Of a stretch of DNA of 64,000 bases, positions 1 through 64,000 are shown in pieces. The translations under genes and the position numbers were made by a program. Within the stretch, counting starts at the first letter, position 1, and the number at the start of each line of letters is the position of its first letter. The notes under the pieces were generated by a model that saw only the letters and a list, made by a program, of their open reading frames with translations, had not been told where the DNA came from and ran no database searches. Source of the DNA: Amycolatopsis deserti. GTDB lineage: Bacteria > Actinomycetota > Actinomycetes > Mycobacteriales > Pseudonocardiaceae. The DNA is taken from assembly GCF_014653945.1 (NCBI RefSeq), contig NZ_BNAU01000004.1, forward strand, positions 496,001 to 560,000, read 5' to 3'.

Positions 1-36
1 CGCGGTCCCCCGGGCCGGCCCGGGGACGGGTGGTCA

Positions 37-273
37 TCAGAACTCCGCCGTCAGCGCTTGCTCGACCAACCCGGTCAACGCCGCAACGACCGAGTCTCCG
101 GTGACCACGGAATACAGCAAAGCGCCGAACGCCGCGGCCGCGATCGTGCCGATCGCGTACTCGGCGGTGCTCATGCCGTCGTCAGCGGCCACGAACGGAC
201 GGAACCAGCGGCGCCACCACCGCGGGCGGGCCGGGGCGGCGTGGCGGCCGGTGGGCTTGGTGCGGAACAACAC
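37..273 (-). CDS. DUF4244 Flp-like pilin subunit
   Basis: Small pilin-like protein of about 78 residues, the probable structural subunit of a Tad/Flp pilus (Rv3656c-like position). A basic N-terminal part is followed by MSTAEYAIGT and one hydrophobic segment (roughly residues 40-65), the usual layout of a Flp/TadE prepilin, with Glu shortly after the processing region. The GTG start at 273 is chosen because AAAGGAG lies just upstream (281-287); a longer open frame reaching 570 merely runs antisense through tadC. It is the last gene visible in the minus-strand tad operon, 29 bp after tadC; TadE-like genes would be expected beyond the window edge. An 18-bp GC palindrome (8-25) follows its stop codon. 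The family is assigned from sequence pattern and synteny. Confidence 0.85.
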   Translation of the reverse strand: MLFRTKPTGRHAAPARPRWWRRWFRPFVAADDGMSTAEYAIGTIAAAAFGALLYSVVTGDSVVAALTGLVEQALTAEF

Positions 274-302
274 GAGAGTTCTCCTTTGTCTGTTGTGGAG
301 GG

Positions 303-884
303 TCAGAACACGTTGAGACGTCCGGCCAGGCCGAGGACCACGGGGACGACCCCGAGGCACACGAAGGCCGGGAGGAAGCAGAGCCCCAGCGGGCCGGCGA
401 TCAGCACGCCCGCGCGCTGCGCCCGCGCCTCGGCTCGGTCGCCGAGGGAGGCGCGGATTCCCCGGGCGAGGCCGGTGGCCGCGTCGGCGAGGGTGGTTCC
501 GCTGCGCGCGGTTCGCTTGGCCGCACGCGCGAACTCCGCCGTCCCGGGACAGTCGAGCGCGGGGGCCCATGCCTCGGCCGCGTCAGCGCCGAGTTCGAGC
601 AGGCCGGCTGTGGCGCGGAGTGCGTCTGCTTCCGGACCTGTCACGTCGTCGGTCACGGCGCGCAGCGCGGCCGGCACGGGTTGCCCGGACCGCAGGCAGG
701 CGGCCAGCAGGTCCCACGTCGCGGCCAGGTCGAGCGGATCGCTTCTCGGCCGGCGCGAGCGGATCCGGGCGGGCGCTCTCGGCGACGGGAAGAGGTGGGC
801 CAGCCGCAGACCGGGGATCGGCCTGCCCGGCAAGGTCAGCAAGGCCGCGCCGAGCAACGCGACCACGACGGCGGCCGTGCTCAT
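303..884 (-). CDS. tadC: TadC, type II secretion F-family membrane protein
   Basis: Inner-membrane platform protein of the Tad pilus machine (GspF domain), 193 residues. It has an N-terminal hydrophobic helix, a cytoplasmic helical region (about residues 50-150, with WDLLAACLRSGQPVPAAL typical of the T2SSF fold) and a C-terminal membrane segment (LIAGPLGLCFLPAFVCLG). It is short because actinobacterial TadB and TadC each carry a single F domain. The ATG at 884 is preceded by GGGGAG and overlaps the stop of the 53-codon ORF upstream as ATGA, so translation is probably coupled. It works with TadA and TadB to assemble the DUF4244 pilin. Confidence 0.9.
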   Translation of the reverse strand: MSTAAVVVALLGAALLTLPGRPIPGLRLAHLFPSPRAPARIRSRRPRSDPLDLAATWDLLAACLRSGQPVPAALRAVTDDVTGPEADALRATAGLLELGADAAEAWAPALDCPGTAEFARAAKRTARSGTTLADAATGLARGIRASLGDRAEARAQRAGVLIAGPLGLCFLPAFVCLGVVPVVLGLAGRLNVF

Positions 885-1042
885 CGCCGCACTCCCCGGC
901 TCACGATCTGTGCGACGGCACTCGCGGTGGTGAATGAAGGCAGCAGCGCTCGGGGCGAAGAAGGGTTGTGGCGGAAGAGAGGGCGTCTCGGCCGGTCGGT
1001 GCTACGTCCGGCAGTGGGGGCAAGGCGGGCGAATGTGTTCAT
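881..1042 (-). CDS. 53-codon ORF coupled between tadB and tadC
   Basis: A possible small protein (MNTFARLAPTAGRSTDRPRR at the start, then a Ser/Pro/Ala-rich stretch and an Arg-rich end). I do not recognise a family. Its ATG overlaps the tadB stop as ATGA, its stop overlaps the tadC ATG as ATGA, and GAGGAG lies eight bases before its start, so all the sequence signals for translation are present. It has no clear membrane helix. It could be a real small Tad accessory protein, or simply a spacer that keeps ribosomes moving from tadB to tadC. Codon composition is GC-rich like its neighbours but does not settle the matter. Confidence 0.45.
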   Translation of the reverse strand: MNTFARLAPTAGRSTDRPRRPLFRHNPSSPRALLPSFTTASAVAQIVSRGVRR

Positions 1043-1836
1043 CGCAGGGCTCCTCGTCTTGTGAGGTGCGCGCTCCACGTGCTGCCGGCGATGATCAGCG
1101 CGGTGCCGAGCAGGAGGAGCGCGTTGCCGCTGCTGGTGGCGAACAGGACGTGGACCGGGTGGGCGCCCATGCCTTCGCCGAGCAGCAGCCCGAATCCGGG
1201 TAGGGCGGCGAGGACCATCGCGCTCGCGCGGGGACCGGACATCGCTGCCTCCGCCTGGCTGGTGAACCTCAGCTCCGCGACGATGTCCCGACGCACCGCG
1301 TCGAGCAGGTCGGCCAGTGGGAGGCCATGCCGTTGGCTCAGCGACCACGCCCGCACCAGTCGCGCCCGGGCCGCGGACAACGGCTCGGCCGTCGGGACCG
1401 TTGCCAGCGTTTCCGCGACGTTCCCGCCGAGGCGCGCGGCACCGGCCACCGCGTCGAGGATCTCCGCGACCGGGCGGGTTGCGTCGGCCGCGGCGGACTC
1501 GGCGGCCAGTGCGGGTGGGGCGCCGGCGCGGAGGTCCACCACCATCGCGTGCAGCGCCTCAGCCATCGCGCGCCGTATCGCCAGGCCGGACTTCGATCGC
1601 CGGCGTGCGTGCCAGTGGCGCCAGCCGGCCCAGCCCAGCAGGGCGCCTGCCGCCCACACCATCGGCGGCATGACGAAAAGCAGTGGCACCAGCCCGAGGG
1701 CGAAAGCCTTCCGCGGCTTCGGCATGCCGCGGCGCCGCACCGACGGAGCGAGCGCGCGCAGCCGGACGACCGAGCCCCTCACCGGAGGCCAGCACAAGGC
1801 AGCCGCGGCAGCGCAGGCCAGAGACTGGGTCAGCAC
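1039..1836 (-). CDS. tadB: TadB, type II secretion F-family membrane protein
   Basis: Partner platform protein of TadC, 265 residues with the start used here. N-terminal hydrophobic segments (LTQSLACAAAAALCW and LGLVPLLFVMPPMVWAAGALLG) are followed by the helical T2SSF domain (about residues 95-210) and two C-terminal membrane helices ending near LLLLGTALIIAG. The GTG at 1836 is preferred over longer alternatives because GGAGG sits upstream and the codon overlaps the tadA stop (GTGCTGA), the same coupling used throughout the operon. It is expected to move prepilin out of the membrane using TadA ATP hydrolysis. Confidence 0.9.
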   Translation of the reverse strand: MLTQSLACAAAAALCWPPVRGSVVRLRALAPSVRRRGMPKPRKAFALGLVPLLFVMPPMVWAAGALLGWAGWRHWHARRRSKSGLAIRRAMAEALHAMVVDLRAGAPPALAAESAAADATRPVAEILDAVAGAARLGGNVAETLATVPTAEPLSAARARLVRAWSLSQRHGLPLADLLDAVRRDIVAELRFTSQAEAAMSGPRASAMVLAALPGFGLLLGEGMGAHPVHVLFATSSGNALLLLGTALIIAGSTWSAHLTRRGALR

Positions 1837-2993
1837 GGCCCGCCTCCGTGGGACAGCAATGCGGAGAACAGCACCCGCCGCTTGGTCCACCCGCCGTCCT
1901 TCCAAACGGGAAGCACGCGTACATCGCCGTTGTCGCTCCGGCTCAGCACACCGACCTCGGCCAGCTCCCGTTGTCCCGACGCGGACCGGCGCATGTGGAG
2001 CACGACCTGAACCGCGGCGGCGAGCTGGCTGTGCAGGGCGGAGCGGGACAGACCACCCAGCGCGGCAAGCGCTTCCAGGCGGGCGGGCACCTCCGCCGTG
2101 GAGTTGGCGTGCAGCGTTCCGGCGCTGCCGTCATGACCGGTGTTCAACGCATTGAGGAGCTCACACACTTCGTGGCCACGCACCTCACCGACCACGAGCC
2201 GGTCGGGCCGCATCCGCAACGCCTGCCGCACCAGGTCCCGCAGGCTGACTTCGCCGGCGCCCTCGACGTTCGGCGGCCGCGCGGTCAGCCGCACGAACTG
2301 CGGGTGCGCGGGCTGGAGTTCGGCCGCGTCCTCGACACACACGATCCGTTCGCCCGGGGACACCGCCCCGAGCATCGCCGCGAGCAGGGTGCTCTTGCCC
2401 GCCCCGGTGCCGCCGGTGACGAGGAACGCCAGCCGGGCGGCGACCACCGACTCCACCAGCTCCGCACCCTCGGCCCCGAACGTGCCCAGCTCTCGCAACG
2501 CGGCCAGGTCATGCACGGCGGGACGAAGGATCCGCAGCGACACGCACGTCCCGTCCGCCGCGATCGGGGGCAGCACGGCGTGCAGGCGGACGCGGCCGTG
2601 CGGCCCGAGCCCCGGAAGCCAGCCGTCGACGTAGGGCTGGGCGTCGTCGAGCCGCCGCCCGGCGGCCAGCGCGAGCCGCTGCGCGAGACGGCGCACCGAC
2701 TCCTCGCCGGAGAAGTGGACGTCGACGCGGCGCAACCCGGTCGAGCCGTCGACCCACACCTCGTGCGGGCCGGTGACCAGCACATCGGTGACGCCGGGCA
2801 GGGCGAGCAGCGGTTCCAGTGGACCAGCGCCGGCCAGCTCCTGCCGGACCAGCCGCAGGGCTTCGAGCAGTTCCGTGTGCCCGATCGGACGTCCGGCCTC
2901 GGCGCGGACGGCGTCCGCCACCGTCACCGGGTCCATGCCGGCACCGGCACCCGCCAGCCGATGACGGACCCGTTCGACCAGCTCGGTGTTCAC
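1830..2993 (-). CDS. tadA: TadA, pilus assembly ATPase (CpaF family)
   Basis: Secretion ATPase of the Tad pilus, 387 residues, a typical actinobacterial length. The N-terminal domain (1-160) is followed by the ATPase core: Walker A GGTGAGKST (194-202), an Asp box VEDAAEL (220-226), Walker B RLVVGEVRG (265-273) and a His box GHDGSAGTLHANS (286-298). It powers pilin extrusion and probably forms a cytoplasmic hexamer. The GTG start overlaps the ssd stop as GTGA, and its own stop overlaps tadB. The order ssd-tadA-tadB-tadC-pilin matches M. tuberculosis Rv3660c-Rv3656c. Confidence 0.95.
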   Translation of the reverse strand: MNTELVERVRHRLAGAGAGMDPVTVADAVRAEAGRPIGHTELLEALRLVRQELAGAGPLEPLLALPGVTDVLVTGPHEVWVDGSTGLRRVDVHFSGEESVRRLAQRLALAAGRRLDDAQPYVDGWLPGLGPHGRVRLHAVLPPIAADGTCVSLRILRPAVHDLAALRELGTFGAEGAELVESVVAARLAFLVTGGTGAGKSTLLAAMLGAVSPGERIVCVEDAAELQPAHPQFVRLTARPPNVEGAGEVSLRDLVRQALRMRPDRLVVGEVRGHEVCELLNALNTGHDGSAGTLHANSTAEVPARLEALAALGGLSRSALHSQLAAAVQVVLHMRRSASGQRELAEVGVLSRSDNGDVRVLPVWKDGGWTKRRVLFSALLSHGGGPC

Positions 2994-4063
2994 GCCGCCA
3001 GCACCTGCTTCGGCTGGGTCTGCGCCAGGATCAGCCGCGCGGTCTCCAGCAGCGCACCGCCCGGCCGCGGGTTGAAGTTGCCCCGTTCGACTTCCCGGTC
3101 CAGCTGGCGCTCGGCCGCCATGGAGGTGAGCAGCGGCAGCCCGACCGCCCCGGCCGCGACGCCGGGCTCGAGGTCGCCCGGCGCCGGTCCGCGCACGACG
3201 AGCCGGACGCGGCCGGCCGGATCACCGAGCTGCTTCACCACCCGCCGGGCGGCCAGGCAGGCCCGCATCTCCGCCGGGATCACCACGACCACCAGGTCCG
3301 CTCGCGCGATGACCGCCAGGCCCGGTCCGTCGAGGTGGCGCGGCAGATCGCACACCACCGTCCGCCCGGCCCGGCGCCCGGCCTCGATCACCGCAGCCAC
3401 GCCCTGCCCGGTCGGCCCGTCACCGTTGCGGTGGCAGGACAGGAACGGCAACCGCGCACCGCGGTACCGGAACTCGGGCAGTGACTTCAGCAGCGCGGGC
3501 ATCGACAGCCGCCCGGCTCCGGGCCGCAGCTCGGGCCAGCGGAGCCCCTCGGTGTTCTCGGCGCCGAGCAACGCGTCGATGCCGCCGGCCAGCGGATCGC
3601 AGTCCACCAGCAGTCCGCCGGGATCGGTGCGGCACGCGGCCAGCGCGGTGGCCGCCGCCAGGACGGACGCCCCGGCACCGCCGCGGCCGCCGAGCACGCC
3701 GATGATCCGCCCGCCCGGCAGCCCCGGCCCGTCGACGACGTCGGCGAGTGCGGCGGCCAGCGTCGTCTCGTCGTCCGGCAGCGACACGACACCCTCGACA
3801 CCGGCCCGGAAAGCTCGTTGCCAGGTACGGGAATCCGGCGCGCCCTTGGTGACGAGCAGGACGCCCGGACGCCGTGGCAGCTCGACGTCACCGTCGACGG
3901 CTTGCTCGTCGACCAGCACCAGCGGCGCGTCCGGCCAGCGCGGCCGCGCGGCGAGCAGGTCGGGTTCGCGCTGGGTCTCGCAGCCCACGGCTGCGGCGAC
4001 GCGCAGGATTTCGTCGAGCATGACTTCGTCGTGGGCGACGACGAGCGGTCGAGCGTGGTCCAT
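2990..4063 (-). CDS. ssd: Ssd, septum-site-determining / TadZ-CpaE-like protein
   Basis: MinD/ParA-superfamily protein heading the tad operon, about 357 residues, homologous to M. tuberculosis Ssd (Rv3660c). The N-terminal third resembles a receiver-like domain (DHARPLVVAHDEVMLDEIL onward). The ATPase-like domain begins near IIGVLGGRGGAGAS, a deviant Walker A in which the expected P-loop Lys is not in its usual place, followed by DLPRHLDGPG and PAEMRACLAARRV. TadZ/CpaE proteins place the pilus machine, and mycobacterial Ssd has been linked to septum formation; both roles are inferred here. The ATG at 4063 has GGGGG upstream; an extension to 4156 has no better signal. The first gene of its operon, it faces a regulatory region holding two DnaA-box sequences. 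Confidence 0.88.
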   Translation of the reverse strand: MDHARPLVVAHDEVMLDEILRVAAAVGCETQREPDLLAARPRWPDAPLVLVDEQAVDGDVELPRRPGVLLVTKGAPDSRTWQRAFRAGVEGVVSLPDDETTLAAALADVVDGPGLPGGRIIGVLGGRGGAGASVLAAATALAACRTDPGGLLVDCDPLAGGIDALLGAENTEGLRWPELRPGAGRLSMPALLKSLPEFRYRGARLPFLSCHRNGDGPTGQGVAAVIEAGRRAGRTVVCDLPRHLDGPGLAVIARADLVVVVIPAEMRACLAARRVVKQLGDPAGRVRLVVRGPAPGDLEPGVAAGAVGLPLLTSMAAERQLDREVERGNFNPRPGGALLETARLILAQTQPKQVLAA

Positions 4064-4507
4064 GACGGCCCCCAGGAGTGATCGGTGATTGACCTGACTC
4101 CACGGTCGTGCTCGCGCCGTGCCGCGACAAGGAGCTCCGGCGGCGCCTGTGGACAACTGGGGTCATGTGGACAACTCGCGCCCGGATCGGCTCGGGCGAG
4201 CGGAATCGTCGGTGCGCTGTGGCAGGATCCGCGCCCGCGCGCGGAGAAAGGGGCGACCCCCGCCAGGGGGGAGGGGCGGGGGTCGCCGAGGGTTCAGCCC
4301 CGGGGGGTTGGACTGAACCGCCGGTGGGAACACCGGATGCGCTCCACTGTAACTCCGGGAACCGGCCCGGAACTCCTCCCGCGGCACCCACAATTCGGTA
4401 ACGGCCCAGGCAATCGATTTCCCGCGCCGGCAACGAATTTCCGACCGGACGACACCATTGGTGGTCACCTCACCGCCCGCCGGACGGCCTGCTCCTATCC
4501 TGAAGCC
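4064..4507. other. Intergenic region with two strong hairpins and DnaA boxes
   Basis: 444 bp between the divergent ssd and HAD phosphatase genes, with no convincing gene. It holds two tandem TGTGGACAA boxes (4149-4174), a hairpin with 13-bp perfect arms (4252-4264 and 4275-4287), then a 7-bp hairpin GGTTCAG/CTGAACC (4291-4319). The hairpins lie upstream of both genes, so they are not ordinary 3' terminators; attenuation, a leader structure or a small transcript are all possible. Confidence 0.6.
4149..4174 (-). promoter_or_regulatory. Tandem pair of DnaA-box sequences
   Basis: TGTGGACAA occurs at 4149-4157 and again at 4166-4174, same orientation, 17-bp period; on the minus strand each reads TTGTCCACA, the usual high-GC actinobacterial DnaA box. 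The pair sits about 90 bp upstream of the ssd start. Chance occurrence of two exact boxes this close is unlikely, but function is inference. Confidence 0.5.
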
Positions 4508-5350
4508 GTGGCAGAACCTCCCAGCTCGCCGCCGAGCGAACAGCCCGCCGCGACCGGAACCGGTGTCGCGGCCTTCTTCGACCTGGACAAGACGATCATC
4601 GCGTCCTCCAGCGCGCTGGCCTTCAGCAAGCCGCTGCTGCGCGAGGGGCTGATCAGCAAGCGGGCGGCGCTGAAGAGCGCGTACGCGCAGTTGGTCTTCT
4701 CGCTCTCCGGCGCGGACGAGGACCGGACCGAGCGGATGCGCGCCGAGATCTCCGCGTTGTGCACGGGCTGGGACGTCGCCCAGGTGCGGGCGATCGTGAA
4801 CGAGACGCTGCACGACATCGTCGACCCGCTCGTCTACGCCGAGGCCGCCGAGCTGATCGCGTGGCACCAGTCGGAGGGCCACGACGTGATCGTGCTCTCG
4901 GCCGCAGGCGACGAGGTGGTGACCCCGATCGCGGCGATGCTCGGCGCGACCGGCAGCGTCGCGACGAGAATGGGCGTGGTGGACGGCCGCTATTCCGGCG
5001 AAATCGCTTTCTACTGCTACGGCGAACAAAAAGCGGTAGCCGCGAAACAATTGGCCGCGGAAAACGGGTACGACCTCGCCGCGTGTTATGCCTATTCCGA
5101 TTCCAGCACGGACGTCCCACTGCTGGAGACGGTCGGGAAGCCGCACGCGGTGAACCCGGACCGGCTGCTCCGCCGGACCGCGCTCGAGCGCGGCTGGCCG
5201 GTGCTGGAGTTCAGCAAGCCGGTCTCGCTGCGGAGCCGCTTCCCGGCGCCGACACCGGCGACTCTGGCGGTCGGCCTGGGCCTCGGGGCGGTCGCCGCCG
5301 CGGGCGTGACGTGGTACGGGCTGACGCGCAAACGCCGTGGCGGAGCATAG
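4508..5350 (+). CDS. HAD superfamily IB phosphatase (Rv3661-like)
   Basis: Haloacid-dehalogenase family IB phosphatase, 280 residues. Motif I is FFDLDKTI near residue 22 (DxDxT with the nucleophile Asp), motif II is probably VIVLSAA, and the acidic motif is YSDSSTDVPLL. The C-terminal tail (VGLGLGAVAAAGVTWYGLT then basic RKRRGG) looks like a single membrane anchor. The substrate is unknown; relatives of SerB and CicA act on small phosphomonoesters. The GTG at 4508 is chosen because the fold begins soon after it; TATCCT about 8 nt upstream suggests a leaderless transcript. The homologous gene Rv3661 also sits beside ssd and just before an Ms1-type RNA, matching this layout. Confidence 0.85.
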   Translation: MAEPPSSPPSEQPAATGTGVAAFFDLDKTIIASSSALAFSKPLLREGLISKRAALKSAYAQLVFSLSGADEDRTERMRAEISALCTGWDVAQVRAIVNETLHDIVDPLVYAEAAELIAWHQSEGHDVIVLSAAGDEVVTPIAAMLGATGSVATRMGVVDGRYSGEIAFYCYGEQKAVAAKQLAAENGYDLAACYAYSDSSTDVPLLETVGKPHAVNPDRLLRRTALERGWPVLEFSKPVSLRSRFPAPTPATLAVGLGLGAVAAAGVTWYGLTRKRRGGA

Positions 5351-5418
5351 AAGTCTAGTCGCTCAGGGTGCCCGCATCACCGGATCGAGCGTCTGTACCG
5401 GTGCACCCGTCCAACCCC

Positions 5419-5447
5419 TTGAAGTGACGACGGTCACTGGGTACAAA
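5419..5447 (+). promoter_or_regulatory. Promoter with embedded Crp-type palindrome
   Basis: TTGAAG (5419-5424), a 17-bp spacer and TACAAA (5442-5447) form a plausible sigma-70-type promoter driving the RNA at 5454-5697. The spacer contains AGTGACGACGGTCACT, whose GTGA-N6-TCAC core (5424-5437) matches the Crp/GlxR consensus. A site between -35 and -10 would be expected to repress. The -10 lacks the terminal T, so the promoter call is moderate. Confidence 0.45.
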
Positions 5448-5453
5448 GTGAAG

Positions 5454-5697
5454 TGCGGACGTTGTTCGGCCAAGGATGAGACGAAGAGAAGTCTCGTTCC
5501 TCCCCGAAGACCTCCGTGCGCGGACTCCGGGCACCCACGCGCAGCGCGCCGCGGGAGGCTTGTCGTCGAGGGACTGCGTACCGGGACGCCGGACGCCGAG
5601 TCCCCGTGGGTACGACATGAGTTGCAGCTTGGTCACCCGAGCGGTCCGCGCGGGCGGGCGCCGCTAGCGATGTCGCTGGCGGCGCCCGCACATTTTT
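5454..5697 (+). ncRNA. Candidate Ms1 (MTS2823-like) 6S-type RNA
   Basis: A roughly 244-nt unit with its own promoter and a strong terminator but no convincing protein, lying directly downstream of the Rv3661-like phosphatase. In mycobacteria this place is occupied by MTS2823/Ms1, an abundant RNA that binds core RNA polymerase. Internal folds include GAGAC/GTCTC (5478-5495) and a stem pairing the GTACCGGGAC region near 5580 with GTCCCCGTGGGTAC near 5608. The family assignment rests on synteny plus transcript architecture; I cannot align it here. A leader for nagZ is less likely because the terminator intervenes. Confidence 0.6.
5656..5697 (+). terminator. Intrinsic terminator of the Ms1-like RNA
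   Basis: Arms 5656-5669 and 5674-5687 pair over 14 bp with one G-U and an ATGT loop, followed by GCACATTTTT. It is one of the clearest rho-independent structures in the window. Confidence 0.85.
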
Positions 5698-5732
5698 ATG
5701 TCCAAGGGATTAGCCCGCCAGAGTGACAGCGG

Positions 5733-5803
5733 CCGAAAGCCACTTTCGGGCTCCTCCGAAAGTAAGGCAATCGTTGACCTGCTCCGGAGCGACTGAGTAG
5801 CTT
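5733..5803 (+). promoter_or_regulatory. nagZ promoter region with CCGAAAG repeats
   Basis: TTGACC (5774-5779), an 18-bp spacer and TAGCTT (5798-5803) form a good promoter giving a leader of about 45 nt. Upstream, CCGAAAG (5733-5739), its inverse CTTTCGG (5743-5749) and CCGAAAG again (5756-5762) form an operator-like array ending about 11 bp before the -35. The regulator is unknown; MurR from this cluster is the obvious candidate. Confidence 0.5.
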
Positions 5804-5855
5804 CCCCCAATGCCGGCTCCATCCGCCGGTGATCGTCTTCAGGGGAGGTTTCGCG

Positions 5856-7640
5856 ATGCGCCGGAGGAATCATGTGCTTGCCGCGATCGTCGTCGGTGTT
5901 CTCGGCGTGAGCGCGGTCAGCGCGGCCTCCGCCGCACCCGGCGGACGGCAGGAGGGCTGGGCCGAGCAGACGCTGCGGCGGATGTCGCTCGAGGAGAAGG
6001 TGGGGCAGCTCTTCGTCGCCGACGTCTGGGGCAAGTCCGCCGACCAGGCCGACGAGGGCAACCGCAAGAAGTACGGGGTGGACACGCCCGCGGAGGTCGT
6101 CCAGCGGTTCCACCCGGGCGGCGTCATCTACTTCAACAACTCCGGCACCGACAACGTGGACGACCCGGCGCAGGTCGCGCGCTTCTCGAACGGACTGCAG
6201 CGAGCCGCGCTCGCCTCGGGCGCGAAGGTCCCGTTGATCGTCTCGACGGACCAGGAGGGCGGCCGGGTCACCCGCATCGCCGCGCCGGCCACGGAGTACC
6301 CCTCGAACATGGCCGTCGGCGCCGGTCGCAGCGCCGAAGACGCGCGGACGCTGGCCACCGTGAACGGTCACGAGCTGCGGGCGATGGGCATCAACCAGGA
6401 CTTCGCGCCGGACGCGGACGTCAACTCCAACCCGCTCAACCCGGTCATCGGCTCCAGGTCGTTCTCGGCCGATCCGGCGCTGACCAGCGAGCTGGTGGCA
6501 GCCGAGGTCGACGGCTACCAGAACTCCGGGCCGGCGACGGAGACCGTCTCCGCCGCGGCCAAGCACTTCCCCGGCCACGGTGACGCCGCCACGGACAGCC
6601 ACACCGGGCTGCCCGTCATCAACCGGACCGCGGACCAGTGGCGGCAGATCGACCTGCCGCCGTTCCGGGCGGCGATCGACGCGGGCACCGACGTGATCAT
6701 GTCCGCGCACATCACCGTGCCCAGCCTCGACCCCTCCGGCGAGCCCGCGACGCTGTCCAAGCCGATCCTGACCGGGATCCTGCGCGACGAGCTGCACTAC
6801 GACGGTGTGGTCGTCACCGACTCGCTGCAGATGGCCGGGGTGCGGCAGATGCACAGCGACGCGGAGATCCCCGTGCTGGCGCTGGAGGCCGGGGTGGACC
6901 AGATGCTGATGCCGCCGGACCTGGCGCTGGCGATCAACAGCGTGCTCGACGCGGTCAAGAACGGGCGGCTGACCGAAGACCGGATCGACCAGAGCGTGCT
7001 GCGGATCCTCAAGCTCAAGGACAAGCGCGGCATCGTCGCCAGCCCCCTGGTCAACACGCGAGCCGTGAAGCAGGTCGTCGGCAGCGCGGCCAACCGCGAG
7101 AAGGTCCAGGCCCTCACCGACCGCACCACCACCGTGCTCCGCAACGACGCCGGACTGCTCCCCCTGCGCAACCCCGGGAAGGTCCTGGTGACCGGCTGGA
7201 ACAACCCGAACTACCCCGGCTACCCGGCGGAGCCGGTGCGGGCGCTGGCCGAACGGCTCGGCGGCACGGCCGTCTCGACGGGTGCCAAGCCGACCGCGGC
7301 CAAGATCGCCGAGGCGGTCGCGGCGGCGGGCGAAGCGGACACGGTCGTCGTCCTGACCAACGGCCTGCGCAGCGACACCGGCCAGGGTGACCTCGTGCGT
7401 GAACTGCTCGCGACCGGGAAACCGGTGATCGCCGTGAGCATCCAGGAGCCGTACGACCCGGGCTACGCCGACGTACCGACCTGGGTGGCGACGTACGACT
7501 GGCGGGATGTGACGATGGGTTCGCTGGCCAAGGTGCTCAAGGGTGAGATCGCACCACAGGGCAAGCTGCCCGTCGACGTCCCGGCGGGCGACGACGCCGG
7601 CCAGATCCGCTACCCCTTCGGCACAGGACTGACATGGTGA
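5856..7640 (+). CDS. nagZ: Secreted beta-N-acetylglucosaminidase, GH3 (NagZ/YbbD-like)
   Basis: Glycoside hydrolase family 3 enzyme predicted to cut GlcNAc from peptidoglycan fragments, 594 residues. A signal peptide (residues 1-27, ending SAASAAPGG) exports it, as in Bacillus YbbD and unlike cytoplasmic E. coli NagZ. Key features are DQEGGRV (132-138), the NagZ His-Asp catalytic loop KHFPGHGDAATDSH (236-249) and the nucleophile region TDSLQMAG with Asp322. A second domain (about 400-594) matches the GH3 C-terminal alpha/beta domain. The ATG at 5856 follows AGGGGAGG; an upstream in-frame ATG lacks a ribosome site. The last bases overlap namZ, starting a five-gene MurNAc recycling cluster. Confidence 0.93.
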   Translation: MRRRNHVLAAIVVGVLGVSAVSAASAAPGGRQEGWAEQTLRRMSLEEKVGQLFVADVWGKSADQADEGNRKKYGVDTPAEVVQRFHPGGVIYFNNSGTDNVDDPAQVARFSNGLQRAALASGAKVPLIVSTDQEGGRVTRIAAPATEYPSNMAVGAGRSAEDARTLATVNGHELRAMGINQDFAPDADVNSNPLNPVIGSRSFSADPALTSELVAAEVDGYQNSGPATETVSAAAKHFPGHGDAATDSHTGLPVINRTADQWRQIDLPPFRAAIDAGTDVIMSAHITVPSLDPSGEPATLSKPILTGILRDELHYDGVVVTDSLQMAGVRQMHSDAEIPVLALEAGVDQMLMPPDLALAINSVLDAVKNGRLTEDRIDQSVLRILKLKDKRGIVASPLVNTRAVKQVVGSAANREKVQALTDRTTTVLRNDAGLLPLRNPGKVLVTGWNNPNYPGYPAEPVRALAERLGGTAVSTGAKPTAAKIAEAVAAAGEADTVVVLTNGLRSDTGQGDLVRELLATGKPVIAVSIQEPYDPGYADVPTWVATYDWRDVTMGSLAKVLKGEIAPQGKLPVDVPAGDDAGQIRYPFGTGLTW

Positions 7641-8905
7641 GGCTCAACCGGCGCGGGTTCCTGGTCACCGGCGCCCTCGCGACACCCCTGCTGACCGGCG
7701 GGTCCGCTCTCGCGGAACCTGCGCCCGCGATCCGGTCCGGGGCGCGCGGACCGGTCGTCACCGGCGCCGACGCGCTCGCCCGGCGGGGCTGGCGCTCCCT
7801 GGCCGGGCGCAAGGTCGGGGTGCTGTCGAACCCGACGGGTGTGCTGGAGAACGGCGATCACATCGTCGACTCGATGATCGCCGCCGGTGTCCGGCCGGTC
7901 GCCGTGTTCGGGCCGGAGCACGGGTTCCGGGGCAGCGCCCAGGCCGGCGGCTCGGAGGGCGACTACACGGATCCGCGCACCGGCATCCCGGTGTACGACG
8001 CGTACGGCGCGGACGCGGCGAAGCTGGCCGGGATGTTCACCAAGGCCGGTGTGGACACGGTGGTCTTCGACATCGCCGACGTCGGCGCCCGCTTCTACAC
8101 CTACATCTGGTCCATGTACACGGCGATGGTCGCGGCCGGCCGGACCGGGGCCGCCTTCGTCGTCCTCGACCGGCCGAACCCTATCGGCGGCAAGGCCTAC
8201 GGCCCGATGCTGCGCCCGGAGTTCGCCTCCGGTGTCGGGCTCAAACCGATCGTGCAGCAGCACGGCATGACCGTCGGCGAGCTGGCGAAGTACTTCGCCG
8301 CCGAGTTGCTGCCCGCCGAGGGTGTGCGGCTGGCCGACCTGCAGGTGGTGCAGGTCGAGGGCTGGCGCCGGGACACGTTCTTCGCCGGTACCGGGCTGAC
8401 CTGGACGCCGCCGAGTCCGAACATGCCCACCGCGGACACCGCGCTGGTCTACCCGGGCACGGGCATGTTCGAGGGCACGGTGTTCTCCGAGGGACGTGGC
8501 ACGACCCGGCCCTTCGAGATCATCGGCGCGCCCGGCATCGACTGGCGGTGGCGAGACGAGCTGACGGCGCTCGGGCTCGCGGGCGTGCGGTTCCGGGAGA
8601 CCTACTTCGTGCCGACGTTCAGCAAGTTCGTCAACCAGACCTGCGGCGGCGTGCAGGTGACAGTCACCGACCCGGCCGCGTTCGACGCCATCCGCACGGC
8701 GGTCGGGATGCTCGTGACGGCCAAGAAGCTGCACCCGGACATCTTCGGCTGGCGCGCGGACAACGGGATCGACAAGCTGACCGGCTCCGACCGGGTGCGC
8801 ACGATGGTCGACCGCGGCGCCGGAGTGGACGAGATCGTCGGGTCCTGGCAGGCCGAGCTCGACGAGTTCACCGTCCGCCGCCGTCCCCACCTGCTCTACT
8901 GGTGA
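7634..8905 (+). CDS. namZ: Exo-beta-N-acetylmuramidase, GH171 (NamZ/YbbC, DUF1343)
   Basis: DUF1343 protein, 423 residues, whose Bacillus member NamZ removes MurNAc from the non-reducing end of peptidoglycan chains. The N-terminus has a twin-arginine signal (LNRRGFLVTG plus a hydrophobic run), so export by Tat is likely. Family landmarks are KVGVLSNPTGV, FGPEHGFRG, the catalytic-region segment FDIADVGARFYTYIW and VLDRPNPIGG. The ATG lies inside the end of nagZ (ATGGTGA overlap), indicating one transcript and coupled translation. NagZ and NamZ would act alternately on the glycan, releasing GlcNAc and MurNAc for uptake. Confidence 0.93.
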   Translation: MVRLNRRGFLVTGALATPLLTGGSALAEPAPAIRSGARGPVVTGADALARRGWRSLAGRKVGVLSNPTGVLENGDHIVDSMIAAGVRPVAVFGPEHGFRGSAQAGGSEGDYTDPRTGIPVYDAYGADAAKLAGMFTKAGVDTVVFDIADVGARFYTYIWSMYTAMVAAGRTGAAFVVLDRPNPIGGKAYGPMLRPEFASGVGLKPIVQQHGMTVGELAKYFAAELLPAEGVRLADLQVVQVEGWRRDTFFAGTGLTWTPPSPNMPTADTALVYPGTGMFEGTVFSEGRGTTRPFEIIGAPGIDWRWRDELTALGLAGVRFRETYFVPTFSKFVNQTCGGVQVTVTDPAAFDAIRTAVGMLVTAKKLHPDIFGWRADNGIDKLTGSDRVRTMVDRGAGVDEIVGSWQAELDEFTVRRRPHLLYW

Positions 8906-8912
8906 GGGCGGC

Positions 8913-10202
8913 ATGCGAACGGGCAAACTACTGGTCGCGGCGGTGCTGACCGTATCCGCCCTGACCGTTCCCGGAGCGAGTACCACCATCACCGAGCAGG
9001 CCTACACCGGGCGGATCGATCGTCCGCAGTACGAGTTCGCACCGCCCGACACGGTGCTGCGTCCGGGGCTGCCCGGCGACGTCGGGCTCGATCCCGCGCC
9101 ACTGCGCGCCGCCGAGCAGTTCGTGACCGACTGGACCAAGCCGGACCCGGCCACGGGGCACCCGCACTTCGCCGGCGCGGTCGGGATCCTCGCGCACGAC
9201 GGGGTGATCGTCGACGAGACCGTGGCCGGCGGCGCGCTCCGGTACGCCGACGCCGCGGGCGCCGAGCTGCCGCCAGCACAGCAGGTCCCGATGCGCGCCG
9301 ACACGATCTTCGACATGGCCTCGATCACGAAGCTGTTCACCTCGCTCGCGGTGATGCAGCTCGTCGAGGACGGCAAGGTCGCGCTGGACCGGCCGGTCGC
9401 CCAGTACCTGCCCGAGTTCGCGGCGAACGGCAAACAGTCCGTCACCGTGCGGCAGCTCCTCACGCACACCTCGGGCCTGGCCGCCGACCCGCGTCCGTCG
9501 CTGTGGCAGGGCTACCCGGACATTCCGTCCCGCCGGAAGGCCGTGCTCGACAGCCCGCTGACGAACCAGCCGGGCACGACGTACCTCTACTCGGACATCA
9601 ACCTGATGACCCTCGGCTTCCTCGTCGAGCGGCTCAGCGGACAACCGCTCGACGTCGTGGTGCGCGACCGGATCACGCAGCCGCTCGGGATGACCGACAC
9701 GGCGTTCAACCCGCCCGCCGAGAAGCTCGACCGGATCGCGGCCACCGAGTTCCAGGCGGATCCGCCGCGGGGCATGGTTCGCGGCCAGGTCCACGACGAG
9801 AACGCGTGGGCGCTCGGCGGGGTCTCCGGTCACGCCGGGATCTTCTCCACAGCACCGGACATGGCGGTGCTCGCGCAGGCGATCCTCAACGGCGGCGCCT
9901 ACCGCGGCGCCCGGATCCTGCGCCCGGAAACCGTGCGGGACATGCTGACCGACTACAACCAGGCCTTCCCCGGTCACGCCCACGGCCTCGGGTTCGAGCT
10001 GGACCAGCGGTTCTACATGGGCGCGCTGTCCGCACCCACGACCGCCGGTCACACCGGCTTCACCGGCACCTCGCTGGTCATCGACCCGGTGTCCCGGTCG
10101 TTCGCGATCCTGCTGACCAACCGCGTCCACCCGACTCGGAACTGGGGTTCGATCAACCCGGCCCGCGAGAAGTGGGCGAGCGCGCTGGCCGAAGCGATGT
10201 GA
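8913..10202 (+). CDS. amiE: Serine beta-lactamase-fold hydrolase (AmiE/YbbE-like)
   Basis: Secreted penicillin-binding/class C beta-lactamase-fold protein, 429 residues, with a signal peptide (1-21). Active-site motifs are SITK (137-140, SxxK), YSD (226-228, the YxN position with Asp) and HTG (380-382, in place of KTG). Bacillus AmiE (YbbE), in the same cluster, is an N-acetylmuramoyl-L-alanine amidase that frees MurNAc from stem peptide, and the same job fits here. An esterase or DD-peptidase activity cannot be excluded from motifs alone. It starts 7 bp after namZ and clearly belongs to the same operon. Confidence 0.82.
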   Translation: MRTGKLLVAAVLTVSALTVPGASTTITEQAYTGRIDRPQYEFAPPDTVLRPGLPGDVGLDPAPLRAAEQFVTDWTKPDPATGHPHFAGAVGILAHDGVIVDETVAGGALRYADAAGAELPPAQQVPMRADTIFDMASITKLFTSLAVMQLVEDGKVALDRPVAQYLPEFAANGKQSVTVRQLLTHTSGLAADPRPSLWQGYPDIPSRRKAVLDSPLTNQPGTTYLYSDINLMTLGFLVERLSGQPLDVVVRDRITQPLGMTDTAFNPPAEKLDRIAATEFQADPPRGMVRGQVHDENAWALGGVSGHAGIFSTAPDMAVLAQAILNGGAYRGARILRPETVRDMLTDYNQAFPGHAHGLGFELDQRFYMGALSAPTTAGHTGFTGTSLVIDPVSRSFAILLTNRVHPTRNWGSINPAREKWASALAEAM

Positions 10203-10607
10203 GCGCCGGCTGTCGGCAGATTTGCCCGCGGCCGGACAGGTGATCTTTGCGCGAGCGACGTGCCCCGGGTAACCGGTCGGTGTGCGAGTAACCAGCACCA
10301 ACGAATTTCGGACACCGGCGTCCATCACGCTGAGCTACCTGCCGGCTGCTCCATCGGTACTGAAAGTGTGACGTCTCGCGTCATACCATCGAGGCAGACG
10401 AGTCCCTATCACTGGGACGCGAGCGGGAGCCACCGGCGATCGTCGGCTGTTTCGGGAACCACCGGAAGTTGCCAAGTCGTTAACTTGATGACGTTAACAA
10501 CCACGACGTAGTTGGCGACTTTCCGGGCAACTGAGTCACCGCGACTCGGCCGTGCAGGGGCGGACGAGTTGCGATCATCCCTAAGGATGTGGGTAACCTT
10601 GTCTCAA
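10203..10607. other. Intergenic region upstream of murR
   Basis: 405 bp between amiE and murR. The first 250 bp show no gene or clear structure; the nested palindrome at 10462-10526 and a possible leaderless promoter, TTGCGA (10569-10574) with TAACCT (10594-10599) at 19-bp spacing, lie in the second half. murR and murQ may therefore have their own promoter. Confidence 0.5.
10462..10526. promoter_or_regulatory. Nested palindrome, candidate MurR operator
   Basis: Outer arms CCGGAAGTTGCCAA (10462-10475) and TTGGCGACTTTCCGG (10512-10526) are near-complementary, and between them two GTTAAC hexamers (10479-10484, 10493-10498) are separated by 8 bp. It lies about 80 bp upstream of murR, a natural place for autoregulation by an RpiR-family protein. 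No published MurR site of this form is known to me. Confidence 0.5.
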
Positions 10608-11600
10608 ATGCCTACGGTTAGTAACTTTCCCACGGAAACGGATACCGATTCCGTAACCGAGCAGGCACCGAACGGGATCGGTTCGGCCGCACGCGAGTCC
10701 GAAACCAGCCCCCTGGTCCGGATCCGCTCGCTGCTGCCCGGGCTGGCCCGGGCGGAACAGCGCGTAGCCAAGGTCGTCCTCGATGACCCGTCCGCAGTAG
10801 CGCGCCGCTCCATCACCGAGGTCGCCCTGGCCGCGAACACCAGCGAGACCACGGTGACCCGGTTCTGCAAGGCCGTCGGCGTGGGCGGCTACCCGCAGCT
10901 GCGCATCGCGCTGGCCGCCGACACGGCCCGCACCGAGGCGCGGTCCACCCGCAACCTCGGCGGCGAGATCGCCGTGGACGACGACCTGGCCGCGGTGGTC
11001 GGCAAGGTCAGCTTCGCCGACGCGCGCGCGGTCGAGGAAACCGCCGACCAGCTCGACATCGCGACCCTGCAGCGCGTGATCGACCTGCTGGCGAACGCCG
11101 GCCGCACCGACGTCTACGGCGTGGGCGCGAGCGCGTTCGTCGCCGCCGACCTGCAGCAGAAGCTGCACCGCATCGGCCGCGTCTGCTTCGCCTGGTCGGA
11201 CACCCACATCATGCTGACCTCGGCCGCGGTGCTCGGCGCCGGCGACGTCGCCATCGGCGTCTCGCACACGGGCGCGACCACCGACACCGTCGAGGCGCTG
11301 CGGGTGGCCCGCGAGCACGGCGCGACCACGGTGGCGCTGACCAACTTCCCGCGTTCGCCGATCACCGAGGTCGCCGACTACGTCCTGACCACCGCCGCCC
11401 GCGAGACGACCTTCCGCTCGGGCGCGACGGCGAGCCGGATCGCCCAGCTCACGGTCATCGACTGCCTGTTCATCGGGGTCGCGCAGCGCCACATGGAGAG
11501 CGCGTCCGCCGCGCTGGAAGCCACTCGCGACGCCGTCGGCGGCCACCGCCTCGGCGTGCGACCGGACGGCCGGAGGCGTCCGCGAGAGACCGGAAAGTGA
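10608..11600 (+). CDS. murR: RpiR/MurR-family regulator with SIS domain
   Basis: Transcription regulator of the MurNAc cluster, about 330 residues. The N-terminal HTH_6 domain spans roughly residues 35-110 (ARRSITEVALAANTSETTVT is the helix-turn-helix) and the SIS sugar-phosphate domain about 150-300 (DVYGVGASAFVAADL, GVSHTGATTDTVEAL). MurR-type proteins sense MurNAc-6-phosphate. The ATG at 10608 lacks a ribosome site but lies about 8 nt after a TAACCT box, consistent with leaderless expression; starts further upstream would add unrelated sequence. The stop overlaps the murQ start as GTGA. Confidence 0.88.
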   Translation: MPTVSNFPTETDTDSVTEQAPNGIGSAARESETSPLVRIRSLLPGLARAEQRVAKVVLDDPSAVARRSITEVALAANTSETTVTRFCKAVGVGGYPQLRIALAADTARTEARSTRNLGGEIAVDDDLAAVVGKVSFADARAVEETADQLDIATLQRVIDLLANAGRTDVYGVGASAFVAADLQQKLHRIGRVCFAWSDTHIMLTSAAVLGAGDVAIGVSHTGATTDTVEALRVAREHGATTVALTNFPRSPITEVADYVLTTAARETTFRSGATASRIAQLTVIDCLFIGVAQRHMESASAALEATRDAVGGHRLGVRPDGRRRPRETGK

Positions 11601-12547
11601 GCACGAAGGAAACGGTGAGACGCATGATGACGGTGCCGAGTCAGGTGGTCCACGTCGATTCCCCGACCGAGCAGCGCAACCCCCGCACCACCGAGATCGA
11701 CCGGATGTCGACGCTGGGCATCCTGACCATGATCAACGACGAGGACCGCCGGGTCCCGGATGCCGTCGCCAAGATCCTGCCCGAGCTGGCGGACGCGGTC
11801 GATCACGCGGTGGAGGCGCTGCGCACCGGCCATCGTGTGCACTACGTCGGCGCGGGGACGTCCGGTCGTCTGGCGACGCTGGACGCCGCCGAGCTGGTGC
11901 CGACGTTCAACGTGCCCGCCGACTGGTTCGTCGCGCACCACGCGGGCGGCGACCGGGCGCTGCGTGAAGCGGTCGAAAACGCCGAGGACGACGCGGCGGC
12001 GGGCGCCGCGGAAATGGCGGCTTCGGTGCGGGCCGGCGACTTCGTGCTGGGTCTGACCGCGTCCGGCCGCACTCCGTTCGTGCTGGGTGCGCTGCAGGCG
12101 GCCGGCCGGCTCGGCGCGTCGACCGGCTTGGTGTCGGGCAACGCGCGTGCGGTGCGGCCGGCGGGAGTCGACGTGTTCATCGCGGTGGACACCGGGCCGG
12201 AGGTGATCGCGGGGTCGACGCGGATGAAGGCGGGCTCGGCGCAGAAGATCCTGCTGACCGCGTTCTCCACGGCCACGATGATCAAGCTCGGCCGGACGTA
12301 CTCGAACCTGATGGTCAGCCTGCGGGCGACCAACGCGAAGCTGCGCGGCCGGACGCTGCGGATCCTGATGGAGGCGACGGGCGCGGACGAGCGGGAGGCC
12401 GCCGAAGCCCTCGCCGAGGCCGGCGGTGACCTGAAGGTCGCGCTGGTGCACCTGCTGTGCGGGGTCGACGCGGCGACGGCGGCCGAGATGCTGGCCGCGA
12501 ACGGTGGGCACGTGCGGGAGGCACTGCTCGCCTGCGCGACGACCTGA
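11597..12547 (+). CDS. murQ: N-acetylmuramic acid 6-phosphate etherase
   Basis: MurQ etherase, 316 residues, cleaves the lactyl ether of MurNAc-6-phosphate to GlcNAc-6-phosphate and D-lactate in the cytoplasm. The SIS-domain signature VGAGTSGRLATLDAAEL (about residues 83-99), the segment GLTASGRTPFVLGAL and the conserved GSTRMKAGSAQK are visible. GTG start, coupled to murR by a 4-bp overlap. The substrate must be phosphorylated MurNAc, yet no PTS importer (MurP) or MurNAc kinase gene is present in the window, so uptake and phosphorylation are encoded elsewhere or differ. Confidence 0.95.
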   Translation: MSTKETVRRMMTVPSQVVHVDSPTEQRNPRTTEIDRMSTLGILTMINDEDRRVPDAVAKILPELADAVDHAVEALRTGHRVHYVGAGTSGRLATLDAAELVPTFNVPADWFVAHHAGGDRALREAVENAEDDAAAGAAEMAASVRAGDFVLGLTASGRTPFVLGALQAAGRLGASTGLVSGNARAVRPAGVDVFIAVDTGPEVIAGSTRMKAGSAQKILLTAFSTATMIKLGRTYSNLMVSLRATNAKLRGRTLRILMEATGADEREAAEALAEAGGDLKVALVHLLCGVDAATAAEMLAANGGHVREALLACATT

Positions 12548-12584
12548 GGTCGCGCGGTCCCGGGGAGGTGCGCTGGGAGCGTCG

Positions 12585-12863
12585 CACTTCCCCGGAATCA
12601 CGCGACTGCACCTGGGCGGCAAAACTAGGCCGGGACCGGGGTTCGCCTGGGCGGCAAAACTAGGCCGCGGCCCGGGTTCGCACTACCCCGGAAGCACCCG
12701 ACTGCACCTGGGCAACAAAACTAGGCCGCGGCCCGGGTTCGCACTACCCCGGAAGCACCCGACTGCACCTGGGCAGCAAAACTAGGCCGGGACCGGGATT
12801 CGCACTTCCCCGGAAGCACCCGACTGCACCTGGGCGGGGAAGCTGGCCGGGGACCGGGGTTTG
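12585..12863. repeat. 61-bp tandem repeat, four full units and one truncated
   Basis: Full units at 12585-12645, 12681-12741, 12742-12802 and 12803-12863, each 61 bp, with a 35-bp partial unit at 12646-12680. Units begin CACT(A/T)CCCCGGAA, contain CGACTGCACCTGGGC and usually GGCAAAACTAGGCC or a close variant, and end near GGGTTCG. CCCGGG and CCCCGG of neighbouring units can pair. It lies just after murQ; no spacers of varying sequence, so not CRISPR. Confidence 0.9.
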
Positions 12864-12887
12864 GCAGAGCTGACGCATCGCCAAAGA

Positions 12888-12932
12888 GCCTGCGGCTGCG
12901 GCTGCGGCTGCGCCTGCGGCTGCGGCTGCGGC
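12888..12932. repeat. CTGCGG hexanucleotide repeat
   Basis: Seven or more CTGCGG-like hexamers, with one CTGCGC interruption. A simple-sequence tract in the spacer between murQ and the Fic-like gene; a slippage-prone site with no evident coding role. Confidence 0.75.
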
Positions 12933-13011
12933 AAGGAATCGGATCGCGACCGTCCCGTATGCGACCGCCGCGGGGAGTTGGGTCGCTGGTGCGCCACGCA
13001 GCGGGGCCCTG

Positions 13012-13097
13012 CGGCCGCGGCCAGGGGTGAGTCCCCACCGCGACAGGCTGCCGTGGCAGGCAGTTCCTTCCGGCCGCGGCCAGGGGTGAGCCCCACC
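13012..13097. repeat. Two-copy direct repeat before the Fic-like gene end
   Basis: CGGCCGCGGCCAGGGGTGAG begins at 13012 and again at 13071, a 59-bp period close to that of the 61-bp array, followed in each copy by a C-rich stretch. The intervening sequence is not otherwise repeated. Confidence 0.7.
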
Positions 13098-13132
13098 CGG
13101 CAGCGGCCTCCAGGAGTCGTCCGTGGCGCGGA

Positions 13133-13858
13133 TCAGCCGGCGGCGTCGGCGATGCTCTTGGCCTCCCGGGCGCCGGCTTCGAGCGCTTCGCAGTTGAAGA
13201 GGAGCCACTCGCGGACTCCGGCGGGCTGTCCGGTCGCGAAGGCGGCCGCTGCCTCGTGGTACCGCGCCGCGCGGCGGAAGAACGCCACCTCGGGGACGGT
13301 CAGGCCCTTCGGGTCGACGCCGGTCGCTGTCATGGTCAGGCGCGCGGCCGCGCGGGCCAGCACGCCGTCCGCCGTGCCGAACGGTCGCAGGCTCAGCAGC
13401 TCGCCGTGCACGACGGCCGTCAGCACCGGGCCCGGCACCGACGTCGCGCCCGTGACCAGCTGCGTCAGCAGGTCCAGCCGGGCCCCGGCGGCCGGACCCG
13501 GACGGCCCAGCGCGTTCTGGTCGTCCACCAGATCGGCGGCCGCCAGCACGTGCATCCGCGCCAGCGCCTGCCGCGGCGCGCGGCGCCACGTCGGCAGCAG
13601 CGACTCGCTCGCCGAGGCGACCCGCAGCGCGCCAGCCAAGATCGGGTCCTTCACCTCGGCGTCCGCGGGGATTTCCGGGTCCGCGCCGTCCAGCGCGGCC
13701 GACGCCCGGGCGCCGCGCACCGACGCCTCCGCCGCGGTGGCCGAGCCGCCACGCAGGTTCACCGGGAGCCGGTGCACGGCGAAGACCGCGTCCTGCGCCT
13801 TCTTCGCCGCTTCGGCCACGCCCTCCAGTTCGAGCAGGGGCGCCAGTGGGTCGCTCAT
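13133..13858 (-). CDS. Degenerate Fic-like protein (Rv3662c position)
   Basis: 241-residue cytoplasmic protein. The segment SLRPFGTADGVLARAAARL lies where a Fic enzyme has HxFx(D/E)GNGRxxR: Pro-Phe and a Gly are kept but the catalytic His is Arg and the GNGR loop is changed. Upstream, ASAALDG resembles the (S/T)xxxE(G/N) inhibitory helix motif of Fic proteins with Asp for Glu. AMPylation activity therefore looks unlikely; a binding or scaffold role is possible. M. tuberculosis has a conserved hypothetical gene at the equivalent place, which supports the gene being real. Its ATG overlaps the stop of an 18-codon minicistron as ATGA. The family call is by motif only. Confidence 0.7.
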   Translation of the reverse strand: MSDPLAPLLELEGVAEAAKKAQDAVFAVHRLPVNLRGGSATAAEASVRGARASAALDGADPEIPADAEVKDPILAGALRVASASESLLPTWRRAPRQALARMHVLAAADLVDDQNALGRPGPAAGARLDLLTQLVTGATSVPGPVLTAVVHGELLSLRPFGTADGVLARAAARLTMTATGVDPKGLTVPEVAFFRRAARYHEAAAAFATGQPAGVREWLLFNCEALEAGAREAKSIADAAG

Positions 13859-13911
13859 GCCGCCAGCACCTCCCTCGCCGCCTCGGCGGCACCGTCCAAC
13901 AAGTCGCTCAT
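13855..13911 (-). CDS. 18-codon minicistron between two coupled genes
   Basis: Tiny [21 protein letters not shown]. Its ATG overlaps the phosphoribosyltransferase stop and its stop overlaps the ATG of the Fic-like gene, both as ATGA, and it contains GGGAGG that can serve the next gene. It begins with the same ATGAGCGAC bases as its downstream neighbour, so it may be a duplicated start region. More likely a translational-coupling device than a functional peptide. Confidence 0.4.
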   Translation of the reverse strand: MSDLLDGAAEAAREVLAA

Positions 13912-14402
13912 GCGTCCAGCACCTGCCCCTCGCGGCGGATCACCGGCGGCTGCGTCGACCAGGCGAAGTTGATCCACCGGTCCGTGCGGCGCCACACGTA
14001 CTCGCACTTCACCTCTGACCAGGGCTTTTCGTACACCACCGCGCAGCGCACATCGGCGACGTGATCGGCGCAGAAGTCGCGCACCAGCTTGAGCGTCGCG
14101 CCGGTGTCGGCGACGTCGTCGGCCACCAGGACCTTCGCCCCGGTGAGATCCACGGCGTTGGGCACCGGCGGCAACATCACCGGCAGCTCCAGCCGCTCGC
14201 CGACGCCGGTGTAGAACTCGACGTTCATGACGTGCAGGTTCTTCACGTCGAGCGCGTAGCCGAGCGCGCCGGCGACGAACAGCCCGCCCCGGGCGATGGA
14301 CAGGATCACGTCCGGCTCGTACCCGCTGTCCGCCACCTGCTGGGCGAGCTCCCGGCTGGCCGAACCGAACAAATCCCAGGTGAGCTCTTCCCGCTCAGCC
14401 AC
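13908..14402 (-). CDS. Type I phosphoribosyltransferase
   Basis: PRTase-fold protein, 164 residues. The PRPP-binding signature [14 protein letters not shown] (about residues 95-108) is intact; [15 protein letters not shown] holds the PPi loop. The flexible loop and hood do not identify the base, so the substrate could be hypoxanthine, xanthine or another purine; some relatives serve regulatory roles. The GTG at 14402 follows GGAGG by five bases; the open frame extends to 14555 without support. It starts a short minus-strand operon with the minicistron and Fic-like gene and is divergent from acsA. Confidence 0.85.
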
Positions 14403-14598
14403 ACCGACCTCCTTCGACGCGTACCCGCGAGCATATGAGGCGGCCCCCGCGCGATCGGCGCGGAGTCGTTCACGAGCACGTGTGGTAACCGACACTGGAC
14501 GTGCCGTGAGGTGCTGCGCTCTTTCGTCCCGGGGGCTAACGTCGCTACCGTGCATCCGGCGTCAGCCAGAGATGAGTGACTTCAGGAGGCCGTGCACC

Positions 14599-16569
14599 AT
14601 GACAGAGCAGTCCCCCGCGCTGGACAACCTGCTCACCGAGAACCGGACGTTCCCGCCGAGCGACGAGTTCGCGGCGCAGGCCAACGCGAAGGCCGATTGG
14701 TACGAGAAGGCGGACGCCGATCGCGAAGCGTTCTGGGCCGAGCAGGCGGAGCGGCTGCACTGGGACACCAAGTGGTCGCAGGTGCTGGACTGGTCGGGCG
14801 CGCCCTTCGCGAAGTGGTTCGTCGGCGGCAAGCTGAACGTGGCCTACAACTGCGTCGACCGGCACGTCGAGTCCGGGCACGGTGAGCAGGTCGCCATCCA
14901 CTGGGTCGGCGAGCCGGGCGACACCCGCGACATCACCTACGCCCAGCTCAAGGACGAGGTCTCGAAGGCCGCCAACGCGCTGGCCTCCCTCGGCGTCACC
15001 TCCGGCGACCGGGTCGCGATCCAGCTGCCGATGATCCCCGAGGCGATCGTCGCGATGCTGGCCTGCGCGCGCCTCGGCGCGATGCACTCCGTGGTCTTCG
15101 GCGGGTTCTCCCCGGCCGCGCTGCGCTCCCGTGTGGACGACGCCGAGGCCAAGGTCGTGATCACCTCCGACGGGCAGTACCGCCGCGGCAAGGCCGCCCC
15201 GATGAAGACCAACGTCGACGAGGCACTCGACGGCGCCCAGTCGGTGGAGAAGGTCATCGTCGTGCGCCGCACCGGCGAAGAGGTGCCGATGACCGACGGC
15301 CGCGACGTGTGGTGGCACGACCTGGTCGACGGCCAGTCCGCCGAGCACACCCCGGAGGCCTTCGACTCCGAGCACCCGCTGTTCATCCTCTACACCAGCG
15401 GCACCACCGGGAAGCCGAAGGGCATCCTGCACACCTCAGGCGGCTACCTGACCCAGGTCGCCTACACCCACCACGTCGTCTTCGACCACAAGCCGGGCGA
15501 GGACGTCTACTGGTGCACCGCCGACATCGGCTGGGTGACCGGCCACTCCTACATCGTCTACGGTCCGCTGGCCAACCGCGCGACCCAGGTGGTCTACGAG
15601 GGCACCCCCAACACCCCGCACGAGGGCAGGCACTGGGAGATCATCCAGAACCACAAGGTCTCCATCTACTACACCGCGCCCACGCTGATCCGCACGTTCA
15701 TGAAGTGGGGCGAGGACATCCCGGCGAAGTACGACCTGTCCAGCCTCCGCGTGCTGGGCAGCGTCGGCGAGCCGATCAACCCCGAGGCGTGGATGTGGTA
15801 CCGGGAGAACATCGGCGCGGGCAAGGCGCCGGTGGTGGACACCTGGTGGCAGACCGAGACCGGCGCGATCATGATCTCCCCGTTGCCGGGCGTCACCTCG
15901 ACCAAGCCCGGCTCGGCGCAGCGCCCGCTGCCCGGCATCTCCGCCAAGGTCGTGGACGACACCGCGACCGAGGTCGGCAAGGGCGGCGGCGGTTACCTGG
16001 TGCTGGACAAGCCGTGGCCGTCGATGCTGCGCGGCATCTGGGGCGACGACGAGCGCTTCCGCGACACCTACTGGTCGCGGTTCGCCGACCAGGGTTACTA
16101 CTTCGCCGGTGACGGCGCGAAGTACGACAACGACGGCGACATCTGGCTGCTCGGCCGGGTCGACGACGTCATGAACGTCTCCGGTCACCGCATTTCCACC
16201 ACCGAGGTCGAGTCCGCGCTGGTCTCGCACCCGACCGTGGCCGAGGCGGCGGTCGTCGGCGCGTCCGACCCGACCACCGGGCAGGGCATCGTCGCGTTCG
16301 TGATCCTGCGCGGCTCGGCCGCCGAGGGCGGGGACGAGGCGGTGCAGGAACTGCGCAACCACGTCGCCAAGGAGATCGGCCCGATCGCCAAGCCGCGGCA
16401 GATCATGGTCGTGCCCGAGCTGCCGAAGACCCGCTCCGGCAAGATCATGCGCCGCCTGCTGCGGGACGTGGCCGAGAACCGCCAGATCGGCGACGTCACC
16501 ACGCTGGCCGACTCCAGCGTGATGGAGCTGATCTCCAGCGGCCTGCAGTCCGGCAAGTCGGAGGACTGA
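14599..16569 (+). CDS. acsA: Acetyl-CoA synthetase
   Basis: AMP-forming acetate-CoA ligase, 656 residues, full length. It activates acetate to acetyl-AMP and transfers it to CoA. Motifs: ANL P-loop [11 protein letters not shown] (about 265-275), DTWWQTETG acetyl/nucleotide-binding region, [23 protein letters not shown] hinge region (written here only as its start and end: YFAGDG and GRVDD), and the C-terminal [11 protein letters not shown] with Lys615, the residue acetylated in Acs regulation. CAGGAGG precedes the ATG. It is the Rv3667 counterpart and is transcribed alone, ending at a strong terminator. Confidence 0.97.
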
Positions 16570-16578
16570 CGCACGAAC

Positions 16579-16612
16579 AAGGGGGCCTGCACCGCGAGGT
16601 GCAGGCCCCCTT
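16579..16612. terminator. Bidirectional terminator after acsA
   Basis: Perfect 15-bp stem (16579-16593 with 16598-16612) and GCGA loop, flanked by AA and TT. It lies between convergent acsA and the anchor-P gene and can serve both. Confidence 0.85.
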
Positions 16613-16639
16613 GTCATGGGAACCCGAGGAGAAGCCGGA

Positions 16640-17419
16640 TCAGCCGGTGACGTCCAGGTGGGCCTTCACCGGGGTCGGCCGCGGGGCCTTGCCGTTGGCG
16701 TCGGGCTTGTCGCCCGCACCGGAGCCGGCGCCGCCACCGGAGCTGGTCTTCGTCGAGGTCGGGGTGCTGGTGCCCGGCTTCGAGGTGCTGGTCTTGGTCG
16801 GCGAGGTGGTCGGGGTCTCGCCGCCGTTGTCGTCGTCGCCCGGCGCGCAGGTGACCGACGCGATGTCCAGCGTCTGCAGGTTGTCGATCTTGATGGAGAT
16901 CGCGGTGACCGTGATCGAGCCGTCGTCGGCCTTGGTCTGCTTGTTCAGCACGACCGAGAGCAGGCCCGGCACGGCGACCGTGGTGTTGGTCGGCGCGTTG
17001 ACGTCGAGGGTGATGTCACCCAGCTTCGCCTTGGCGAGCGAGGAGTTGCCCTCGCCGCCCTCGCACTCCGCCTCGATGGCGGTCGCGGTAAGCAGCGGCT
17101 TGCCGACGCCGAGACCGACGTTCACGTCGGCGACGCTGGCGCGCGCCTGGCCGGCACCGGCCGCGGCGTTGAGCAGCTTCACCTGCGCCAGGCCCGGCAC
17201 GTTCAGGGTGGCGAGCGACTTCTGCTCGAAGCCCTTCTCGTCGGTGACGTACGGGCTGGGGTCGATGCCGAGGAGGCCCTTGGCGGCGATCGCGTAGGCG
17301 GAGTTGACGCCGTCCGAGGTGGTGGTGGTCGCCCCGGCGGCGGGCGCGAGCAGCACCGAGGTGGCGAGCGCGGTCGCGAGCACGCCGACGCCGCCGGCCA
17401 CAGCCTTCTTTCTGGACAA
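16640..17419 (-). CDS. Secreted choice-of-anchor P family protein
   Basis: Exported protein of 259 residues. A signal peptide (MSRKKAVAGGVGVLATALAT, cleavage near AGA) is followed by a beta-rich domain (about 35-195) of the actinobacterial choice-of-anchor P type, with a single Cys pair likely (ECEGGEG and SVTCAPGDD). The C-terminal 60 residues are Thr/Ser/Pro/Gly-rich (TSPTKTSTSKPGTSTPTSTK), a disordered wall-spanning linker, but I see no LPxTG signal. The start is TTG, supported by AAAGGGAA six bases upstream. Function is unknown; a cell-surface or extracellular role is inferred. Confidence 0.8.
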   Translation of the reverse strand: MSRKKAVAGGVGVLATALATSVLLAPAAGATTTTSDGVNSAYAIAAKGLLGIDPSPYVTDEKGFEQKSLATLNVPGLAQVKLLNAAAGAGQARASVADVNVGLGVGKPLLTATAIEAECEGGEGNSSLAKAKLGDITLDVNAPTNTTVAVPGLLSVVLNKQTKADDGSITVTAISIKIDNLQTLDIASVTCAPGDDDNGGETPTTSPTKTSTSKPGTSTPTSTKTSSGGGAGSGAGDKPDANGKAPRPTPVKAHLDVTG

Positions 17420-17514
17420 GGAATTCCCTTTCGTGAAATGGAAATGCGAAATGAAGCCGGCGATCCCCCGTGATGCATTCCGACCGCCGGCGAAGTGCGG
17501 AGAAGCTCAGTCGC

Positions 17515-18345
17515 TCACGTGATGTTCACGATCGTGCCGAGCGGCAGTTTGACCAGTTCGTCGAGTGCCTCCGAGGGGACCCGGATGCAGCCGTCGCTGT
17601 TCGCCTGACCGGCGAAGCTGTTGTTGGGCCAGGTGTGCAGGCCCACCGTGCCCGGGCCGCCGCCGAAGGTCTCCAGCGAATCGGAGTGGTAGCTCAGCGG
17701 CAGGACGATCGGGCTGTAGGTGTTCTTCGTTTCCTCGATCGAGGCGATGATGTAAGCACGCCCCGCCGGGGTCGGGTGTTCGGGCTTGCCGGTGCCGATC
17801 GTCCACTTCCCGATCGACTTGCCGCTTTCCAGGATCTCCAGGCTGAACGCCGCACGGTCCACATTGACCACGTAGTCGTTCTGGGCGGATTCGGCGGCGC
17901 CGTCGCTGAGGTGGACCCAGCCGGACGCGGCGTTGGGCCGGGTCGGCAACAGCACGTGGGCCCAGTCGCCCTGCTCCGCGATCACCGGCACCCAGGTCGG
18001 CGATCCCATTTGGATGGACGGCAGCTTCGCGATCGCTTTGCCGCCAACGGCGTCGTACACGACCATGTCGGCCTTGGGGTGGATCACGCGGCCCGCCGTC
18101 GCGCCGCCGGAGGGCTGCGGGTCGAGCGGGGCGTTGGCGACCGTGGCGAACGTAGTCGCCTCCGGCAGCTGGGTCAGATCTTCCTGGCTCACCGCGGCCG
18201 GCTTCACGCCGTCCTCGTCGCCACCGGAGCACGCCCCGGTGAGCAGTGCCAGGGTCGAGACCCCGGCCACGGCGAGAAGCCGGACCGGGAGCCGGCCGCG
18301 GCGCGCAGAACCCGTCTGCGTGCGCGAGCTGCACGTCATGCGCAT
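17515..18345 (-). CDS. L,D-transpeptidase lipoprotein (YkuD domain)
   Basis: Predicted lipoprotein of about 276 residues that makes 3-3 peptidoglycan cross-links or attaches proteins to the wall. The N-terminal hydrophobic stretch ends LLTGACSGG, a lipobox-like site. The C-terminal YkuD domain (about 140-276) has the active-site pattern HTWPN...NSDGCIRV with His237 and Cys253. The central region carries an SH3-like segment (PTWVPVIAEQGDWAHVLL). The ATG at 18345 is favoured by AAGGA eight bases upstream; GTG 18351 is possible. It fits the window's cell-wall emphasis; 3-3 cross-links are common in this order. Confidence 0.9.
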   Translation of the reverse strand: MRMTCSSRTQTGSARRGRLPVRLLAVAGVSTLALLTGACSGGDEDGVKPAAVSQEDLTQLPEATTFATVANAPLDPQPSGGATAGRVIHPKADMVVYDAVGGKAIAKLPSIQMGSPTWVPVIAEQGDWAHVLLPTRPNAASGWVHLSDGAAESAQNDYVVNVDRAAFSLEILESGKSIGKWTIGTGKPEHPTPAGRAYIIASIEETKNTYSPIVLPLSYHSDSLETFGGGPGTVGLHTWPNNSFAGQANSDGCIRVPSEALDELVKLPLGTIVNIT

Positions 18346-18782
18346 TACCACAATCCTTGAGGACCTACATCGGACAAGAATTCACCAAGGCCGTCTCCCC
18401 CGAAGACATGCGGCACCGCAGGTGCGCCTTGGGCCTTATTGCTATCAGGACCCCCCTAGGTGATCAAACCACCGGGTGACGGGGCTCGATTAGGGAGAGC
18501 TGGGCAAATGCTGCGTTTGCCGAGGTCGTGCGGAAAACGAGATACACCCGATCGGGTACAGATCAGTAACGCGCACTCCGAGAAGCCCCAATCGAGCGAC
18601 ATCGCTTCCTCACCCTGCCGGGTGATGATCGCAGAGTATCGGCAGGCGCCGCGCGGGCCACTCCCGGGGGCACCCAGGGGTAGGTTCGACGGGCCACCGA
18701 CCCCGGCGAGCGGCTATCGAACGCCTGTTCTAGAATTCGGGCTGACGTAGCCGGACCCCACGAGAGGGAGACCGCAGCACCG
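18346..18782. other. Intergenic region between divergent ldt and DUF6319 genes
   Basis: About 437 bp with no credible gene. It contains ACCCGATCGGGT (18546-18557), a perfect 12-bp palindrome, and the SOS-like box with TAGAAT (-10) at 18717-18736. The rest shows nothing I can name. Confidence 0.5.
18717..18732 (+). promoter_or_regulatory. LexA (SOS) box overlapping a -10 element
   Basis: TCGAACGCCTGTTCTA fits the actinobacterial/Gram-positive LexA consensus TCGAAC-N4-GTTCGA with one mismatch, and its end overlaps TAGAAT (18731-18736). LexA bound here would block the promoter of the DUF6319 gene 47 bp downstream. Confidence 0.55.
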
Positions 18783-19211
18783 ATGAGCTTGGACACCACG
18801 ACCACCCCGCAGGAGACTCCCGTCGCGCCGGCGCCGGTCGCGGACGACTCCGCGGCCGCTCCCGCTCCCACCGCCGCTTCTCCCGAGTCGGAGGAGGCCA
18901 AGCCCAAGCGCGGCCGCGCGAAGGGCTCCACGGCGAAGAAGACCCGCACCGTCGAGCTCACGCTCACCGTCACCGGCACCGCCGACGGCGAGTGGCAGGC
19001 CGAGCTCAAGCACGGCTCGAAGTGGGTCGCGCAGGGGCTGAAGATCCCGGCCTCGGCCGTGTCCCGCGCGGCCAAGGAACTGCACGAGGACCTGTCCATC
19101 CCGATCGACGAGGTGATCAACGCCGCCGTCGAGCAGCAGAAGGCCAAGGTCGCCGCGCTCGAGGCCGAGCTGGAGCAGGCCAAGCAGGCGCTGGCCGAAC
19201 TGGACGGCTGA
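18783..19211 (+). CDS. DUF6319-like protein with C-terminal coiled coil
   Basis: 142-residue protein. An Ala/Pro/Thr-rich disordered N-terminus (1-40) is followed by a basic patch KPKRGRAKGSTAKK that could bind nucleic acid, a beta-rich middle (TVELTLTVTGTADGEWQAEL) and a Lys/Glu/Ala coiled coil (VEQQKAKVAALEAELEQAK). The family name is recalled from Pseudonocardiaceae annotation and no activity is known. AGAGGGAGA precedes the ATG. An SOS-like box overlaps its likely promoter, which would connect it with DNA damage; a perfect hairpin terminator ends the transcript, so it is monocistronic. Confidence 0.75.
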   Translation: MSLDTTTTPQETPVAPAPVADDSAAAPAPTAASPESEEAKPKRGRAKGSTAKKTRTVELTLTVTGTADGEWQAELKHGSKWVAQGLKIPASAVSRAAKELHEDLSIPIDEVINAAVEQQKAKVAALEAELEQAKQALAELDG

Positions 19212-19249
19212 CCTCAGACGTCCCCACGTCGCGCCCAGCGACCGAGACC

Positions 19250-19297
19250 CGCCGGGGCGGATGTCCATCGATCAGGCATCCGCCCCGGCGTTCTTTT
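19250..19297 (+). terminator. Terminator after the DUF6319 gene
   Basis: 14-bp perfect arms (19250-19263 and 19277-19290) with TTCTTTT after the stem. Confidence 0.85.
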
Positions 19298-19324
19298 CGG
19301 TCCGGCCACGTTCCGCGTACCATC

Positions 19325-19340
19325 TGTATACAACGTGTAT
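19325..19340 (+). promoter_or_regulatory. GntR operator upstream of the gntR gene
   Basis: TGTATACAACGTGTAT contains the palindrome TGTATACA (19325-19332); TGTATACAAC also occurs in the perfect operator at 21332-21343. It lies just before the ribosome site of gntR, consistent with autorepression. Confidence 0.6.
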
Positions 19341-19353
19341 GGAGGGAGCCCGG

Positions 19354-20004
19354 ATGCCGGCGACGAGCAAGCCCGCCCTGTCCGGGCGGGCCAAAGCCTA
19401 TGAGTACCTGAAGAACACCGTGCTGGCCGACCCCGACGCCGAAGGCAGCTTCATCAGCGAGCAGGAGATCGCCGAGCACGTCGGCATCTCACGCACGCCG
19501 GTTCGGGAGGCGTTGCTGCAGCTCGCGGCCGAGGAGCTGGTGCAGCTCGTGCCCAACCGGGGCGCCTACATCGCCCCGCTGACCGGGCGCGACCTGCGCG
19601 ACCTCGTCGAGCTGCGCGGGCTGCTCGAACGGTTCGCGGCCGAGCGGGTGATGGCGGCCGGGACCGTGCCGTGGCGGGCCATGCAGAAGGTCCTCGAGCA
19701 GCAGGAGCGCTGTGACGACCCGGCCTCGGCCAAGGAGTTCATCGAACTCGACACGCACTTCCACACCCTGCTGGTCGAGGCGGCCGGCAACGCGATGCTG
19801 AGCCGGACCTACACCGCGCTGCGAGCCCGGCAGGTCCGTGCCGGGCTCGTCGCGCTGCGGCGGTCGGGGACCCGGCACGCGGAGGTCTGCCGCGAGCACC
19901 AGGCCATCGTGACCGCGCTGGCCAACGGTGAGGTCGAGGCGGCGCTGACCGCCATCGACGACCACCACGCCCGGACCCTGCAGCATCAGCTGACGACCAC
20001 CTGA
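19354..20004 (+). CDS. GntR-family regulator, FadR/FCD type
   Basis: 216-residue repressor. The winged helix (about 10-75) includes ISEQEIAEHVGISRTPVREA, and the all-helical FCD ligand domain (85-210) keeps metal-ligand-like Asp/His positions (ELDTHFHTLL, EVCREHQAIV, IDDHHARTL). FCD GntRs often respond to carboxylic acids. AGGGAG precedes the ATG at 19354. Its own upstream region and the intergenic region of the MHS transporter/DUF2848 pair share the TGTATACAAC sequence, so it probably controls all three genes. Its 3' end overlaps the convergent transporter by 19 bp. Confidence 0.9.
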   Translation: MPATSKPALSGRAKAYEYLKNTVLADPDAEGSFISEQEIAEHVGISRTPVREALLQLAAEELVQLVPNRGAYIAPLTGRDLRDLVELRGLLERFAAERVMAAGTVPWRAMQKVLEQQERCDDPASAKEFIELDTHFHTLLVEAAGNAMLSRTYTALRARQVRAGLVALRRSGTRHAEVCREHQAIVTALANGEVEAALTAIDDHHARTLQHQLTTT

Positions 20005-21287
20005 GTCTCGTCGCGGGCCTCCCGCGCCAGCGCGAGGCCGATGACGGTGACCACCGCGGTCACCACGACGTACAGCGCGAGCGCGAGCCAGCTGTCGAAG
20101 CCGGCCAGCAGCGAGGTGAACAGCAGCGGCGCGATGGCGCCACCGATCACCCCGGCGAGGGTGTAGGCCAGCGAGCTGCCGGTGTAGCGCAGGCGCTCGG
20201 AGAACTGCTCGGTGATGAGCGCGGCCTGCGGCCCGTACAGCGCGGCGTGGATGACGAGCGCGATCACGATGCCGACCAGCAGCAGCCCGAACGAGCGGCC
20301 GGAGACCAGCGGGAAGAACACGAACGGCCAGATCGCCGCGGCGATGGTCGCGAAGAGGTAGAGCTTGCGGCGCTTCATCCGGTCCGACAGCGCGCCGAAC
20401 GCGGGCATCAGGACGAGCTGGCCGGCGGAGCCGATCATGACCGCGGTCAGGCCCTGGCTGCGGGACATGCCCAGCTCCTGGGTCATGTAGGTCAGCACGA
20501 AGACGGTGAACAACGCGTACAGCACGTCCGGGCAGACGCGGACGAAGATCGCGGCCAGCAGGGCCCGGCGCTCGTACTTGAAGACCTCGGAGATCGGCGC
20601 GCTGGGCCGCTCGCCACTCTCCGCGATGCGCTTGAAGACCGGGGTCTCCTCCAGCTTGAGCCGGATCCACAGGCCGAAGGCGACGAGCACGGCGGAGAGC
20701 AGGAACGCCACGCGCCAGCCCCACGAGTCGAACTGCGCCTCGGTCAGCAGCAGGGCGAGCACGGCCAGGACACCGTTGGCGAGCAGGTTGCCCGCGGGCG
20801 GTCCGACCTGGGCCGCCGAGGCCCAGAACCCGCGCCGCTTCGGATCGCCGAACTCGCTGGACAGCAGCACCGCGCCGCCCCATTCGCCGCCGATGCCGAC
20901 GCCCTGGGCGAAGCGCAGCAGCACCAGCAGGACCGCGGCGGCGCCGCCGATCGAGGCGTGGGTGGGCAGGACGCCGATGAGGAAGGTGGCGATGCCGGTG
21001 AGCAGCAGGGTGATCACCAGCACGCGCTTGCGGCCGAGCACGTCGCCGAGGCGGCCGAAGACGAAGCCGCCGAGCGGGCGGGAGAGGTAGCCGACGGCGT
21101 AGGTGGAGAACGCGGCCATCGTGCTGACCAGCGGATCGCCCGCCGGGAAGAACTGGTGACCGAACACGGTGGCCGCGGCCACCGAGTAGGCCGCGAAGTC
21201 GTACCACTCCAGCGAGGTGCCGGACAGGCTCGCCAGGAAGGCACGCCGCAGCGATGCCCTGTCCACGGTCGGCGTTACCGAGGTCAT
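19986..21287 (-). CDS. MHS-family (metabolite:H+ symporter) MFS transporter
   Basis: Twelve-helix major facilitator of 433 residues. The N-terminal SGTSLEWYDFAAY and the loop motif GRLGDVLGRKRVL are typical of the MHS subfamily that imports organic acids such as shikimate, alpha-ketoglutarate or proline/betaine. GVGIGGEWGGAVLL in helix 5 also fits. The substrate cannot be read from sequence, but the FCD-type regulator and the DUF2848 enzyme suggest a carboxylate that is catabolised. It is divergent from the DUF2848 gene, and a perfect GTTGTATACAAC lies between them, 45 bp from this start. Confidence 0.92.
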   Translation of the reverse strand: MTSVTPTVDRASLRRAFLASLSGTSLEWYDFAAYSVAAATVFGHQFFPAGDPLVSTMAAFSTYAVGYLSRPLGGFVFGRLGDVLGRKRVLVITLLLTGIATFLIGVLPTHASIGGAAAVLLVLLRFAQGVGIGGEWGGAVLLSSEFGDPKRRGFWASAAQVGPPAGNLLANGVLAVLALLLTEAQFDSWGWRVAFLLSAVLVAFGLWIRLKLEETPVFKRIAESGERPSAPISEVFKYERRALLAAIFVRVCPDVLYALFTVFVLTYMTQELGMSRSQGLTAVMIGSAGQLVLMPAFGALSDRMKRRKLYLFATIAAAIWPFVFFPLVSGRSFGLLLVGIVIALVIHAALYGPQAALITEQFSERLRYTGSSLAYTLAGVIGGAIAPLLFTSLLAGFDSWLALALYVVVTAVVTVIGLALAREARDETQVVVS

Positions 21288-21331
21288 TGCTCACATCCCG
21301 ATCTCTTGGGTGCCACGTTGCGGTAATACTC

Positions 21332-21343
21332 GTTGTATACAAC
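21332..21343. promoter_or_regulatory. Perfect 12-bp GntR operator
   Basis: GTTGTATACAAC, fully self-complementary, in the 114-bp divergent region between the MHS transporter and the DUF2848 gene. It shares TGTATACAAC with the site before gntR, tying the three genes into one regulon. Confidence 0.7.
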
Positions 21344-21401
21344 CTGCATGCGCAAGCCCCCGCAGGTAAGAACTGGGTTACCCGACTTTACGGAGGACGA
21401 C

Positions 21402-22073
21402 ATGCCGACGCTGAGCTTCGACCTGCCCGACGGCACGACGGTCACCACGCCGGTGAAGACGCTGCTCAACGCCGGGTACGCCGGCCGGGACCAGGCGGAC
21501 GTCGCCGCGCACGTCGCGGAGCTGGCCGAGCTGGGCGTGCCGGCGCCGAAGGTCACGCCGGCGCTGTACCCGGTCGCCCCGTACCTGGCCGCCCAGACCG
21601 ACGAGGTGCCCGTCCAGCACGACCGCACGTCGGGCGAGGCGGAGTGGGCGCTGGTGATCACCGCGGACGGGGTGCTGCTGACGGTGGCCTGCGACCACAC
21701 CGACCGGGAGCTGGAGGTGCACGGCGTGGCGTGGAGCAAGAACGCGGCGCCGGACGTGCTGGGCCGCAAGGCGTGGCGGTTGGACGACGTGGCGGACCGG
21801 ATCGACTCGCTGACGCTGCGCGGATGGGCCGACGGGCAGCTGATCCAGGACGGCACGCTCGCCGAGCTGCTGACGCCGCAGCACTGGCTGGACGTGCTGC
21901 GGGAGCGGGGGCTGTACGAGCCGGGGGTCGTGCTGATCTCCGGGACGATCCCGATGGTGCCGGGGGTGAACCAGTTCGCCGCCGAGTGGCGGGTGGAGCT
22001 GGGCGACCCGGCGACCGGAAACACCATCGAGGCCGGCTACCAGGTGCGACGCCTGCCGGAGGCGATCGGCTAA
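21402..22073 (+). CDS. DUF2848 family enzyme
   Basis: 223-residue soluble protein of the DUF2848 family, distantly related in layout to fumarylacetoacetate-hydrolase-like enzymes. Visible segments include TLLNAGYAGRDQADVAAHV near the N-terminus, YLAAQTDEVPVQ, a conserved-looking WALVITADG...CDHTDRELE stretch, and LISGTIPMVPG near residue 190. The exact reaction is unknown to me; hydrolysis or decarboxylation of a keto acid is plausible from the fold. CGGAGGA precedes the ATG. It shares an operator with the divergent transporter, which suggests the transporter brings in its substrate. Confidence 0.8.
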   Translation: MPTLSFDLPDGTTVTTPVKTLLNAGYAGRDQADVAAHVAELAELGVPAPKVTPALYPVAPYLAAQTDEVPVQHDRTSGEAEWALVITADGVLLTVACDHTDRELEVHGVAWSKNAAPDVLGRKAWRLDDVADRIDSLTLRGWADGQLIQDGTLAELLTPQHWLDVLRERGLYEPGVVLISGTIPMVPGVNQFAAEWRVELGDPATGNTIEAGYQVRRLPEAIG

Positions 22074-22215
22074 GCGGGTGCCGGTGGGCCGGCTTCCGGG
22101 GGCAATTGGCTGAGCGGGGTGTGCCGCCAGCGGGCCGGCTCCCGGACGCCACCGGTGCTCGCGGGCGGGCTCCCGGCGGTGACCGGCTGAACGGGGTGGC
22201 GCCGGTGGGCTGGCC
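22062..22215. repeat. Degenerate repeats around and after the DUF2848 stop codon
   Basis: ATCGGCTAAGCGGG (at the stop), ATTGGCTGAGCGGGG and ACCGGCTGAACGGGG recur in the first 140 bp, each followed by a GCCGGTGGGC or GCGGGCCGGCTCCCGG-like stretch. They look like decayed tandem copies of the gene's 3' end. The rest of the gap to 22420 shows no gene. Confidence 0.5.
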
Positions 22216-22420
22216 CGGCGCGTGGCACGCGCGATCCGCGGCTCACCTCCGCCGGTGCGGGCGGCAGCTGCCGGAAGCCTACGGGCGCCCGGGGCGCTGG
22301 GCGCCGCAGTTGGCCCGGTCCGGGACTGCGGCTGTGCCAGTGGCCAGCCCGGGCGGCGCGCCGTCAGCGGCCACGAGGATCGGAGCACCGTGGCCCGCCG
22401 CGTGCAGGGGGCGTGGACAC

Positions 22421-23578
22421 TCACCGGCGCAGGGTGGCGTTCACCCGCGCGGCCTGCCGTGTCAGGTGGTCCCGCTCGGCGAGGTTGGGTGCCTTCGCCG
22501 CGGCTTCGGCGTACAGGCGCGCCGCTGTCGGGAGGTCGCCGTTGCGTTCGTGCAGGTAGGCGGCCACCGCGGCGTGACGGGGCAGGCTCTCGTCCAGACG
22601 GGCGAGCTCCGCCAGCCCCGCGCGGGGGCCGTCCGCCTCCCCGACGGCCACCGCCCGGTTCAGGCGCACCACCGGGCTGTCGGTCAGCCGCACCAGCTCG
22701 TCGTACCACTCGACGATCTGCGGCCAGTCCGTCTCCTCGGCGGTGCGGGCGTCGGCGTGCAGGGCGGCTATCGCGGCCTGCGCCTGGAACTCGCCGAGCC
22801 GGTCGCGGGCCAGCGCCGCCTGCAGGATCGCGACGCCCTCGGCGATCAACCGGGTGTCCCACCGGCCGCGGTCCTGCTCGGCGAGCGGCACCAGGCTGCC
22901 GTCGGGCGCGGTCCGGCTCGCGCGGCGGGCGTGGTGGATCAGCATGAGGGCCAGCAGCCCCTGCACCTCGGGATGGTCGATCACCGCAGCGAGCTGGCGG
23001 GTCAGCCGGATCGCCTCGGCGGCCAGGTCGACGTCCCCGGAATACCCCTCGTTGAACACCAGGTAGAGGACGCGCAACACAGTGCCGACGTCGCCGGGCC
23101 GGTCGAACCGCACGCCGGACACCGTGCGCTTCGCGCGGCTGATGCGCTGCGCCATCGTCGCCTCGGGCACCAGGTACGCCTGCGCGATCTGCCGCGTGGT
23201 CAGCCCGCCGACCGCGCGCAACGTGAGCGCGACCGCGGACGACGGCGTCAGCGACGGGTGGGCGCACCGGAAGTAGAGCTCGAGTGTGTCGTCCACCGCG
23301 GCCACCGGGCCCGGCTCGGGCTCCTCCTCGACGAGGTCCTCCCGGCGGCGCCGGGCGGCGTCCGCCCGGATGGCGTCGAGGAACTTGCGCCAGGCCACCG
23401 TGACCAGCCAGCCCTTGGGATCCCGCGGCGGGTCGGACGGCCACACCCGGACCGCCTCCACCAGGGCCTCCTGCACGGCGTCCTCGGCCGTCGCGAAGTC
23501 GGCTCCGCGGCGGACGAGGATCGCGAGCACAGTCGGGGTGAGGCTCCGGAGCAGGGCCTCGTCCATCGGAGCGCTCAT
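22421..23578 (-). CDS. ECF42-group RNA polymerase sigma factor
   Basis: Sigma factor of 385 residues. Sigma-2 region (about 5-75, TAEDAVQEALVEAVRVWP and WLVTVAWRKFLDAIR) and sigma-4 region (about 105-165, LTTRQIAQAYLVPEATMAQRI) are followed by a long C-terminal extension with TPR-like helical repeats (170-385), which marks the ECF42 type. ECF42 factors usually lie next to a DGPF/YCII protein rather than an anti-sigma factor, exactly as here. The ATG at 23578 overlaps the stop of the DGPF gene as ATGA. The extension is thought to take over the regulatory role of an anti-sigma factor. Confidence 0.92.
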   Translation of the reverse strand: MSAPMDEALLRSLTPTVLAILVRRGADFATAEDAVQEALVEAVRVWPSDPPRDPKGWLVTVAWRKFLDAIRADAARRRREDLVEEEPEPGPVAAVDDTLELYFRCAHPSLTPSSAVALTLRAVGGLTTRQIAQAYLVPEATMAQRISRAKRTVSGVRFDRPGDVGTVLRVLYLVFNEGYSGDVDLAAEAIRLTRQLAAVIDHPEVQGLLALMLIHHARRASRTAPDGSLVPLAEQDRGRWDTRLIAEGVAILQAALARDRLGEFQAQAAIAALHADARTAEETDWPQIVEWYDELVRLTDSPVVRLNRAVAVGEADGPRAGLAELARLDESLPRHAAVAAYLHERNGDLPTAARLYAEAAAKAPNLAERDHLTRQAARVNATLRR

Positions 23579-23982
23579 TCCGTGACGGTGGGGGGCTCGG
23601 CCAGGAAGGGGCGCAGTTCGAGCCATTCGTGGATCGGCTTCCCGCCCGCTCCGGGCGCGGCCGACAGCTCTCCGGCCAGCTCCAGCGCCCGGTCGTAGCT
23701 GTCCACGTCGATCACCATCCACCCGGCGATCAGGTCCTTGGTCTCCGGGAACGGGCCATCGGTCACCGGCGGGCGCCCCTCCCCGTCGTAGCGCACCCAC
23801 GTCCCCTCCGCGGCCAGCGCCTGACCGTCGACGAACTCCCCGGTCTCCTCCAGCCGCGCCGCGAAATCCCGCATGTACTGCACGTGCGCCGTGATCTCCT
23901 CCGGCGACCACTGGTCCATCGGCACGTCGTTGACCGCCGCCGGAGCGCCCCGGTAGTGCTTGAGCAACAGGTACTTCGCCAT
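23575..23982 (-). CDS. DGPF/YCII-related protein
   Basis: 135-residue YCII-domain protein (dimeric alpha/beta barrel). The DGPF motif appears as VTDGPFPETKD about two thirds along, followed by IAGWMVIDVDSYDRALELA, which is characteristic. It is the co-encoded partner of ECF42 sigma factors and likely part of their regulon; its biochemical role is not settled. GAGGAG precedes the ATG at 23982. Transcribed with the sigma gene. Confidence 0.9.
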   Translation of the reverse strand: MAKYLLLKHYRGAPAAVNDVPMDQWSPEEITAHVQYMRDFAARLEETGEFVDGQALAAEGTWVRYDGEGRPPVTDGPFPETKDLIAGWMVIDVDSYDRALELAGELSAAPGAGGKPIHEWLELRPFLAEPPTVTE

Positions 23983-24097
23983 GATCGTCTCCTCGGTGTG
24001 GTGCGACCCCATTCTGGCCGCGTTCACCCCCGGGACGGAGCCGATCGCGGGTTCTCGACATGGCCGGGCGAACTTTTTTCCGGCGGATCGCGGCGGT

Positions 24098-24116
24098 TTA
24101 GGTAAGACTCAGCTAA
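24098..24116 (+). promoter_or_regulatory. IdeR/DmdR-like iron box
   Basis: TTAGGTAAGACTCAGCTAA matches 15 of 19 positions of the actinobacterial iron box TTAGGTTAGGCTAACCTAA, including both ends. It is 36 bp before the start of the VIT1/CCC1 transporter gene. Confidence 0.6.
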
Positions 24117-24152
24117 TGGGGGACATCCGCTCGAGGGTGCTTCAATTACCTC

Positions 24153-24881
24153 GTGACCGAGACGAAGGACGCCGCTGCGGCGCACGCGCACGAACCCCAC
24201 CACGAGAGCCTGGGCAGCCGGCTGAACTGGCTGCGCGCCGGGGTTCTCGGGGCCAACGACGGGATCGTGTCCGTCGCCGGGCTCGTCGTCGGTGTCGCCG
24301 GGGCGACCACCGACCACGGCGCCATTCTGATGGCCGGAATAGCCGGACTGGTCGCCGGCGCGCTTTCCATGGCGGGCGGGGAATACGTTTCGGTGAGCAC
24401 GCAGCGTGATACCGAACAGGCCGCGCTCCGGATCGAGAAACAGGAACTGAAGACGATGCCGGAGGCCGAGGAGCGGGAACTCGCCGACATCTACGAGGAC
24501 AAGGGCCTGTCCCGCGAACTCGCCGAGCAGGTGGCCCGCGAGCTGACGCGGAAGGACGCCCTCGCGGCCCACGCCGATGCCGAACTCGGCATCGACCCGG
24601 ACGACCTGACCAGCCCGTGGCAGGCCGCGTGGGCGTCGTTCGTGTCGTTCTCCATCGGCGCGCTGATCCCGCTGCTGGCGATCGCGCTGCCGCCGACGTC
24701 GTGGCGGGTGTGGACGTGCGCCATCGCCGTCGTCGCGGGCCTGGCGCTGACCGGGTACACCAGCGCGCGGCTGGGCAACGCCGGAGCGCGCCGCGCGGTG
24801 ATCCGCAACGTGGGGGTCGGCGCGCTGACGATGGTGGTCACCTACTACGTCGGCACGCTGTTCGGCATCACGGCCGGCTAG
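24153..24881 (+). CDS. VIT1/CCC1-family iron/manganese transporter
   Basis: 242-residue membrane protein. About five membrane helices: LNWLRAGVLGANDGIVSVAG (family signature start), GAILMAGIAGLVAGALSMAGG ending before EYVSVSTQRD, and three C-terminal helices (SFVSFSIGALIPLLAIAL, TCAIAVVAGLALTGY, VGALTMVVTYYVGTLFG). A cytoplasmic Glu-rich domain (about 85-150) resembles the metal-binding region of VIT1. It probably moves Fe2+ or Mn2+ out of the cytoplasm. GTG start with no strong ribosome site; an IdeR-like box upstream predicts iron-dependent expression. The stop overlaps that of the convergent POT gene (CTAG). Confidence 0.9.
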   Translation: MTETKDAAAAHAHEPHHESLGSRLNWLRAGVLGANDGIVSVAGLVVGVAGATTDHGAILMAGIAGLVAGALSMAGGEYVSVSTQRDTEQAALRIEKQELKTMPEAEERELADIYEDKGLSRELAEQVARELTRKDALAAHADAELGIDPDDLTSPWQAAWASFVSFSIGALIPLLAIALPPTSWRVWTCAIAVVAGLALTGYTSARLGNAGARRAVIRNVGVGALTMVVTYYVGTLFGITAG

Positions 24882-26335
24882 CGCACGCCGGACATCAGCT
24901 TTCGCACGAAGGGGCTGATCAGCGCCAGCACCACGCCGATCGCGACGGCCGCTCCGCCGACCACGCTGAAGTACGCGGCCTCGTGGTCGGTGCTGTAGTA
25001 CTCGGCCAGCGAGCCGGACAGCGCGGTGCCCAGCGAGACCGACAGGAAGTTCAGCGCGACCATCTGGGTGCGGAACGCGTCCGGCGCCAGCTTCGTCGAC
25101 AGGGACAGCCCCACCGGGGACAGCATCAGCTCCGCGACCGTGAACACCAGCAGGATCCCGGCCAGCGCGAGCAGCGGCGTGCTGTTCCCGGTGCCGCCGG
25201 CGAAGAACAGGAACAGCAGGAACGCCAGCCCCATCACCGACGTGCCGAGCGCGAACTTGATCGGCGTCGACGGCTGGCGCTCGCCGAGCTTGATCCAGAT
25301 CGCCGCGATCACCGGCGCGAGCAGCAGGATGAACACCGGGTTGATCGACTGCACCCAGCTCACCGGCATCTCCCAGCCGAACAGGTCGCGGTCCAGCCGC
25401 TGGTCCGAGTACACCGCGACCACGGTGAACTGCTGCTGGTACAGCGCGAAGAACGCGGCGCTGGCGATGAACATCGGGATGAACGACAGCACCCGCCGCC
25501 GCTCGACGGCGGTGATCTTCCTGCTGGTGAGGATCACCGCGAAGTACACCACCGACGCGATGCCGACGATCCACACCACCACGTCGGACAGGTTCGCCGC
25601 GGTGACGATCCCGCTGAGCACGCCCGCCACGATGACGACGACCAGCACCACCAGCACCCCGCCGACCGCGGGCCGCCGCCGCGCCGGCAGCGGGTTGGGC
25701 ACCTCGCGCGCTGTGTCCGGCAGGTTGCGCCGGAAGACCGTGTACTGGGTCAGGCCGATCGCCATGCCGATCGCGGCCAGCCCGAAGCCGAGGTGGAAGC
25801 CGACCTCGCTCTGCGCGAGCCCGGTGAGCAGCGGGCCGACGAACCCGCCCAGGTTGATGCCCATGTAGAAGATCGTGAAGCCGGCGTCGCGGCGGGAGTC
25901 CTTCTCGCCGTAGAGCGTGCCGACCACCGCGGTGGCGTTGCCCTTCAACCCGCCGCTGCCGACCGCGACGCACACCAGGCCGACGCCGATCCCCAGGAAA
26001 CCGGGAAGCAGCGCCAGGCTGATGTGCCCGATCATGATGAGCACGGCGCTGTAGAACAGCGTGCGCTCGGGCCCCAGCAGGCGGTCGGCGACCCAGGCGC
26101 CCACGATCGTGGACAGGTACACCAGGCCGCCGTAGGCCCCGACGATGCTGGTGGCGGTGGCCTCCGGCATCGCGAGGCCGCCCTCGGCGACCGAGTAGTA
26201 GAGGTAGATCGGCAGGATGCCGAGCATCCCGTAGTACGAGAAGCGCTCCCACATCTCGACGCCGAACAGGTTCGCGAGACCGATCGGGTGCCCGAAGAAC
26301 CGCGTGTCGCGCTTCGCCTCGGTGGAGGTCGTCAC
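24878..26335 (-). CDS. POT-family proton-coupled peptide transporter
   Basis: Peptide MFS transporter of 485 residues (DtpT-like). The helix-1 signature ExxERFxYYG is present as EMWERFSYYG (residues 27-36), and helix 5 carries FYMGINLGGFVGP. Fourteen membrane segments are expected. Di- and tripeptides are the usual substrates. The GTG start has AAGGG upstream. It is divergent from nhaA with a short shared region and convergent with the VIT1 gene; it may salvage peptides released by wall or protein turnover, which is inference. Confidence 0.93.
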   Translation of the reverse strand: MTTSTEAKRDTRFFGHPIGLANLFGVEMWERFSYYGMLGILPIYLYYSVAEGGLAMPEATATSIVGAYGGLVYLSTIVGAWVADRLLGPERTLFYSAVLIMIGHISLALLPGFLGIGVGLVCVAVGSGGLKGNATAVVGTLYGEKDSRRDAGFTIFYMGINLGGFVGPLLTGLAQSEVGFHLGFGLAAIGMAIGLTQYTVFRRNLPDTAREVPNPLPARRRPAVGGVLVVLVVVIVAGVLSGIVTAANLSDVVVWIVGIASVVYFAVILTSRKITAVERRRVLSFIPMFIASAAFFALYQQQFTVVAVYSDQRLDRDLFGWEMPVSWVQSINPVFILLLAPVIAAIWIKLGERQPSTPIKFALGTSVMGLAFLLFLFFAGGTGNSTPLLALAGILLVFTVAELMLSPVGLSLSTKLAPDAFRTQMVALNFLSVSLGTALSGSLAEYYSTDHEAAYFSVVGGAAVAIGVVLALISPFVRKLMSGVR

Positions 26336-26493
26336 TGCCGCCGCCCTTTTGAGGTCTAGACAACGTTGGCGAGTGACATGCTACGACGCTTGTCCGGCAG
26401 CATGTTACCGGCCCGTAAGGTACGATGGACGACGGTGTGCCGGGAAGTCTGGTCGGCAGGGAGTCCAACCGACCGATCCCGGAGGAGCCACTC

Positions 26494-27684
26494 GTGGGCC
26501 AGCCGCGCCAAGCCGCCGCCGAGTTCGTGCGTTACCTGCGCACCGAGACCACCGGCGGCATGATCCTGCTCGCCGCCACCGCCATCGCCCTGCTGTGGGC
26601 CAACTCCCCGCTCGGCGAGTCCTACCGCGTGGTGCGGGACTTCCACATCGGACCGCACCTGCTGCACCTGGACCTGTCCGTCGGTGACTGGGCCAAGGAC
26701 GGCCTGCTCGCGCTGTTCTTCTTCGTCGCCGGGCTGGAACTCAAGCGCGAACTGGTGGTCGGCGAGTTGTCGCAGCTCAAGAAGGCCGTGCTGCCGATCG
26801 TCGCCGCGCTCGGCGGGATGGTCGTGCCCGCGGTCGTCGCCCTGATCGCCGGCGGCGGCGCACCCGGCATGGAGCGGGCGTGGGCGATCCCGACCGCGAC
26901 CGACATCGCGTTCGCCCTCGGTGTGCTGGCCCTCACCGCGTCGAACCTGCCCAGCAGCGCACGGGTCTTCCTGCTGTCGCTGGCGGTGGTCGACGACCTG
27001 GGCGCGATCCTCCTCATCGCCGTGTTGTTCACCACGTCGTTCAACCTGGTGGCCGCGCTGGTCGCGGTCGCCGGGCTCGCGCTGTACGCGTTCCTGCAGT
27101 ACAAGCGGGTGCGGGCGTGGTGGATCTACGTGCCGCTGGCGATCGTCGTGTGGGTCGCGGTGCACTCGGCGGGCGTGCACGCCACCATCGCCGGGGTCGC
27201 GCTGGGCCTGCTCACGCGCGTGCGCCCGGACGAAGGTGAGGAGGAGGCGCCGGCGATCCGGCTGGAGCACCGGTTGCAGCCGTGGTCGGCGGCAGTGGCC
27301 GTCCCGGTGTTCGCGCTGTTCGCCGCCGGGATCGCGGTCAGCGGCGAGTCGCTGGGCCGCGTGTTCACCGAGGCCGTGCCGCTGGCGGTGTTCCTCGGGC
27401 TGGTCGTGGGCAAGGCGGTCGGCATCTTCGCCGCCTGCTTCGCCGCGGTGAAGCTGCGGCTCGCGGAGAAGCCGCGCGGCGTCGGCTGGCGGGACATCGC
27501 GGCGTTGTCGCTGCTCGGCGGCGTCGGGTTCACCGTGTCGCTGCTGATCGCCGACCTGGCGCTGGAGGGCGAGACCAGCGAACTGGCCCGCACGGCGGTG
27601 CTGCTGGCCTCCGCGGTGTGCTCGCTGGCCGGGGCGGCGATGCTGCTGCGGCGGAACAAGGTACACGCCGCAGCGGAGGACTAA
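26494..27684 (+). CDS. nhaA: Na+/H+ antiporter NhaA
   Basis: Sodium/proton antiporter of about 396 residues with the usual 12 helices. The ion-binding Asp pair lies in LAVVDDLGAILL, and the discontinuous-helix motif IPTATDIAFALG precedes it. The GTG at 26494 is preferred because GGAGGAG lies 7 bp upstream and it gives the usual short NhaA N-terminus before FVRYLRTETTGGMILL; an ATG at 26425 remains possible. It helps sodium and pH homeostasis. Followed by the holin-like gene of the conserved block. Confidence 0.95.
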   Translation: MGQPRQAAAEFVRYLRTETTGGMILLAATAIALLWANSPLGESYRVVRDFHIGPHLLHLDLSVGDWAKDGLLALFFFVAGLELKRELVVGELSQLKKAVLPIVAALGGMVVPAVVALIAGGGAPGMERAWAIPTATDIAFALGVLALTASNLPSSARVFLLSLAVVDDLGAILLIAVLFTTSFNLVAALVAVAGLALYAFLQYKRVRAWWIYVPLAIVVWVAVHSAGVHATIAGVALGLLTRVRPDEGEEEAPAIRLEHRLQPWSAAVAVPVFALFAAGIAVSGESLGRVFTEAVPLAVFLGLVVGKAVGIFAACFAAVKLRLAEKPRGVGWRDIAALSLLGGVGFTVSLLIADLALEGETSELARTAVLLASAVCSLAGAAMLLRRNKVHAAAED

Positions 27685-27713
27685 CCGAGCCCCGGGTGGG
27701 GTCTTCTGGCACG

Positions 27714-28205
27714 ATGACCCCCGTGAGCAGCCAGGAGCACGAACGCAACGGTCGGGATGCCCACGGGGCCGTGCCCTACATCCCGCTGACCCCGGAGGCC
27801 GAGTCCTCCTCCGACGGCCAGTCGATCGGGAGCCTCGTCAGCCAGGCGACCCAGCACCTGTCCACCCTGGTCAGGGCCGAGGTCGAGCTGGCGAAGTCCG
27901 AGGTCATGGGCGAGGTCAAGAAAGGCGCCAAGGGCAGCGTCTTCTTCATCGTCGCCGGGGTGATCGGGCTCTACAGCTCGTTCTTCTTCTTTTTCTTCCT
28001 CGGCGAGCTGCTGTCCGAGTGGCTCAAGCGCTGGGCGGCGTTCGGCATCGTGTTCCTGCTGATGCTGCTGGCCGCGGGGCTGTTCGCGCTCCTCGGCTAC
28101 CGCAAGGTCAAGAAGATCAAGGCGCCGGAGCGCACGATCACCAGCGTCAAGGACACCGCCGCGGCCCTCAAGCCGCGCCGGGACACCGTCCCCGAACACA
28201 GCTGA
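27714..28205 (+). CDS. Phage-holin-family (Actino holin superfamily III) membrane protein
   Basis: 163-residue membrane protein, Rv3669-like. A polar N-terminus (1-50) precedes a helical stretch (VSQATQHLSTLVRAEVELAK) and two membrane helices (FFIVAGVIGLYSSFFFFFFL and GIVFLLMLLAAGLFALLGY), then a basic tail. The 'holin' label is a domain name only; a role in lysis is not implied and the protein is chromosomal and conserved beside ephE and marP. Start at ATG 27714 or GTG 27723. It is 17 bp upstream of the hydrolase gene and probably co-transcribed. Confidence 0.85.
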   Translation: MTPVSSQEHERNGRDAHGAVPYIPLTPEAESSSDGQSIGSLVSQATQHLSTLVRAEVELAKSEVMGEVKKGAKGSVFFIVAGVIGLYSSFFFFFFLGELLSEWLKRWAAFGIVFLLMLLAAGLFALLGYRKVKKIKAPERTITSVKDTAAALKPRRDTVPEHS

Positions 28206-28222
28206 ACCGCTCAGGCGCGACC

Positions 28223-29161
28223 ATGACGCCGCCCGACCCGTCCATCGTCCGGATCGACGGGCCCTGGGCGCACCGCGACGTGTCCGCGAACGGCATCCGG
28301 CTGCACGTCGCCGAGGCCGGGCACGGGCCGCTGGTGTTGTTCCTGCACGGCTTCGGGCAGTTCTGGTGGACCTGGCGGCACCAGCTCACCGCCCTGGCCG
28401 ACGCGGGTTACCACGCGGTCGCGGCCGATCTGCGCGGCTACGGCGATTCGGACAAACCCCCGCGCGGCTACGACGCCTGGACGCTGGCCGGTGACGTCGC
28501 CGGCCTGGTCCGCGCGCTCGGCGAACGGCATGCGCACCTCGTCGGGCACGCCTGGGGCGGGCTGCTGGCTTGGACGGCGGCCGCGCTGCACCCGCGGGTG
28601 GTCGCGTCGGTGACGGTGCTGGGCGGCGCGCACCCGCTGGCGCTGCGCAGCGCGCTCGCCCGCACCGCGTTCCGCCGCAAGCGGTCCAACCAGGCGCGCG
28701 CGCTGGCGCACCTGTTCCGGTTCCAGGTGCCGATGGCGCCGGAGCGGTGGCTCACCGAGGACGACGGGGCCAACCTGGAGGCCCTGCTGCGCGCCTGGTC
28801 GGGTCCACGGTGGACGTCGACACGCGACTTCGACACCAGCGCCGCGATGTTCCGCGAGGCGGTGCGGATCCCGGGCGTGGCGCACAGCGCGCTGGAGTAC
28901 TACCGGTGGGCGTTCCGGGCCCAGTTCCGCGGCGAAGGACGCCGGTTCGCCGACGCGGTGGGCACCCGCGTGGCGGCGCCGGTGCTGCAGATCCACGGCG
29001 CCGCGGACCCGTGCGTGCTGCCGGAGACCGCGCGGGCGTCGGCCCCGTGGCGCGGGCCGCACTCGGTGCTGGACGAACTGGCGGACGTGGGTCACTTCCC
29101 GCAGCTCGAAGCGCCCGACGAAACCACCAAGGCGCTGCTGGACTTCCTCGCGAAGAGCTGA
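28223..29161 (+). CDS. ephE: EphE-like alpha/beta hydrolase lacking the usual nucleophile
   Basis: 312-residue alpha/beta-hydrolase-fold protein in the Rv3670 (ephE) position. The oxyanion region is FLHGFGQFWWTWRHQ. The nucleophile elbow reads VGHAWGG, so residue 110, which is Asp in epoxide hydrolases (GHDWGG) or Ser in esterases, is Ala. The acid Asp262 (HGAADPCVLP) and His291 (VGHFPQLE) remain. The codon is clearly GCC, so this is not a misreading. A catalytically inactive or altered enzyme seems likely. It ends 3 bp before the stop of convergent marP. Confidence 0.85.
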   Translation: MTPPDPSIVRIDGPWAHRDVSANGIRLHVAEAGHGPLVLFLHGFGQFWWTWRHQLTALADAGYHAVAADLRGYGDSDKPPRGYDAWTLAGDVAGLVRALGERHAHLVGHAWGGLLAWTAAALHPRVVASVTVLGGAHPLALRSALARTAFRRKRSNQARALAHLFRFQVPMAPERWLTEDDGANLEALLRAWSGPRWTSTRDFDTSAAMFREAVRIPGVAHSALEYYRWAFRAQFRGEGRRFADAVGTRVAAPVLQIHGAADPCVLPETARASAPWRGPHSVLDELADVGHFPQLEAPDETTKALLDFLAKS

Positions 29162-29164
29162 CGG

Positions 29165-30361
29165 TCAGGCGGCGCAGGCGCCGGTGGACACCCGGGCGCT
29201 CAGCGAGGGCGCCGACTCGATCACCGGGCGCACCTGGTTGCCGGTCAGCGTGAAGCCGGTGTCGGCGTCCTCCACCGACGCCCCGAACACCACGCCGACG
29301 ACCTGCCCCCGCGGATCGACCAGCGGGCCGCCGGAGTTGCCGCTGCGCACCTGCGCCCGCACGGTGTAGACGTCCCGCCGCACGGTGTGCGAGTCGTAGA
29401 TGTCCGGGCCCTGCAACGTGATCTCGTTGCGGATGCGGGCGGGCGTGGCGCGGTAGGGGCCGTCCAGCGGGTAGCCGAGGACGATCGCGCTGTCGCCCGC
29501 CTTCGCCGGTGACGGTGCGAGGCTCAGGGGCGTCGCGTCCAGGCGGGGCACCGCGAGCACCGCGACGTCGACCTCCGGGTCGAAGTACACGACCCGCGCG
29601 GGCAGCCGCCCGGCGGCGGTCTCCACCGCCGTCGTCTCCGTGCCCGCCACCACGTGCGCGTTCGTCATCACCCGCTGCGGCGCGATCACGAACCCGCTGC
29701 CCTCCAGCGTGCGCGAGCACGACTCGGCGGTGCCGCGGATCTTCAGCACGCTCCCGCGCAGCTGCTGCACGACCGCGCTGTCCTGCAGCGTCGTGTCCGG
29801 CGGGGCGGTGTCGTTGATCTGGGTCTTCTGGAACGGGTCCACAATGGACGGGAACCCGGAGACGTCGAGCAGCTTCCGCAGCTCGCTGGGCAGCCCTTCG
29901 GCCGCCGGTGGCATCGCCTTGTCGACCGTGCCCAGCACCGTCGAGTTGTTGATCGCCCGCGCCAGCCCGGGCAGCGCCGCGACACCGGTCAGCGGCACCG
30001 CGATCAGCCACGCCACCACGAACACCACGACGGCCTGCACGATCGCGCCGAGCGTCTGGTCGATGCCGGTCAGCTTGTCGGTGTTGAAGCGGCGCTTGAC
30101 GGCGTGCTTGAACCGCCGCCCGAGCCACACGCCGAGCGTTTCGCCGAGCGCGACCAGGAACACGACCGTCGCGACGGCGAAAGCGACCTTGGCGGCCGGG
30201 TTCTCGAACAGCTCGACGACCCACGGCGCGATGCGGATGCCGAGGATCGCGCCGCCGATCACGCCGACCAGCGCGGGAAACGCGATCACGACGCCCTGAC
30301 GCGCGCCGGAGACCGCCGCCACCAGCGCCAGCAGAATGACCAGGACGTCGACCCAGTTCAC
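29165..30361 (-). CDS. marP: MarP-type membrane serine protease
   Basis: 398-residue protease of the envelope, homologous to M. tuberculosis MarP (Rv3671c), which is needed for acid resistance. The N-terminal CvpA-like region has four membrane helices (1-125); after a linker, the chymotrypsin-like domain carries His236 (MTNAHVVAG), Asp265 (DPEVDVAVL) and Ser343 (SGNSGGPLV). Cys215 and Cys396 could form the disulfide known from MarP. The protease domain faces the periplasm. GTG start; first in a minus-strand conserved order with the NUDIX, TlpA-like and nth genes, separated by 9 bp. Confidence 0.95.
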   Translation of the reverse strand: MNWVDVLVILLALVAAVSGARQGVVIAFPALVGVIGGAILGIRIAPWVVELFENPAAKVAFAVATVVFLVALGETLGVWLGRRFKHAVKRRFNTDKLTGIDQTLGAIVQAVVVFVVAWLIAVPLTGVAALPGLARAINNSTVLGTVDKAMPPAAEGLPSELRKLLDVSGFPSIVDPFQKTQINDTAPPDTTLQDSAVVQQLRGSVLKIRGTAESCSRTLEGSGFVIAPQRVMTNAHVVAGTETTAVETAAGRLPARVVYFDPEVDVAVLAVPRLDATPLSLAPSPAKAGDSAIVLGYPLDGPYRATPARIRNEITLQGPDIYDSHTVRRDVYTVRAQVRSGNSGGPLVDPRGQVVGVVFGASVEDADTGFTLTGNQVRPVIESAPSLSARVSTGACAA

Positions 30362-30370
30362 CGCGTCTCC

Positions 30371-31054
30371 TCAGTCGGTCGCGAGCAGATGATCGCGCAA
30401 CGCTACGTCAAGATCCCGGACGTCGCCGCGATCCCACTCACGTGCCCAGCCGCCCAGTTCGAGCAGGACGGTCAGCAGCCCCGCGGTGAAGCCCCACACG
30501 AACAGGCCGTTCACGGTGAAGGCCGGTCCCTTGTAGCCGGTCCCGGGCCGGCGCACCTGGAACCGGTTGGCCGGATCGGCCAGGTCGGCCAGCGGCACGC
30601 GGGCCACCGCCGCGGTCTCCCCCGGGTCGACGGCGTGCACCGGCGAGGGAGCGTGCCAGTGGGCGAGCACCGGCGTCACGGCGAAGCGGGACACCGGGAT
30701 GAACAACTCGGGCAGCACCGCGACCGGCCGCACCCCGGTCGGGTCGACCCCGGTCTCCTCCTCGGCCTCGCGCAGCGCGGTGGCGACCGCGTCGGCATCC
30801 TCGGGGTCGGCGCCGCCGCCGGGGAAGGCCACCTGGCCGGCGTGCGAGCCGAGCGTGTCGGCGCGGCGCAGCAGCAGGACGTCCGGCCCGCGCTCGCCGT
30901 GGCCGAACAGGATCAGCACCGACGCGGCGCGGGTGAACTCGTCCTCGGGCGGGGTGAACCGGGTGAACGCGGTCGAGTCGAGGTCGCCGCTGATCTCGAC
31001 CAGCGGGCGCAACCAGTCCGGCACCGACGCCGGATCGACGAGCGGTCCCTTCAC
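30371..31054 (-). CDS. NUDIX hydrolase (Rv3672c-like)
   Basis: 227-residue NUDIX enzyme of the CoA-diphosphatase type. The Nudix box is present as GGGADPEDAD followed by ALREAEEETGVDP (the REUXEEXGU core is intact), giving Mg-dependent pyrophosphate cleavage. LLRRADTLGSHAGQVAFPGG before it is typical of CoA/short-chain acyl-CoA pyrophosphatases. The GTG overlaps the stop of the TlpA-like gene as GTGA, so translation is coupled. Gene order as in mycobacteria. Confidence 0.9.
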   Translation of the reverse strand: MKGPLVDPASVPDWLRPLVEISGDLDSTAFTRFTPPEDEFTRAASVLILFGHGERGPDVLLLRRADTLGSHAGQVAFPGGGADPEDADAVATALREAEEETGVDPTGVRPVAVLPELFIPVSRFAVTPVLAHWHAPSPVHAVDPGETAAVARVPLADLADPANRFQVRRPGTGYKGPAFTVNGLFVWGFTAGLLTVLLELGGWAREWDRGDVRDLDVALRDHLLATD

Positions 31055-31641
31055 GACAGCCTCCGGACGACCTCACGCACCTGCTCAGGATCGGTGAAGG
31101 TGCGTGGGCTTTCGATGAGGCGGACCTGCCCGTCCGCGGTGACCAGGTAGGACGCGGGCAACGCGGGCGGCACCTTGAGCGCGCTGCGCACCGGGCCGCT
31201 CCCGCCGTCGCCGTCGAACACAGCTGGCAGCCGCACCCCGAGGTCGGTGAGCAGCTCGAGCCCGTCGCCCGGTTTGCTCTGCACCTGCACGGTGAGCACC
31301 CGCGCCGCACCCGGCTCGTCGGCGTACCGCTGGAGCACGGGCAGCTCGGTCCGGCACGGCTCGCACCAGGTGGCCCACACGTTGACCAGGGTCACCTGGC
31401 CGGCCAGCGCGCTGCCCAGTTCGACGGTGGATCCGTCGCCGAGGCACTCCGCGCGCACCCCCGCGAGCTGGGCAACCTCGCCCGTGCCGGACGGGCACGG
31501 CGCCAGCGCGGCGGCGGCCCGGGCGGCGGTCAGGTCCGGGCCCGCGGCCGTGTCCTTCGAACGGACCTGCGGCAGCACCGCCACGATCGCCGCGAGCACC
31601 AGAACCCCGAGCGCGAGCGCCCACCTGGTCGCCGTCGTCAC
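31051..31641 (-). CDS. TlpA/ResA-like membrane-anchored thioredoxin
   Basis: 196-residue protein (Rv3673c-like). An N-terminal membrane anchor ([17 protein letters not shown]) places the thioredoxin fold outside the membrane. The active site is WATWCEPC. A second Cys pair (LAPCPSG and AECLGDG) lies before the fold. It probably reduces or oxidises disulfides of exported proteins such as MarP or cytochrome c. The GTG at 31641 overlaps the nth stop as GTGA. Confidence 0.9.
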
Positions 31642-32396
31642 CGCTGGGTCACCATGGCGAGCAGGTGGTCCCGCTCCGGGCCCTTGACCAGCTTCGCGGC
31701 GTCTTCGAACTCGATCGGGCCGGCGCCGAAGGAGGGGCAGTCGCGGGCCAGCGGGCACGCGCCGCAGGCCGGTTTGCGGGCGTGGCAGACGCGGCGGCCG
31801 TGGAAGATCACCCGGTGCGAGAGCATCGTCCACTCCTTGCGGGGGATCAGCTCGCCGATCGCGTGCTCGACCTTGACCGGGTCCTCCTCCGCGGTCCAGC
31901 CCCAGCGGCGCACCAGGCGCCCGAAGTGCGTGTCGACCGTGATCCCGGGCACGTCGAAGGCGTTGCCGAGCACGACGTTCGCGGTCTTGCGGCCCACGCC
32001 GGGCAGCGTGACCAGGTCGTCCAGCTTGCGCGGCACCTCGCCGCCGAACCGTTCGACCAGCGCGGCGCCCAGGCCCATCAGCGAGTTCGCCTTGGCCCGG
32101 TAGAAGCCGGTGGGCCGGATCAGTTCCTCCAGCTCGGTGCGGTTCGCGCCCGCGTAGTCGGCCGCGGTGCGGTAGCGGGCGAACAGGGCGGGCGTCACCT
32201 CGTTGACCCGCACGTCGGTGGTCTGCGCGGACAGCACGACCGCGATCAGCAGCTCCAGCGGTGTGGTGAAGTCCAGCTCACAGTGTGCGTCGGGATACGC
32301 CTCGGTCAGGCAACGGAGCATGCGGCGTGCGCGTCTCACGAGCGCGAGGCGGCTCTCTGCCCCCTTGGTGGGGTTAACACGAGACGCATTCGGCAC
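31638..32396 (-). CDS. nth: Endonuclease III
   Basis: DNA glycosylase/AP lyase that removes oxidised pyrimidines, 252 residues. The HhH motif [11 protein letters not shown] with catalytic Lys137, catalytic Asp155 (TVDTHFGR) and the 4Fe-4S cluster ligands Cys204, Cys211, Cys214 and Cys220 (C-x6-C-x2-C-x5-C) are all intact. GTG start at 32396; starts further in would cut the first helix. It leads the nth-TlpA-NUDIX operon and is divergent from the small membrane protein, as in M. tuberculosis (Rv3674c). Confidence 0.97.
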
Positions 32397-32473
32397 GCCG
32401 CTAGCCTACGGAAGCCGACACGCCGGACCCCGGACACCACCCCCGAACCCGTGATGAGCGAGGATCAGAACCG

Positions 32474-32722
32474 ATGACTGTCTGGTTCGTAGTAGCGGTG
32501 CCACTCGTGATGATGTTCTTCGCGCTGGCGATGGAGCGAGTGGAAAACCGGCTGCGCCACGTCGCGGTCCAGGAGGAAGAGGTCGAGGAGTTCCTGGAGC
32601 AGGCCCGGCCCAACGAGGTCAGGGCCCTGTACGGGCACGGCATCGGCCGCGCGCTGGAGCTGTTCCGGCTGCGCCGCCTGGGTGGTCGCGCGGCCAAGCT
32701 GCGCCCCCGGAAGACCCGCTGA
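32474..32722 (+). CDS. Small single-pass membrane protein (Rv3675-like)
   Basis: 82-residue protein with one N-terminal membrane helix (WFVVAVPLVMMFFALAM) followed by a charged, probably coiled cytoplasmic part (VAVQEEEVEEFLEQARP) and a basic tail. No enzymatic motif. GAGGA lies upstream of the ATG. Its position between nth and crp is conserved in actinobacteria, but its function is unknown to me. Confidence 0.8.
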   Translation: MTVWFVVAVPLVMMFFALAMERVENRLRHVAVQEEEVEEFLEQARPNEVRALYGHGIGRALELFRLRRLGGRAAKLRPRKTR

Positions 32723-32752
32723 CCTCGACCGATTCAGCGAGGATTAGGCTGT

Positions 32753-32844
32753 CCGTTCGGAGCGAGATCGCCCTCGCCCGGCCGGGCGGTGATCGGTCTG
32801 TCCTCGGCGTGCCCTGAGGCGATCTCGTCCGAACGGCCTAGACT
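32753..32844 (+). promoter_or_regulatory. Long inverted repeat and -10 element upstream of crp
   Basis: Arms 32753-32772 and 32818-32836 (CCGTTCGGAGCGAGATCGCC against GGCGATCTCGTCCGAACGG) pair with a single extra base, around a 45-nt loop. TAGACT (32839-32844) follows the right arm and can be the crp -10. Could be a terminator of the upstream gene, an operator, or both. Confidence 0.5.
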
Positions 32845-32912
32845 GCACGCAAGTGATCGGCGACACGCCCCGGTTCGCGGGAACACGGTCGCCACCGACG
32901 AGGAGGCACGAG

Positions 32913-33587
32913 GTGGACGAGACCCTGGCCCGGGCGGGCATCTTCCAGGGGGTGGAGCCGGCCGCGGCTGAGGCGCTCGCCCAGACCCTGGAAACCGTGG
33001 AGTTCCCGCGGGGTCATGTGATCTTCTCCGAGGGCGAGCCCGGCGACAAGCTGTACATCATCCTGTCCGGCAAGGTGAAGATCGGCCGCAAGTCGGCCGA
33101 CGGCCGGGAGAACCTGCTGTGGATCGCCGGCCCCTCGGACATGTTCGGCGAGCTGTCCATCTTCGACCCCGGCCCGCGCACCTCGACCGCGACGACGGTC
33201 ACCGAGGTGCGGGCGGTGTCGATGGACCGGCCGTCGCTGCGCAAGTGGATCGCGAACCGGCCGGAGATCGCCGAGCAGCTGCTGCGAGTCATCGCCCGCA
33301 GGCTGCGCCGGACGAACAACATGGTCGCCGAGCTGATCTTCACCGACGTCCCGGGCCGCGTGGCGCGGGCGCTGCTGCAGCTGGCGCAGCGGTTCGGCAG
33401 CCAGGAGGCGGGCATCCTGCGGGTCACGCACGACCTGACGCAGGAGGAGATCGCCCAGTACGTCGGCGCCTCGCGGGAGACCGTGAACAAGGCGCTGGCG
33501 GACTTCGCGCACCGCGGCTGGCTGCGGCTCGAGGGCAAGTCGGTGCTGATCCTGGACCCGGAGCGCCTGGCGCGCCGCGCCCGCTGA
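32913..33587 (+). CDS. crp: Crp-family cAMP receptor regulator
   Basis: Global regulator of 224 residues, the same length as M. tuberculosis Crp (Rv3676). The cyclic-nucleotide domain (about 10-130) has the phosphate-binding cassette [18 protein letters not shown]; a long dimerisation helix follows; the C-terminal winged helix contains [21 protein letters not shown]. The GTG at 32913 follows AGGAGG; the open frame extends to 32853 without a ribosome site. It should bind GTGA-N6-TCAC sites, one of which lies upstream of the Ms1-like RNA in this window. A strong terminator closes the gene. Confidence 0.96.
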
Positions 33588-33612
33588 CGGCCCGCGAAAA
33601 CCCCGGACAAAG

Positions 33613-33658
33613 CAAAAGAACCGGGCGCCACCCCCGACGTGGCGCACCGGTTCTTTTG
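33613..33658 (+). terminator. Terminator after crp
   Basis: Outer arms CAAAAGAACCGG (33613-33624) and CCGGTTCTTTTG (33647-33658), plus inner CGCCAC/GTGGCG (33626-33631, 33639-33644). Confidence 0.85.
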
Positions 33659-33880
33659 TTTGTGCGCGGGCCATCCCCCGACAGACCGCGCTCCCCGCCC
33701 TCCGGTTCTGGCCCCGACCCTTCGCCGGAGGGAGCTATATCTACTTGTCAACCTTGCCACGGCCAGTACCCCGAAGTTCAAGGCCGTTCACCCTCACAGA
33801 CGCGCCCGTTGCGGCTTCGTTGCGCGGGTCCGCCGAAAAAGTCCCGGCCGTTATCGAAACGAGACCTGAGGGGCGATCAA

Positions 33881-33919
33881 CTGGTACTCGCGTACCAGTC
33901 TGAGGCATACTGGTACGCG
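33881..33919 (+). promoter_or_regulatory. Triple CTGGTAC palindrome over the MFS start
   Basis: CTGGTAC (33881-33887) pairs with GTACCAG (33892-33898); the longer CGCGTACCAGT (33889-33899) pairs with ACTGGTACGCG (33909-33919), which includes the first base of the GTG. CATACT (33906-33911) may be the -10 of a leaderless transcript. This is the form of a TetR-type operator array, but no regulator gene is adjacent. Confidence 0.6.
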
Positions 33920-35136
33920 TGTCCCAGACTTCCCTCGCCGACTACCGTGCTGCCCTGACCACGCCGGGCGCGACCCGTCCGATGGTCGCGTCCATCCTCG
34001 CGCGCCTGCCGATCGCGATGATCGGCCTGTCCGCGCTGCTCTACGTGCAGCAGGAGATGGGGTCGTTCGCCGTCGCCGGGCTGGTTTCGGCCAGCTCGCT
34101 CGTCGGCGTCGCCGTGGGGTCGGTCGTGCAGGGCAGGCTCATCGACCGCTTCGGCCCGACGCGCCCGCTGCTGTCCACCGCGGCGATGTTCGCGGTGATC
34201 CTGGTGACACTCGCGCTCGCGATCGAGGCCCACGCGGCGACTCCGGTGCTCGTCGCGCTCGCGTTCGGGATCGGCATCACCGAGCCGATGGTCGGCTCGG
34301 CCTCGCGGGCGCTGTGGGGACGGCTGGTGCCCGCCGAGGCGGCGCGCAACGCGGCCTACGCCTACGAGGCGATCAGCATGGAGGTGTTCTTCATCCTCGG
34401 CCCCGGCCTGGCCGGTCTGCTGGTCGCCGCGCCGTGGCCGGGCACCGGGATGGTCGCCGGTGGCGCGTGCATGGTGACCGGCGCGATCCTGTTCGCGCTG
34501 AGCCCGGCGGTGCGGGCGTGGGGACCGGCGGGCCGGACGCACCGGTCGCTGCTGGGTGCGCTGAGCAGCCCGGGCATGCGCACGCTCGCGCTGGCCGCGC
34601 TCGGGTTCGGTGTGGTGATCGGGTTCGTCGAGGTCGCCGTGCCGGCCGCGGCCACCGAGGCCGGGGAGCCGGCGCTGGGCGGGGTGCTGCTGTCGGTGTG
34701 GTCGGTCAGCTCGGTCGCGTTCGGCGTGGCCTACAGCCTGCGGCCGTGGCCGCGGGAGATGCCGCTGCGCCTGCCGGTGCTGCTGGCCGGGTTCGGTGTG
34801 CTCGTGGCGCTGCTGGCCTGGCCGTCGACGCTGTGGGGCCTCGCGCTCGCGATGCTCGCCGCCGGCGCGCTGATCACCCCGCAGTCGGCGACGCACTCGG
34901 CCGCGATCGAGCTGGTCGCGCCGAAGGGCACCGCGGCTGAGGCCTTCGGCTGGGTGCTGACGGCGGTCACGCTGGGGCTGGCGTTCGGCCAGTCGGTGAG
35001 CGGTTACCTGGTCGAGCACGCCGGCCCGTCGACGGCCTTCCTCGCCGCGACCGCGTCGGCGCTGGTGATCGCCGCGGTGGTCTACCTGCTGCGCGACACG
35101 GTGAAGGCACCGCGCGAGCAGGTGCTGGTGTCCTAG
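33919..35136 (+). CDS. MFS transporter (efflux type)
   Basis: 405-residue, 12-helix major facilitator. The A-motif-like loop is GRLIDRFGPTRPL between helices 2 and 3. No substrate can be read; drug or metabolite efflux is the usual role. GTG start at 33919 with no ribosome site, overlapped by palindromic sequence, so it is probably leaderless and tightly repressed. It begins an accessory block between crp and the Rv3677c-like gene that M. tuberculosis does not have. Confidence 0.88.
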   Translation: MSQTSLADYRAALTTPGATRPMVASILARLPIAMIGLSALLYVQQEMGSFAVAGLVSASSLVGVAVGSVVQGRLIDRFGPTRPLLSTAAMFAVILVTLALAIEAHAATPVLVALAFGIGITEPMVGSASRALWGRLVPAEAARNAAYAYEAISMEVFFILGPGLAGLLVAAPWPGTGMVAGGACMVTGAILFALSPAVRAWGPAGRTHRSLLGALSSPGMRTLALAALGFGVVIGFVEVAVPAAATEAGEPALGGVLLSVWSVSSVAFGVAYSLRPWPREMPLRLPVLLAGFGVLVALLAWPSTLWGLALAMLAAGALITPQSATHSAAIELVAPKGTAAEAFGWVLTAVTLGLAFGQSVSGYLVEHAGPSTAFLAATASALVIAAVVYLLRDTVKAPREQVLVS

Positions 35137-35440
35137 AGCGAGGCCTCCGGGCGAAGTGGGTGTTGCGGCTCTGCCCGACGAGACGGGACGCCACCGCCGC
35201 CTTCCTGCACCGCGCGGTGTCCTGGTTTCGCGACCAGGACGCCCTGGCGAGCAGTCCGCGCCGCGCTCGGCCTCCGGCGCCGGTTCACCAGACCTGGCTG
35301 CCCCCTGCCCACCTGGGGCCAGCACCACAACACTGAACGCGCACACCCCGCACTAGCAGGCCACCCACCCGTCACCCGACTGCCCTGACCATCCACAACG
35401 TCTCGGGGCACGACACCTAGAACGCCCCCGCAAGTCAGGC
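35137..35440. other. Gene-free spacer
   Basis: About 300 bp with no credible gene, repeat or terminator that I can support. Confidence 0.4.
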
Positions 35441-35472
35441 TTGACCCTCACATCGGTGTGAGCGGTTACCGT
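35441..35472 (+). promoter_or_regulatory. MerR-type promoter of the patatin gene
   Basis: TTGACC (35441-35446) and TACCGT (35467-35472) are separated by an overlong 20-bp spacer centred on the perfect palindrome CTCACATCGGTGTGAG (35447-35462). This arrangement is diagnostic of promoters activated by MerR-family regulators. The -10 ends 7 nt before the ATG. Confidence 0.65.
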
Positions 35473-35479
35473 GCGCGGC

Positions 35480-36352
35480 ATGAGCAGGATGATCATGCCG
35501 CGGGAATCGACGGCCGTGGTGCTCGGCGGCGGTGGGCTCGCCGGGATCGGGTGGACCATCGGGGCGCTCGCCGCGCTCGAGGAGTCCGGGGTGCTCCGGT
35601 TGGACTCCGTCGACCAGGTGATCGGGACCTCCGCGGGCGCGGCCGTGGCCGCCGCCATCCTCCAGAGCGGGTCCGCCGGCGCCGAGTACGACAAAGCGGT
35701 GCGCAAGAACCGCCGCAACGACGAGCTCGCCCCGGCGACGGCCCTGGACGCCGTGCTCCCGGACGTCCTGGCGATCCACGGCAGCGACGACCCCGTGGCG
35801 GCGAAGACCGAGCGCCTCATGCGACTGTCGCGGGAGCGCTCGCGGATCGATCCGTCCCGTCGCCGTGTGGCGATCGCCCGGCGGGTCGCGCGGGACTCCT
35901 GGCCGGCCGGCCGGTTCGGCATCACCGCGGTGCGGTCCGACGGCAGCCGAACCGTCTTCACCAGCGAGTCGGGCATCGGCCTGGTGGACGCCCTCACCGC
36001 CAGCTGCGCCGTCCCCGGGCTGTGGCCGGTCGTCCGCATCGACGGTGCGGACTACATCGACGGTGGGACGTTCTCCCTCACCAACGCCGAACTCGCCCGC
36101 GAAGCCGGCCACGTGATCGTGCTCCAGCCGATGCCGGAGCTGCCGGGATACGCCACCGCGGAACGTCAGGAAGTCCTGGACCGCGCCGTGACGATCGAGC
36201 CGTCCGAGCGGGCTCGCGCCGGGTTCGGCTCCGACCCGTTCGACCCCGACGTCCGCGGCCTGGCCGCCGTGCTCGGGTACGAGGACGGCCTTGCGGCCGT
36301 CCCGGCCGTGACCTCGCTGCTCGGGCCTCTCAGAACGTCGTCGAGCGGCTGA
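35480..36352 (+). CDS. Patatin-like phospholipase
   Basis: 290-residue lipid acyl hydrolase of the patatin family. Oxyanion loop GGGGLAGIGW (about residues 16-25), nucleophile elbow GTSAG (about 49-53) and the Asp of DGG (YIDGGTFS, near residue 195) make the Ser-Asp dyad. It has no signal peptide, so it is intracellular or membrane-associated. The ATG at 35480 is set by the leaderless MerR-type promoter; the GTG at 35471 is inside the -10. Its 3' end overlaps the convergent SDR gene by 23 bp. Confidence 0.9.
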   Translation: MSRMIMPRESTAVVLGGGGLAGIGWTIGALAALEESGVLRLDSVDQVIGTSAGAAVAAAILQSGSAGAEYDKAVRKNRRNDELAPATALDAVLPDVLAIHGSDDPVAAKTERLMRLSRERSRIDPSRRRVAIARRVARDSWPAGRFGITAVRSDGSRTVFTSESGIGLVDALTASCAVPGLWPVVRIDGADYIDGGTFSLTNAELAREAGHVIVLQPMPELPGYATAERQEVLDRAVTIEPSERARAGFGSDPFDPDVRGLAAVLGYEDGLAAVPAVTSLLGPLRTSSSG

Positions 36353-37148
36353 CCTCTTCCCACGCGTCGAGGTCGGCGCGCAGCTGCGCGTGCTTGGCAC
36401 GGAGCCCCTCCACGGCGTCCGCGCCCAGCGCGAGGCGCAGCGGCGGCTTCTCGGCGTCCAGCACGCGCACGATCGCCTGCGCGGCCTTCGCCGGGTCGCC
36501 GGGCTGCGTGCCGTCCATGGTGTCCACCGCGGCCCGCGTGGGCAGGTCGCGGTAGGCGTCGATCTCGCGGGACCGGTGCATCCGCGCGCCGCCGAACTCG
36601 GTCCGGAACGCGCCCGGCTCGACGATCAGCACCCGCACCCCGAACGGCTCCAGCTCGGCGGCCAGCGACTCGGACACCGCCTCCAGCGCGAACTTCGCCG
36701 AGCAGTACGCACCGAACCCAGGCGGGGACACCTGCCCGCCCATCGAGCTCATCTGCACGATCGCGCCGCTGCCCTGCTCACGCAGGTGCGGCACGACGGC
36801 CTTGGTGACCGCGACCGCGCCGAAGAACATGACCTCCATCACCGACCGCAGCTCGTCCAGGGTGAACTCCTCGACCGCGCCGACCGACCCGTGGCCGGCG
36901 TTGTTCACCACCACGTCGATGCGGCCGAACTCACGCAGCGTCGCCTGCACGGCCTCCTCGACCTGCGCCGGGTCGGTCACGTCCAGCGCGTGCGTGCGCA
37001 CGCGGTCCCCGGCGAGGTCGGCGAGCTGCTCGGGCCGGCGCGCCGTCGCCATCACCCGGTCCCCGGCCGCGACCGCCGCGCGGACCAGCTCCCGCCCGAA
37101 CCCCGCGGAGCACCCGGTGATCAGCCACACCCGTTCCGTCTTCGTCAT
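36330..37148 (-). CDS. Short-chain dehydrogenase/reductase
   Basis: 272-residue classical SDR. Cofactor motif TGCSAGFG, NNAG, catalytic Ser in MSSMGG and YCSAK (Tyr-x3-Lys) are present. The preference for NAD(H) or NADP(H) is not certain; ARRPEQ after strand 2 favours NADP(H). The substrate is unknown. ATG at 37148. It is divergent from a LysR gene 70 bp away and is the likely target of that regulator. Confidence 0.92.
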   Translation of the reverse strand: MTKTERVWLITGCSAGFGRELVRAAVAAGDRVMATARRPEQLADLAGDRVRTHALDVTDPAQVEEAVQATLREFGRIDVVVNNAGHGSVGAVEEFTLDELRSVMEVMFFGAVAVTKAVVPHLREQGSGAIVQMSSMGGQVSPPGFGAYCSAKFALEAVSESLAAELEPFGVRVLIVEPGAFRTEFGGARMHRSREIDAYRDLPTRAAVDTMDGTQPGDPAKAAQAIVRVLDAEKPPLRLALGADAVEGLRAKHAQLRADLDAWEEVSRSTTF

Positions 37149-37218
37149 GCCCCCAGCCTGGCGGTGATCTTGGAAACCGGCCAACACCCTTTCGCTCCGG
37201 CGGCTACAGTCGTTTCCT

Positions 37219-38124
37219 GTGACCCTGCCCGAGCTGCGGCAACTGCGGTACTTCGTCGCGGTCGCCGAGGAGCTGAGCTTCACCCGCGCCGCCCGTCGGT
37301 TGTCGATCGCGCAGCAGTCGCTGTCGCAGCAGATCACCGTGCTGGAACGCACGCTCGACGCGAAGCTGTTCGACCGCGACAGCCGGGGCACCCGCCTCAC
37401 CGAGGCCGGACGGCTGTTCCTGCCCGAGGCGAACGCGGTGCTCGACCGGGCCCGGCAGGCCGTCGCCACCCTGGCCAGGGCCCGCCGCGGCGAGGTGGGT
37501 GAGCTGACCGTCGCCTTCCTCGCCTCCACGGCGAACTACCTGCTGCCGCCGGTCGTGCGCGCCTTCCGCGAGCGCTACCCGGACGTCCGGCTGCACACCG
37601 AGGACACCTCGGTCGCCACCCTCGTGGCGGGGCTGCGGGACGGCCGCTACGACGCCGCGTTCAGCCGCCCGCCGCTGGTCGACGGGCTGGCCGCGCGCAC
37701 CCTGGCCGTCGAGCAGACCTGCGCCGTCCTGCCCGAGGGGCACCCGCTCGCCGACCGGGACGAGCTGACGCTGGCCGACCTCGCGGACGAGCCGTGGGTG
37801 CTGACCGAACGCAGCTCGTGGCCGCCGTGGCACCGCAAGTACGACGAGGACTTCCGACGGGCCGGGTACGAGCCGAAGATCGTCCAGCGGGCCGCCAGCG
37901 TGCCGAGCCTGCTCGGGCTGGTGGCCGCCGGGGTCGGGGTCTCCCGGCTGGCCCGTTCGGCGCACAGCCTGCGCCGGACGGGCGTGGTGTTCGTGCCGCT
38001 GGCCGGCGAGCAGGCGCGCACGCAGGTGCTGTGGCTGCCGGAGGCGGACAAGCCGGCGCTGCGCAACCTGCTCGACGTGGTGACCGAGCTGGCCGCGCGG
38101 ACCGACCTCACCCAGGCCGGTTAG
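37219..38124 (+). CDS. LysR-family transcriptional regulator
   Basis: 301-residue regulator. The N-terminal winged helix includes LSFTRAARRLSIAQQSLSQQ; the C-terminal substrate-binding domain spans about 90-300. GTG start; TACAGT (37205-37210) lies 8 nt upstream, indicating a leaderless transcript. It is divergently oriented to the SDR gene, the classical LysR arrangement. Its ligand is unknown. The 3' end overlaps the convergent MBL gene by 17 bp. Confidence 0.93.
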   Translation: MTLPELRQLRYFVAVAEELSFTRAARRLSIAQQSLSQQITVLERTLDAKLFDRDSRGTRLTEAGRLFLPEANAVLDRARQAVATLARARRGEVGELTVAFLASTANYLLPPVVRAFRERYPDVRLHTEDTSVATLVAGLRDGRYDAAFSRPPLVDGLAARTLAVEQTCAVLPEGHPLADRDELTLADLADEPWVLTERSSWPPWHRKYDEDFRRAGYEPKIVQRAASVPSLLGLVAAGVGVSRLARSAHSLRRTGVVFVPLAGEQARTQVLWLPEADKPALRNLLDVVTELAARTDLTQAG

Positions 38125-38878
38125 ACCGCAGGTACGCCAGCTGGGCGTTGACGCTGTGCTCGGCGGGAGCCCACAGCGCCCGGTCCACGTCGGCGTACAC
38201 CAGCTCCACCACCTGGCGTGCGGTGGCGTCCGCGCCCAGCTTCTCCAGCGCCGCCCGGACCTGGTCCAGCCGCTGCTCGCGGTGGTCCAGGTACTCCTGC
38301 GCGACCACCCGCAGATCGGCCATCTCGGGGCCGTGCCCGGGCAGTGTCAGCAGGCCGGACGGCAGCTCGATCAGCCGCCGCAGGGAGTCCAGGTACGCGC
38401 CGAGGTCGGTGAGCACCGTGGTGCCGCGGCCGAGGATCGTGTCGCCGGTCAGGACCTGGTCGCCGACGCGCAGGCACACCGAGTCGGCGGTGTGGCCGGG
38501 CGTGTGCAGGACCTCGATGTCCAGGCCCGCGGCGGAGATCACGTCGCCGTCGGCGAACGGGTCCGCGTCCCGGCACAGCGCGGCGTCGAAGGCCCGCACC
38601 GGCGCCTGCACCCGCTCGGCCAGCCACGGCGCGCCCTCGACGTGGTCGGGGTGGTGGTGGGTGAGCAGGATCATCGCCACCGGGCCCTGCTCGGTGAGCA
38701 GCGGCAGGTGATCGAGGTCCTGGTAGCCGGGGTCGACGATGACGCACTCGGTCGAGCCGGGGGCCCGCAGCACCCACGTGTTCGTGCCGTCCAGCGTCAT
38801 CGTGGACGGGTTGTTCTCCAGCACGACCGCGGCGGTGGACGAGACCTCGCGGCGCACGCCGTAGGCGGGGTGGCTCAT
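38108..38878 (-). CDS. MBL-fold metallohydrolase (Rv3677c-like)
   Basis: 256-residue metallo-beta-lactamase-fold hydrolase related to glyoxalase II and RNase Z-like LACTB2 enzymes. Metal motif THHHPDHVEG, then HTPGHTADSV and GDTILG supply the zinc ligands. A C-terminal winged-helix-like domain (about 205-256) fits the LACTB2 group, some of which cut RNA. The ATG overlaps the NUDIX stop (ATGA), so the two are co-translated. It marks the return of the conserved mycobacteria-like order. Confidence 0.9.
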   Translation of the reverse strand: MSHPAYGVRREVSSTAAVVLENNPSTMTLDGTNTWVLRAPGSTECVIVDPGYQDLDHLPLLTEQGPVAMILLTHHHPDHVEGAPWLAERVQAPVRAFDAALCRDADPFADGDVISAAGLDIEVLHTPGHTADSVCLRVGDQVLTGDTILGRGTTVLTDLGAYLDSLRRLIELPSGLLTLPGHGPEMADLRVVAQEYLDHREQRLDQVRAALEKLGADATARQVVELVYADVDRALWAPAEHSVNAQLAYLRSNRPG

Positions 38879-39672
38879 TCCGCGACCACCCGGATCGCGT
38901 CGCCCTCGCGGATCAGCTTCGGGATGATCGCCTCGACCGTCCGCTCGGCGGCCAGCGCCTCCGCGGCCGTGCCGAACTCCGCCAGCTCGCTCAAGGTGTG
39001 CCAGGTCGGCGGCATCAGCATGCTGCGGCCCGCCTCCGCGTCGGCCAGTGCCTCGGCCGGGCGCCACCAGCCGGACGACTCGGCCTCGGTGGTCTTGCCA
39101 TCGGCCTCCTGGCCGTGCGGCAGGATCGCGGCGAAGAACCGGGTGTCGTAACGGCGTTTCTCCTGCGCCGGGGTGATCCAGTGGGCCCACGGACGCAGCA
39201 GGTCGGAGCGCAGGGTGAGCCCCTCGCGCGCCAGGAAGTCGGCCAGCGACAGCTCCCGCGACACCAGCGCCTCCCGCGCGCCGGCGTACTTCGCGGTGTC
39301 GGTGACCACCTCGTCGGCTGTGCCGGCGAGCAGCACCCCGGACTCCTCGAACGTCTCCCGCACGGCCGCGCACACCAGGGCCCGCGCGACCTGCTCGGTC
39401 CCGTTGAACCAGCTCGCCCAGTCGGTCGCGGGCGGACCGGCCCACGCGATCGTCGCGTCGGCGTCGCGCTGGTCCACCCCGCCGCCGGGGAAGACCGTCA
39501 TGCCGGCGGCGAACGCCATCGCGTTCACGCGACGTTGCAGGAAGACTTCGAGACCGTTGTCGCCGTCCCGCAGCAACAGCACTGTCGCCGCGTCGCGGGG
39601 CACGGCCGGCTCGGCCGGCACCGCGTCGGAGAAGTTCATGCTCCCCGGGATCCGGAAATCAAGTTGCACCAC
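38875..39672 (-). CDS. NUDIX hydrolase
   Basis: 265-residue NUDIX-superfamily protein with a long N-terminal half. The Nudix-like helix reads VRETFEESGVLL after FPGGGVDQRDAD, with about 35 extra residues inserted between the GGG and the helix, so the box is split. That insertion is typical of the NUDT19-like/acyl-CoA group. The start is uncertain: GTG 39672 lies 7 nt after TAAGTT and fits leaderless expression, while ATG 39639 is internal. A palindrome overlaps the start. Coupled to the MBL gene downstream. Confidence 0.85.
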   Translation of the reverse strand: MVQLDFRIPGSMNFSDAVPAEPAVPRDAATVLLLRDGDNGLEVFLQRRVNAMAFAAGMTVFPGGGVDQRDADATIAWAGPPATDWASWFNGTEQVARALVCAAVRETFEESGVLLAGTADEVVTDTAKYAGAREALVSRELSLADFLAREGLTLRSDLLRPWAHWITPAQEKRRYDTRFFAAILPHGQEADGKTTEAESSGWWRPAEALADAEAGRSMLMPPTWHTLSELAEFGTAAEALAAERTVEAIIPKLIREGDAIRVVAE

Positions 39673-39685
39673 ACGAGGCAACTTA
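39661..39685 (-). promoter_or_regulatory. Palindrome and -10 at the NUDIX start
   Basis: AAGTTGC (39661-39667) and GCAACTT (39678-39684) are inverted with a 10-bp gap and cover both the minus-strand TAAGTT (-10, 39680-39685) and the GTG start. Confidence 0.4.
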
Positions 39686-39693
39686 CGTGTTAA

Positions 39694-40872
39694 TCAGGAA
39701 CCGGAGAAGCCGTCGACCCAGCGCGGGTCGTCGTCGGGCCGTCCGGAGCCGTTGGCCCGGACCTTGGCGGCCTCGGCGCGCTCCCGCTCGGCGAGCTCGG
39801 CGTGCAGCTCACGCAGGAGCTGGCGGTCGCGCTCGGACAGCTGCGGGTCGTTGAGGTCGAGTTCCGGGATTTCGATCACTTCACCCGGTCCGATCGTCGC
39901 CGAGGCCACGGCTCTGGGCTTCTCGCCGTCCTCCGCGGCCAGCTGCGCCCGCAGCTGGGCGACCTCCTCGGAGGTCATGTCCATGGTGTTCTCCACGCGG
40001 CTGGGCTCGGGACCCTCCTCGCGCGGCTTGAACATGTGGCCGGGCCCGCCCGGGTGCCGGACGACCTCGGTCGCCTCCGTCTCGGAAGTCTCCGCGGCCG
40101 CTTCAGTGGTGGTGGTCTCCTCCGCGGCCGGAGGTTCGGGCTCCTCGGGCTCGTCCCCGGCGGCGACCGAGGCGTGCGCCACGTGCCGGCCGGAGCCCTG
40201 GCGCTGCGCGGGCGCCGTGGGGGCGGAGGGCGGGACGGCCCCGCCGGAGAGCCAGACCGCGGTGGCCGCGGCCAGTGCCTGCTCGTGGTAGCGGGAGCGC
40301 TCGGTGGACGGCCCGGTGACCTCGACGACCGACCGGATCCCGGCGCGCCGCAGCGCGGCGTCGATGCGGTACGCGGCGGCCGGCGGGTTGCCCTCCGGGC
40401 CGATCTCGACGAGCACCACGCGCTGTGGAAGCGGGCCCGGCACGCTGCCGGCCGGGGTGTTGCGCCACACCGCGTGCACCGACCGCAGGTCCGGCAGCAC
40501 CTGGAGGGTCCGGTCGAGCGCGTCGGCGACGCCGTGCTCGGGCTGGTGGTCGCCGGTGAAGCGGTGCAGGACGCCGGTCTCGGCCTCCGGGTCGTTCACC
40601 ACCAGCTGGTCGGCGAGCGTCGCGTCCGACCGCGTCAGTTCCAGGACCAGCGCCAGCTCGTGCCGCTCCGCCTCGCGGACCGGCAGCCGGCCCGCGATCA
40701 GCGCACCCGTGGTCAGCTCGGCGGCCTCGTCGAGGCGCGCTCGCGCGATCAGCTCGCGCGCCTCCGACAGCAGGCTGTCGTCCAGGCGGCCTGCCAGCCC
40801 CAGCAACAGGTTGTGCAGCCGCAACGGCACCGCGAACCCGTCGCCCGCGATCCCGTCGTGGACGTCCACCAT
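39694..40872 (-). CDS. Unknown conserved protein, larger member of a paralogous pair
   Basis: 392-residue protein I do not recognise. The N-terminal part has LHNLLLGLAGRLDDSLL, mirrored in the next gene upstream as CHELLLRLAGRMPDRLL. A middle alpha/beta segment (about 130-215) has PQRVVLVEIG and ends YHEQALAAATAVWL, again mirrored next door. Residues about 215-392 are a Glu/Thr/Pro-rich disordered tail, ending in a charged helix (LRELHAELAERERAEAAKV). AGGGAG precedes the ATG. The pair sits between RidA and the NUDIX/MBL genes, where M. tuberculosis has nothing equivalent that I know. A scaffold or nucleotide-related role cannot be told from sequence. Confidence 0.75.
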   Translation of the reverse strand: MVDVHDGIAGDGFAVPLRLHNLLLGLAGRLDDSLLSEARELIARARLDEAAELTTGALIAGRLPVREAERHELALVLELTRSDATLADQLVVNDPEAETGVLHRFTGDHQPEHGVADALDRTLQVLPDLRSVHAVWRNTPAGSVPGPLPQRVVLVEIGPEGNPPAAAYRIDAALRRAGIRSVVEVTGPSTERSRYHEQALAAATAVWLSGGAVPPSAPTAPAQRQGSGRHVAHASVAAGDEPEEPEPPAAEETTTTEAAAETSETEATEVVRHPGGPGHMFKPREEGPEPSRVENTMDMTSEEVAQLRAQLAAEDGEKPRAVASATIGPGEVIEIPELDLNDPQLSERDRQLLRELHAELAERERAEAAKVRANGSGRPDDDPRWVDGFSGS

Positions 40873-40905
40873 CTAGCTTCTCCCTCCAGCTCGGCAGGAG
40901 TGCCG

Positions 40906-41526
40906 TTACGCGGCGACGAGCCGGTGCCCGGTGTCCACCGCACCGACGCAGACGAGCTCGGAGCTCGCCAGTGCGGCCTGGTGGTACTCCGGCAGCTCGA
41001 ACCGCGGCGGCATCACCTCGACGCTGGGTTCCTCGTCCCCCAGCACCCGCAGGACCCGCTGCAGCTCCCCGGTCAGCCTCGGCAGTCCGGACAGGGCCGT
41101 GATCAGCAGCACACGCTTGGGTTCCTCCCCCGTGCGCTGACGCCAGCTCTGCCGCACCTCGCCGACGTCCGGCCGACCCCGCAGGGTGGCGTGGACCAGC
41201 GCGGACACCGAGTCAACCGAGTTCACCTGATCGGGTGCACTCGGGGTGAATGTGTACCGGTTCTCGCCGACCTCGTCCACCCCCAGGGTCGAACTCACCT
41301 GGTGCCAGTCCGCGCCGTGCGGCACGAGACCCGCCACGAGCAGGCGATACTCCGGCTGGTCGAGATCGATGTTGTGCTTGAGCAGCGTGCGCGGCAACGT
41401 TCGAGCCAAGGTCGACATCGCGCCCTCGCCCAGCCAGTCCCGGTAGCGCCAGAGCAGGCGGTCGGGCATCCGCCCCGCCAGCCGCAGCAACAGCTCGTGG
41501 CACGAGGCTTCAATGTCCGGGTCCAT
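40906..41526 (-). CDS. Unknown conserved protein, compact paralogue
   Basis: 206-residue protein resembling the core of the preceding entry: CHELLLRLAGRMPDRLL at the N-terminus, KRVLLITALSGLPRLTGEL in an alpha/beta region and YHQAALASSELVCVGAV near the end, with the disordered tail missing. No known motif. The ATG overlaps the RidA stop (TGATG), and the larger paralogue begins 33 bp downstream, so all are in one minus-strand operon with DUF4177 and RidA. A duplication followed by tail gain or loss explains the pair. Confidence 0.75.
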   Translation of the reverse strand: MDPDIEASCHELLLRLAGRMPDRLLWRYRDWLGEGAMSTLARTLPRTLLKHNIDLDQPEYRLLVAGLVPHGADWHQVSSTLGVDEVGENRYTFTPSAPDQVNSVDSVSALVHATLRGRPDVGEVRQSWRQRTGEEPKRVLLITALSGLPRLTGELQRVLRVLGDEEPSVEVMPPRFELPEYHQAALASSELVCVGAVDTGHRLVAA

Positions 41527-41981
41527 CAGCTCACCTCGACAATCAGTTCGACCTCGACCGGTGCCCCCAGCGGCAGCTCGGCCACACCCACCGCCGAGCG
41601 GGCGTGCGCGCCCGCGTCGCCGAAGATCTCGCCGAAGAGCTCCGACGCGCCGTTGATCACAGCCGGCTGGCCGGTGAACCCCTCCGCGGACGCGACGTAC
41701 CCGACGACCTTCACGATCCGGACGATCGACTCGAGACCGACGAGCGCGTCCACCGCCGCGATCGCGTTCAGCGCCGCGGTCCGGGCGTAGCGCTTGGCCT
41801 CCTCCGGGCTCACCTCGGCGCCGACCTTGCCGGTCCCCTCCAGCTTGCCGTTGACGAACGGCACCTGGCCCGCGGTGTAGACCATCGACCCGCTGCGCAC
41901 GGCCGGCACGTAGGCGGCCACCGGCGCGGCGACGCCCGGCAGCTCGATCCCGAGTTCGGCCAGGCGGTCGCCCCAGCTCAT
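41526..41981 (-). CDS. ridA: RidA-family enamine/imine deaminase
   Basis: 151-residue RidA/YjgF-family protein (Rv3678c-like, same length). It hydrolyses reactive enamines from PLP enzymes to keto acids. YTAGQVPFVNGKL and the C-terminal HARSAVGVAELPLGAPVEVE, with the catalytic-position Arg before Ser-Ala-Val, fit the active subgroup. The ATG overlaps the stop of the DUF4177 gene as ATGA. Confidence 0.92.
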   Translation of the reverse strand: MSWGDRLAELGIELPGVAAPVAAYVPAVRSGSMVYTAGQVPFVNGKLEGTGKVGAEVSPEEAKRYARTAALNAIAAVDALVGLESIVRIVKVVGYVASAEGFTGQPAVINGASELFGEIFGDAGAHARSAVGVAELPLGAPVEVELIVEVS

Positions 41982-42139
41982 GCCTTGGCCCGCTTCAGAT
42001 AAGCGACGTGCTGCTCCCCGCTCGGGTTGGGCAGCACCGTCACCAGCTCCCAGCCGTCCTCGCCCCACTGGTCGAGGATCTGCTTGGTCGCGTGGATCAG
42101 CAGCGGAACCGTGGCGTACTCCCACTTCGTGGCGCTCAT
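41978..42139 (-). CDS. DUF4177 small protein
   Basis: 53-residue protein (MSATKWEYATVPLLIHATKQ at the start), too short for many gene callers but conserved as Rv3678A in M. tuberculosis. The WEY...DGWELVTVLP pattern is the DUF4177 signature. Its stop overlaps ridA by ATGA and it leads this minus-strand operon, divergent from the Get3/ArsA pair. Function unknown. Confidence 0.85.
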   Translation of the reverse strand: MSATKWEYATVPLLIHATKQILDQWGEDGWELVTVLPNPSGEQHVAYLKRAKA

Positions 42140-42210
42140 GGGGTCAATCTAGTGGTGATGGGAAGCTCTCCTCGCGGCGGCAGCGTGATCGCTGGCTTAC
42201 GCTGGATCGT

Positions 42211-43215
42211 GTGAGCACACCCCTGGCCGGATGGACCGACGAGCTCGCCCGCGCCCGGTTGCACTTCGTCACCGGCAAGGGCGGCACCGGCAAGACGACC
42301 ATGGCCGCGGCCCTCGGGATCGCGCTGGCCAGCCACGGACGGCGCGTGCTGCTGGTCGAGGTCGAGGGCAGGCAGGGGTTCGCCCAGCTCTTCGACACCG
42401 AGCCGCTGCCCTACGCCGAGCAGCGGATCGCGGCGGTGCCCGGCGGCGGTGAGCTGCGGGCCCTGCACATCGACGTGGAAGCGGCGCTGCTCGAGTACTT
42501 CGAGATGTTCTACAACCTGGGCTTCGCGGGCCGGACGCTGCGCCGGATGGGGGCGATCGAGTTCGCCACCACGCTCGCGCCGGGTCTGCGGGACGTGCTG
42601 CTCACCGGCAAGATCAAGGAGTGCGTCGGGCGGACCGGCCCGGACGGCAGGCACGTCTACGACGCCGTCGTGGTCGACGCGCCGCCGACCGGCCGCGTGG
42701 TCAAGTTCCTCGACGTCACCAAGGCCCTGACCGACCTGGCGAAGGCCGGCCCGATCCGCGGGCAGGCCGAGGGCGTGGTGCGGCTGCTGCACTCCGAGGA
42801 GACGGTCGTGCACCTGGTGACGCTCCTGGAGGAGATGCCGGTGCGCGAGACCGTGGAGGCGGTGGCCGAGTTGGACGGCGCCGACCTGCGGCCGGGCGCG
42901 GTGCTGGTCAACCGGGTGCGACCGCCGCGGCTGCCCGCCCGGTCGGTGACGTCGGCCGCGGACGGTCGCGTGGACGCCTCGCGCGTGCGCAGCGGCCTGG
43001 CCGCGGCCGGGCTCGAACTGCCGGACGACACGATGGACGCGCTGGTCGCGGAGACCGTGGAACACGCCATCCGGGTCGCCGCCGAGCAGCGGTCGCGGGA
43101 GCAGCTCGCCGAGGCGGACCTGCCGACGCTGGAGGTGCCGGAGGAGTCCGGCGGGATTGACCTCGCCGCGCTCTACGACCTGGCCGAGTCGTTGACCGAC
43201 CAAGGGGTGCGCTGA
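42211..43215 (+). CDS. Get3/ArsA-like ATPase, first subunit (Rv3679-like)
   Basis: 334-residue P-loop ATPase of the anion-transporting/Get3 family. Walker A is [11 protein letters not shown] near residue 20, the A-loop region VEVEGRQG follows, and VVDAPPTGR is Walker B. In mycobacteria the two subunits (Rv3679 and Rv3680) form a heteromer studied in redox and small-molecule stress tolerance. There is no arsenite Cys triad. The GTG lies 7 nt after TACGCT (42198-42203), so leaderless expression is likely. The stop overlaps the next ATG as TGATG. Confidence 0.9.
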
Positions 43216-44330
43216 TGACCGAGCGGCTCGACGTCGACGCCTTGATCGACGACCCGAAGACGCGGATCGTCGTGTGCTGCGGCTCCGGCGGGGTGGGCAA
43301 GACCACCACCGCCGCGGCGCTCGCGCTGCGGGCCGCCGAGCGCGGCCGCCAGACGGTGGTGCTCACGATCGACCCGGCGCGGCGGCTCGCGCAGGCGCTC
43401 GGGCTGCGGGAGCTGGGCAACCACCCGCGTCAGGTGTCGGTCGCCGGGTTCGAGCCCAAGGGCGAGCTGTGGGCGATGATGCTCGACATGCGGCGCACCT
43501 TCGACGACATGGTGCGCACCCACGCCGGGCCGGAACGCGCCGAGGCGCTGCTCGCGAACCCCTTCTACCAGACCATTTCCACGTCGTTCTCCGGCACGCA
43601 GGAGTACATGGCGATGGAGAAGCTGGGCCAGCTCGCGGCCACCGACGAGTGGGACCTGATCGTCGTCGACACCCCGCCGAGCCGGTCCGCGCTGGACTTC
43701 CTGGACGCGCCGAACCGGCTGTCCAGCGCCCTGGACGGGCGCATGATCCGGCTGCTCACCGGTCCCGCGAAGGCCGGCGGCTGGGGTCTGCGGAAGGTGG
43801 TCAGCACCGGGTTCTCGATCTTCGCGAAGGCCGTGTCGACGATCATCGGCGGGCAGCTGCTGGCCGACGCGTCCGCGTTCATGCAGGCCTTCGACAGCAT
43901 GTTCGGCGGGTTCCGGGAACGCGCCCGCAAGACCGCCGAGCTGCTGCGCTCGGAGGGCACGTCGTTCCTGGTGGTCGCCGCGCCGGAGCCGGACGCCCTG
44001 CGCGAGGCGAGCTACTTCGTGGAACGGCTCGGCGGCGAGAACATGCCGCTGGCCGGGCTGGTCGCGAACCGCACCCACCCGGTGCTGGCGGACCTGTCGG
44101 CCACGGCGGCGCTGTCCGCGGCCGAGAAGCTGGAGGCGACCGCGCCGCTGGCCACCGCGGTGCTGCAGCTGCACGCCGACCGGGTCGCGATGGCCGACCG
44201 CGAGAAGCGGCTGCTGGCGCGCTTCACGCGCGCGCATCCCGGAGTCCCCCTGGTCGAGGTGCCCGCGCTCCCCAGCGACGTGCACGACCTCGGGGGCCTC
44301 CGGGAAATCGGCGACCGCTTGGCGACCTAG
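43215..44330 (+). CDS. Get3/ArsA-like ATPase, second subunit (Rv3680-like)
   Basis: 371-residue partner ATPase. Walker [13 protein letters not shown] near residue 24, the switch region [13 protein letters not shown] and Walker B VVDTPPSR are intact. It is longer than its partner through a helical insertion (about 170-230, hydrophobic [19 protein letters not shown]), the region that forms the client groove in Get3. It is translationally coupled to the first subunit, and its stop overlaps the whiB4 stop (CTAG). Confidence 0.92.
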
Positions 44331-44617
44331 GACGCCGCTTCGGCGAAGTCCTTGCGCGCCGAATCCAGCAGGTCGGACCACGATTCGACGTCCGGGCGGC
44401 GGCGCAGCAGGGCGCGCCGCTCCCGTTCGGTCATCCCTCCCCAGATGCCGAAGCTGATGCGGTTGTCCAGCGCCTCGGCCAGGCATTCGGTGCGCACCGG
44501 GCACCCCATGCAAACCAGTTTGGCCCGGTTCTGGTCCGCTCCCCGCACGAACAGCTCATCCGGATCCGCCTCCCGGCAGAGGGCGCGCACGCGCCAGCTC
44601 TGTGGTGTGGATTCCAT
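44327..44617 (-). CDS. whiB4: WhiB4-like iron-sulfur regulator
   Basis: 96-residue Wbl protein. Four cluster ligands, Cys14, Cys36, Cys39 and Cys45, and the GIWGG turn (57-61) with a basic tail [13 protein letters not shown] are all present. WhiB4 in mycobacteria is an oxygen- and redox-sensitive regulator that lies next to the same ATPase pair, supporting the orthology. The ATG at 44617 follows GAGGGGAG. Divergent from ponA2 across 212 bp, which contains a short GGAGCC/GGCTCC hairpin (44656-44672). Confidence 0.95.
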
Positions 44618-44829
44618 CCCCCAAGCTCCCCTCGTGATGTACCTGCTCACCCGGAGCCTCCCCGGCTCCGCACTACGTGAGACGTTGACGGACTGTAGAG
44701 GCCGACGGTTCCCACCGCCAAGAGCCCGATGGAAATTCGTTACCGGAATACGTCGCGGGCCCGGCGTTCCCGTGGTATTCAACGGACGCGGCCCGGCGGG
44801 GTGACGCCCGTTCCCACTACGCTGGCGAT

Positions 44830-46989
44830 GTGCGCAAGACGGATGGTCTGTTCAAACTGCTCGGCCTGTGCCTGCTCGCGGGAATCCTCGTCGCCGGGGT
44901 GCTGTTCCCCGTGGTCGGCGCCGCCGGGGTCGCGTCGAACAGGGCGAGCGAGACGGTCGACAGCATGTCCGCCGAACTCGCGAACGTGCCGCCGCCGCTG
45001 GTCACCACGATCACGGATTCGGCTGGCAACCAAATCGCCACGCTCTACGACCAGTACCGCATCCCGACGGCCAGTGACGAGATCAACGAGGCCATGAAAT
45101 GGGCGCTGGTCTCCACCGAGGACCGGCGTTTCTACGAGCACCACGGCGTGGACTGGAAGGGCACGCTGCGCGCCGCGCTGAGCAACAGCGCCGGCGGCGA
45201 CACCCAGGGCGCCTCCACGCTCACCCAGCAGTACGTCAAGAACTACCTCATCAACGTCATCTACCGGGACGACCCGGTGGGCCAGCAGAAGGCCCAGGAG
45301 CAGTCGATCGCCCGCAAGCTCAAGGAAGCGCGGATCGCGATCCAGCTCGAGAACACGATGACCAAGGACCAGATCCTCACCAGCTACCTCAACGTCGTGG
45401 AGTTCTCGCGCAAGATCTACGGCGTCGGGGCGGCCGCGCAGGCCTACTTCAACACCACCGCGGACAAGCTGTCGGTCACCCAGGCCGCGCTGCTCGCCGG
45501 TATGGTCAACAACCCGCCGTTCTACGACCCGTGGAGCCACCCGGACCGCGCCACCGAGCGCCGCAACCTGGTGCTCGACCGCATGGTGGACAACCTGAAG
45601 CTGTCCAAGGCCGACGCCGAGCGGATGAAGACCGAGCCGCTGGGCGTCGTCCCCGGCGGGCCGTCCAAGCCGGCCGCCAACTGCGTCGGCGCCGGGCCGG
45701 AGAACGGGTTCTTCTGCCAGTACGTCCAGGACTACCTGCTCTCGCACGGTATGGACAAGAACGACCTCTACTCCGGCGGCTACACCATCCGCACGACCAT
45801 GGACCAGCGCGCCAACCACGAGGCGAAGATGTCCGCGCAGACCCAGGTCAGCAAGACGCAGAAGAACGTCGCGAACGTGCTGTCCCTGGTGCGGCCGGGC
45901 AAGAACCGGCACGAGGTGATCGCGCTCGCCGCGAACCGCGACTACGGCACGGACGCCAGCGCCGGGCAGACGACGTACGCGTTGCCCTCGGGCGTCTACA
46001 ACACCGGCGGTGCCGGGTCGAGCTACAAGATCTTCACCTCGGCGGCGGCGATCCAGAACCGGGTGATGGGCATCTACGACACCATCGAGGTGCCGAACTT
46101 CTACGTGTCCAATGTGTTCACCGGTGGTTCGAACCGTTGTCCCACAGTGGCGCTGGGCACCCGCGCGTACTGCCTGGGCAACGCGACCGACTACGAGGGC
46201 GGCACCCGGACCATGACGCTGCAGCAGGCGCTGCAGACCTCGCCCAACACCGCGTTCGTCATCCTCGAGGAGCGCACCGGAATGGGCCCGATCGTCGACA
46301 TGGCGAGCAAGCTCGGTCTGCGCGAGACGATGACGCGCAACATCGGTGGCGGCGAGGTCAAGCCGGACTCGAAGAACGCCGGCGAGAACAAGACCCAGAC
46401 CGCGTTCTTCGGGCCGACCGACAAGTCGCCCGGCCAGGGTTCGTTCACGCTCGGCGTGTCGGCGACCAGCAACCTGGAGATGGCGAACGTCGCGGCGACG
46501 ATCCTCAGCGGCGGCGTGTGGTGCCCGCCGACACCGATCGCGCAGGTGCAGGACCGCGACGGCAAGCCGATCCCGATCAACGAGCAGCCGTGCGAGCAGG
46601 TGATGGACGAGGCCGCCGCGAACAGCCTGGCGCAGGGCATGAGCAAGGACGACCTGCCCGGCGGCACCGCGGCCGCGGCGGCCGGCCAGGTGGGCTGGAA
46701 CCGGCCGATGATCGGCAAGACCGGTACCACCCAGAGCAACGGCTCCGCGGCCTTCGTCGGCGGCACCCCGCAGCTCGCGGGCGCCGCGATGGTGTTCCGG
46801 CCGGAGGGCGGCAGCGGCGGTCTGTGCGACGGCGGGCCCGGCAACGTCTACACCTGCGGTGAAGGCAACATGTTCGGTGGCAAGACACCCGCCCGGACCT
46901 GGTTCGGCGCGGTGAGCAAGATCCTCGGGCCCAACGACCCGATCCTGCCGCTACCGCCGTCCGACCCGCGCTACGAACGGGCTCGCTGA
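44830..46989 (+). CDS. ponA2: Bifunctional class A penicillin-binding protein PonA2-like
   Basis: 719-residue peptidoglycan synthase with a membrane anchor (LGLCLLAGILVAGVLFPVVG). Transglycosylase motifs: EDRRFYEHHG (97-106) and GASTLTQQ (127-134). Transpeptidase motifs: SSYK (397-400), SPN near 468 and KTG at 630-632. It polymerises and cross-links wall material. Unlike mycobacterial PonA2 it ends soon after the transpeptidase fold, with no PASTA domain visible. GTG start with TACGCT (44818-44823) 7 nt upstream, so leaderless. A strong terminator follows. Confidence 0.95.
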   Translation: MRKTDGLFKLLGLCLLAGILVAGVLFPVVGAAGVASNRASETVDSMSAELANVPPPLVTTITDSAGNQIATLYDQYRIPTASDEINEAMKWALVSTEDRRFYEHHGVDWKGTLRAALSNSAGGDTQGASTLTQQYVKNYLINVIYRDDPVGQQKAQEQSIARKLKEARIAIQLENTMTKDQILTSYLNVVEFSRKIYGVGAAAQAYFNTTADKLSVTQAALLAGMVNNPPFYDPWSHPDRATERRNLVLDRMVDNLKLSKADAERMKTEPLGVVPGGPSKPAANCVGAGPENGFFCQYVQDYLLSHGMDKNDLYSGGYTIRTTMDQRANHEAKMSAQTQVSKTQKNVANVLSLVRPGKNRHEVIALAANRDYGTDASAGQTTYALPSGVYNTGGAGSSYKIFTSAAAIQNRVMGIYDTIEVPNFYVSNVFTGGSNRCPTVALGTRAYCLGNATDYEGGTRTMTLQQALQTSPNTAFVILEERTGMGPIVDMASKLGLRETMTRNIGGGEVKPDSKNAGENKTQTAFFGPTDKSPGQGSFTLGVSATSNLEMANVAATILSGGVWCPPTPIAQVQDRDGKPIPINEQPCEQVMDEAAANSLAQGMSKDDLPGGTAAAAAGQVGWNRPMIGKTGTTQSNGSAAFVGGTPQLAGAAMVFRPEGGSGGLCDGGPGNVYTCGEGNMFGGKTPARTWFGAVSKILGPNDPILPLPPSDPRYERAR

Positions 46990-46992
46990 GCG

Positions 46993-47035
46993 AGGCGTCC
47001 CCGGGCGCTGAACTCACCGGCGCCCGGGGACGCCT
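46993..47035 (+). terminator. Hairpin terminator after ponA2
   Basis: Perfect 16-bp arms (46993-47008 and 47020-47035) with an 11-nt loop, four bases past the stop codon; no T-run, as is usual in very GC-rich genomes. Confidence 0.75.
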
Positions 47036-47056
47036 ACCGACCCGTATCCTGGCGAC

Positions 47057-48028
47057 GTGAGCACGGTCCGTGACAGCCACCAGCTGACAGCCAAACGCCT
47101 CGCCGCCGGGACGGTCGCTCTCGGGGCCGCCGCGTTCGGATACGCCTCCGGCATCGAGCGGCGGCACTTCGTGCTCCGCACCGCCGAACTGCCCGTCCTC
47201 GCGCCCGGCGCGCGGCCCATGCGCGTCCTGCACGTCTCCGACCTGCACATGCTCCCCGGGCAGCGGGCCAAGCAACGGTGGGTCGCCGCGCTCGACCGGC
47301 TCGACCCCGACCTCGTCGTCAACACCGGCGACAACCTCGCCCACCCCAAGGCCGTCCCCGCCGTCCTGCGCGCCCTCGGCCCCCTCCTGGAGCGGCCCGG
47401 CCTGTTCGTGTTCGGCAGCAACGACTACTACGCGCCCAAACCCAAGAACCCCGCCCGCTACCTCATGCCCCGCGGCAAGAAGAAGCGCATCCACGGCAAG
47501 AAACTCCCCTGGCGCGACCTGCGCGCGGCCTTCCTCGAACACGGCTGGCAGGACCTCACCCACGTCCGGCGCACCCTCACCGTCGGCGGGCAGACGGTGT
47601 TCGCCGCCGGCCTCGACGACCCCCACCTGCGCCGCGACCGCTACGGCGAGATCGCCGGCCCCGCCGAAGCCGCGACACTGCGCCTCGGCGTCACCCACTC
47701 GCCCGAACCACGCATCCTGGACCCCTTCGCCGCCGACGGCTACGACCTCGTCCTCGCCGGCCACACCCACGGCGGCCAGCTGCGCATCCCCGGCATCGGC
47801 GCCCTGGTGACCAACTGTGAGCTGGACCGCAGCCGCGCCCGCGGAGCCTCCCGCTGGGGAGCGCACATGTGGCTGCACGTCTCGGCCGGACTGGGCACCT
47901 CCCCCTACGCCCCGGCCCGCTTCGCCTGCCCACCCGAAGCAACGCTGTTGACGCTGGTCGAACGCGGCGGGACCACGACGAAGACCACGAAGGCCACCCC
48001 CCGCAAAGCCCCCCGCGCCATCCGCTAA
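47057..48028 (+). CDS. Calcineurin-like metallophosphoesterase (Rv3683-like)
   Basis: 323-residue phosphoesterase. Metal motifs are HVSDLHM, NTGDN, GSNDYY (GNHD position with Ser-Asn), THS and GHTHGGQ. The N-terminal hydrophobic stretch (LAAGTVALGAAAFGYASG) is likely a membrane anchor, putting the enzyme on the outer face as in YkuE-type proteins. C-terminal 20 residues are basic (TTTKTTKATPRKAPRA). TATCCT (47045-47050) lies 6 nt before the GTG, again leaderless. Confidence 0.92.
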   Translation: MSTVRDSHQLTAKRLAAGTVALGAAAFGYASGIERRHFVLRTAELPVLAPGARPMRVLHVSDLHMLPGQRAKQRWVAALDRLDPDLVVNTGDNLAHPKAVPAVLRALGPLLERPGLFVFGSNDYYAPKPKNPARYLMPRGKKKRIHGKKLPWRDLRAAFLEHGWQDLTHVRRTLTVGGQTVFAAGLDDPHLRRDRYGEIAGPAEAATLRLGVTHSPEPRILDPFAADGYDLVLAGHTHGGQLRIPGIGALVTNCELDRSRARGASRWGAHMWLHVSAGLGTSPYAPARFACPPEATLLTLVERGGTTTKTTKATPRKAPRAIR

Positions 48029-48057
48029 ACTCTTCTTCGACCCGCTAAGCAGTACAT

Positions 48058-48131
48058 CGGGGTGTGGCGCAGCTTGGTAGCGTGCCTCGTTCGGGTCGAG
48101 GAGGTCGTGGGTTCAAATCCCGCCACCCCGA
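48058..48131 (+). tRNA. tRNA-Pro (anticodon CGG)
   Basis: Cloverleaf read by hand: acceptor arms 48058-48064 (CGGGGTG) and 48124-48130 (CACCCCG), anticodon stem CCTCG/CGAGG with loop TTCGGGT, T-loop TTCAAAT. Anticodon CGG decodes CCG. CCA is not encoded. It follows the metallophosphoesterase by 29 bp. Confidence 0.95.
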
Positions 48132-48133
48132 CG

Positions 48134-48184
48134 GAAGATCCGGGGATCCCCTGTCCGCCGAAACAAGGCGGACGGGGGATCTTC
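48134..48184 (+). terminator. Terminator after tRNA-Pro
   Basis: GAAGATCC at 48134-48141 pairs with GGATCTTC at 48177-48184 and GTCCGCC (48153-48159) with GGCGGAC (48167-48173); the end is followed by CTTTGTGTCTTC. Confidence 0.75.
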
Positions 48185-48195
48185 CTTTGTGTCTT

Positions 48196-48241
48196 CTGGG
48201 GGTCGAACCCCCAGACCCCCGCCAGGGGGCAAGCCCCCTGG
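48196..48241. repeat. Double GC hairpin intergenic repeat
   Basis: CTGGGGG-TCGAA-CCCCCAG (48196-48214) and CCAGGGGGC-AA-GCCCCCTGG (48222-48241) stand next to each other. Pairs like this recur between genes in Pseudonocardiaceae and Streptomyces, as I recall. The rest of the spacer to 48477 has nothing I can name. Confidence 0.65.
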
Positions 48242-48477
48242 ACCCCCCGCGATCGCGTGCGGGGAGACCGGGTGCCGCGTGTGGCGCGTGTCGCGGGGCG
48301 ACATCCGCGCCGTGGGCGCGCGCCACCTTCATACCGGCGGTCGTGTGGGGGCGTGACCACCCCTCCAACCACACCCCCTCCGGACCCGATCCCCAGCCTT
48401 CTTCGAGGTCGGGGCGGGTGGGGGTGCCGGGGCGTAGCGGAGCGGAGCCGGCGCCCTCAGATACGCGCGTAGCGCCC

Positions 48478-49230
48478 TTACTTCACTGCCAAGAGCTCGA
48501 CCCAGTGTTGTGTGAAGTCGCCCTCTCCGGTGTGGGACCAGGCCCAGGCCGATCTGGCTGCGGAGGCCAGTTGGTCTCGGTCGGCCGGCGAGGCGCTCAG
48601 TGCGGCGTCCAGGCGTGCCTCCACGTAGCGCGCCAGCTGGCGGTAGCTCATGTCGGCACGGAAGCGGCCGTGCGTGCGGACCTCGCGGAAACCGGCAGCC
48701 GTGACCCACGCCGCGACGTGCTTTCCGGCGAACGGGTCGCCACCCGCCCGGCGATGGAGCAGGTAGTGGCCCCGCAGCGCGGCAGCGACGTTCGCCGTGG
48801 CGGGGCGCAAGCGCGCGCGGGACCAGTCCGAAGTGGACAAAGCCAGGGTGCCGCCGGGGCGCAGGACGCGCCGGATCTCGGTCAGCGCGTCGCCGGGGCG
48901 GGCCAGGTGTTCGAACAACGCGTGCGCGAACACCAGGTCCACGCTCTCAGCCGCCACCGGCAACGCGTACACGTCCCCGGCAACGAACTCCACTGTGGAC
49001 GATTCCGGGAACTGGCCCGGCTCCCGGTCCACCCCCACCACGTTGCCCCGCCCGGCGATCGTCGCGAACCCGGCGGTGATCGTGCCCGGGCCGCACCCCA
49101 CGTCCAGCACGCGCATGCCCGGTCGCAGCAGCCGCAACACGTATTCCGCACGGTCGGCTGCGGTGCGTGACGCCATGATCGACAGCGCGTCCTGCGCGAA
49201 CCCGGGCGCGTATCCCTCCAGCACACGCAC
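48478..49230 (-). CDS. Class I SAM-dependent methyltransferase
   Basis: 250-residue methyltransferase of the Methyltransf_11 type. SAM motif [16 protein letters not shown] (near residue 42), acidic motif II GVDREPG and the post-motif [14 protein letters not shown] fit small-molecule or quinone methylases (UbiE-like). The substrate is unknown. GTG start. Divergent from the S9 peptidase. Confidence 0.9.
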
Positions 49231-49262
49231 ACGGTACGGACATGAGCTGGCAGGATCGAGGG

Positions 49263-51092
49263 GTGACTACCCAGCACCCGCCCGCGAACATCCCCGACCG
49301 CCTCTTCGACGACCCCGAGGCCGAGGCCCGCTGGCGCGCGCGGTTCCACGCCCCGCGCGTGTCGGTGCCGGACTGGTCCCTCGACGCGCCCGACCGCAAC
49401 ATCTACGTCTCCAACGCCAGCGGTGTCTGGGAGGTCTACTCCTGGGACCGCGCCACCGGCGAGCACCGCCAGGTCACCGACCGCCCCAACGGCACCCTGC
49501 ACGCCACCACCTCCCCCGACGGCAGCGCCATCTGGTGGTTCAACGACACCGACGGCGACGAGTTCGGCACCTGGATGCGCCAGCCGTTCGACGGCGGCCC
49601 GGCCGAGCCCGCGCTGCCGGACGTCCACGCCGGCTACCCGGCCGGGCTCGAGATCGGCCACCGCGTCATCGCCAGTGGCGTCTCCACCGACGACGGCAGC
49701 GAGCTGTTCGCCACCCGCGACGGGCAGACCACCCGCTTCTACGCCAGCGACCAGGACGCCGGCGTCGCCGCGCTGTCCCGCGACGAGACGCTGCTCGCCA
49801 TCTCGCACGCCGAGCACGGTGACTCCCGCCACCCCGCGGTCCGCGTCCTGGACACCACGAACTTCGACGCCGTCGCCGACAAGTGGGACGGCGAGGGCAA
49901 GGGCCTCACGCCGCTGGAGTTCTCACCGGTCCCCGGTGACCAGCGGCTGCTGGTGCTGCACGAGCGCCGCGGCCGCGAGGAGCTGCTGGTCTGGGACATC
50001 GCCGCCGGCACCGAGCAGGAGCTGGACCTCGGCCTGCCCGGCGAGGTCGTCGCCACCTGGTACCCCACCGCCGACGCGCTGCTCGTCGTGCACTTCCACG
50101 AGGCCCGCAGCTCGCTGCACCGCTACGACCTGACCACCGGCGAACTGTCCGGTGTGGACACCCCGCCGGGCCGGATCGGCGGCGCCGGGGTCCGCCCCGA
50201 CGGCACGGTCGAGTACTCCTGGTCCAGCGCCGCCGAGCCGGCGGTCATCCGGGCCCGCGCCACCGACGGCACCGACACCGTCCTGCTCACCCCGCCCGGC
50301 GACCCCGCGCCCGGGTCGGCGCCGGTCGCCGACGCGTTCGTCGAGGGCGCCGGCGGCCGCATCCACGCGCTCGTCGCCCGCCCGCTGAACGCGCCGGACG
50401 GGCCGCTGCCCACGGTGTTCACCCTGCACGGCGGTCCGCACGCGGCCGACGAGGACCGCTTCTCCGCCTACCGGGCGGTGTGGCTGGACGCCGGGTTCGC
50501 CGTCGTCGAGGTCAACTACCGCGGCTCCACCGGCTACGGCTCGGCCTGGCGCGACGCGATCGAGGGCCGCCCGGGCCTGACCGAGCTGGAGGACGTCGCC
50601 GCGGTGTACGACTGGGCCGTGGACAGCGGCCTGAGCGACCCGGCGCGGATGGTCGTCTCCGGCGCCTCCTGGGGCGGCTACCTGACGCTGCTCGCCGTGG
50701 GCACCCAGCCCGACCGGTGGGCGGCCGGGGTGGCGAGCGTGCCGGTGGCGGACTACGTCGCCGCCTACGAGGACGAGATGGAGCAGCTGCGCCAGTTCGA
50801 CCGGGCGCTGTTCGGCGGGTCGCCGGAGGACGTGCCCGCGGTGTACCAGGAGTGCTCGCCGATCACCTACGTCGACGCGGTCAAGGCGCCGGTGCTGGTC
50901 CTGGCCGGCGACAACGACCCGCGCTGCCCGATCCGCCAGATCGAGAACTACCTGGAGCGGCTGGCCAAGCGCGACCTGCCGTACGAGTTCTACCGCTACG
51001 ACGCCGGCCACGGCTCGCTGGTGATCGCCGAGACGATCAAGCAGACCGCGGCCGAGGTGCACTTCGCGATGAAGGCGGTCGGCCTGGCCTAG
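49263..51092 (+). CDS. S9-family prolyl oligopeptidase-type peptidase
   Basis: 609-residue serine peptidase. An N-terminal beta-propeller (about 40-360) is followed by the alpha/beta-hydrolase domain with HGGPHAADE, nucleophile elbow GASWGG (Ser469), an Asp in GDNDPRCP and His in DAGHGS. No signal peptide, so cytoplasmic acyl-aminoacyl or dipeptidyl cleavage is likely. The GTG at 49263 is near CAGGAT, which may be the -10 of a leaderless transcript; ATG 49242 is the alternative. The stop codon overlaps a pseudogene remnant on the other strand (CTAG). Confidence 0.9.
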
Positions 51093-51375
51093 TGGTGGAA
51101 GGCCGTGCTGGTCGAGGGCTTGGCGTGCGGCCGGTCCTGCTCACGCGGTTCGGGCAGGACCCGCGTCAGGTCCTCGACCAGCAGATCGGCCAGGTCGTGC
51201 GTCAAGCCGTTGCGGCCCACGATCCGCAGCACGGCCAACCTTCGTCCGGCTGGGCCGCGAGGGCTTCCGCATCGCGCGGCGGGTGTGGAACCGGTCGCCC
51301 GCCATCGGCACCAACTGGAGCACGGTGTCGGCGGGCAGGGTCTCCTCGTTCAGCCGGTCGCGAGGCGGCCCGGAA
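51089..51375 (-). pseudogene. Frameshifted 3' remnant of an unidentified gene
   Basis: Reading the minus strand, RDRLNEETLPADTVLQLVPM and then AGDRFHTRRAMRKPSRPS are continuous in one frame, and VLRIVGRNGLTHDLADLLVE with EDLTRVLPEPREQ in another up to a TAG at 51089. Both halves have protein-like composition and third-position GC bias. The frame changes near 51233. No N-terminal part exists because the dps terminator lies immediately upstream. I do not recognise the protein. Likely a decayed gene rather than an active one. Confidence 0.55.
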
Positions 51376-51377
51376 GA

Positions 51378-51408
51378 AACGGGCCCCGGAGCTCGTCCGG
51401 GGCCCGTT
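51378..51408 (-). terminator. Terminator of the dps transcript
   Basis: Perfect 13-bp arms AACGGGCCCCGGA (51378-51390) and TCCGGGGCCCGTT (51396-51408), loop GCTCG. Confidence 0.8.
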
Positions 51409-51420
51409 CGCGCGTTCGGG

Positions 51421-51897
51421 TCAGGCGGTCTGCGCCTGCCACATCCAGTGGGCCTTCTCCAGCTCGTGCGTGATCTCGATGAACAGGTCCTGGGTGACCA
51501 GGTCGCTCTTGTCCGTCTCGTCGATGCGCTTGCGCATGCGCTGGATCAGGTCGGCGAGGATCTGCACGATGTTCTCGATCGTGGACTCGACGCTCTGCCA
51601 GTTGTCCGGGTAGTCGGGCAGGCCCGAGCTCTCCACGACGGTCTTGGCCTTGCCGTTCGGCGAGATGCCGATCGCGTTGGCGCGCTCGGCGACCTCGTCC
51701 ACGTAGTTGCGCGCGGTGGCCACCAGCTCGTCGAGCTGCAGGTGCACGCTGCGGAAGTTCGACCCGACCACGTTCCAGTGCGCCTGCTTCGCGATCAGCG
51801 ACAGGTCGACCAGATCGACCAGCGCGGCCTGCAGGGCGTTACCGGTGATCTCCTTGTCGGCCGGGCTGAGCGGGCTCTGGATGGGTGCGTTCGCCAT
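51421..51897 (-). CDS. dps: Dps-family ferritin-like DNA-protection protein
   Basis: 158-residue Dps. The ferroxidase site between subunits is built from AKQAHWNVVG (His), LQLDELVATARNYVDEVAERA (Asp/Glu; here cited in two parts LQLDELVATA and YVDEVAERA). It binds and oxidises Fe2+ with peroxide and can shield DNA. AAGGAGGA precedes the ATG. It lies 31 bp after ohr and 515 bp downstream of the FMN reductase, the end of a peroxide-stress set. Confidence 0.94.
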   Translation of the reverse strand: MANAPIQSPLSPADKEITGNALQAALVDLVDLSLIAKQAHWNVVGSNFRSVHLQLDELVATARNYVDEVAERANAIGISPNGKAKTVVESSGLPDYPDNWQSVESTIENIVQILADLIQRMRKRIDETDKSDLVTQDLFIEITHELEKAHWMWQAQTA

Positions 51898-51928
51898 CGA
51901 AAAAATCCTCCTTGTCGACAACTCTTCG

Positions 51929-52348
51929 TCAGGTCGTCGCGGTGATCTCGACCTGGATGTTTCCCCTGGTGGCGCGAGAGTAAGGACACACCTGGTGCGC
52001 CTGCGCCGCAAGTTCACCGGCCTTGTCCTGCTCCAGACCGGGCAGGTGGGACACGAGCTTGACGGCCAGCTCCAGCACGCCCTCGACCCGGCCGATGCCG
52101 ACCTCGGCGGTGACGGCGGAGTCGCCCAGCTCGATGCCGGCCTTGCGCGCCACGCGGCGCAGCGAATTGTGGAAGCAGGCCGCGTAACCGGCGGCGAACA
52201 GCTGCTCGGGGTTGGTCATCTCGCCGCCGGGGCCGCCCATCTCCTTGGGTACGGCCAGCCGTTCGTCGATGACGCCGTCCGAGGACGTGACCTCACCGTT
52301 GCGGCCGTCGCCACGGGCGGTCGCGACCGCTGTGTAGACCGGTTCCAC
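51929..52348 (-). CDS. ohr: Organic hydroperoxide reductase Ohr
   Basis: 139-residue Ohr/OsmC-family thiol peroxidase. The two redox Cys, Cys58 (GYAACFHNSL) and Cys121 (HQVCPYSRAT), are in the Ohr spacing, so it should reduce organic hydroperoxides with lipoamide. GTG start. No OhrR-type MarR gene is adjacent. Upstream of dps in the same direction. Confidence 0.94.
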   Translation of the reverse strand: MEPVYTAVATARGDGRNGEVTSSDGVIDERLAVPKEMGGPGGEMTNPEQLFAAGYAACFHNSLRRVARKAGIELGDSAVTAEVGIGRVEGVLELAVKLVSHLPGLEQDKAGELAAQAHQVCPYSRATRGNIQVEITATT

Positions 52349-52412
52349 CTGGTTCCCTCCGCCGACGGCAGGTGTCAGCAGGTGGATACCCAGCGGGCCG
52401 GCGGACGAATCC

Positions 52413-52979
52413 TCAGCGGCGGGCGCGGGCGAAGTCCACGACCTGCTGCCCGATCAGCTTGAGCGTGGTCACGGCCTTCTCCTCGGAGGCGCCGCCGACC
52501 TCGTCGAACTTGACCTCGGCGGAGTTGATCGACCCGCCCAGTGGCGTGGGCCACCCGCGCAGCGCGTGCGTGATGGTCCGCAGCTGGTCGAGCGTGGTCA
52601 CCGCGGCCTGCCACCCGAACGCGACGGCGGCCAGCCCGACCGCGCGGCCGTCCAGGTAGGGGCGCTCGTCGGGCCGCAGGTCCTCGACGTAGTCCAGCGC
52701 GTTCTTGATCAGCCCGGACAGCGCGCCGTGGTAGCCGGGCGAGACGATGATCAGCCCGTCGGCCCGGCGGATGGCCTCCACCAGCCGGACCGCCTGCGGC
52801 GTGCGTTCCTCGATCGCCGAGTCGTAGAACGGCAGCACGAGATCGTCGCCCGTCAGGGCGAGCGTTTCGGCTCCGGCCTCGGCCGCGCTGCCCAGCGCGA
52901 TCCGCAGGGCGCGCTCGGACTGTGAGCCCGGGCGCAGGGAGCCGCCGATACCGACCACGTTGACCGCCGCACTAGTCAC
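52413..52979 (-). CDS. NADPH-dependent FMN reductase
   Basis: 188-residue flavodoxin-fold reductase. The FMN phosphate loop GGSLRPGSQSERAL and the conserved SPGYHGALSGLIKNALDY are diagnostic. It reduces FMN or quinones. GTG start with TAGCCT about 7 nt upstream, so probably leaderless. It is 64 bp before ohr and may be the first gene of a stress operon with ohr and dps. Confidence 0.92.
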   Translation of the reverse strand: MTSAAVNVVGIGGSLRPGSQSERALRIALGSAAEAGAETLALTGDDLVLPFYDSAIEERTPQAVRLVEAIRRADGLIIVSPGYHGALSGLIKNALDYVEDLRPDERPYLDGRAVGLAAVAFGWQAAVTTLDQLRTITHALRGWPTPLGGSINSAEVKFDEVGGASEEKAVTTLKLIGQQVVDFARARR

Positions 52980-53084
52980 GCGTTCGAGGCTAACCCCTCT
53001 ACCTAAGTGGAGGACCAGGATCTGGGACGGAGGCGACGGTCACACCCTGGCCAGTTTGCCTACCAGTGAGTAACCTCACCGGTC

Positions 53085-54131
53085 ATGGCGACCTCACTGC
53101 GGAGCCGCGCGGAAGCCCTCGCGGCTCAACTGATCTTCGGGCTCCCCGAGCCCGCCCGGCGGCTGATCGCCGGACGCCCGATCCGGCTGGACGGTCAGGA
53201 ACTCGCGCTCGACGCGCAGCTGCTGCTCCGGCTCCAGCAGCTCAACCGGGTCAGCATGTCCGCGGGCACGCCCGAGGTCGCCCGGCAGCGGATCCTCGAC
53301 TCCGGCCCCCTGGTCAGCGGCAAGCCGATCGAGCCGGTGCGCACGGAGGAGATCGTGATCCCGGCCGAGCACGGCCCGGTGCCGGCGACGCTCTACGTGC
53401 CCGAGGGGCTGCCGTCGCCGTCACCACTGCTGGTGTTCTTCCACGGCGGCGGCTGGGTGGTCGGCAGCCGCGCGAGCCACGACAACACCGCCCGCTACTT
53501 CGCCAAGCACGCCGGCGTCCGGGTGCTCTCGGTCGAGTACCGGCTCGCGCCCGAGCACCCGTTCCCGGCGGCCACCGAAGACGCCGTCGCCGCGTTCGGT
53601 TACGCCCACGCCAAGGCCGCCGACCTGGGGGTGGACCCGGACCGGATCGCCGTGGGCGGCGACAGCGCGGGCGGCAACCTGGCGGCGGTGACCGCCCAGG
53701 TGACGACGGCGCGCGGCGGCCCGGCCCCGGCGTTCCAGCTGCTGCTCTACCCCGGCGTGGACGCGAGCACGCGGCGCCGGTCGCGGGAGCTGTTCGCCAG
53801 CGGCTTCTTCCTCACCGACGCCGACATGACGTGGTTCATCGACCACTACGCGCCGGCCGGGGTGGACCGCACGGACACCCGGTTGTCGCCGCTGCTCGCC
53901 GAGGACTTCACCGGGCTGCCGCCGGCCTACGTCGCCACCGCCGGGTTCGACCCGCTGCGCGACGAGGGCGAGGCGTACGCGGCGAAGCTGCGGGACGCGG
54001 GCGTGCCGGTCACGTTGAGCCGTCAGCGCGACCTGATCCACGGTTACGTGAATTTCCTCGGTGTGGGCAGGCGGTTCCGGGAGGCGACCTCGGAAGCAGC
54101 CGGCGCACTGCGCGTCGGACTGCGGGCGTAA
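53085..54131 (+). CDS. HSL-family alpha/beta hydrolase (esterase)
   Basis: 348-residue hormone-sensitive-lipase-type esterase. The oxyanion motif HGGGW (120-124), nucleophile GDSAGG (Ser194), Asp near 287 (AGFDPLRDEG) and His near 318 (LIHGYVN) complete the triad. An N-terminal cap precedes it. It hydrolyses short or medium acyl esters. TAACCT lies about 8 nt before the ATG (leaderless). Ends at a perfect palindromic terminator. Confidence 0.93.
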   Translation: MATSLRSRAEALAAQLIFGLPEPARRLIAGRPIRLDGQELALDAQLLLRLQQLNRVSMSAGTPEVARQRILDSGPLVSGKPIEPVRTEEIVIPAEHGPVPATLYVPEGLPSPSPLLVFFHGGGWVVGSRASHDNTARYFAKHAGVRVLSVEYRLAPEHPFPAATEDAVAAFGYAHAKAADLGVDPDRIAVGGDSAGGNLAAVTAQVTTARGGPAPAFQLLLYPGVDASTRRRSRELFASGFFLTDADMTWFIDHYAPAGVDRTDTRLSPLLAEDFTGLPPAYVATAGFDPLRDEGEAYAAKLRDAGVPVTLSRQRDLIHGYVNFLGVGRRFREATSEAAGALRVGLRA

Positions 54132-54134
54132 AAA

Positions 54135-54174
54135 GACCGGAATCCGATGTGGACGTCCACATCGGATTCCGGTC
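54135..54174. terminator. Perfect 40-bp palindromic terminator
   Basis: A self-complementary sequence (20-bp halves, GACCGGAATCCGATGTGGAC and its complement) preceded by AAAAA and followed by CCCCCCT. It separates the convergent esterase and secreted-protein genes and can stop both. Confidence 0.85.
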
Positions 54175-54194
54175 CCCCCTGCCGGATTCGCTTG

Positions 54195-54701
54195 TCAGGC
54201 CACCGGGACCGGCACCGGGACCGGGAGCGGCGGAGCCGAGCCGAGCAGCGAGGCGAGCAGGCCCGTCACGGTCTTCAGCAGGTTCTTGAGCAGGTTGCTG
54301 ACGATGTTCAGCGGCGGCGGCAGGTCCGGGATGTCCGGCACCGGCGGCAGCTGGCGGACCTCGCCCGCCTTCGACGGGTCGGCCAGGATGCGGCTCGCCT
54401 CGGTGGCGTAGTCGTTGCTCGTGGCGGCGGTCTGCTGCGCGTCGGACTGGATGGTGTACTTCTGCCCGGCGGCGAGGTCGCCGAGCACCGGGCTCATCGC
54501 GCCGAGCGACCGCTGGGTGGCGGGCACGTCTCCGGCGTAGGCGGCCCTGGCGAGCTGGTCGCGCAACTGGAGAACCTGTTCCGCGGCGGCCTGCGTGCTG
54601 GACGTGCCCTTCCCCCCGGCCGCGGCGACGCCTGCGCCGCCCACCGCCAGCACGCTGCCGGCCACCGCAACCGCGATGACCCTGGCGAACTTGCCTAACA
54701 T
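54195..54701 (-). CDS. Secreted helical protein, paralogue 1
   Basis: 168-residue exported protein with signal peptide (ARVIAVAVAGSVLAVGGAG, cleavage near AAAGG). The mature part is helical: STQAAAEQVLQLRDQLARAA, LGAMSPVLGDLAAGQKYTIQ, then a Pro-rich linker and a C-terminal amphipathic stretch (NIVSNLLKNLLKTVTGLLAS) ending in repeated Pro-Val. No known domain. It is about 45% identical by eye to the gene at 55604-56104. AGGAGG precedes the ATG. The C-terminus may insert into or contact membranes; that is inference. Confidence 0.75.
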   Translation of the reverse strand: MLGKFARVIAVAVAGSVLAVGGAGVAAAGGKGTSSTQAAAEQVLQLRDQLARAAYAGDVPATQRSLGAMSPVLGDLAAGQKYTIQSDAQQTAATSNDYATEASRILADPSKAGEVRQLPPVPDIPDLPPPLNIVSNLLKNLLKTVTGLLASLLGSAPPLPVPVPVPVA

Positions 54702-55117
54702 CTCCCTACCTCCTGGCCTCGGTGGACCTGTCAGGCTCATGCGTACCCGGGGTGTTGATCTCCCACCACTCGGCAGCCGAACGCGACGGTTTCCAACCCT
54801 CACGTGCCGGATTCGGTTTCTCGCCGAAGCCCCGCATGGGATGAACCCCGAACGGTTCTCGATCGCCCAGTTGATCAAGATTTTGGTGAGCGGCGGTTGC
54901 GCAGCGTGGTGGCGTCACCCGCCGGTACCCCAAACTCACTCGAAGCGATGCATTGGGGGCGAGGGAGGTGAGAACAGTGGACAACCGGCGGGCGGCAACG
55001 GAAGCGGGCCGGCCCCAACCAGGGCCGCATACCCACAGACAACCGCAGCCCGGCGACGCAACGGAACCGACTACCCCAACCAGACCTCCCCCGCCCCCGA
55101 TCCACAGCCGATCTTTG

Positions 55118-55175
55118 GTCGCCGATCAGGCGTGTCAAGGTACTCTTTCCCGCCTTGACACGCCTGCTCGGCGAC
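55118..55175. repeat. Long hairpin with 23-bp arms
   Basis: Arms 55118-55140 and 55153-55175 pair with a single mismatch; the inner 14 bp (CAGGCGTGTCAAGG and its complement) are perfect. Loop of 12 nt. Confidence 0.8.
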
Positions 55176-55373
55176 TGAAACACAATCAGGAATCGGGGGC
55201 GGGGGTGGTCGTAAGGTGACCTTTCGGCGCCGTAGGCGCAATCCGCCCGTAGGGCGGGCTCTTCGCCTGCCGAAGGCGGCGCCGGTTTAAAGATCAAGAG
55301 ATGTCCTCGCCGGACGGGCAGGCTCCGGGATGACGGGGGACCGTTGTCGTCTCGCCTCGGGTGGGTGGGAGCC

Positions 55374-55519
55374 GGGTGGTCATCCCGTCGCCTGCGGTTT
55401 GTGCATATCACCTTGAGCCAGGGCCGCAAGGTTGGCATGGTCGGCTGCCGGTTGGCGGCCTGGGTTGCGGCCCTGGCTCAAGGTGATCGTTCCGGTGTCA
55501 GGCGACGGGATGACCACCC
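55374..55519. repeat. 146-nt bipartite long inverted repeat
   Basis: Outer arms 55374-55394 and 55499-55519 (21 bp perfect, beginning GGGTGGTCATCCCG), inner arms 55407-55429 and 55465-55487 (23 bp perfect, ATCACCTTGAGCCAGGG on the left). Internal loops of 12 and 11 nt; terminal loop of 35 nt. Could be a miniature inverted-repeat element or an RNA structure. Confidence 0.85.
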
Positions 55520-55603
55520 AGCTCCGGATTGTTCAGGGCACGGCGCTGGCGCGCCGCAAAAAAAATTGGTGGCCGGGCTCCATGTGGAGCCCGGCCACTC
55601 TGC

Positions 55604-56104
55604 TCACGCAGCGGGCACGGTCAGCGCCGGCGGCGGGGCGCCCGTCAGCGCGTTCAGCAGCTCCGTGAGCTTCTGGATCAGCGTCTTCAGCAGGTCCGCC
55701 ACGATGTCCAGGGGCGGCGGCGGGTTCTGCAGCGGCGACGCGGACGGCACCTGCTTGACGGTGCTCGCCTGGGACGGGTCGGCGATGATCCGGCTCGTGG
55801 TGTCGGCGTCGGTCTTCGCGGAGGCCGCTGTTTCCCGCGTGTCCGACTGCACGGTGTACTTCTCGCCCGCGGCGAGGTCGCCCAGCAGCGGGCTCATCTG
55901 GCCCAGCGCGCGCTGGGTGCCCGGGACGTCCGCCGAGTAGGCCGAGTCCACCAGCTGGGTGCGCAGCTGCAACAACTGCTCCCCGGCGGCCTGCGTGCTG
56001 GACGTGCCCGAGCCGTCAGCCACGGCGACAGCAGCTGCTCCGGTCAACGCCAGAACGCTGCCGGCCACCACCGCGGCCACGATCCGGGCGAAGTTGCCTC
56101 TCAT
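55604..56104 (-). CDS. Secreted helical protein, paralogue 2
   Basis: 166-residue exported protein, a second copy of the family at 54195. Signal peptide ARIVAAVVAGSVLALTGAAA, then STQAAGEQLLQLRTQL, LGQMSPLLGDLAAGEKYTVQ, Pro-rich linker and the amphipathic end IVADLLKTLIQKLTELLNAL. Even the leader (CCAGGAGGTAGGGA before the ATG) is shared with paralogue 1, so the duplication included the 5' region. Function is unknown. Confidence 0.75.
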   Translation of the reverse strand: MRGNFARIVAAVVAGSVLALTGAAAVAVADGSGTSSTQAAGEQLLQLRTQLVDSAYSADVPGTQRALGQMSPLLGDLAAGEKYTVQSDTRETAASAKTDADTTSRIIADPSQASTVKQVPSASPLQNPPPPLDIVADLLKTLIQKLTELLNALTGAPPPALTVPAA

Positions 56105-56211
56105 TCCCTACCTCCTGGTGTGGGTGACCTGACGCGGAGCGAGAAGTACCAACACCGCCGCCACTCAACCGCCCTGTCACCGGATCCGGGAATGATCACC
56201 ACCCATCGGTG

Positions 56212-56772
56212 TCAGCGCACCACGAGGTGCAACCCGCGGCCGGCTGTGTCCCGGTCGATGACCGTGGTCTCGTTCCAGCCGCGGGGCCGCCCCTCGAACA
56301 GCAGCGCGCGCACCCGCGGCAGGCGGCGCAGGTGACGGCAGAAGGACGCCCGCCGCAGCACCCGGCCACGCGCGCGTTGCCCGTCCAGCGCCTCTCGCGG
56401 GGTGCAGTCCACCCACAGCAGGTGCCGTCGCCGCCCGGTGAGCAACCCGGTCAGCATCAGCCACGCCCGCGTCGCCGCGCCGGTCGCCGGATCGTGCACC
56501 ACCACCGGCCCCTGGGTGCGGACCGCCGCGAGCACCACCCGCAGCCGGTGCAGGACGTGCACCGCCGGGCGGTACCGGCGGTACGGCGTGCCCGGCGGCA
56601 GCGCGGCGGCCAGCCGGTCGCGCATCTGGTCGGAGTCGAGCACCTCGACCGGGCGGCTGGCCTGCGTGCTGCACAGCAGGGTGCTCTTGCCCGAACCGGG
56701 CAGCCCGGCGATCACCAGCAGCGCCCGCGGTTCGATCGTCATCTCCAGGGTGGCGCCGGCTGTGCTGTTCAT
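56212..56772 (-). CDS. P-loop kinase-like AAA ATPase
   Basis: About 186 residues. Walker A GLPGSGKST lies near residue 25 from this start, followed by VEVLDSDQMRDRL, whose Asp-Ser-Asp suits a small-molecule or nucleotide kinase (zeta-toxin or APS-kinase-like fold). A lid-like Arg-rich region ([18 protein letters not shown]) follows. The substrate is unknown. ATG 56772 is a guess; 56742 and GTG 56811 are alternatives. A 12-bp palindrome lies just upstream. Confidence 0.7.
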   Translation of the reverse strand: MNSTAGATLEMTIEPRALLVIAGLPGSGKSTLLCSTQASRPVEVLDSDQMRDRLAAALPPGTPYRRYRPAVHVLHRLRVVLAAVRTQGPVVVHDPATGAATRAWLMLTGLLTGRRRHLLWVDCTPREALDGQRARGRVLRRASFCRHLRRLPRVRALLFEGRPRGWNETTVIDRDTAGRGLHLVVR

Positions 56773-56783
56773 ACCGGGCCAAC

Positions 56784-56795
56784 GTGTGATCACAC
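56784..56795. promoter_or_regulatory. Perfect 12-bp palindrome GTGTGATCACAC
   Basis: It lies between the MFS gene and the kinase-like gene, 11 bp upstream of the chosen start; operator-like, regulator unknown. Confidence 0.4.
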
Positions 56796-56831
56796 CGCCC
56801 GCGTTCCACACTTACCGGTCAAACCGGGCAT

Positions 56832-58019
56832 TCACAGCGGCGCCACAGCCGGCACCCGGGCCGCCCGGCGACGCAGGCCGAACGCCACCGCCGCGAACCC
56901 GAGCCCGAACAGGCCTGCCGAGGCGAAGCCCCAGCCGGGCCCGGTGTGGTCGATCACGAACCCCACCACCGGGCTGCCCGCCGCCATGCCGAGCCGGGTG
57001 GCCGCGTCGAGCAAGCCCATCGCCTCGCCGCGCACCCGCGGCGGGGCCAGGGCGGTGACCTCCTCGGCGGTCGAGGCGAGCGTCGGCGCGCAGGCCAGGT
57101 TCGTCGGTACCAGTGCGATGGCGAGCAGCCACCACGGCAGCCCGCCGGCCAGCCCGACCGGGATCACGAGCACGGTCAGCAGCACCATGAGCCGCGCCTG
57201 GGAAAGCGATTTCCGCACCGCGCCGTGGATGATGCCGCCGACCGCCGACGCGACGCACATCACGGCGATCACCACGCCGGTCCAGCCCACCTCACCGGTG
57301 GCGCGCAGCGCGGCGAGCGTCGCCAGTTCCGTGCCGATCAGGCAGAACAGCGCACCCGAGGCCACCAGCAGGGCGCCGACCAGCCGCGGCGTGAGCCACT
57401 CCCGCATGGGCGGCCGCGCCGCGGTGACCACCTCGGCCTCGTGCCGGATCGGCGGGTTGAACCAGCACAGCGCGAGGGTGCCCAGGGCGAAGCAGGCGCC
57501 GATGCCGCTCAGCGCGACGGTCGACGACAGCTGCGTCGAGAGCGCGATGCCCGCGCTCGGGCCGACCATGAACGTCGTCTCGAGCAGGATCGAGTCGAGC
57601 GAGTAGGCCGAGCGCCGGGACTCCGGCGGCACCAACGCGGTCAGCACCTGGCGGGCGATCGAGCTGGCCGGCAGCACGAGCGCGCCCGCAGGCAGCGCCG
57701 CCACGAGCAGCGCGACGTAGGGCAGGTGCGGGGTGGCCAGCCAGAACGCCGCGGAGGTCAGGCCGCAGACGGAGGTGACCGGGCGCAGGCCGTAGCGGTC
57801 GATCATCCGCCCGACGAGCGGCGCGCCGAGCGCGCTGCCGAGCATCGTCGCGGTCCCGACCAGGCCCGCCTCGCCGTAGCCGCGACCGAGATCGCTGACG
57901 ACGTGCAGGGTCAGCGTGATCCCGGTCGCGGTCATCGGCAGGCGCGTGAAGAAGAACAGCAGCATCGCCGTGCGGACCCCGGGCAGGGCGAGGACCTGGC
58001 GATACGGCTGGAGGGACAT
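56832..58019 (-). CDS. MFS transporter
   Basis: 395-residue, 12-helix major facilitator of the MFS_1 type. A loop motif GRMIDRYGLRPVTS lies between helices 2 and 3, and PPRVRGEAMGLLDAATRLGM occurs late in the protein. No substrate can be deduced; its overall form resembles the MFS at 33919-35136. It is 40 bp downstream of the aldo/keto reductase gene, so the two may share a transcript. Confidence 0.88.
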   Translation of the reverse strand: MSLQPYRQVLALPGVRTAMLLFFFTRLPMTATGITLTLHVVSDLGRGYGEAGLVGTATMLGSALGAPLVGRMIDRYGLRPVTSVCGLTSAAFWLATPHLPYVALLVAALPAGALVLPASSIARQVLTALVPPESRRSAYSLDSILLETTFMVGPSAGIALSTQLSSTVALSGIGACFALGTLALCWFNPPIRHEAEVVTAARPPMREWLTPRLVGALLVASGALFCLIGTELATLAALRATGEVGWTGVVIAVMCVASAVGGIIHGAVRKSLSQARLMVLLTVLVIPVGLAGGLPWWLLAIALVPTNLACAPTLASTAEEVTALAPPRVRGEAMGLLDAATRLGMAAGSPVVGFVIDHTGPGWGFASAGLFGLGFAAVAFGLRRRAARVPAVAPL

Positions 58020-58059
58020 GCTCCCACTCTGGCACGCCCGTGCAACTCCTTTTCCGGAG

Positions 58060-58932
58060 CTAGGCGATCGCGTCCAGTTCGGCGATCGCGTCCGCCGGGA
58101 GCTCCAGCGACGCGGCGGCCACGTTTTCCCGCAGGTGGGCCACCGACGAGGTGCCGGGGATCAGCAGGATGTTCGGCGAGCGCTGCAGCAGCCAGGCCAG
58201 CGCGACGGCCATCGGGGTCGCGCCGAGGCGGGCGGCCACCGAGTCCAGCACCTGCGACTGCAGCGGCGAGAACCCGCCGAGCGGGAAGTACGGCACGTAC
58301 GCGATGCCCTGCGCGGCCAGCGACGCGACCAGCTCGTCGTCCTCCCGGTGGGCCACGTTGTAGGCGTTCTGCACGCACACCACCGGCGCGATCGACTGCG
58401 CCTCGGCGACCTGCTCGGCGTTGACCGTGCTGATGCCGAGGTGCTTGATCAGTCCCTCCTGCTGCATCTCGACCAGCGCGGTGAACGGTTCGGCGATCGA
58501 CCCCGGCACCGCGGAGTGGCCGTCGTCCCCGCCGCCGACGCGCAGGTTGACCACGTCGAGCGCGTCCACGCCGAGGTTGCGCAGGTTGTCGTGCACCTGG
58601 GCACGCAGCTGCTCGGGCGAGCGCTGGTGCAACCAGGCGCCCTGGTCGTCGCGCACCGCGCCGACCTTGGTGACCACCACGAGCCCGTCGTAGGGGTGCA
58701 GCGCCTCGCGGATGATCTGGTTCGTCACGTGCGGGCCGTAGAAGTCCGCGGTGTCGATGTGGTTGACACCCAGCTCGACGGCCTCGCGCAGCACCGCGAC
58801 GGCGGCGTCCCGGTCGGCGGGCGGCCCGAACACGCCGGGGCCGGCCAGCTGCATCGCGCCGTAACCCATGCGCCCGACGGTGAGCCCGTCCGTGAGGGTG
58901 AACGTGCCGCCGGCCAGTGTGTTCGCTGTCAT
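58060..58932 (-). CDS. Aldo/keto reductase
   Basis: 290-residue AKR. Catalytic residues in VNHIDTADFYGP (Asp and Tyr), VVTKVG (Lys) and the His-region VNLRVGGG (His replaced or displaced) fold into the TIM barrel; C-terminal IPGTSSVAHLREN binds NADPH. It reduces aldehydes or ketones. ATG at 58932. Divergent from an XRE regulator 126 bp away, which is the likely controller. Confidence 0.9.
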   Translation of the reverse strand: MTANTLAGGTFTLTDGLTVGRMGYGAMQLAGPGVFGPPADRDAAVAVLREAVELGVNHIDTADFYGPHVTNQIIREALHPYDGLVVVTKVGAVRDDQGAWLHQRSPEQLRAQVHDNLRNLGVDALDVVNLRVGGGDDGHSAVPGSIAEPFTALVEMQQEGLIKHLGISTVNAEQVAEAQSIAPVVCVQNAYNVAHREDDELVASLAAQGIAYVPYFPLGGFSPLQSQVLDSVAARLGATPMAVALAWLLQRSPNILLIPGTSSVAHLRENVAAASLELPADAIAELDAIA

Positions 58933-59013
58933 GGAAATCCCTTCTCGACTGCCTTCGGCTCCACGATCCGCCGCGCGCCGGGGAACAGGCAGATCCCCGG
59001 CGATCCTAGGAGT

Positions 59014-59051
59014 CGCGGGGACACCCACCGGGTGATCCCCGCGGTTAACGT
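59014..59051 (+). promoter_or_regulatory. Operator and -10 element of the XRE regulator gene
   Basis: CGCGGGGA-CACCC-ACC-GGGTG-A-TCCCCGCG (59014-59043) is a near-perfect palindrome placed over the -35 position, and TAACGT (59046-59051) is the -10. The position suits autorepression and control of the divergent AKR gene. Confidence 0.6.
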
Positions 59052-59058
59052 GGATGGT

Positions 59059-59928
59059 GTGAGCGAAACCAACACCCTGGGCGACTACCTGCGGGCGCGG
59101 CGGGAACTCGTCCAGCCGGAGTCGGTCGGACTGGCCGCCCACGGTGTGCGCCGGGTGCCCGGGCTGCGGCGCGAAGAGGTCGCGATGCTCGCCGGCATCA
59201 GCTCCGACTACTACCTGCGCCTCGAGCAGGGCCGCGACCGCAACCCCTCCCCGCAGGTCCTCGAAGCCCTCGCCAGGGTCCTGCAGCTCGACGAGCCGGC
59301 CGCGGACTACCTGCTGAGCCTCACCACCCCGAAGCCCCGCCGCCGGCGCCGCGCCCGGCGGGAGACCGTGCCGGCCGGCACCCGTCAGCTCCTCGACGTC
59401 CTCGGCGTGCCCGCGTTCGTCGAGGGCCGCTACTTCGACGTCCTGGCGGCCAACGACCTCGCCCGCGCGCTGTCGCCGTGCCTGGCCCACGGCCACAACC
59501 GCCTGCGGGACGTGTTCCTCGACCCCGGCGAGAAGGCGCTGTACGAGGACTGGGACGAGGCCACCGCGCGCCTGGTGGCGAGCTTCCGGACCTCGGTCGG
59601 TTCGGACACCGACGACCCGGGCTTCGTGCGGCTCGTCGGCGAGCTGTCCCTGGGCAGCGAACGCTTCCGGAAGCTGTGGGCCCGGCACGACGTGCGCTCC
59701 TGCGACACGGTGCCGGTCCGGCTGCGGCACCCGCAGGTGGGCGAACTCACGCTGGGGCTGGAAAAACTCGGGGTCACCGGCGCGAAGGGACTGCTGCTCG
59801 TCGTCTACCACGCCGCGCCGGGGACGAGCAGCGCCGAGAAGCTGGCGCTGCTCGCCTCGCTCAGCTCTACGTGCACGCCTGGCGCAGACGCTCCAGGTTC
59901 GCGGTGTTCGTCTGGACCCAGTCGTTGA
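59059..59928 (+). CDS. XRE-family regulator with MmyB-like ligand domain
   Basis: 289-residue regulator. HTH (about 10-70, LRREEVAMLAGISSDYYLRL) is followed by the MmyB-like domain (105-270). GTG start about 7 nt after the -10, so leaderless. The protein runs 62 bp into the antisense of the convergent lipoprotein; its last residues (TCTPGADAPGSRCSSGPSR) look like accidental extension beyond the usual MmyB end, suggesting a lost stop codon. Confidence 0.9.
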   Translation: MSETNTLGDYLRARRELVQPESVGLAAHGVRRVPGLRREEVAMLAGISSDYYLRLEQGRDRNPSPQVLEALARVLQLDEPAADYLLSLTTPKPRRRRRARRETVPAGTRQLLDVLGVPAFVEGRYFDVLAANDLARALSPCLAHGHNRLRDVFLDPGEKALYEDWDEATARLVASFRTSVGSDTDDPGFVRLVGELSLGSERFRKLWARHDVRSCDTVPVRLRHPQVGELTLGLEKLGVTGAKGLLLVVYHAAPGTSSAEKLALLASLSSTCTPGADAPGSRCSSGPSR

Positions 59929-60220
59929 TGTCGCTGATGCCCTGGCTCTTGCGCTGCTCCAGCGCGACGTAGGAGTCGGCGATCGCGAAGAGGTTCTGCT
60001 GCAGCGTCTGGTCCGCCACCTGGTTCCCGAGGTTCCGCAGCTCCTCGGCCTTCTGGTGCGCCTGGGCCGCCACCTCCTCGGCCGAGGCGTACGGGTTCAG
60101 GTTCGCCAGCCCGAGCGCCTGCGAGCACGCGCTCACCCGGTCCGCCGTCTCCGCGGCCTCCGCACAACCGGCCAGCGCGACCGCCATCCCGACGACTCCG
60201 AGCACCCGCAGAATTCTCAT
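59867..60220 (-). CDS. Small lipoprotein of unknown function
   Basis: 117-residue lipoprotein. Signal and lipobox VALAGC (Cys at about residue 19), then a helical mature domain with a Cys pair (SACSQALGL and LRQACT) that may form a disulfide. TAGTTT lies about 7 nt before the ATG at 60220 (leaderless). No family is recognised. Its 3' end is antisense to the XRE gene. Confidence 0.75.
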   Translation of the reverse strand: MRILRVLGVVGMAVALAGCAEAAETADRVSACSQALGLANLNPYASAEEVAAQAHQKAEELRNLGNQVADQTLQQNLFAIADSYVALEQRKSQGISDINDWVQTNTANLERLRQACT

Positions 60221-60238
60221 ATCGCCCAAACTACCGGG

Positions 60239-62569
60239 TCACGGTTCCTCGCCCGCGGCCTTCCACCAGCGCGCCCCGACGACCAGCCCGATCGCCGCCA
60301 CCACACCGAACAGCACCCAGCCGACCGGGAAACCGCCGCCACTGGACGACTCCTGGGCCGCGGGCACCACCGCCGGACTGGCGCTGACCAGGCCGAACCG
60401 CACCGACAGGTCCTCCCGCGGCTTGGGGCCGACGTTGACCGGGCCGGAGCAGCCCGGGTCGGCGTCGGTGCCGGTGAGCCGGAGATCGGGGTGGTCGGTG
60501 AGGTCGAAGCACACGCGGTAGGTGCCGTCGGGCAAGTCGTCGAGCAGGTACGAACCGTCCGCGGCGGTGCGCGTCACCGCCACCGGCCTGCCCACGGCGT
60601 CTTTGAGCGTCACCGCGACGCCCGCCGCGCCGGGCTCGCCCGCGTCCTGCGCGCCGTTTCCGTTGCGGTCCAGCCAGAGCAGGTCCCCGATCCGGTTGCG
60701 CGCGGGCACCAGTCCGACACCGACCCGGCCGTCGCGGTGCCCGACCCCGACCGCGACCGGCGGCGCGCACCCGCTCGCCAGGTCCACATCGGAATCCTTT
60801 GTGGACTCACCGGCGCGCGGCCTGGTGAACTGGTACCCGGTCACCGGCGCCGGGAACGCGGCGCGGTCCAGGCACACCTGGTAGGTGCCGTCCGGGATCC
60901 CGGTGAACCGGAACTGCCCGTCCGCGCCGGTCGTCGTGGCCTCCTCGCCGCCGTCGGCGCGCAGCAGCTTCACCGGCACCCCGCTCGGGCCGGACTCGGT
61001 GGCGTCGGCGATGCCGTTGCGGTTCGTGTCCGCCCACACCCGGTCCCCGATGCGGTTGACCGGCGCGGCCAGCCCCGCGTTGAGCGCGGTGTCCTCGCGC
61101 TTGCCGAGGCCCAGGGTCACCGCGGACGTGCACCCGGTGGCCGGATCGGCGCCGGAGACCGCGCCCTTCTCCACCGGGGTGAAGTCGGCGGCCGAGGGCG
61201 GCAGGTTGGCCAGGTCGAAGCACACCGCGAACGAGCCGGACGGCAGGTCGTCGAAGGAGTACTTCCCGTCCGGGCCGGTGGTGGTCATGGCGAACTGGGT
61301 GCCGTCCTCGCTGCGCAGCTTGACCGGCACCCCGGCGATCCCCGGTTCGAGGGCGCCCGGCCGCCCGTCGCCGTCGACGTCCTGCCAGACCTGCGCCGCG
61401 ATCCGGTTGACCGGTGGCGCGAGGCCGGCGTCCAGCGTGAGGTCCTGGGTGTGGTCCGGCTTCAGCTCGGTCGGCCCGGTGCAGCCGGTGGCCGGGTCGG
61501 GCGCGGAGTCCTGGCCCGGGTTGCCGGCGCGCTGCCGGGTGAGCTGGTAGTCGCCGTACTGCGGCGGCAGCTTCGCGGTGTCGAAGCAGACCTGGTAGCT
61601 GCCGTCGGGCAGGTACGAGAACTGGTACTGGCCGTGCGGGCCGGTGCTGGTCCCGGCGACCGGGGTGCCGTCGGCCTTCTGCAGCCGCACGCCGACGTCG
61701 GCGACCCCGGGCTCGCCCGGGTCCTGCAGGCCGTTGCGGTTGACGTCGGCCCACACCAGGTCGCCCACCCGGTTGAGCCCGCCGACGACGCCCGCATCGA
61801 CGGTGTGGTCCACCGAGCCGGGCGGCCCGATCGCGACCCGCACCGAGCCGCTGCCCGGGTCCACATCGGAATCCAGCGACTGGTCGCCCGCGTGCGGCAC
61901 GGTCCACTTCAGACCTTCGACGGGCGGGGATCCGGGCAGCGGGCCGGTGTCCACGCCGCTGAAGTCGAACTTGAGCGTGTAGCAGCTGTTGGGTTGCAGG
62001 CCCTCGGCCGGGCCGAACAGGTACCGCCCGGCGGAGTCGGTGGTCTTCTCGGCCAGCGGCGCGCCACCGCCGTCGCAGCCGAGGAGCTGGACCCGCACGC
62101 CGGGCAGCGGGGGCTCGTCGCCGTCCTGGATGCCGTCGCCGTCGGTGTCGAACCACGTCCGGTCGCCCAGCTGGACCGGCCCGTCCAGGCCGCCGACGCC
62201 CATCGTCAGCGTGACGGCCTTGCCGCCGCCGACGTCGACGAACTCGGTCAGGCTGGCCCGGCTCTGGTCCTCGACCGCGGGCTTGACGTCGGGCATCGAC
62301 GCCGGGATGGCGGCGTCCACGCGGTACTTGCCGCCGGACAGCGGCGTGGTGGCGAGCTGGACCGACCCGTCCGGCCCGGTGACGCCGCTGACGCTCGCGC
62401 CGCTCGGGTCGGTGGCCACCACGAGGATGCCGCCGACCCCGGTCTCACCCCGCACGACCCGCACGGTGAGCGGGCCGTCGGTGTCGTCCGCGGCCGCCAC
62501 GAGCAGGGGCGTGCTCAACCCGAGCACCGCCGCCGCGCACACCAACGCGGCCAGGACATGCCTTGCCAC
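60239..62569 (-). CDS. SdrD B-like repeat surface protein
   Basis: 776-residue cell-surface protein. Signal peptide (1-26), a CnaB-like domain (30-125), five SdrD B-type domains starting near residues 132, 268, 390, 508 and 627, each with a DxNxNGxxD-type calcium loop (DTDGDGIQDGDE, DVNRNGLQDPGE, DRNGNGAQDAGE; the third and fourth weaker), then a C-terminal membrane helix (WVLFGVVAAIGLVVGARWW) and short basic tail. No LPxTG motif. The repeats form a stiff, Ca-stabilised stalk. GTG start. Role likely in surface adhesion or structure. Confidence 0.88.
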   Translation of the reverse strand: MARHVLAALVCAAAVLGLSTPLLVAAADDTDGPLTVRVVRGETGVGGILVVATDPSGASVSGVTGPDGSVQLATTPLSGGKYRVDAAIPASMPDVKPAVEDQSRASLTEFVDVGGGKAVTLTMGVGGLDGPVQLGDRTWFDTDGDGIQDGDEPPLPGVRVQLLGCDGGGAPLAEKTTDSAGRYLFGPAEGLQPNSCYTLKFDFSGVDTGPLPGSPPVEGLKWTVPHAGDQSLDSDVDPGSGSVRVAIGPPGSVDHTVDAGVVGGLNRVGDLVWADVNRNGLQDPGEPGVADVGVRLQKADGTPVAGTSTGPHGQYQFSYLPDGSYQVCFDTAKLPPQYGDYQLTRQRAGNPGQDSAPDPATGCTGPTELKPDHTQDLTLDAGLAPPVNRIAAQVWQDVDGDGRPGALEPGIAGVPVKLRSEDGTQFAMTTTGPDGKYSFDDLPSGSFAVCFDLANLPPSAADFTPVEKGAVSGADPATGCTSAVTLGLGKREDTALNAGLAAPVNRIGDRVWADTNRNGIADATESGPSGVPVKLLRADGGEEATTTGADGQFRFTGIPDGTYQVCLDRAAFPAPVTGYQFTRPRAGESTKDSDVDLASGCAPPVAVGVGHRDGRVGVGLVPARNRIGDLLWLDRNGNGAQDAGEPGAAGVAVTLKDAVGRPVAVTRTAADGSYLLDDLPDGTYRVCFDLTDHPDLRLTGTDADPGCSGPVNVGPKPREDLSVRFGLVSASPAVVPAAQESSSGGGFPVGWVLFGVVAAIGLVVGARWWKAAGEEP

Positions 62570-62696
62570 CGCGAGCTCCCCGACTTCTCCCTGCCATCAA
62601 CTGCGCCCACCCTAGAAGCGCGTTCACGTCAGGCCAGGGAGAAGTCGGCTCCCCATCGGGTGATTTCGGGGAGGTCAGAGCAACGCTGCGTGTCCG

Positions 62697-63764
62697 TCAG
62701 CCGAACTCGGGGGCCAGCTGCTCGGCGATCTCGTAGGTGTTCAGGGCCGCGCCCTTGCGCAGGTTGTCGCCGCACACGAAGAAGTCGAGCGTGTTCGGGA
62801 AGTCCAGCGCCTGGCGCACCCGTCCGACGTACGTCGGGTCGCCGCCGACCACCTCAGCGGGGCTCGGGAACTTGCCGTTCTCCGGGTCGTCGACCAGCAC
62901 GATCGACGGCTGGGCCTCGAACACCTTGTGCGCCGCCTCGACAGTGACCTCACGCGCGAAGGTGGCGTGCACCGCGAGCGAGTGCGTGGTGACCACCGGG
63001 ACGCGCACGCAGGTCGCGGACACCTTCAGGTCCGGGATGCCGAGGATCTTGCGCGACTCGTTGCGGACCTTCAGCTCTTCGGAGAACCAGCCGTCGCCCT
63101 TGTAGGAACCGGCGGCGGGAACGACGTTCAACGCCAGCGGCGTGCCGGCGAACGGGCTGTCCGACAGCGGCAGGCCGGCCGACTCCAGCTCGGCCCGCAC
63201 GTCCCCGGCGGCCGAGCCGAGGCCCTTGCCGGACACCGCGGCCAGCTCCGCCTGCAGCCGGTCGATGCCGGGCTGGCCGGCCCCGGAAGCCGCCTGGTAG
63301 GAGGCGACGACCAGCTCGGTCAGGCCGAACTCGCGGTGCAGCGCGCCCAGCGCCGCCATCATCGACAGCGTCGTGCAGTTCGGGTTGGCGATGATGCCGC
63401 GCGGCCGCTCCCGCACCTTGTCGGAGTTGACCTCGGGCACCACCAGGGGCACCTCGTCGTCCATCCGGAACGCGCCGGAGTTGTCGACCGCGATCGCGCC
63501 GCGCTCGGCCGCGATCGGCGCCCACTCGGCGGACACCTCGTCCGGCACGTCGAACATCGCGACGTCCACGCCGTCGAAGGCCTCCGGGGAAAGTGCGATG
63601 ACCGTCAGTTCCTCGCCCCGCACGGTGATCTTCTTGCCCGCCGACCGCGGCGAGGCGATCAGCCGGATCTCACCCCACGGCACGCTCGGGCGCCCGTTGA
63701 TGATGTCGATCATGACGGTGCCGACCGCGCCGGTGGCACCGACGAGAGCCAACGTTGGAGCCAT
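62697..63764 (-). CDS. asd: Aspartate-semialdehyde dehydrogenase
   Basis: 355-residue enzyme of the lysine/threonine/methionine and diaminopimelate pathway; it reduces aspartyl phosphate with NADPH. GATGAVG nucleotide loop (9-15), catalytic Cys130 (ANPNCTT) and His261 (VPVVTTHS) are in place. The ATG at 63764 is chosen over GTG 63776 on spacing to AGGGAG. Its start region overlaps the ask stop, so asd and ask are one operon, as in other actinobacteria. Confidence 0.96.
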
Positions 63765-63765
63765 T

Positions 63766-64000
63766 TCAGCGACCACTCCCTGCGTAAACGACGGCTTCCT
63801 CGTCGCCGCCCAGTTCGAAGGCCTCGTGGATCGCGCGCACCGCGTCGTCCAGCTGCGCGTCGCGGATCAGGACCGAGATCCGGATCTCCGAGGTGTTGAT
63901 GATTTCGATGTTGACGCCGACCTTGGCCAGCGCCTCACAGAAGGTCGCGGTGACGCCGGGGTGCGAGCGCATGCCCGCGCCCACCAGCGACACCTTGCCG
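63766..64000 (-). CDS. ask: Aspartokinase, C-terminal ACT region (partial)
   Basis: Only the last 77 residues are in the window: [20 protein letters not shown] onward, then [16 protein letters not shown] and the terminal helix. This is the second ACT domain of lysine/threonine-sensitive aspartokinase (LysC-type beta region). The gene continues past the window edge and precedes asd in the operon. Confidence 0.95.

Follow-up and report, generated by a model that had tools for sequence, protein, structure and literature searches.

Evidence for an Ms1-family small RNA gene in Amycolatopsis deserti with a CRP-type dyad in its promoter

The window, a stretch of 64,000 nucleotides from Amycolatopsis deserti, very probably carries an Ms1-family small RNA gene, and a CRP-type dyad lies between the -35 and -10 boxes of its promoter (Table 1). 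An Ms1-like RNA at 5454-5697 had been proposed in a sequence-only reading of this DNA. The covariance model of the family now places the gene end to end, and synteny, promoter, terminator and covariation agree with the assignment. The Ms1 RNA and its synteny are already known; the CRP-type dyad in the promoter is the part for which no precedent was found. Direct binding to RNA polymerase is known for few RNAs, of which Ms1 is one, and a conserved operator of the CRP type bears on what switches Ms1 on. It also offers an evolutionary contrast between clades that keep and clades that lose the operator.

Table 1. Coordinates of the features at the Ms1 locus and of the proposed regulator in the window
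Feature	Position	Strand	Basis
TadA-type ATPase, left of ssd	1830..2993	-	TIGR03819
Septum site-determining protein Ssd (Rv3660c position)	2990..4063	-	TIGR03815, 302.7 bits against a cut-off of 154.45
6C RNA (RF01066)	4248..4322	-	76.9 bits against a gathering score of 47
HAD-IB hydrolase (Rv3661/MSMEG_6173 position)	4508..5350	+	TIGR01490, 202.5 bits against a cut-off of 98.3
-35 box TTGAAG of the Ms1 promoter	5419..5424	+	sequence; surroundings conserved
CRP-type dyad GTGA-N6-TCAC between -35 and -10	5424..5437	+	sequence and conservation
-10 box TACAAA (mostly TA[CG]AA in relatives)	5442..5447	+	sequence, conserved in relatives
Ms1 RNA gene (RF02566), very probable, 243 nt	5455..5697	+	full-length covariance match, covariation; inferred start, set by model position 1 and by the distance to the promoter
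Conserved 5' strand of the central core (GCACCCACGCG)	5531..5541	+	near-invariant in 32 related sequences
Conserved 3' strand of the core (GCA-GCTTGGTCACCC; GCACGCTTGG in most relatives)	5624..5638	+	alignment
Intrinsic terminator, 16-pair stem 5654-5689, TTTTT 5693-5697	5654..5697	+	terminator scan
GH3 beta-N-acetylhexosaminidase-type gene, right flank	5856..7640	+	PF00933, 297.8 bits
Crp (CRP/GlxR family), proposed dyad regulator	32853..33587	+	top HTH_Crp_2 match of the genome; 401.7 bits to PDB 3i54 by phmmer

A covariance-model search, suggested with the sequence-only reading as a check, gave a full-length match. With E-values allowed in the Rfam search, RF02566 was aligned from model position 1 to 304 of 304 with 70.4 bits and an E-value of 8.1e-17, though the score is under the curated gathering score of 162, which is a database threshold and no biological feature. 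At the curated cut-offs only 6C and one tRNA were returned for the whole window, and Ms1 was not listed. Unlike RF02566, which is about 304 nt, the copy in the window has 243 nt, with a shorter apical arm. When 61 genomes (the window's own included) were searched, Ms1 was matched at E ≤ 0.01 in 28 and exceeded the cut-off in one, and the 14 controls gave no match; the filters of this genome-wide search lose weak matches. The match in the window is the sole one in its genome (7.74 Mb, 24 contigs). By a count of rows, 13 of the 19 genomes of the window's own genus were matched, and those without a match include two carriers of the promoter (G013 and G017).

Six Mycobacterium loci gave 226-310 bits and Rhodococcus koreensis was barely above the cut-off with 166.6, whereas 162 was reached by none of the 18 loci of one set, mostly Pseudonocardiales. 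The Ms1 promoter pattern is also present at five Nocardiaceae loci (L067, L080, L091, L101 and L106) that gave no match at the cut-off. The Rfam cut-off was considered as an argument against membership and was rejected, as 27 of the 28 matching genomes also fall below 162. Since relatives score equally low, the cut-off follows lineage, and we take the sub-threshold score as a limit of the seed of the Ms1 model that does not exclude the gene. The low scores show that a large lineage goes undetected at the present Ms1 cut-off.

The structure of the RNA is a long hairpin with an internal bubble, maintained by covariation. Folding of the strand 5450-5700 gave -140.9 kcal/mol compared to -113.0 ± 5.1 kcal/mol for shuffled sequences (z -5.5), and none of 200 shuffles was as low. 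The structural alignment was built on 32 sequences (the window's copy and 31 relatives), seven near-duplicates among the 39 extracted having been dropped; L037 (too short), L052 (no match) and L074 do not form part of it. Standard pairs occupied 95.2% of the cells of the consensus structure against 30-42% for slid partners (maximum 41.7%), a comparison in which the structure is favoured over its slid versions because it was predicted from the same alignment. Double-sided changes that preserve pairing were seen in 33 of 66 pairs, mostly in the 5' hairpin (helices 1 and 2), the outer stem (helix 3) and the terminator. None of 500 shuffles attained any of five structure measures. The central strands GCACCCACGCG and GC-GCTTGGT are almost unvarying in the 32 sequences. 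Other families of the class contributed 23 loci, and in 15 of these both core strands lie downstream of HAD. The window's copy lacks one base of the usual GCACGCTTGG, as do five aligned relatives. The earlier reading had described the unit as having no protein. Open frames do traverse 5454-5697, but relatives differ by indels whose lengths are not divisible by three, and this, together with the compensated changes in the stems, argues against coding.

The RNA is framed as a single-gene unit by a sigma-A-like promoter, with a spacer of 17 bases between the boxes, and an intrinsic terminator. A promoter and a strong terminator had both been claimed from the sequence, and both are present. The promoter is conserved in relatives; the terminator taken alone is weak evidence, since the terminator scan is expected to give 1.2 chance sites per 2 kb. 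The invariance of CTTG in the 77 promoters examined is imposed by the search pattern. A simple promoter scan did not return the Ms1 promoter, as only T is accepted there as the final base of the -10 box.

The gene order around the RNA was examined next to that of mycobacteria. The Rv3661-like neighbour noticed earlier is a HAD-IB hydrolase scoring above the TIGR01490 cut-off, and the proposed left flank of tad, ssd and HAD phosphatase was recovered in place, with the TadA-type ATPase, Ssd and the hydrolase in this order. Further tad-like frames seem to be present left of the ATPase. The HAD protein of the window is 97% identical to that of Amycolatopsis thermalba. Among 80 named loci, which were fetched by the HAD protein alone, the Ms1 promoter pattern was located within about 210 bases after the HAD match in 77; none was found by the search pattern in the other three (L096, L097 and L105), two of which are Geodermatophilaceae MAG contigs. 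The 6C RNA, on the minus strand, is one gene away from Ms1, as in mycobacteria, and it was above the cut-off in eight of the 18 mostly Pseudonocardiales loci in which Ms1 stayed below 162. B11 of M. tuberculosis is taken here to be 6C. In that species B11 is reported between Rv3660c and Rv3661, and MTS2823 between Rv3661 and Rv3662c (PMC3207917). The conserved 6C neighbour of Ms1 has been remarked on (PMC6582537).

On the right flank, 40 Pseudonocardiales-group loci were examined, and 32 of them have a GH3 motif downstream in the same orientation. The best NCBIfam match of the GH3 gene in the window, PRK05337 (169.4), is under its cut-off of 207. From 5856 to 8905 the GH3 glycosidase is followed by an overlapping gene for a NamZ-type exo-beta-N-acetylmuramidase (PF07075, PF20732), and the two are likely to be a peptidoglycan-recycling pair.

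The gene thus resembles Ms1, MTS2823 and scr3559 (RF02566) in its end-to-end covariance match, its core strands and its own promoter and terminator, and also in its place behind the HAD-IB gene, beyond which lie 6C and ssd. The claim that the find extends the synteny of the family to a Pseudonocardiaceae-type genome held for the shared locus and did not hold for its newness, as Amycolatopsis (in Table 4) is given with 26 other genera under Pseudonocardiaceae in the predictions of PMC9130861. That work (Vankova Hausnerova et al. 2022) predicted Ms1 in 824 species; the neighbours HAD hydrolase, CpaE and beta-acetylhexosaminidase were among the phrases it searched with.

The dyad in the promoter (GTGACGACGGTCAC) has the half-sites and the six-base gap of CRP/GlxR operators. 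It is a close variant of TGTGA-N6-TCACA, from which the outer bases differ: the candidate operator has arms AGTGA..TCACT, and the extended arms AGTGAC-N4-GTCACT cover 5423-5438. As 0.8 occurrences of the bare 14-base dyad are expected by chance in the window, conservation carries the argument. The combined pattern of promoter and dyad, CTTGNNGTGANNNNNNTCACNNNNTASAA, was found in 86 of 397 genomes of the order, with one site in each, and a reversed control pattern gave no match in the 397. By row count the matches were distributed over 50 of the 79 genomes of family f1, the window's own, taken as Pseudonocardiaceae, and 36 genomes of f8, with none in other families. Family f8 is taken as the broadly defined Mycobacteriaceae, since some of its HAD proteins are identical to those of named Mycobacterium. 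The sites lie just before independently located Ms1 (for example in G043 and G056), and six of the 36 f8 sites have the full CRP consensus. In a class-wide search the pattern was present in 13 of 246 genomes, namely the window's own and 12 of f8, and in none outside the order.

Conservation was concentrated in the arms. At 41 Pseudonocardiales-group loci (L064, a MAG named Actinomycetes bacterium, is counted with them) the information content was 1.82 and 1.88 bits in the arms and 0.85 bits in the six central bases; the contrast was weaker at 11 Nocardiaceae loci, with 1.57 and 1.31 bits in the arms and 0.93 in the centre. The left arm overlaps the -35 box by one base, and part of its conservation may be promoter constraint. 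The exact dyad was present at 34 of the 41 Pseudonocardiales-group loci, six of the 11 Nocardiaceae loci and one of 25 Mycobacterium loci. It is missing from many Ms1 loci, so Ms1 does not need it. Known Ms1 loci outside these groups mostly differ from the window in this respect, the dyad being upstream of the Ms1 core in one of 15 loci from other families. In that single case (L143, family f41), the Ms1 core is preceded by a similar promoter in which GTGA-N6-TCAC stands one base off its usual distance from CTTG. No exact GTGA-N6-TCAC was found at the 6C gene of the window.

To follow the dyad among mycobacteria, its state was compared with a HAD-protein tree of 56 loci, 53 of them Mycobacterium-group rows and three of the seven outgroup rows, in which L107 is not included and bootstrap is not fully settled. 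The trees comprise 30 of the 41 genomes of genus g26 (18 without the exact pattern and 12 of the 23 with it) and all named Mycobacterium loci but L097 and L104 (24 of 26). Thirteen Mycobacterium-group rows with both half-sites are scattered over several branches. One clade (support 100/96) holds 34 rows without a half-site and one with a half, and contains all of the tree's named Mycobacterium rows apart from L095, 22 in number. A separate clade of five Mycobacterium genomes (support 99/100) has the right half-site only. In the Mycobacterium clades the core boxes are retained and the arms lost. Judged by sequence comparison, the dyad is retained in most Pseudonocardiales and in part of the mycobacterial family, and has degenerated in two clades of Mycobacterium and some of the Nocardiaceae. 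The named species of the clade without half-sites are, we presume, slow growers. A simple slow-growth explanation was weakened by the second, five-genome clade with the right half only and by the five of 11 Nocardiaceae loci in which the exact dyad is missing; as a guess based on genome size, the five-genome clade may consist of rapid growers.

Crp was considered as the regulator. Its gene is 27 kb from the Ms1 locus, and the stretch around the recognition helix is identical in its best PDB match, 3i54, which we take to be the M. tuberculosis protein. An orthologue was found in all 15 genomes tested. In genus g26, three genomes with the exact dyad (G043, G070 and G123) have two Crp homologues and four dyad-less ones (G079, G088, G158 and G180) have one; the dyad-bearing G056 and G109, of other genera, also have one. 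The small RNA ncRv13660c is presumably 6C. For M. smegmatis Crp the consensus is given as TGTGA-N6-TCACA (PMC7739888), and in M. tuberculosis CRP binding near the start site goes with repression (PMC4117774). Three small RNAs with upstream CRP sites, ncRv13660c included, are described in the latter paper; Ms1 is not named among them in the parts of the paper drawn on here, which fits operator decay in that clade, M. tuberculosis itself being outside the loci read by name.

A mechanism may be proposed from these features. As in Mycobacterium smegmatis, M. tuberculosis and Streptomyces coelicolor, the RNA would accumulate as growth slows. By the same analogy it would bind core RNA polymerase without sigma factor, probably via the central bulged duplex, and keep a reserve of polymerase for regrowth. 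During growth, a CRP-cAMP dimer on GTGA-N6-TCAC would block the promoter; the centre of the dyad is about 24 bases upstream of the inferred start, where bound Crp would be in the way of polymerase. A fall in CRP-cAMP would then release Ms1. We regard it as about evenly balanced whether the dyad is such a CRP operator repressing Ms1. Our judgement is likewise divided in the middle on the evolutionary account, in which cAMP-CRP would have repressed Ms1 directly in the common ancestor shared by Pseudonocardiaceae and Mycobacteriaceae, and loss of the operator in the clade of presumed slow growers, with half-loss in another, would have uncoupled Ms1 from cAMP. If true, the uncoupling might have to do with the high abundance of the Ms1 homologue seen in growing M. 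tuberculosis.

Expression and binding of Ms1 have been described in mycobacteria (PMC4191392, PMC11077062, PMC3207917). In the portions of the 2014 Ms1 paper used here (PMC4191392), the sigma factor is unnamed, an unknown regulator is not excluded, and for the M. tuberculosis locus LexA is mentioned and CRP is not. A literature search of open-licence papers, mostly at listing level, turned up no description of Ms1 being controlled by CRP; one paper, in the part available, mentions Ms1 and CRP separately (PMC12709188).

Two other explanations of the locus concern the RNA itself. The segment might be a long leader of the GH3 gene and no free RNA, the outcome under which the sequence-only reading would have failed. 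The two are on the same strand and the T run ends 158 bases from the GH3 start codon, but the terminator is strong, the full-length Ms1 match includes it, and the family is reported as a separate transcript in Mycobacterium and Streptomyces; a read-through leader is extremely improbable. Very improbable, too, is a true 6S RNA acting on the housekeeping sigma holoenzyme. The long hairpin with a central bulge and the stationary-phase logic are shared with 6S RNA (ssrS, bsrA), and the Streptomyces relative has been called 6S-like. No 6S family was among the Rfam matches at the locus, at curated cut-offs or with E-values, and RIP data from three actinobacteria put the Ms1 class on core polymerase (PMC11077062). 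The CoRP RNA of Corynebacterium is similarly an abundant polymerase-bound RNA of a related lineage; it differs in its length of about 500 nt and in having close homologs reported within its genus only (PMC11077062).

If the RNA is Ms1, as preferred here, the dyad could still be bound by another dimeric regulator, BldD or a second CRP/FNR paralogue, or by none. The former is a minority possibility that we take seriously. BldD has half-sites AGTGA...TCACC, a BldD-like protein was found in four tested genomes of the window's family, and further HTH_Crp_2 proteins are present in the window's genome. In a PF21179 search, however, BldD_C was detected in five of 15 genomes and was absent from all ten f8 genomes tested, five of which have the exact dyad (G043, G070, G123, G056 and G109); it is present in G435 (9.2 Mb, another family), which has no promoter-dyad match. 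BldD is thus disfavoured as the reader of the dyad, and the Crp orthologue present in all 15 genomes together with the six exact consensus sites argues against another regulator in general. LexA is also improbable, as the SOS box does not fit the dyad. It is rather unlikely that the dyad merely reflects a spacer favoured by the housekeeping sigma factor, as promoter context to which no regulator binds. Its position exactly between the core boxes, with one base common to the -35, would agree with this, as would the bases flanking the arms, which are complementary in only 18 of 41 Pseudonocardiales-group and two of 11 Nocardiaceae loci. Against it, variation falls on the six central bases and hardly touches the four-base arms, and the Mycobacterium clades hold the core boxes without the arms.

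A second Ms1-like gene was seen in one genome (G020), at 1501-1761 of locus L005 on contig C46, with 95.6 bits; the copy at the HAD locus of the same genome (contig C20) has 57.9 bits. No HAD homologue was found on contig C46, and the promoter of L005 is without the dyad. The L005 gene is either a paralogue or a binning error.
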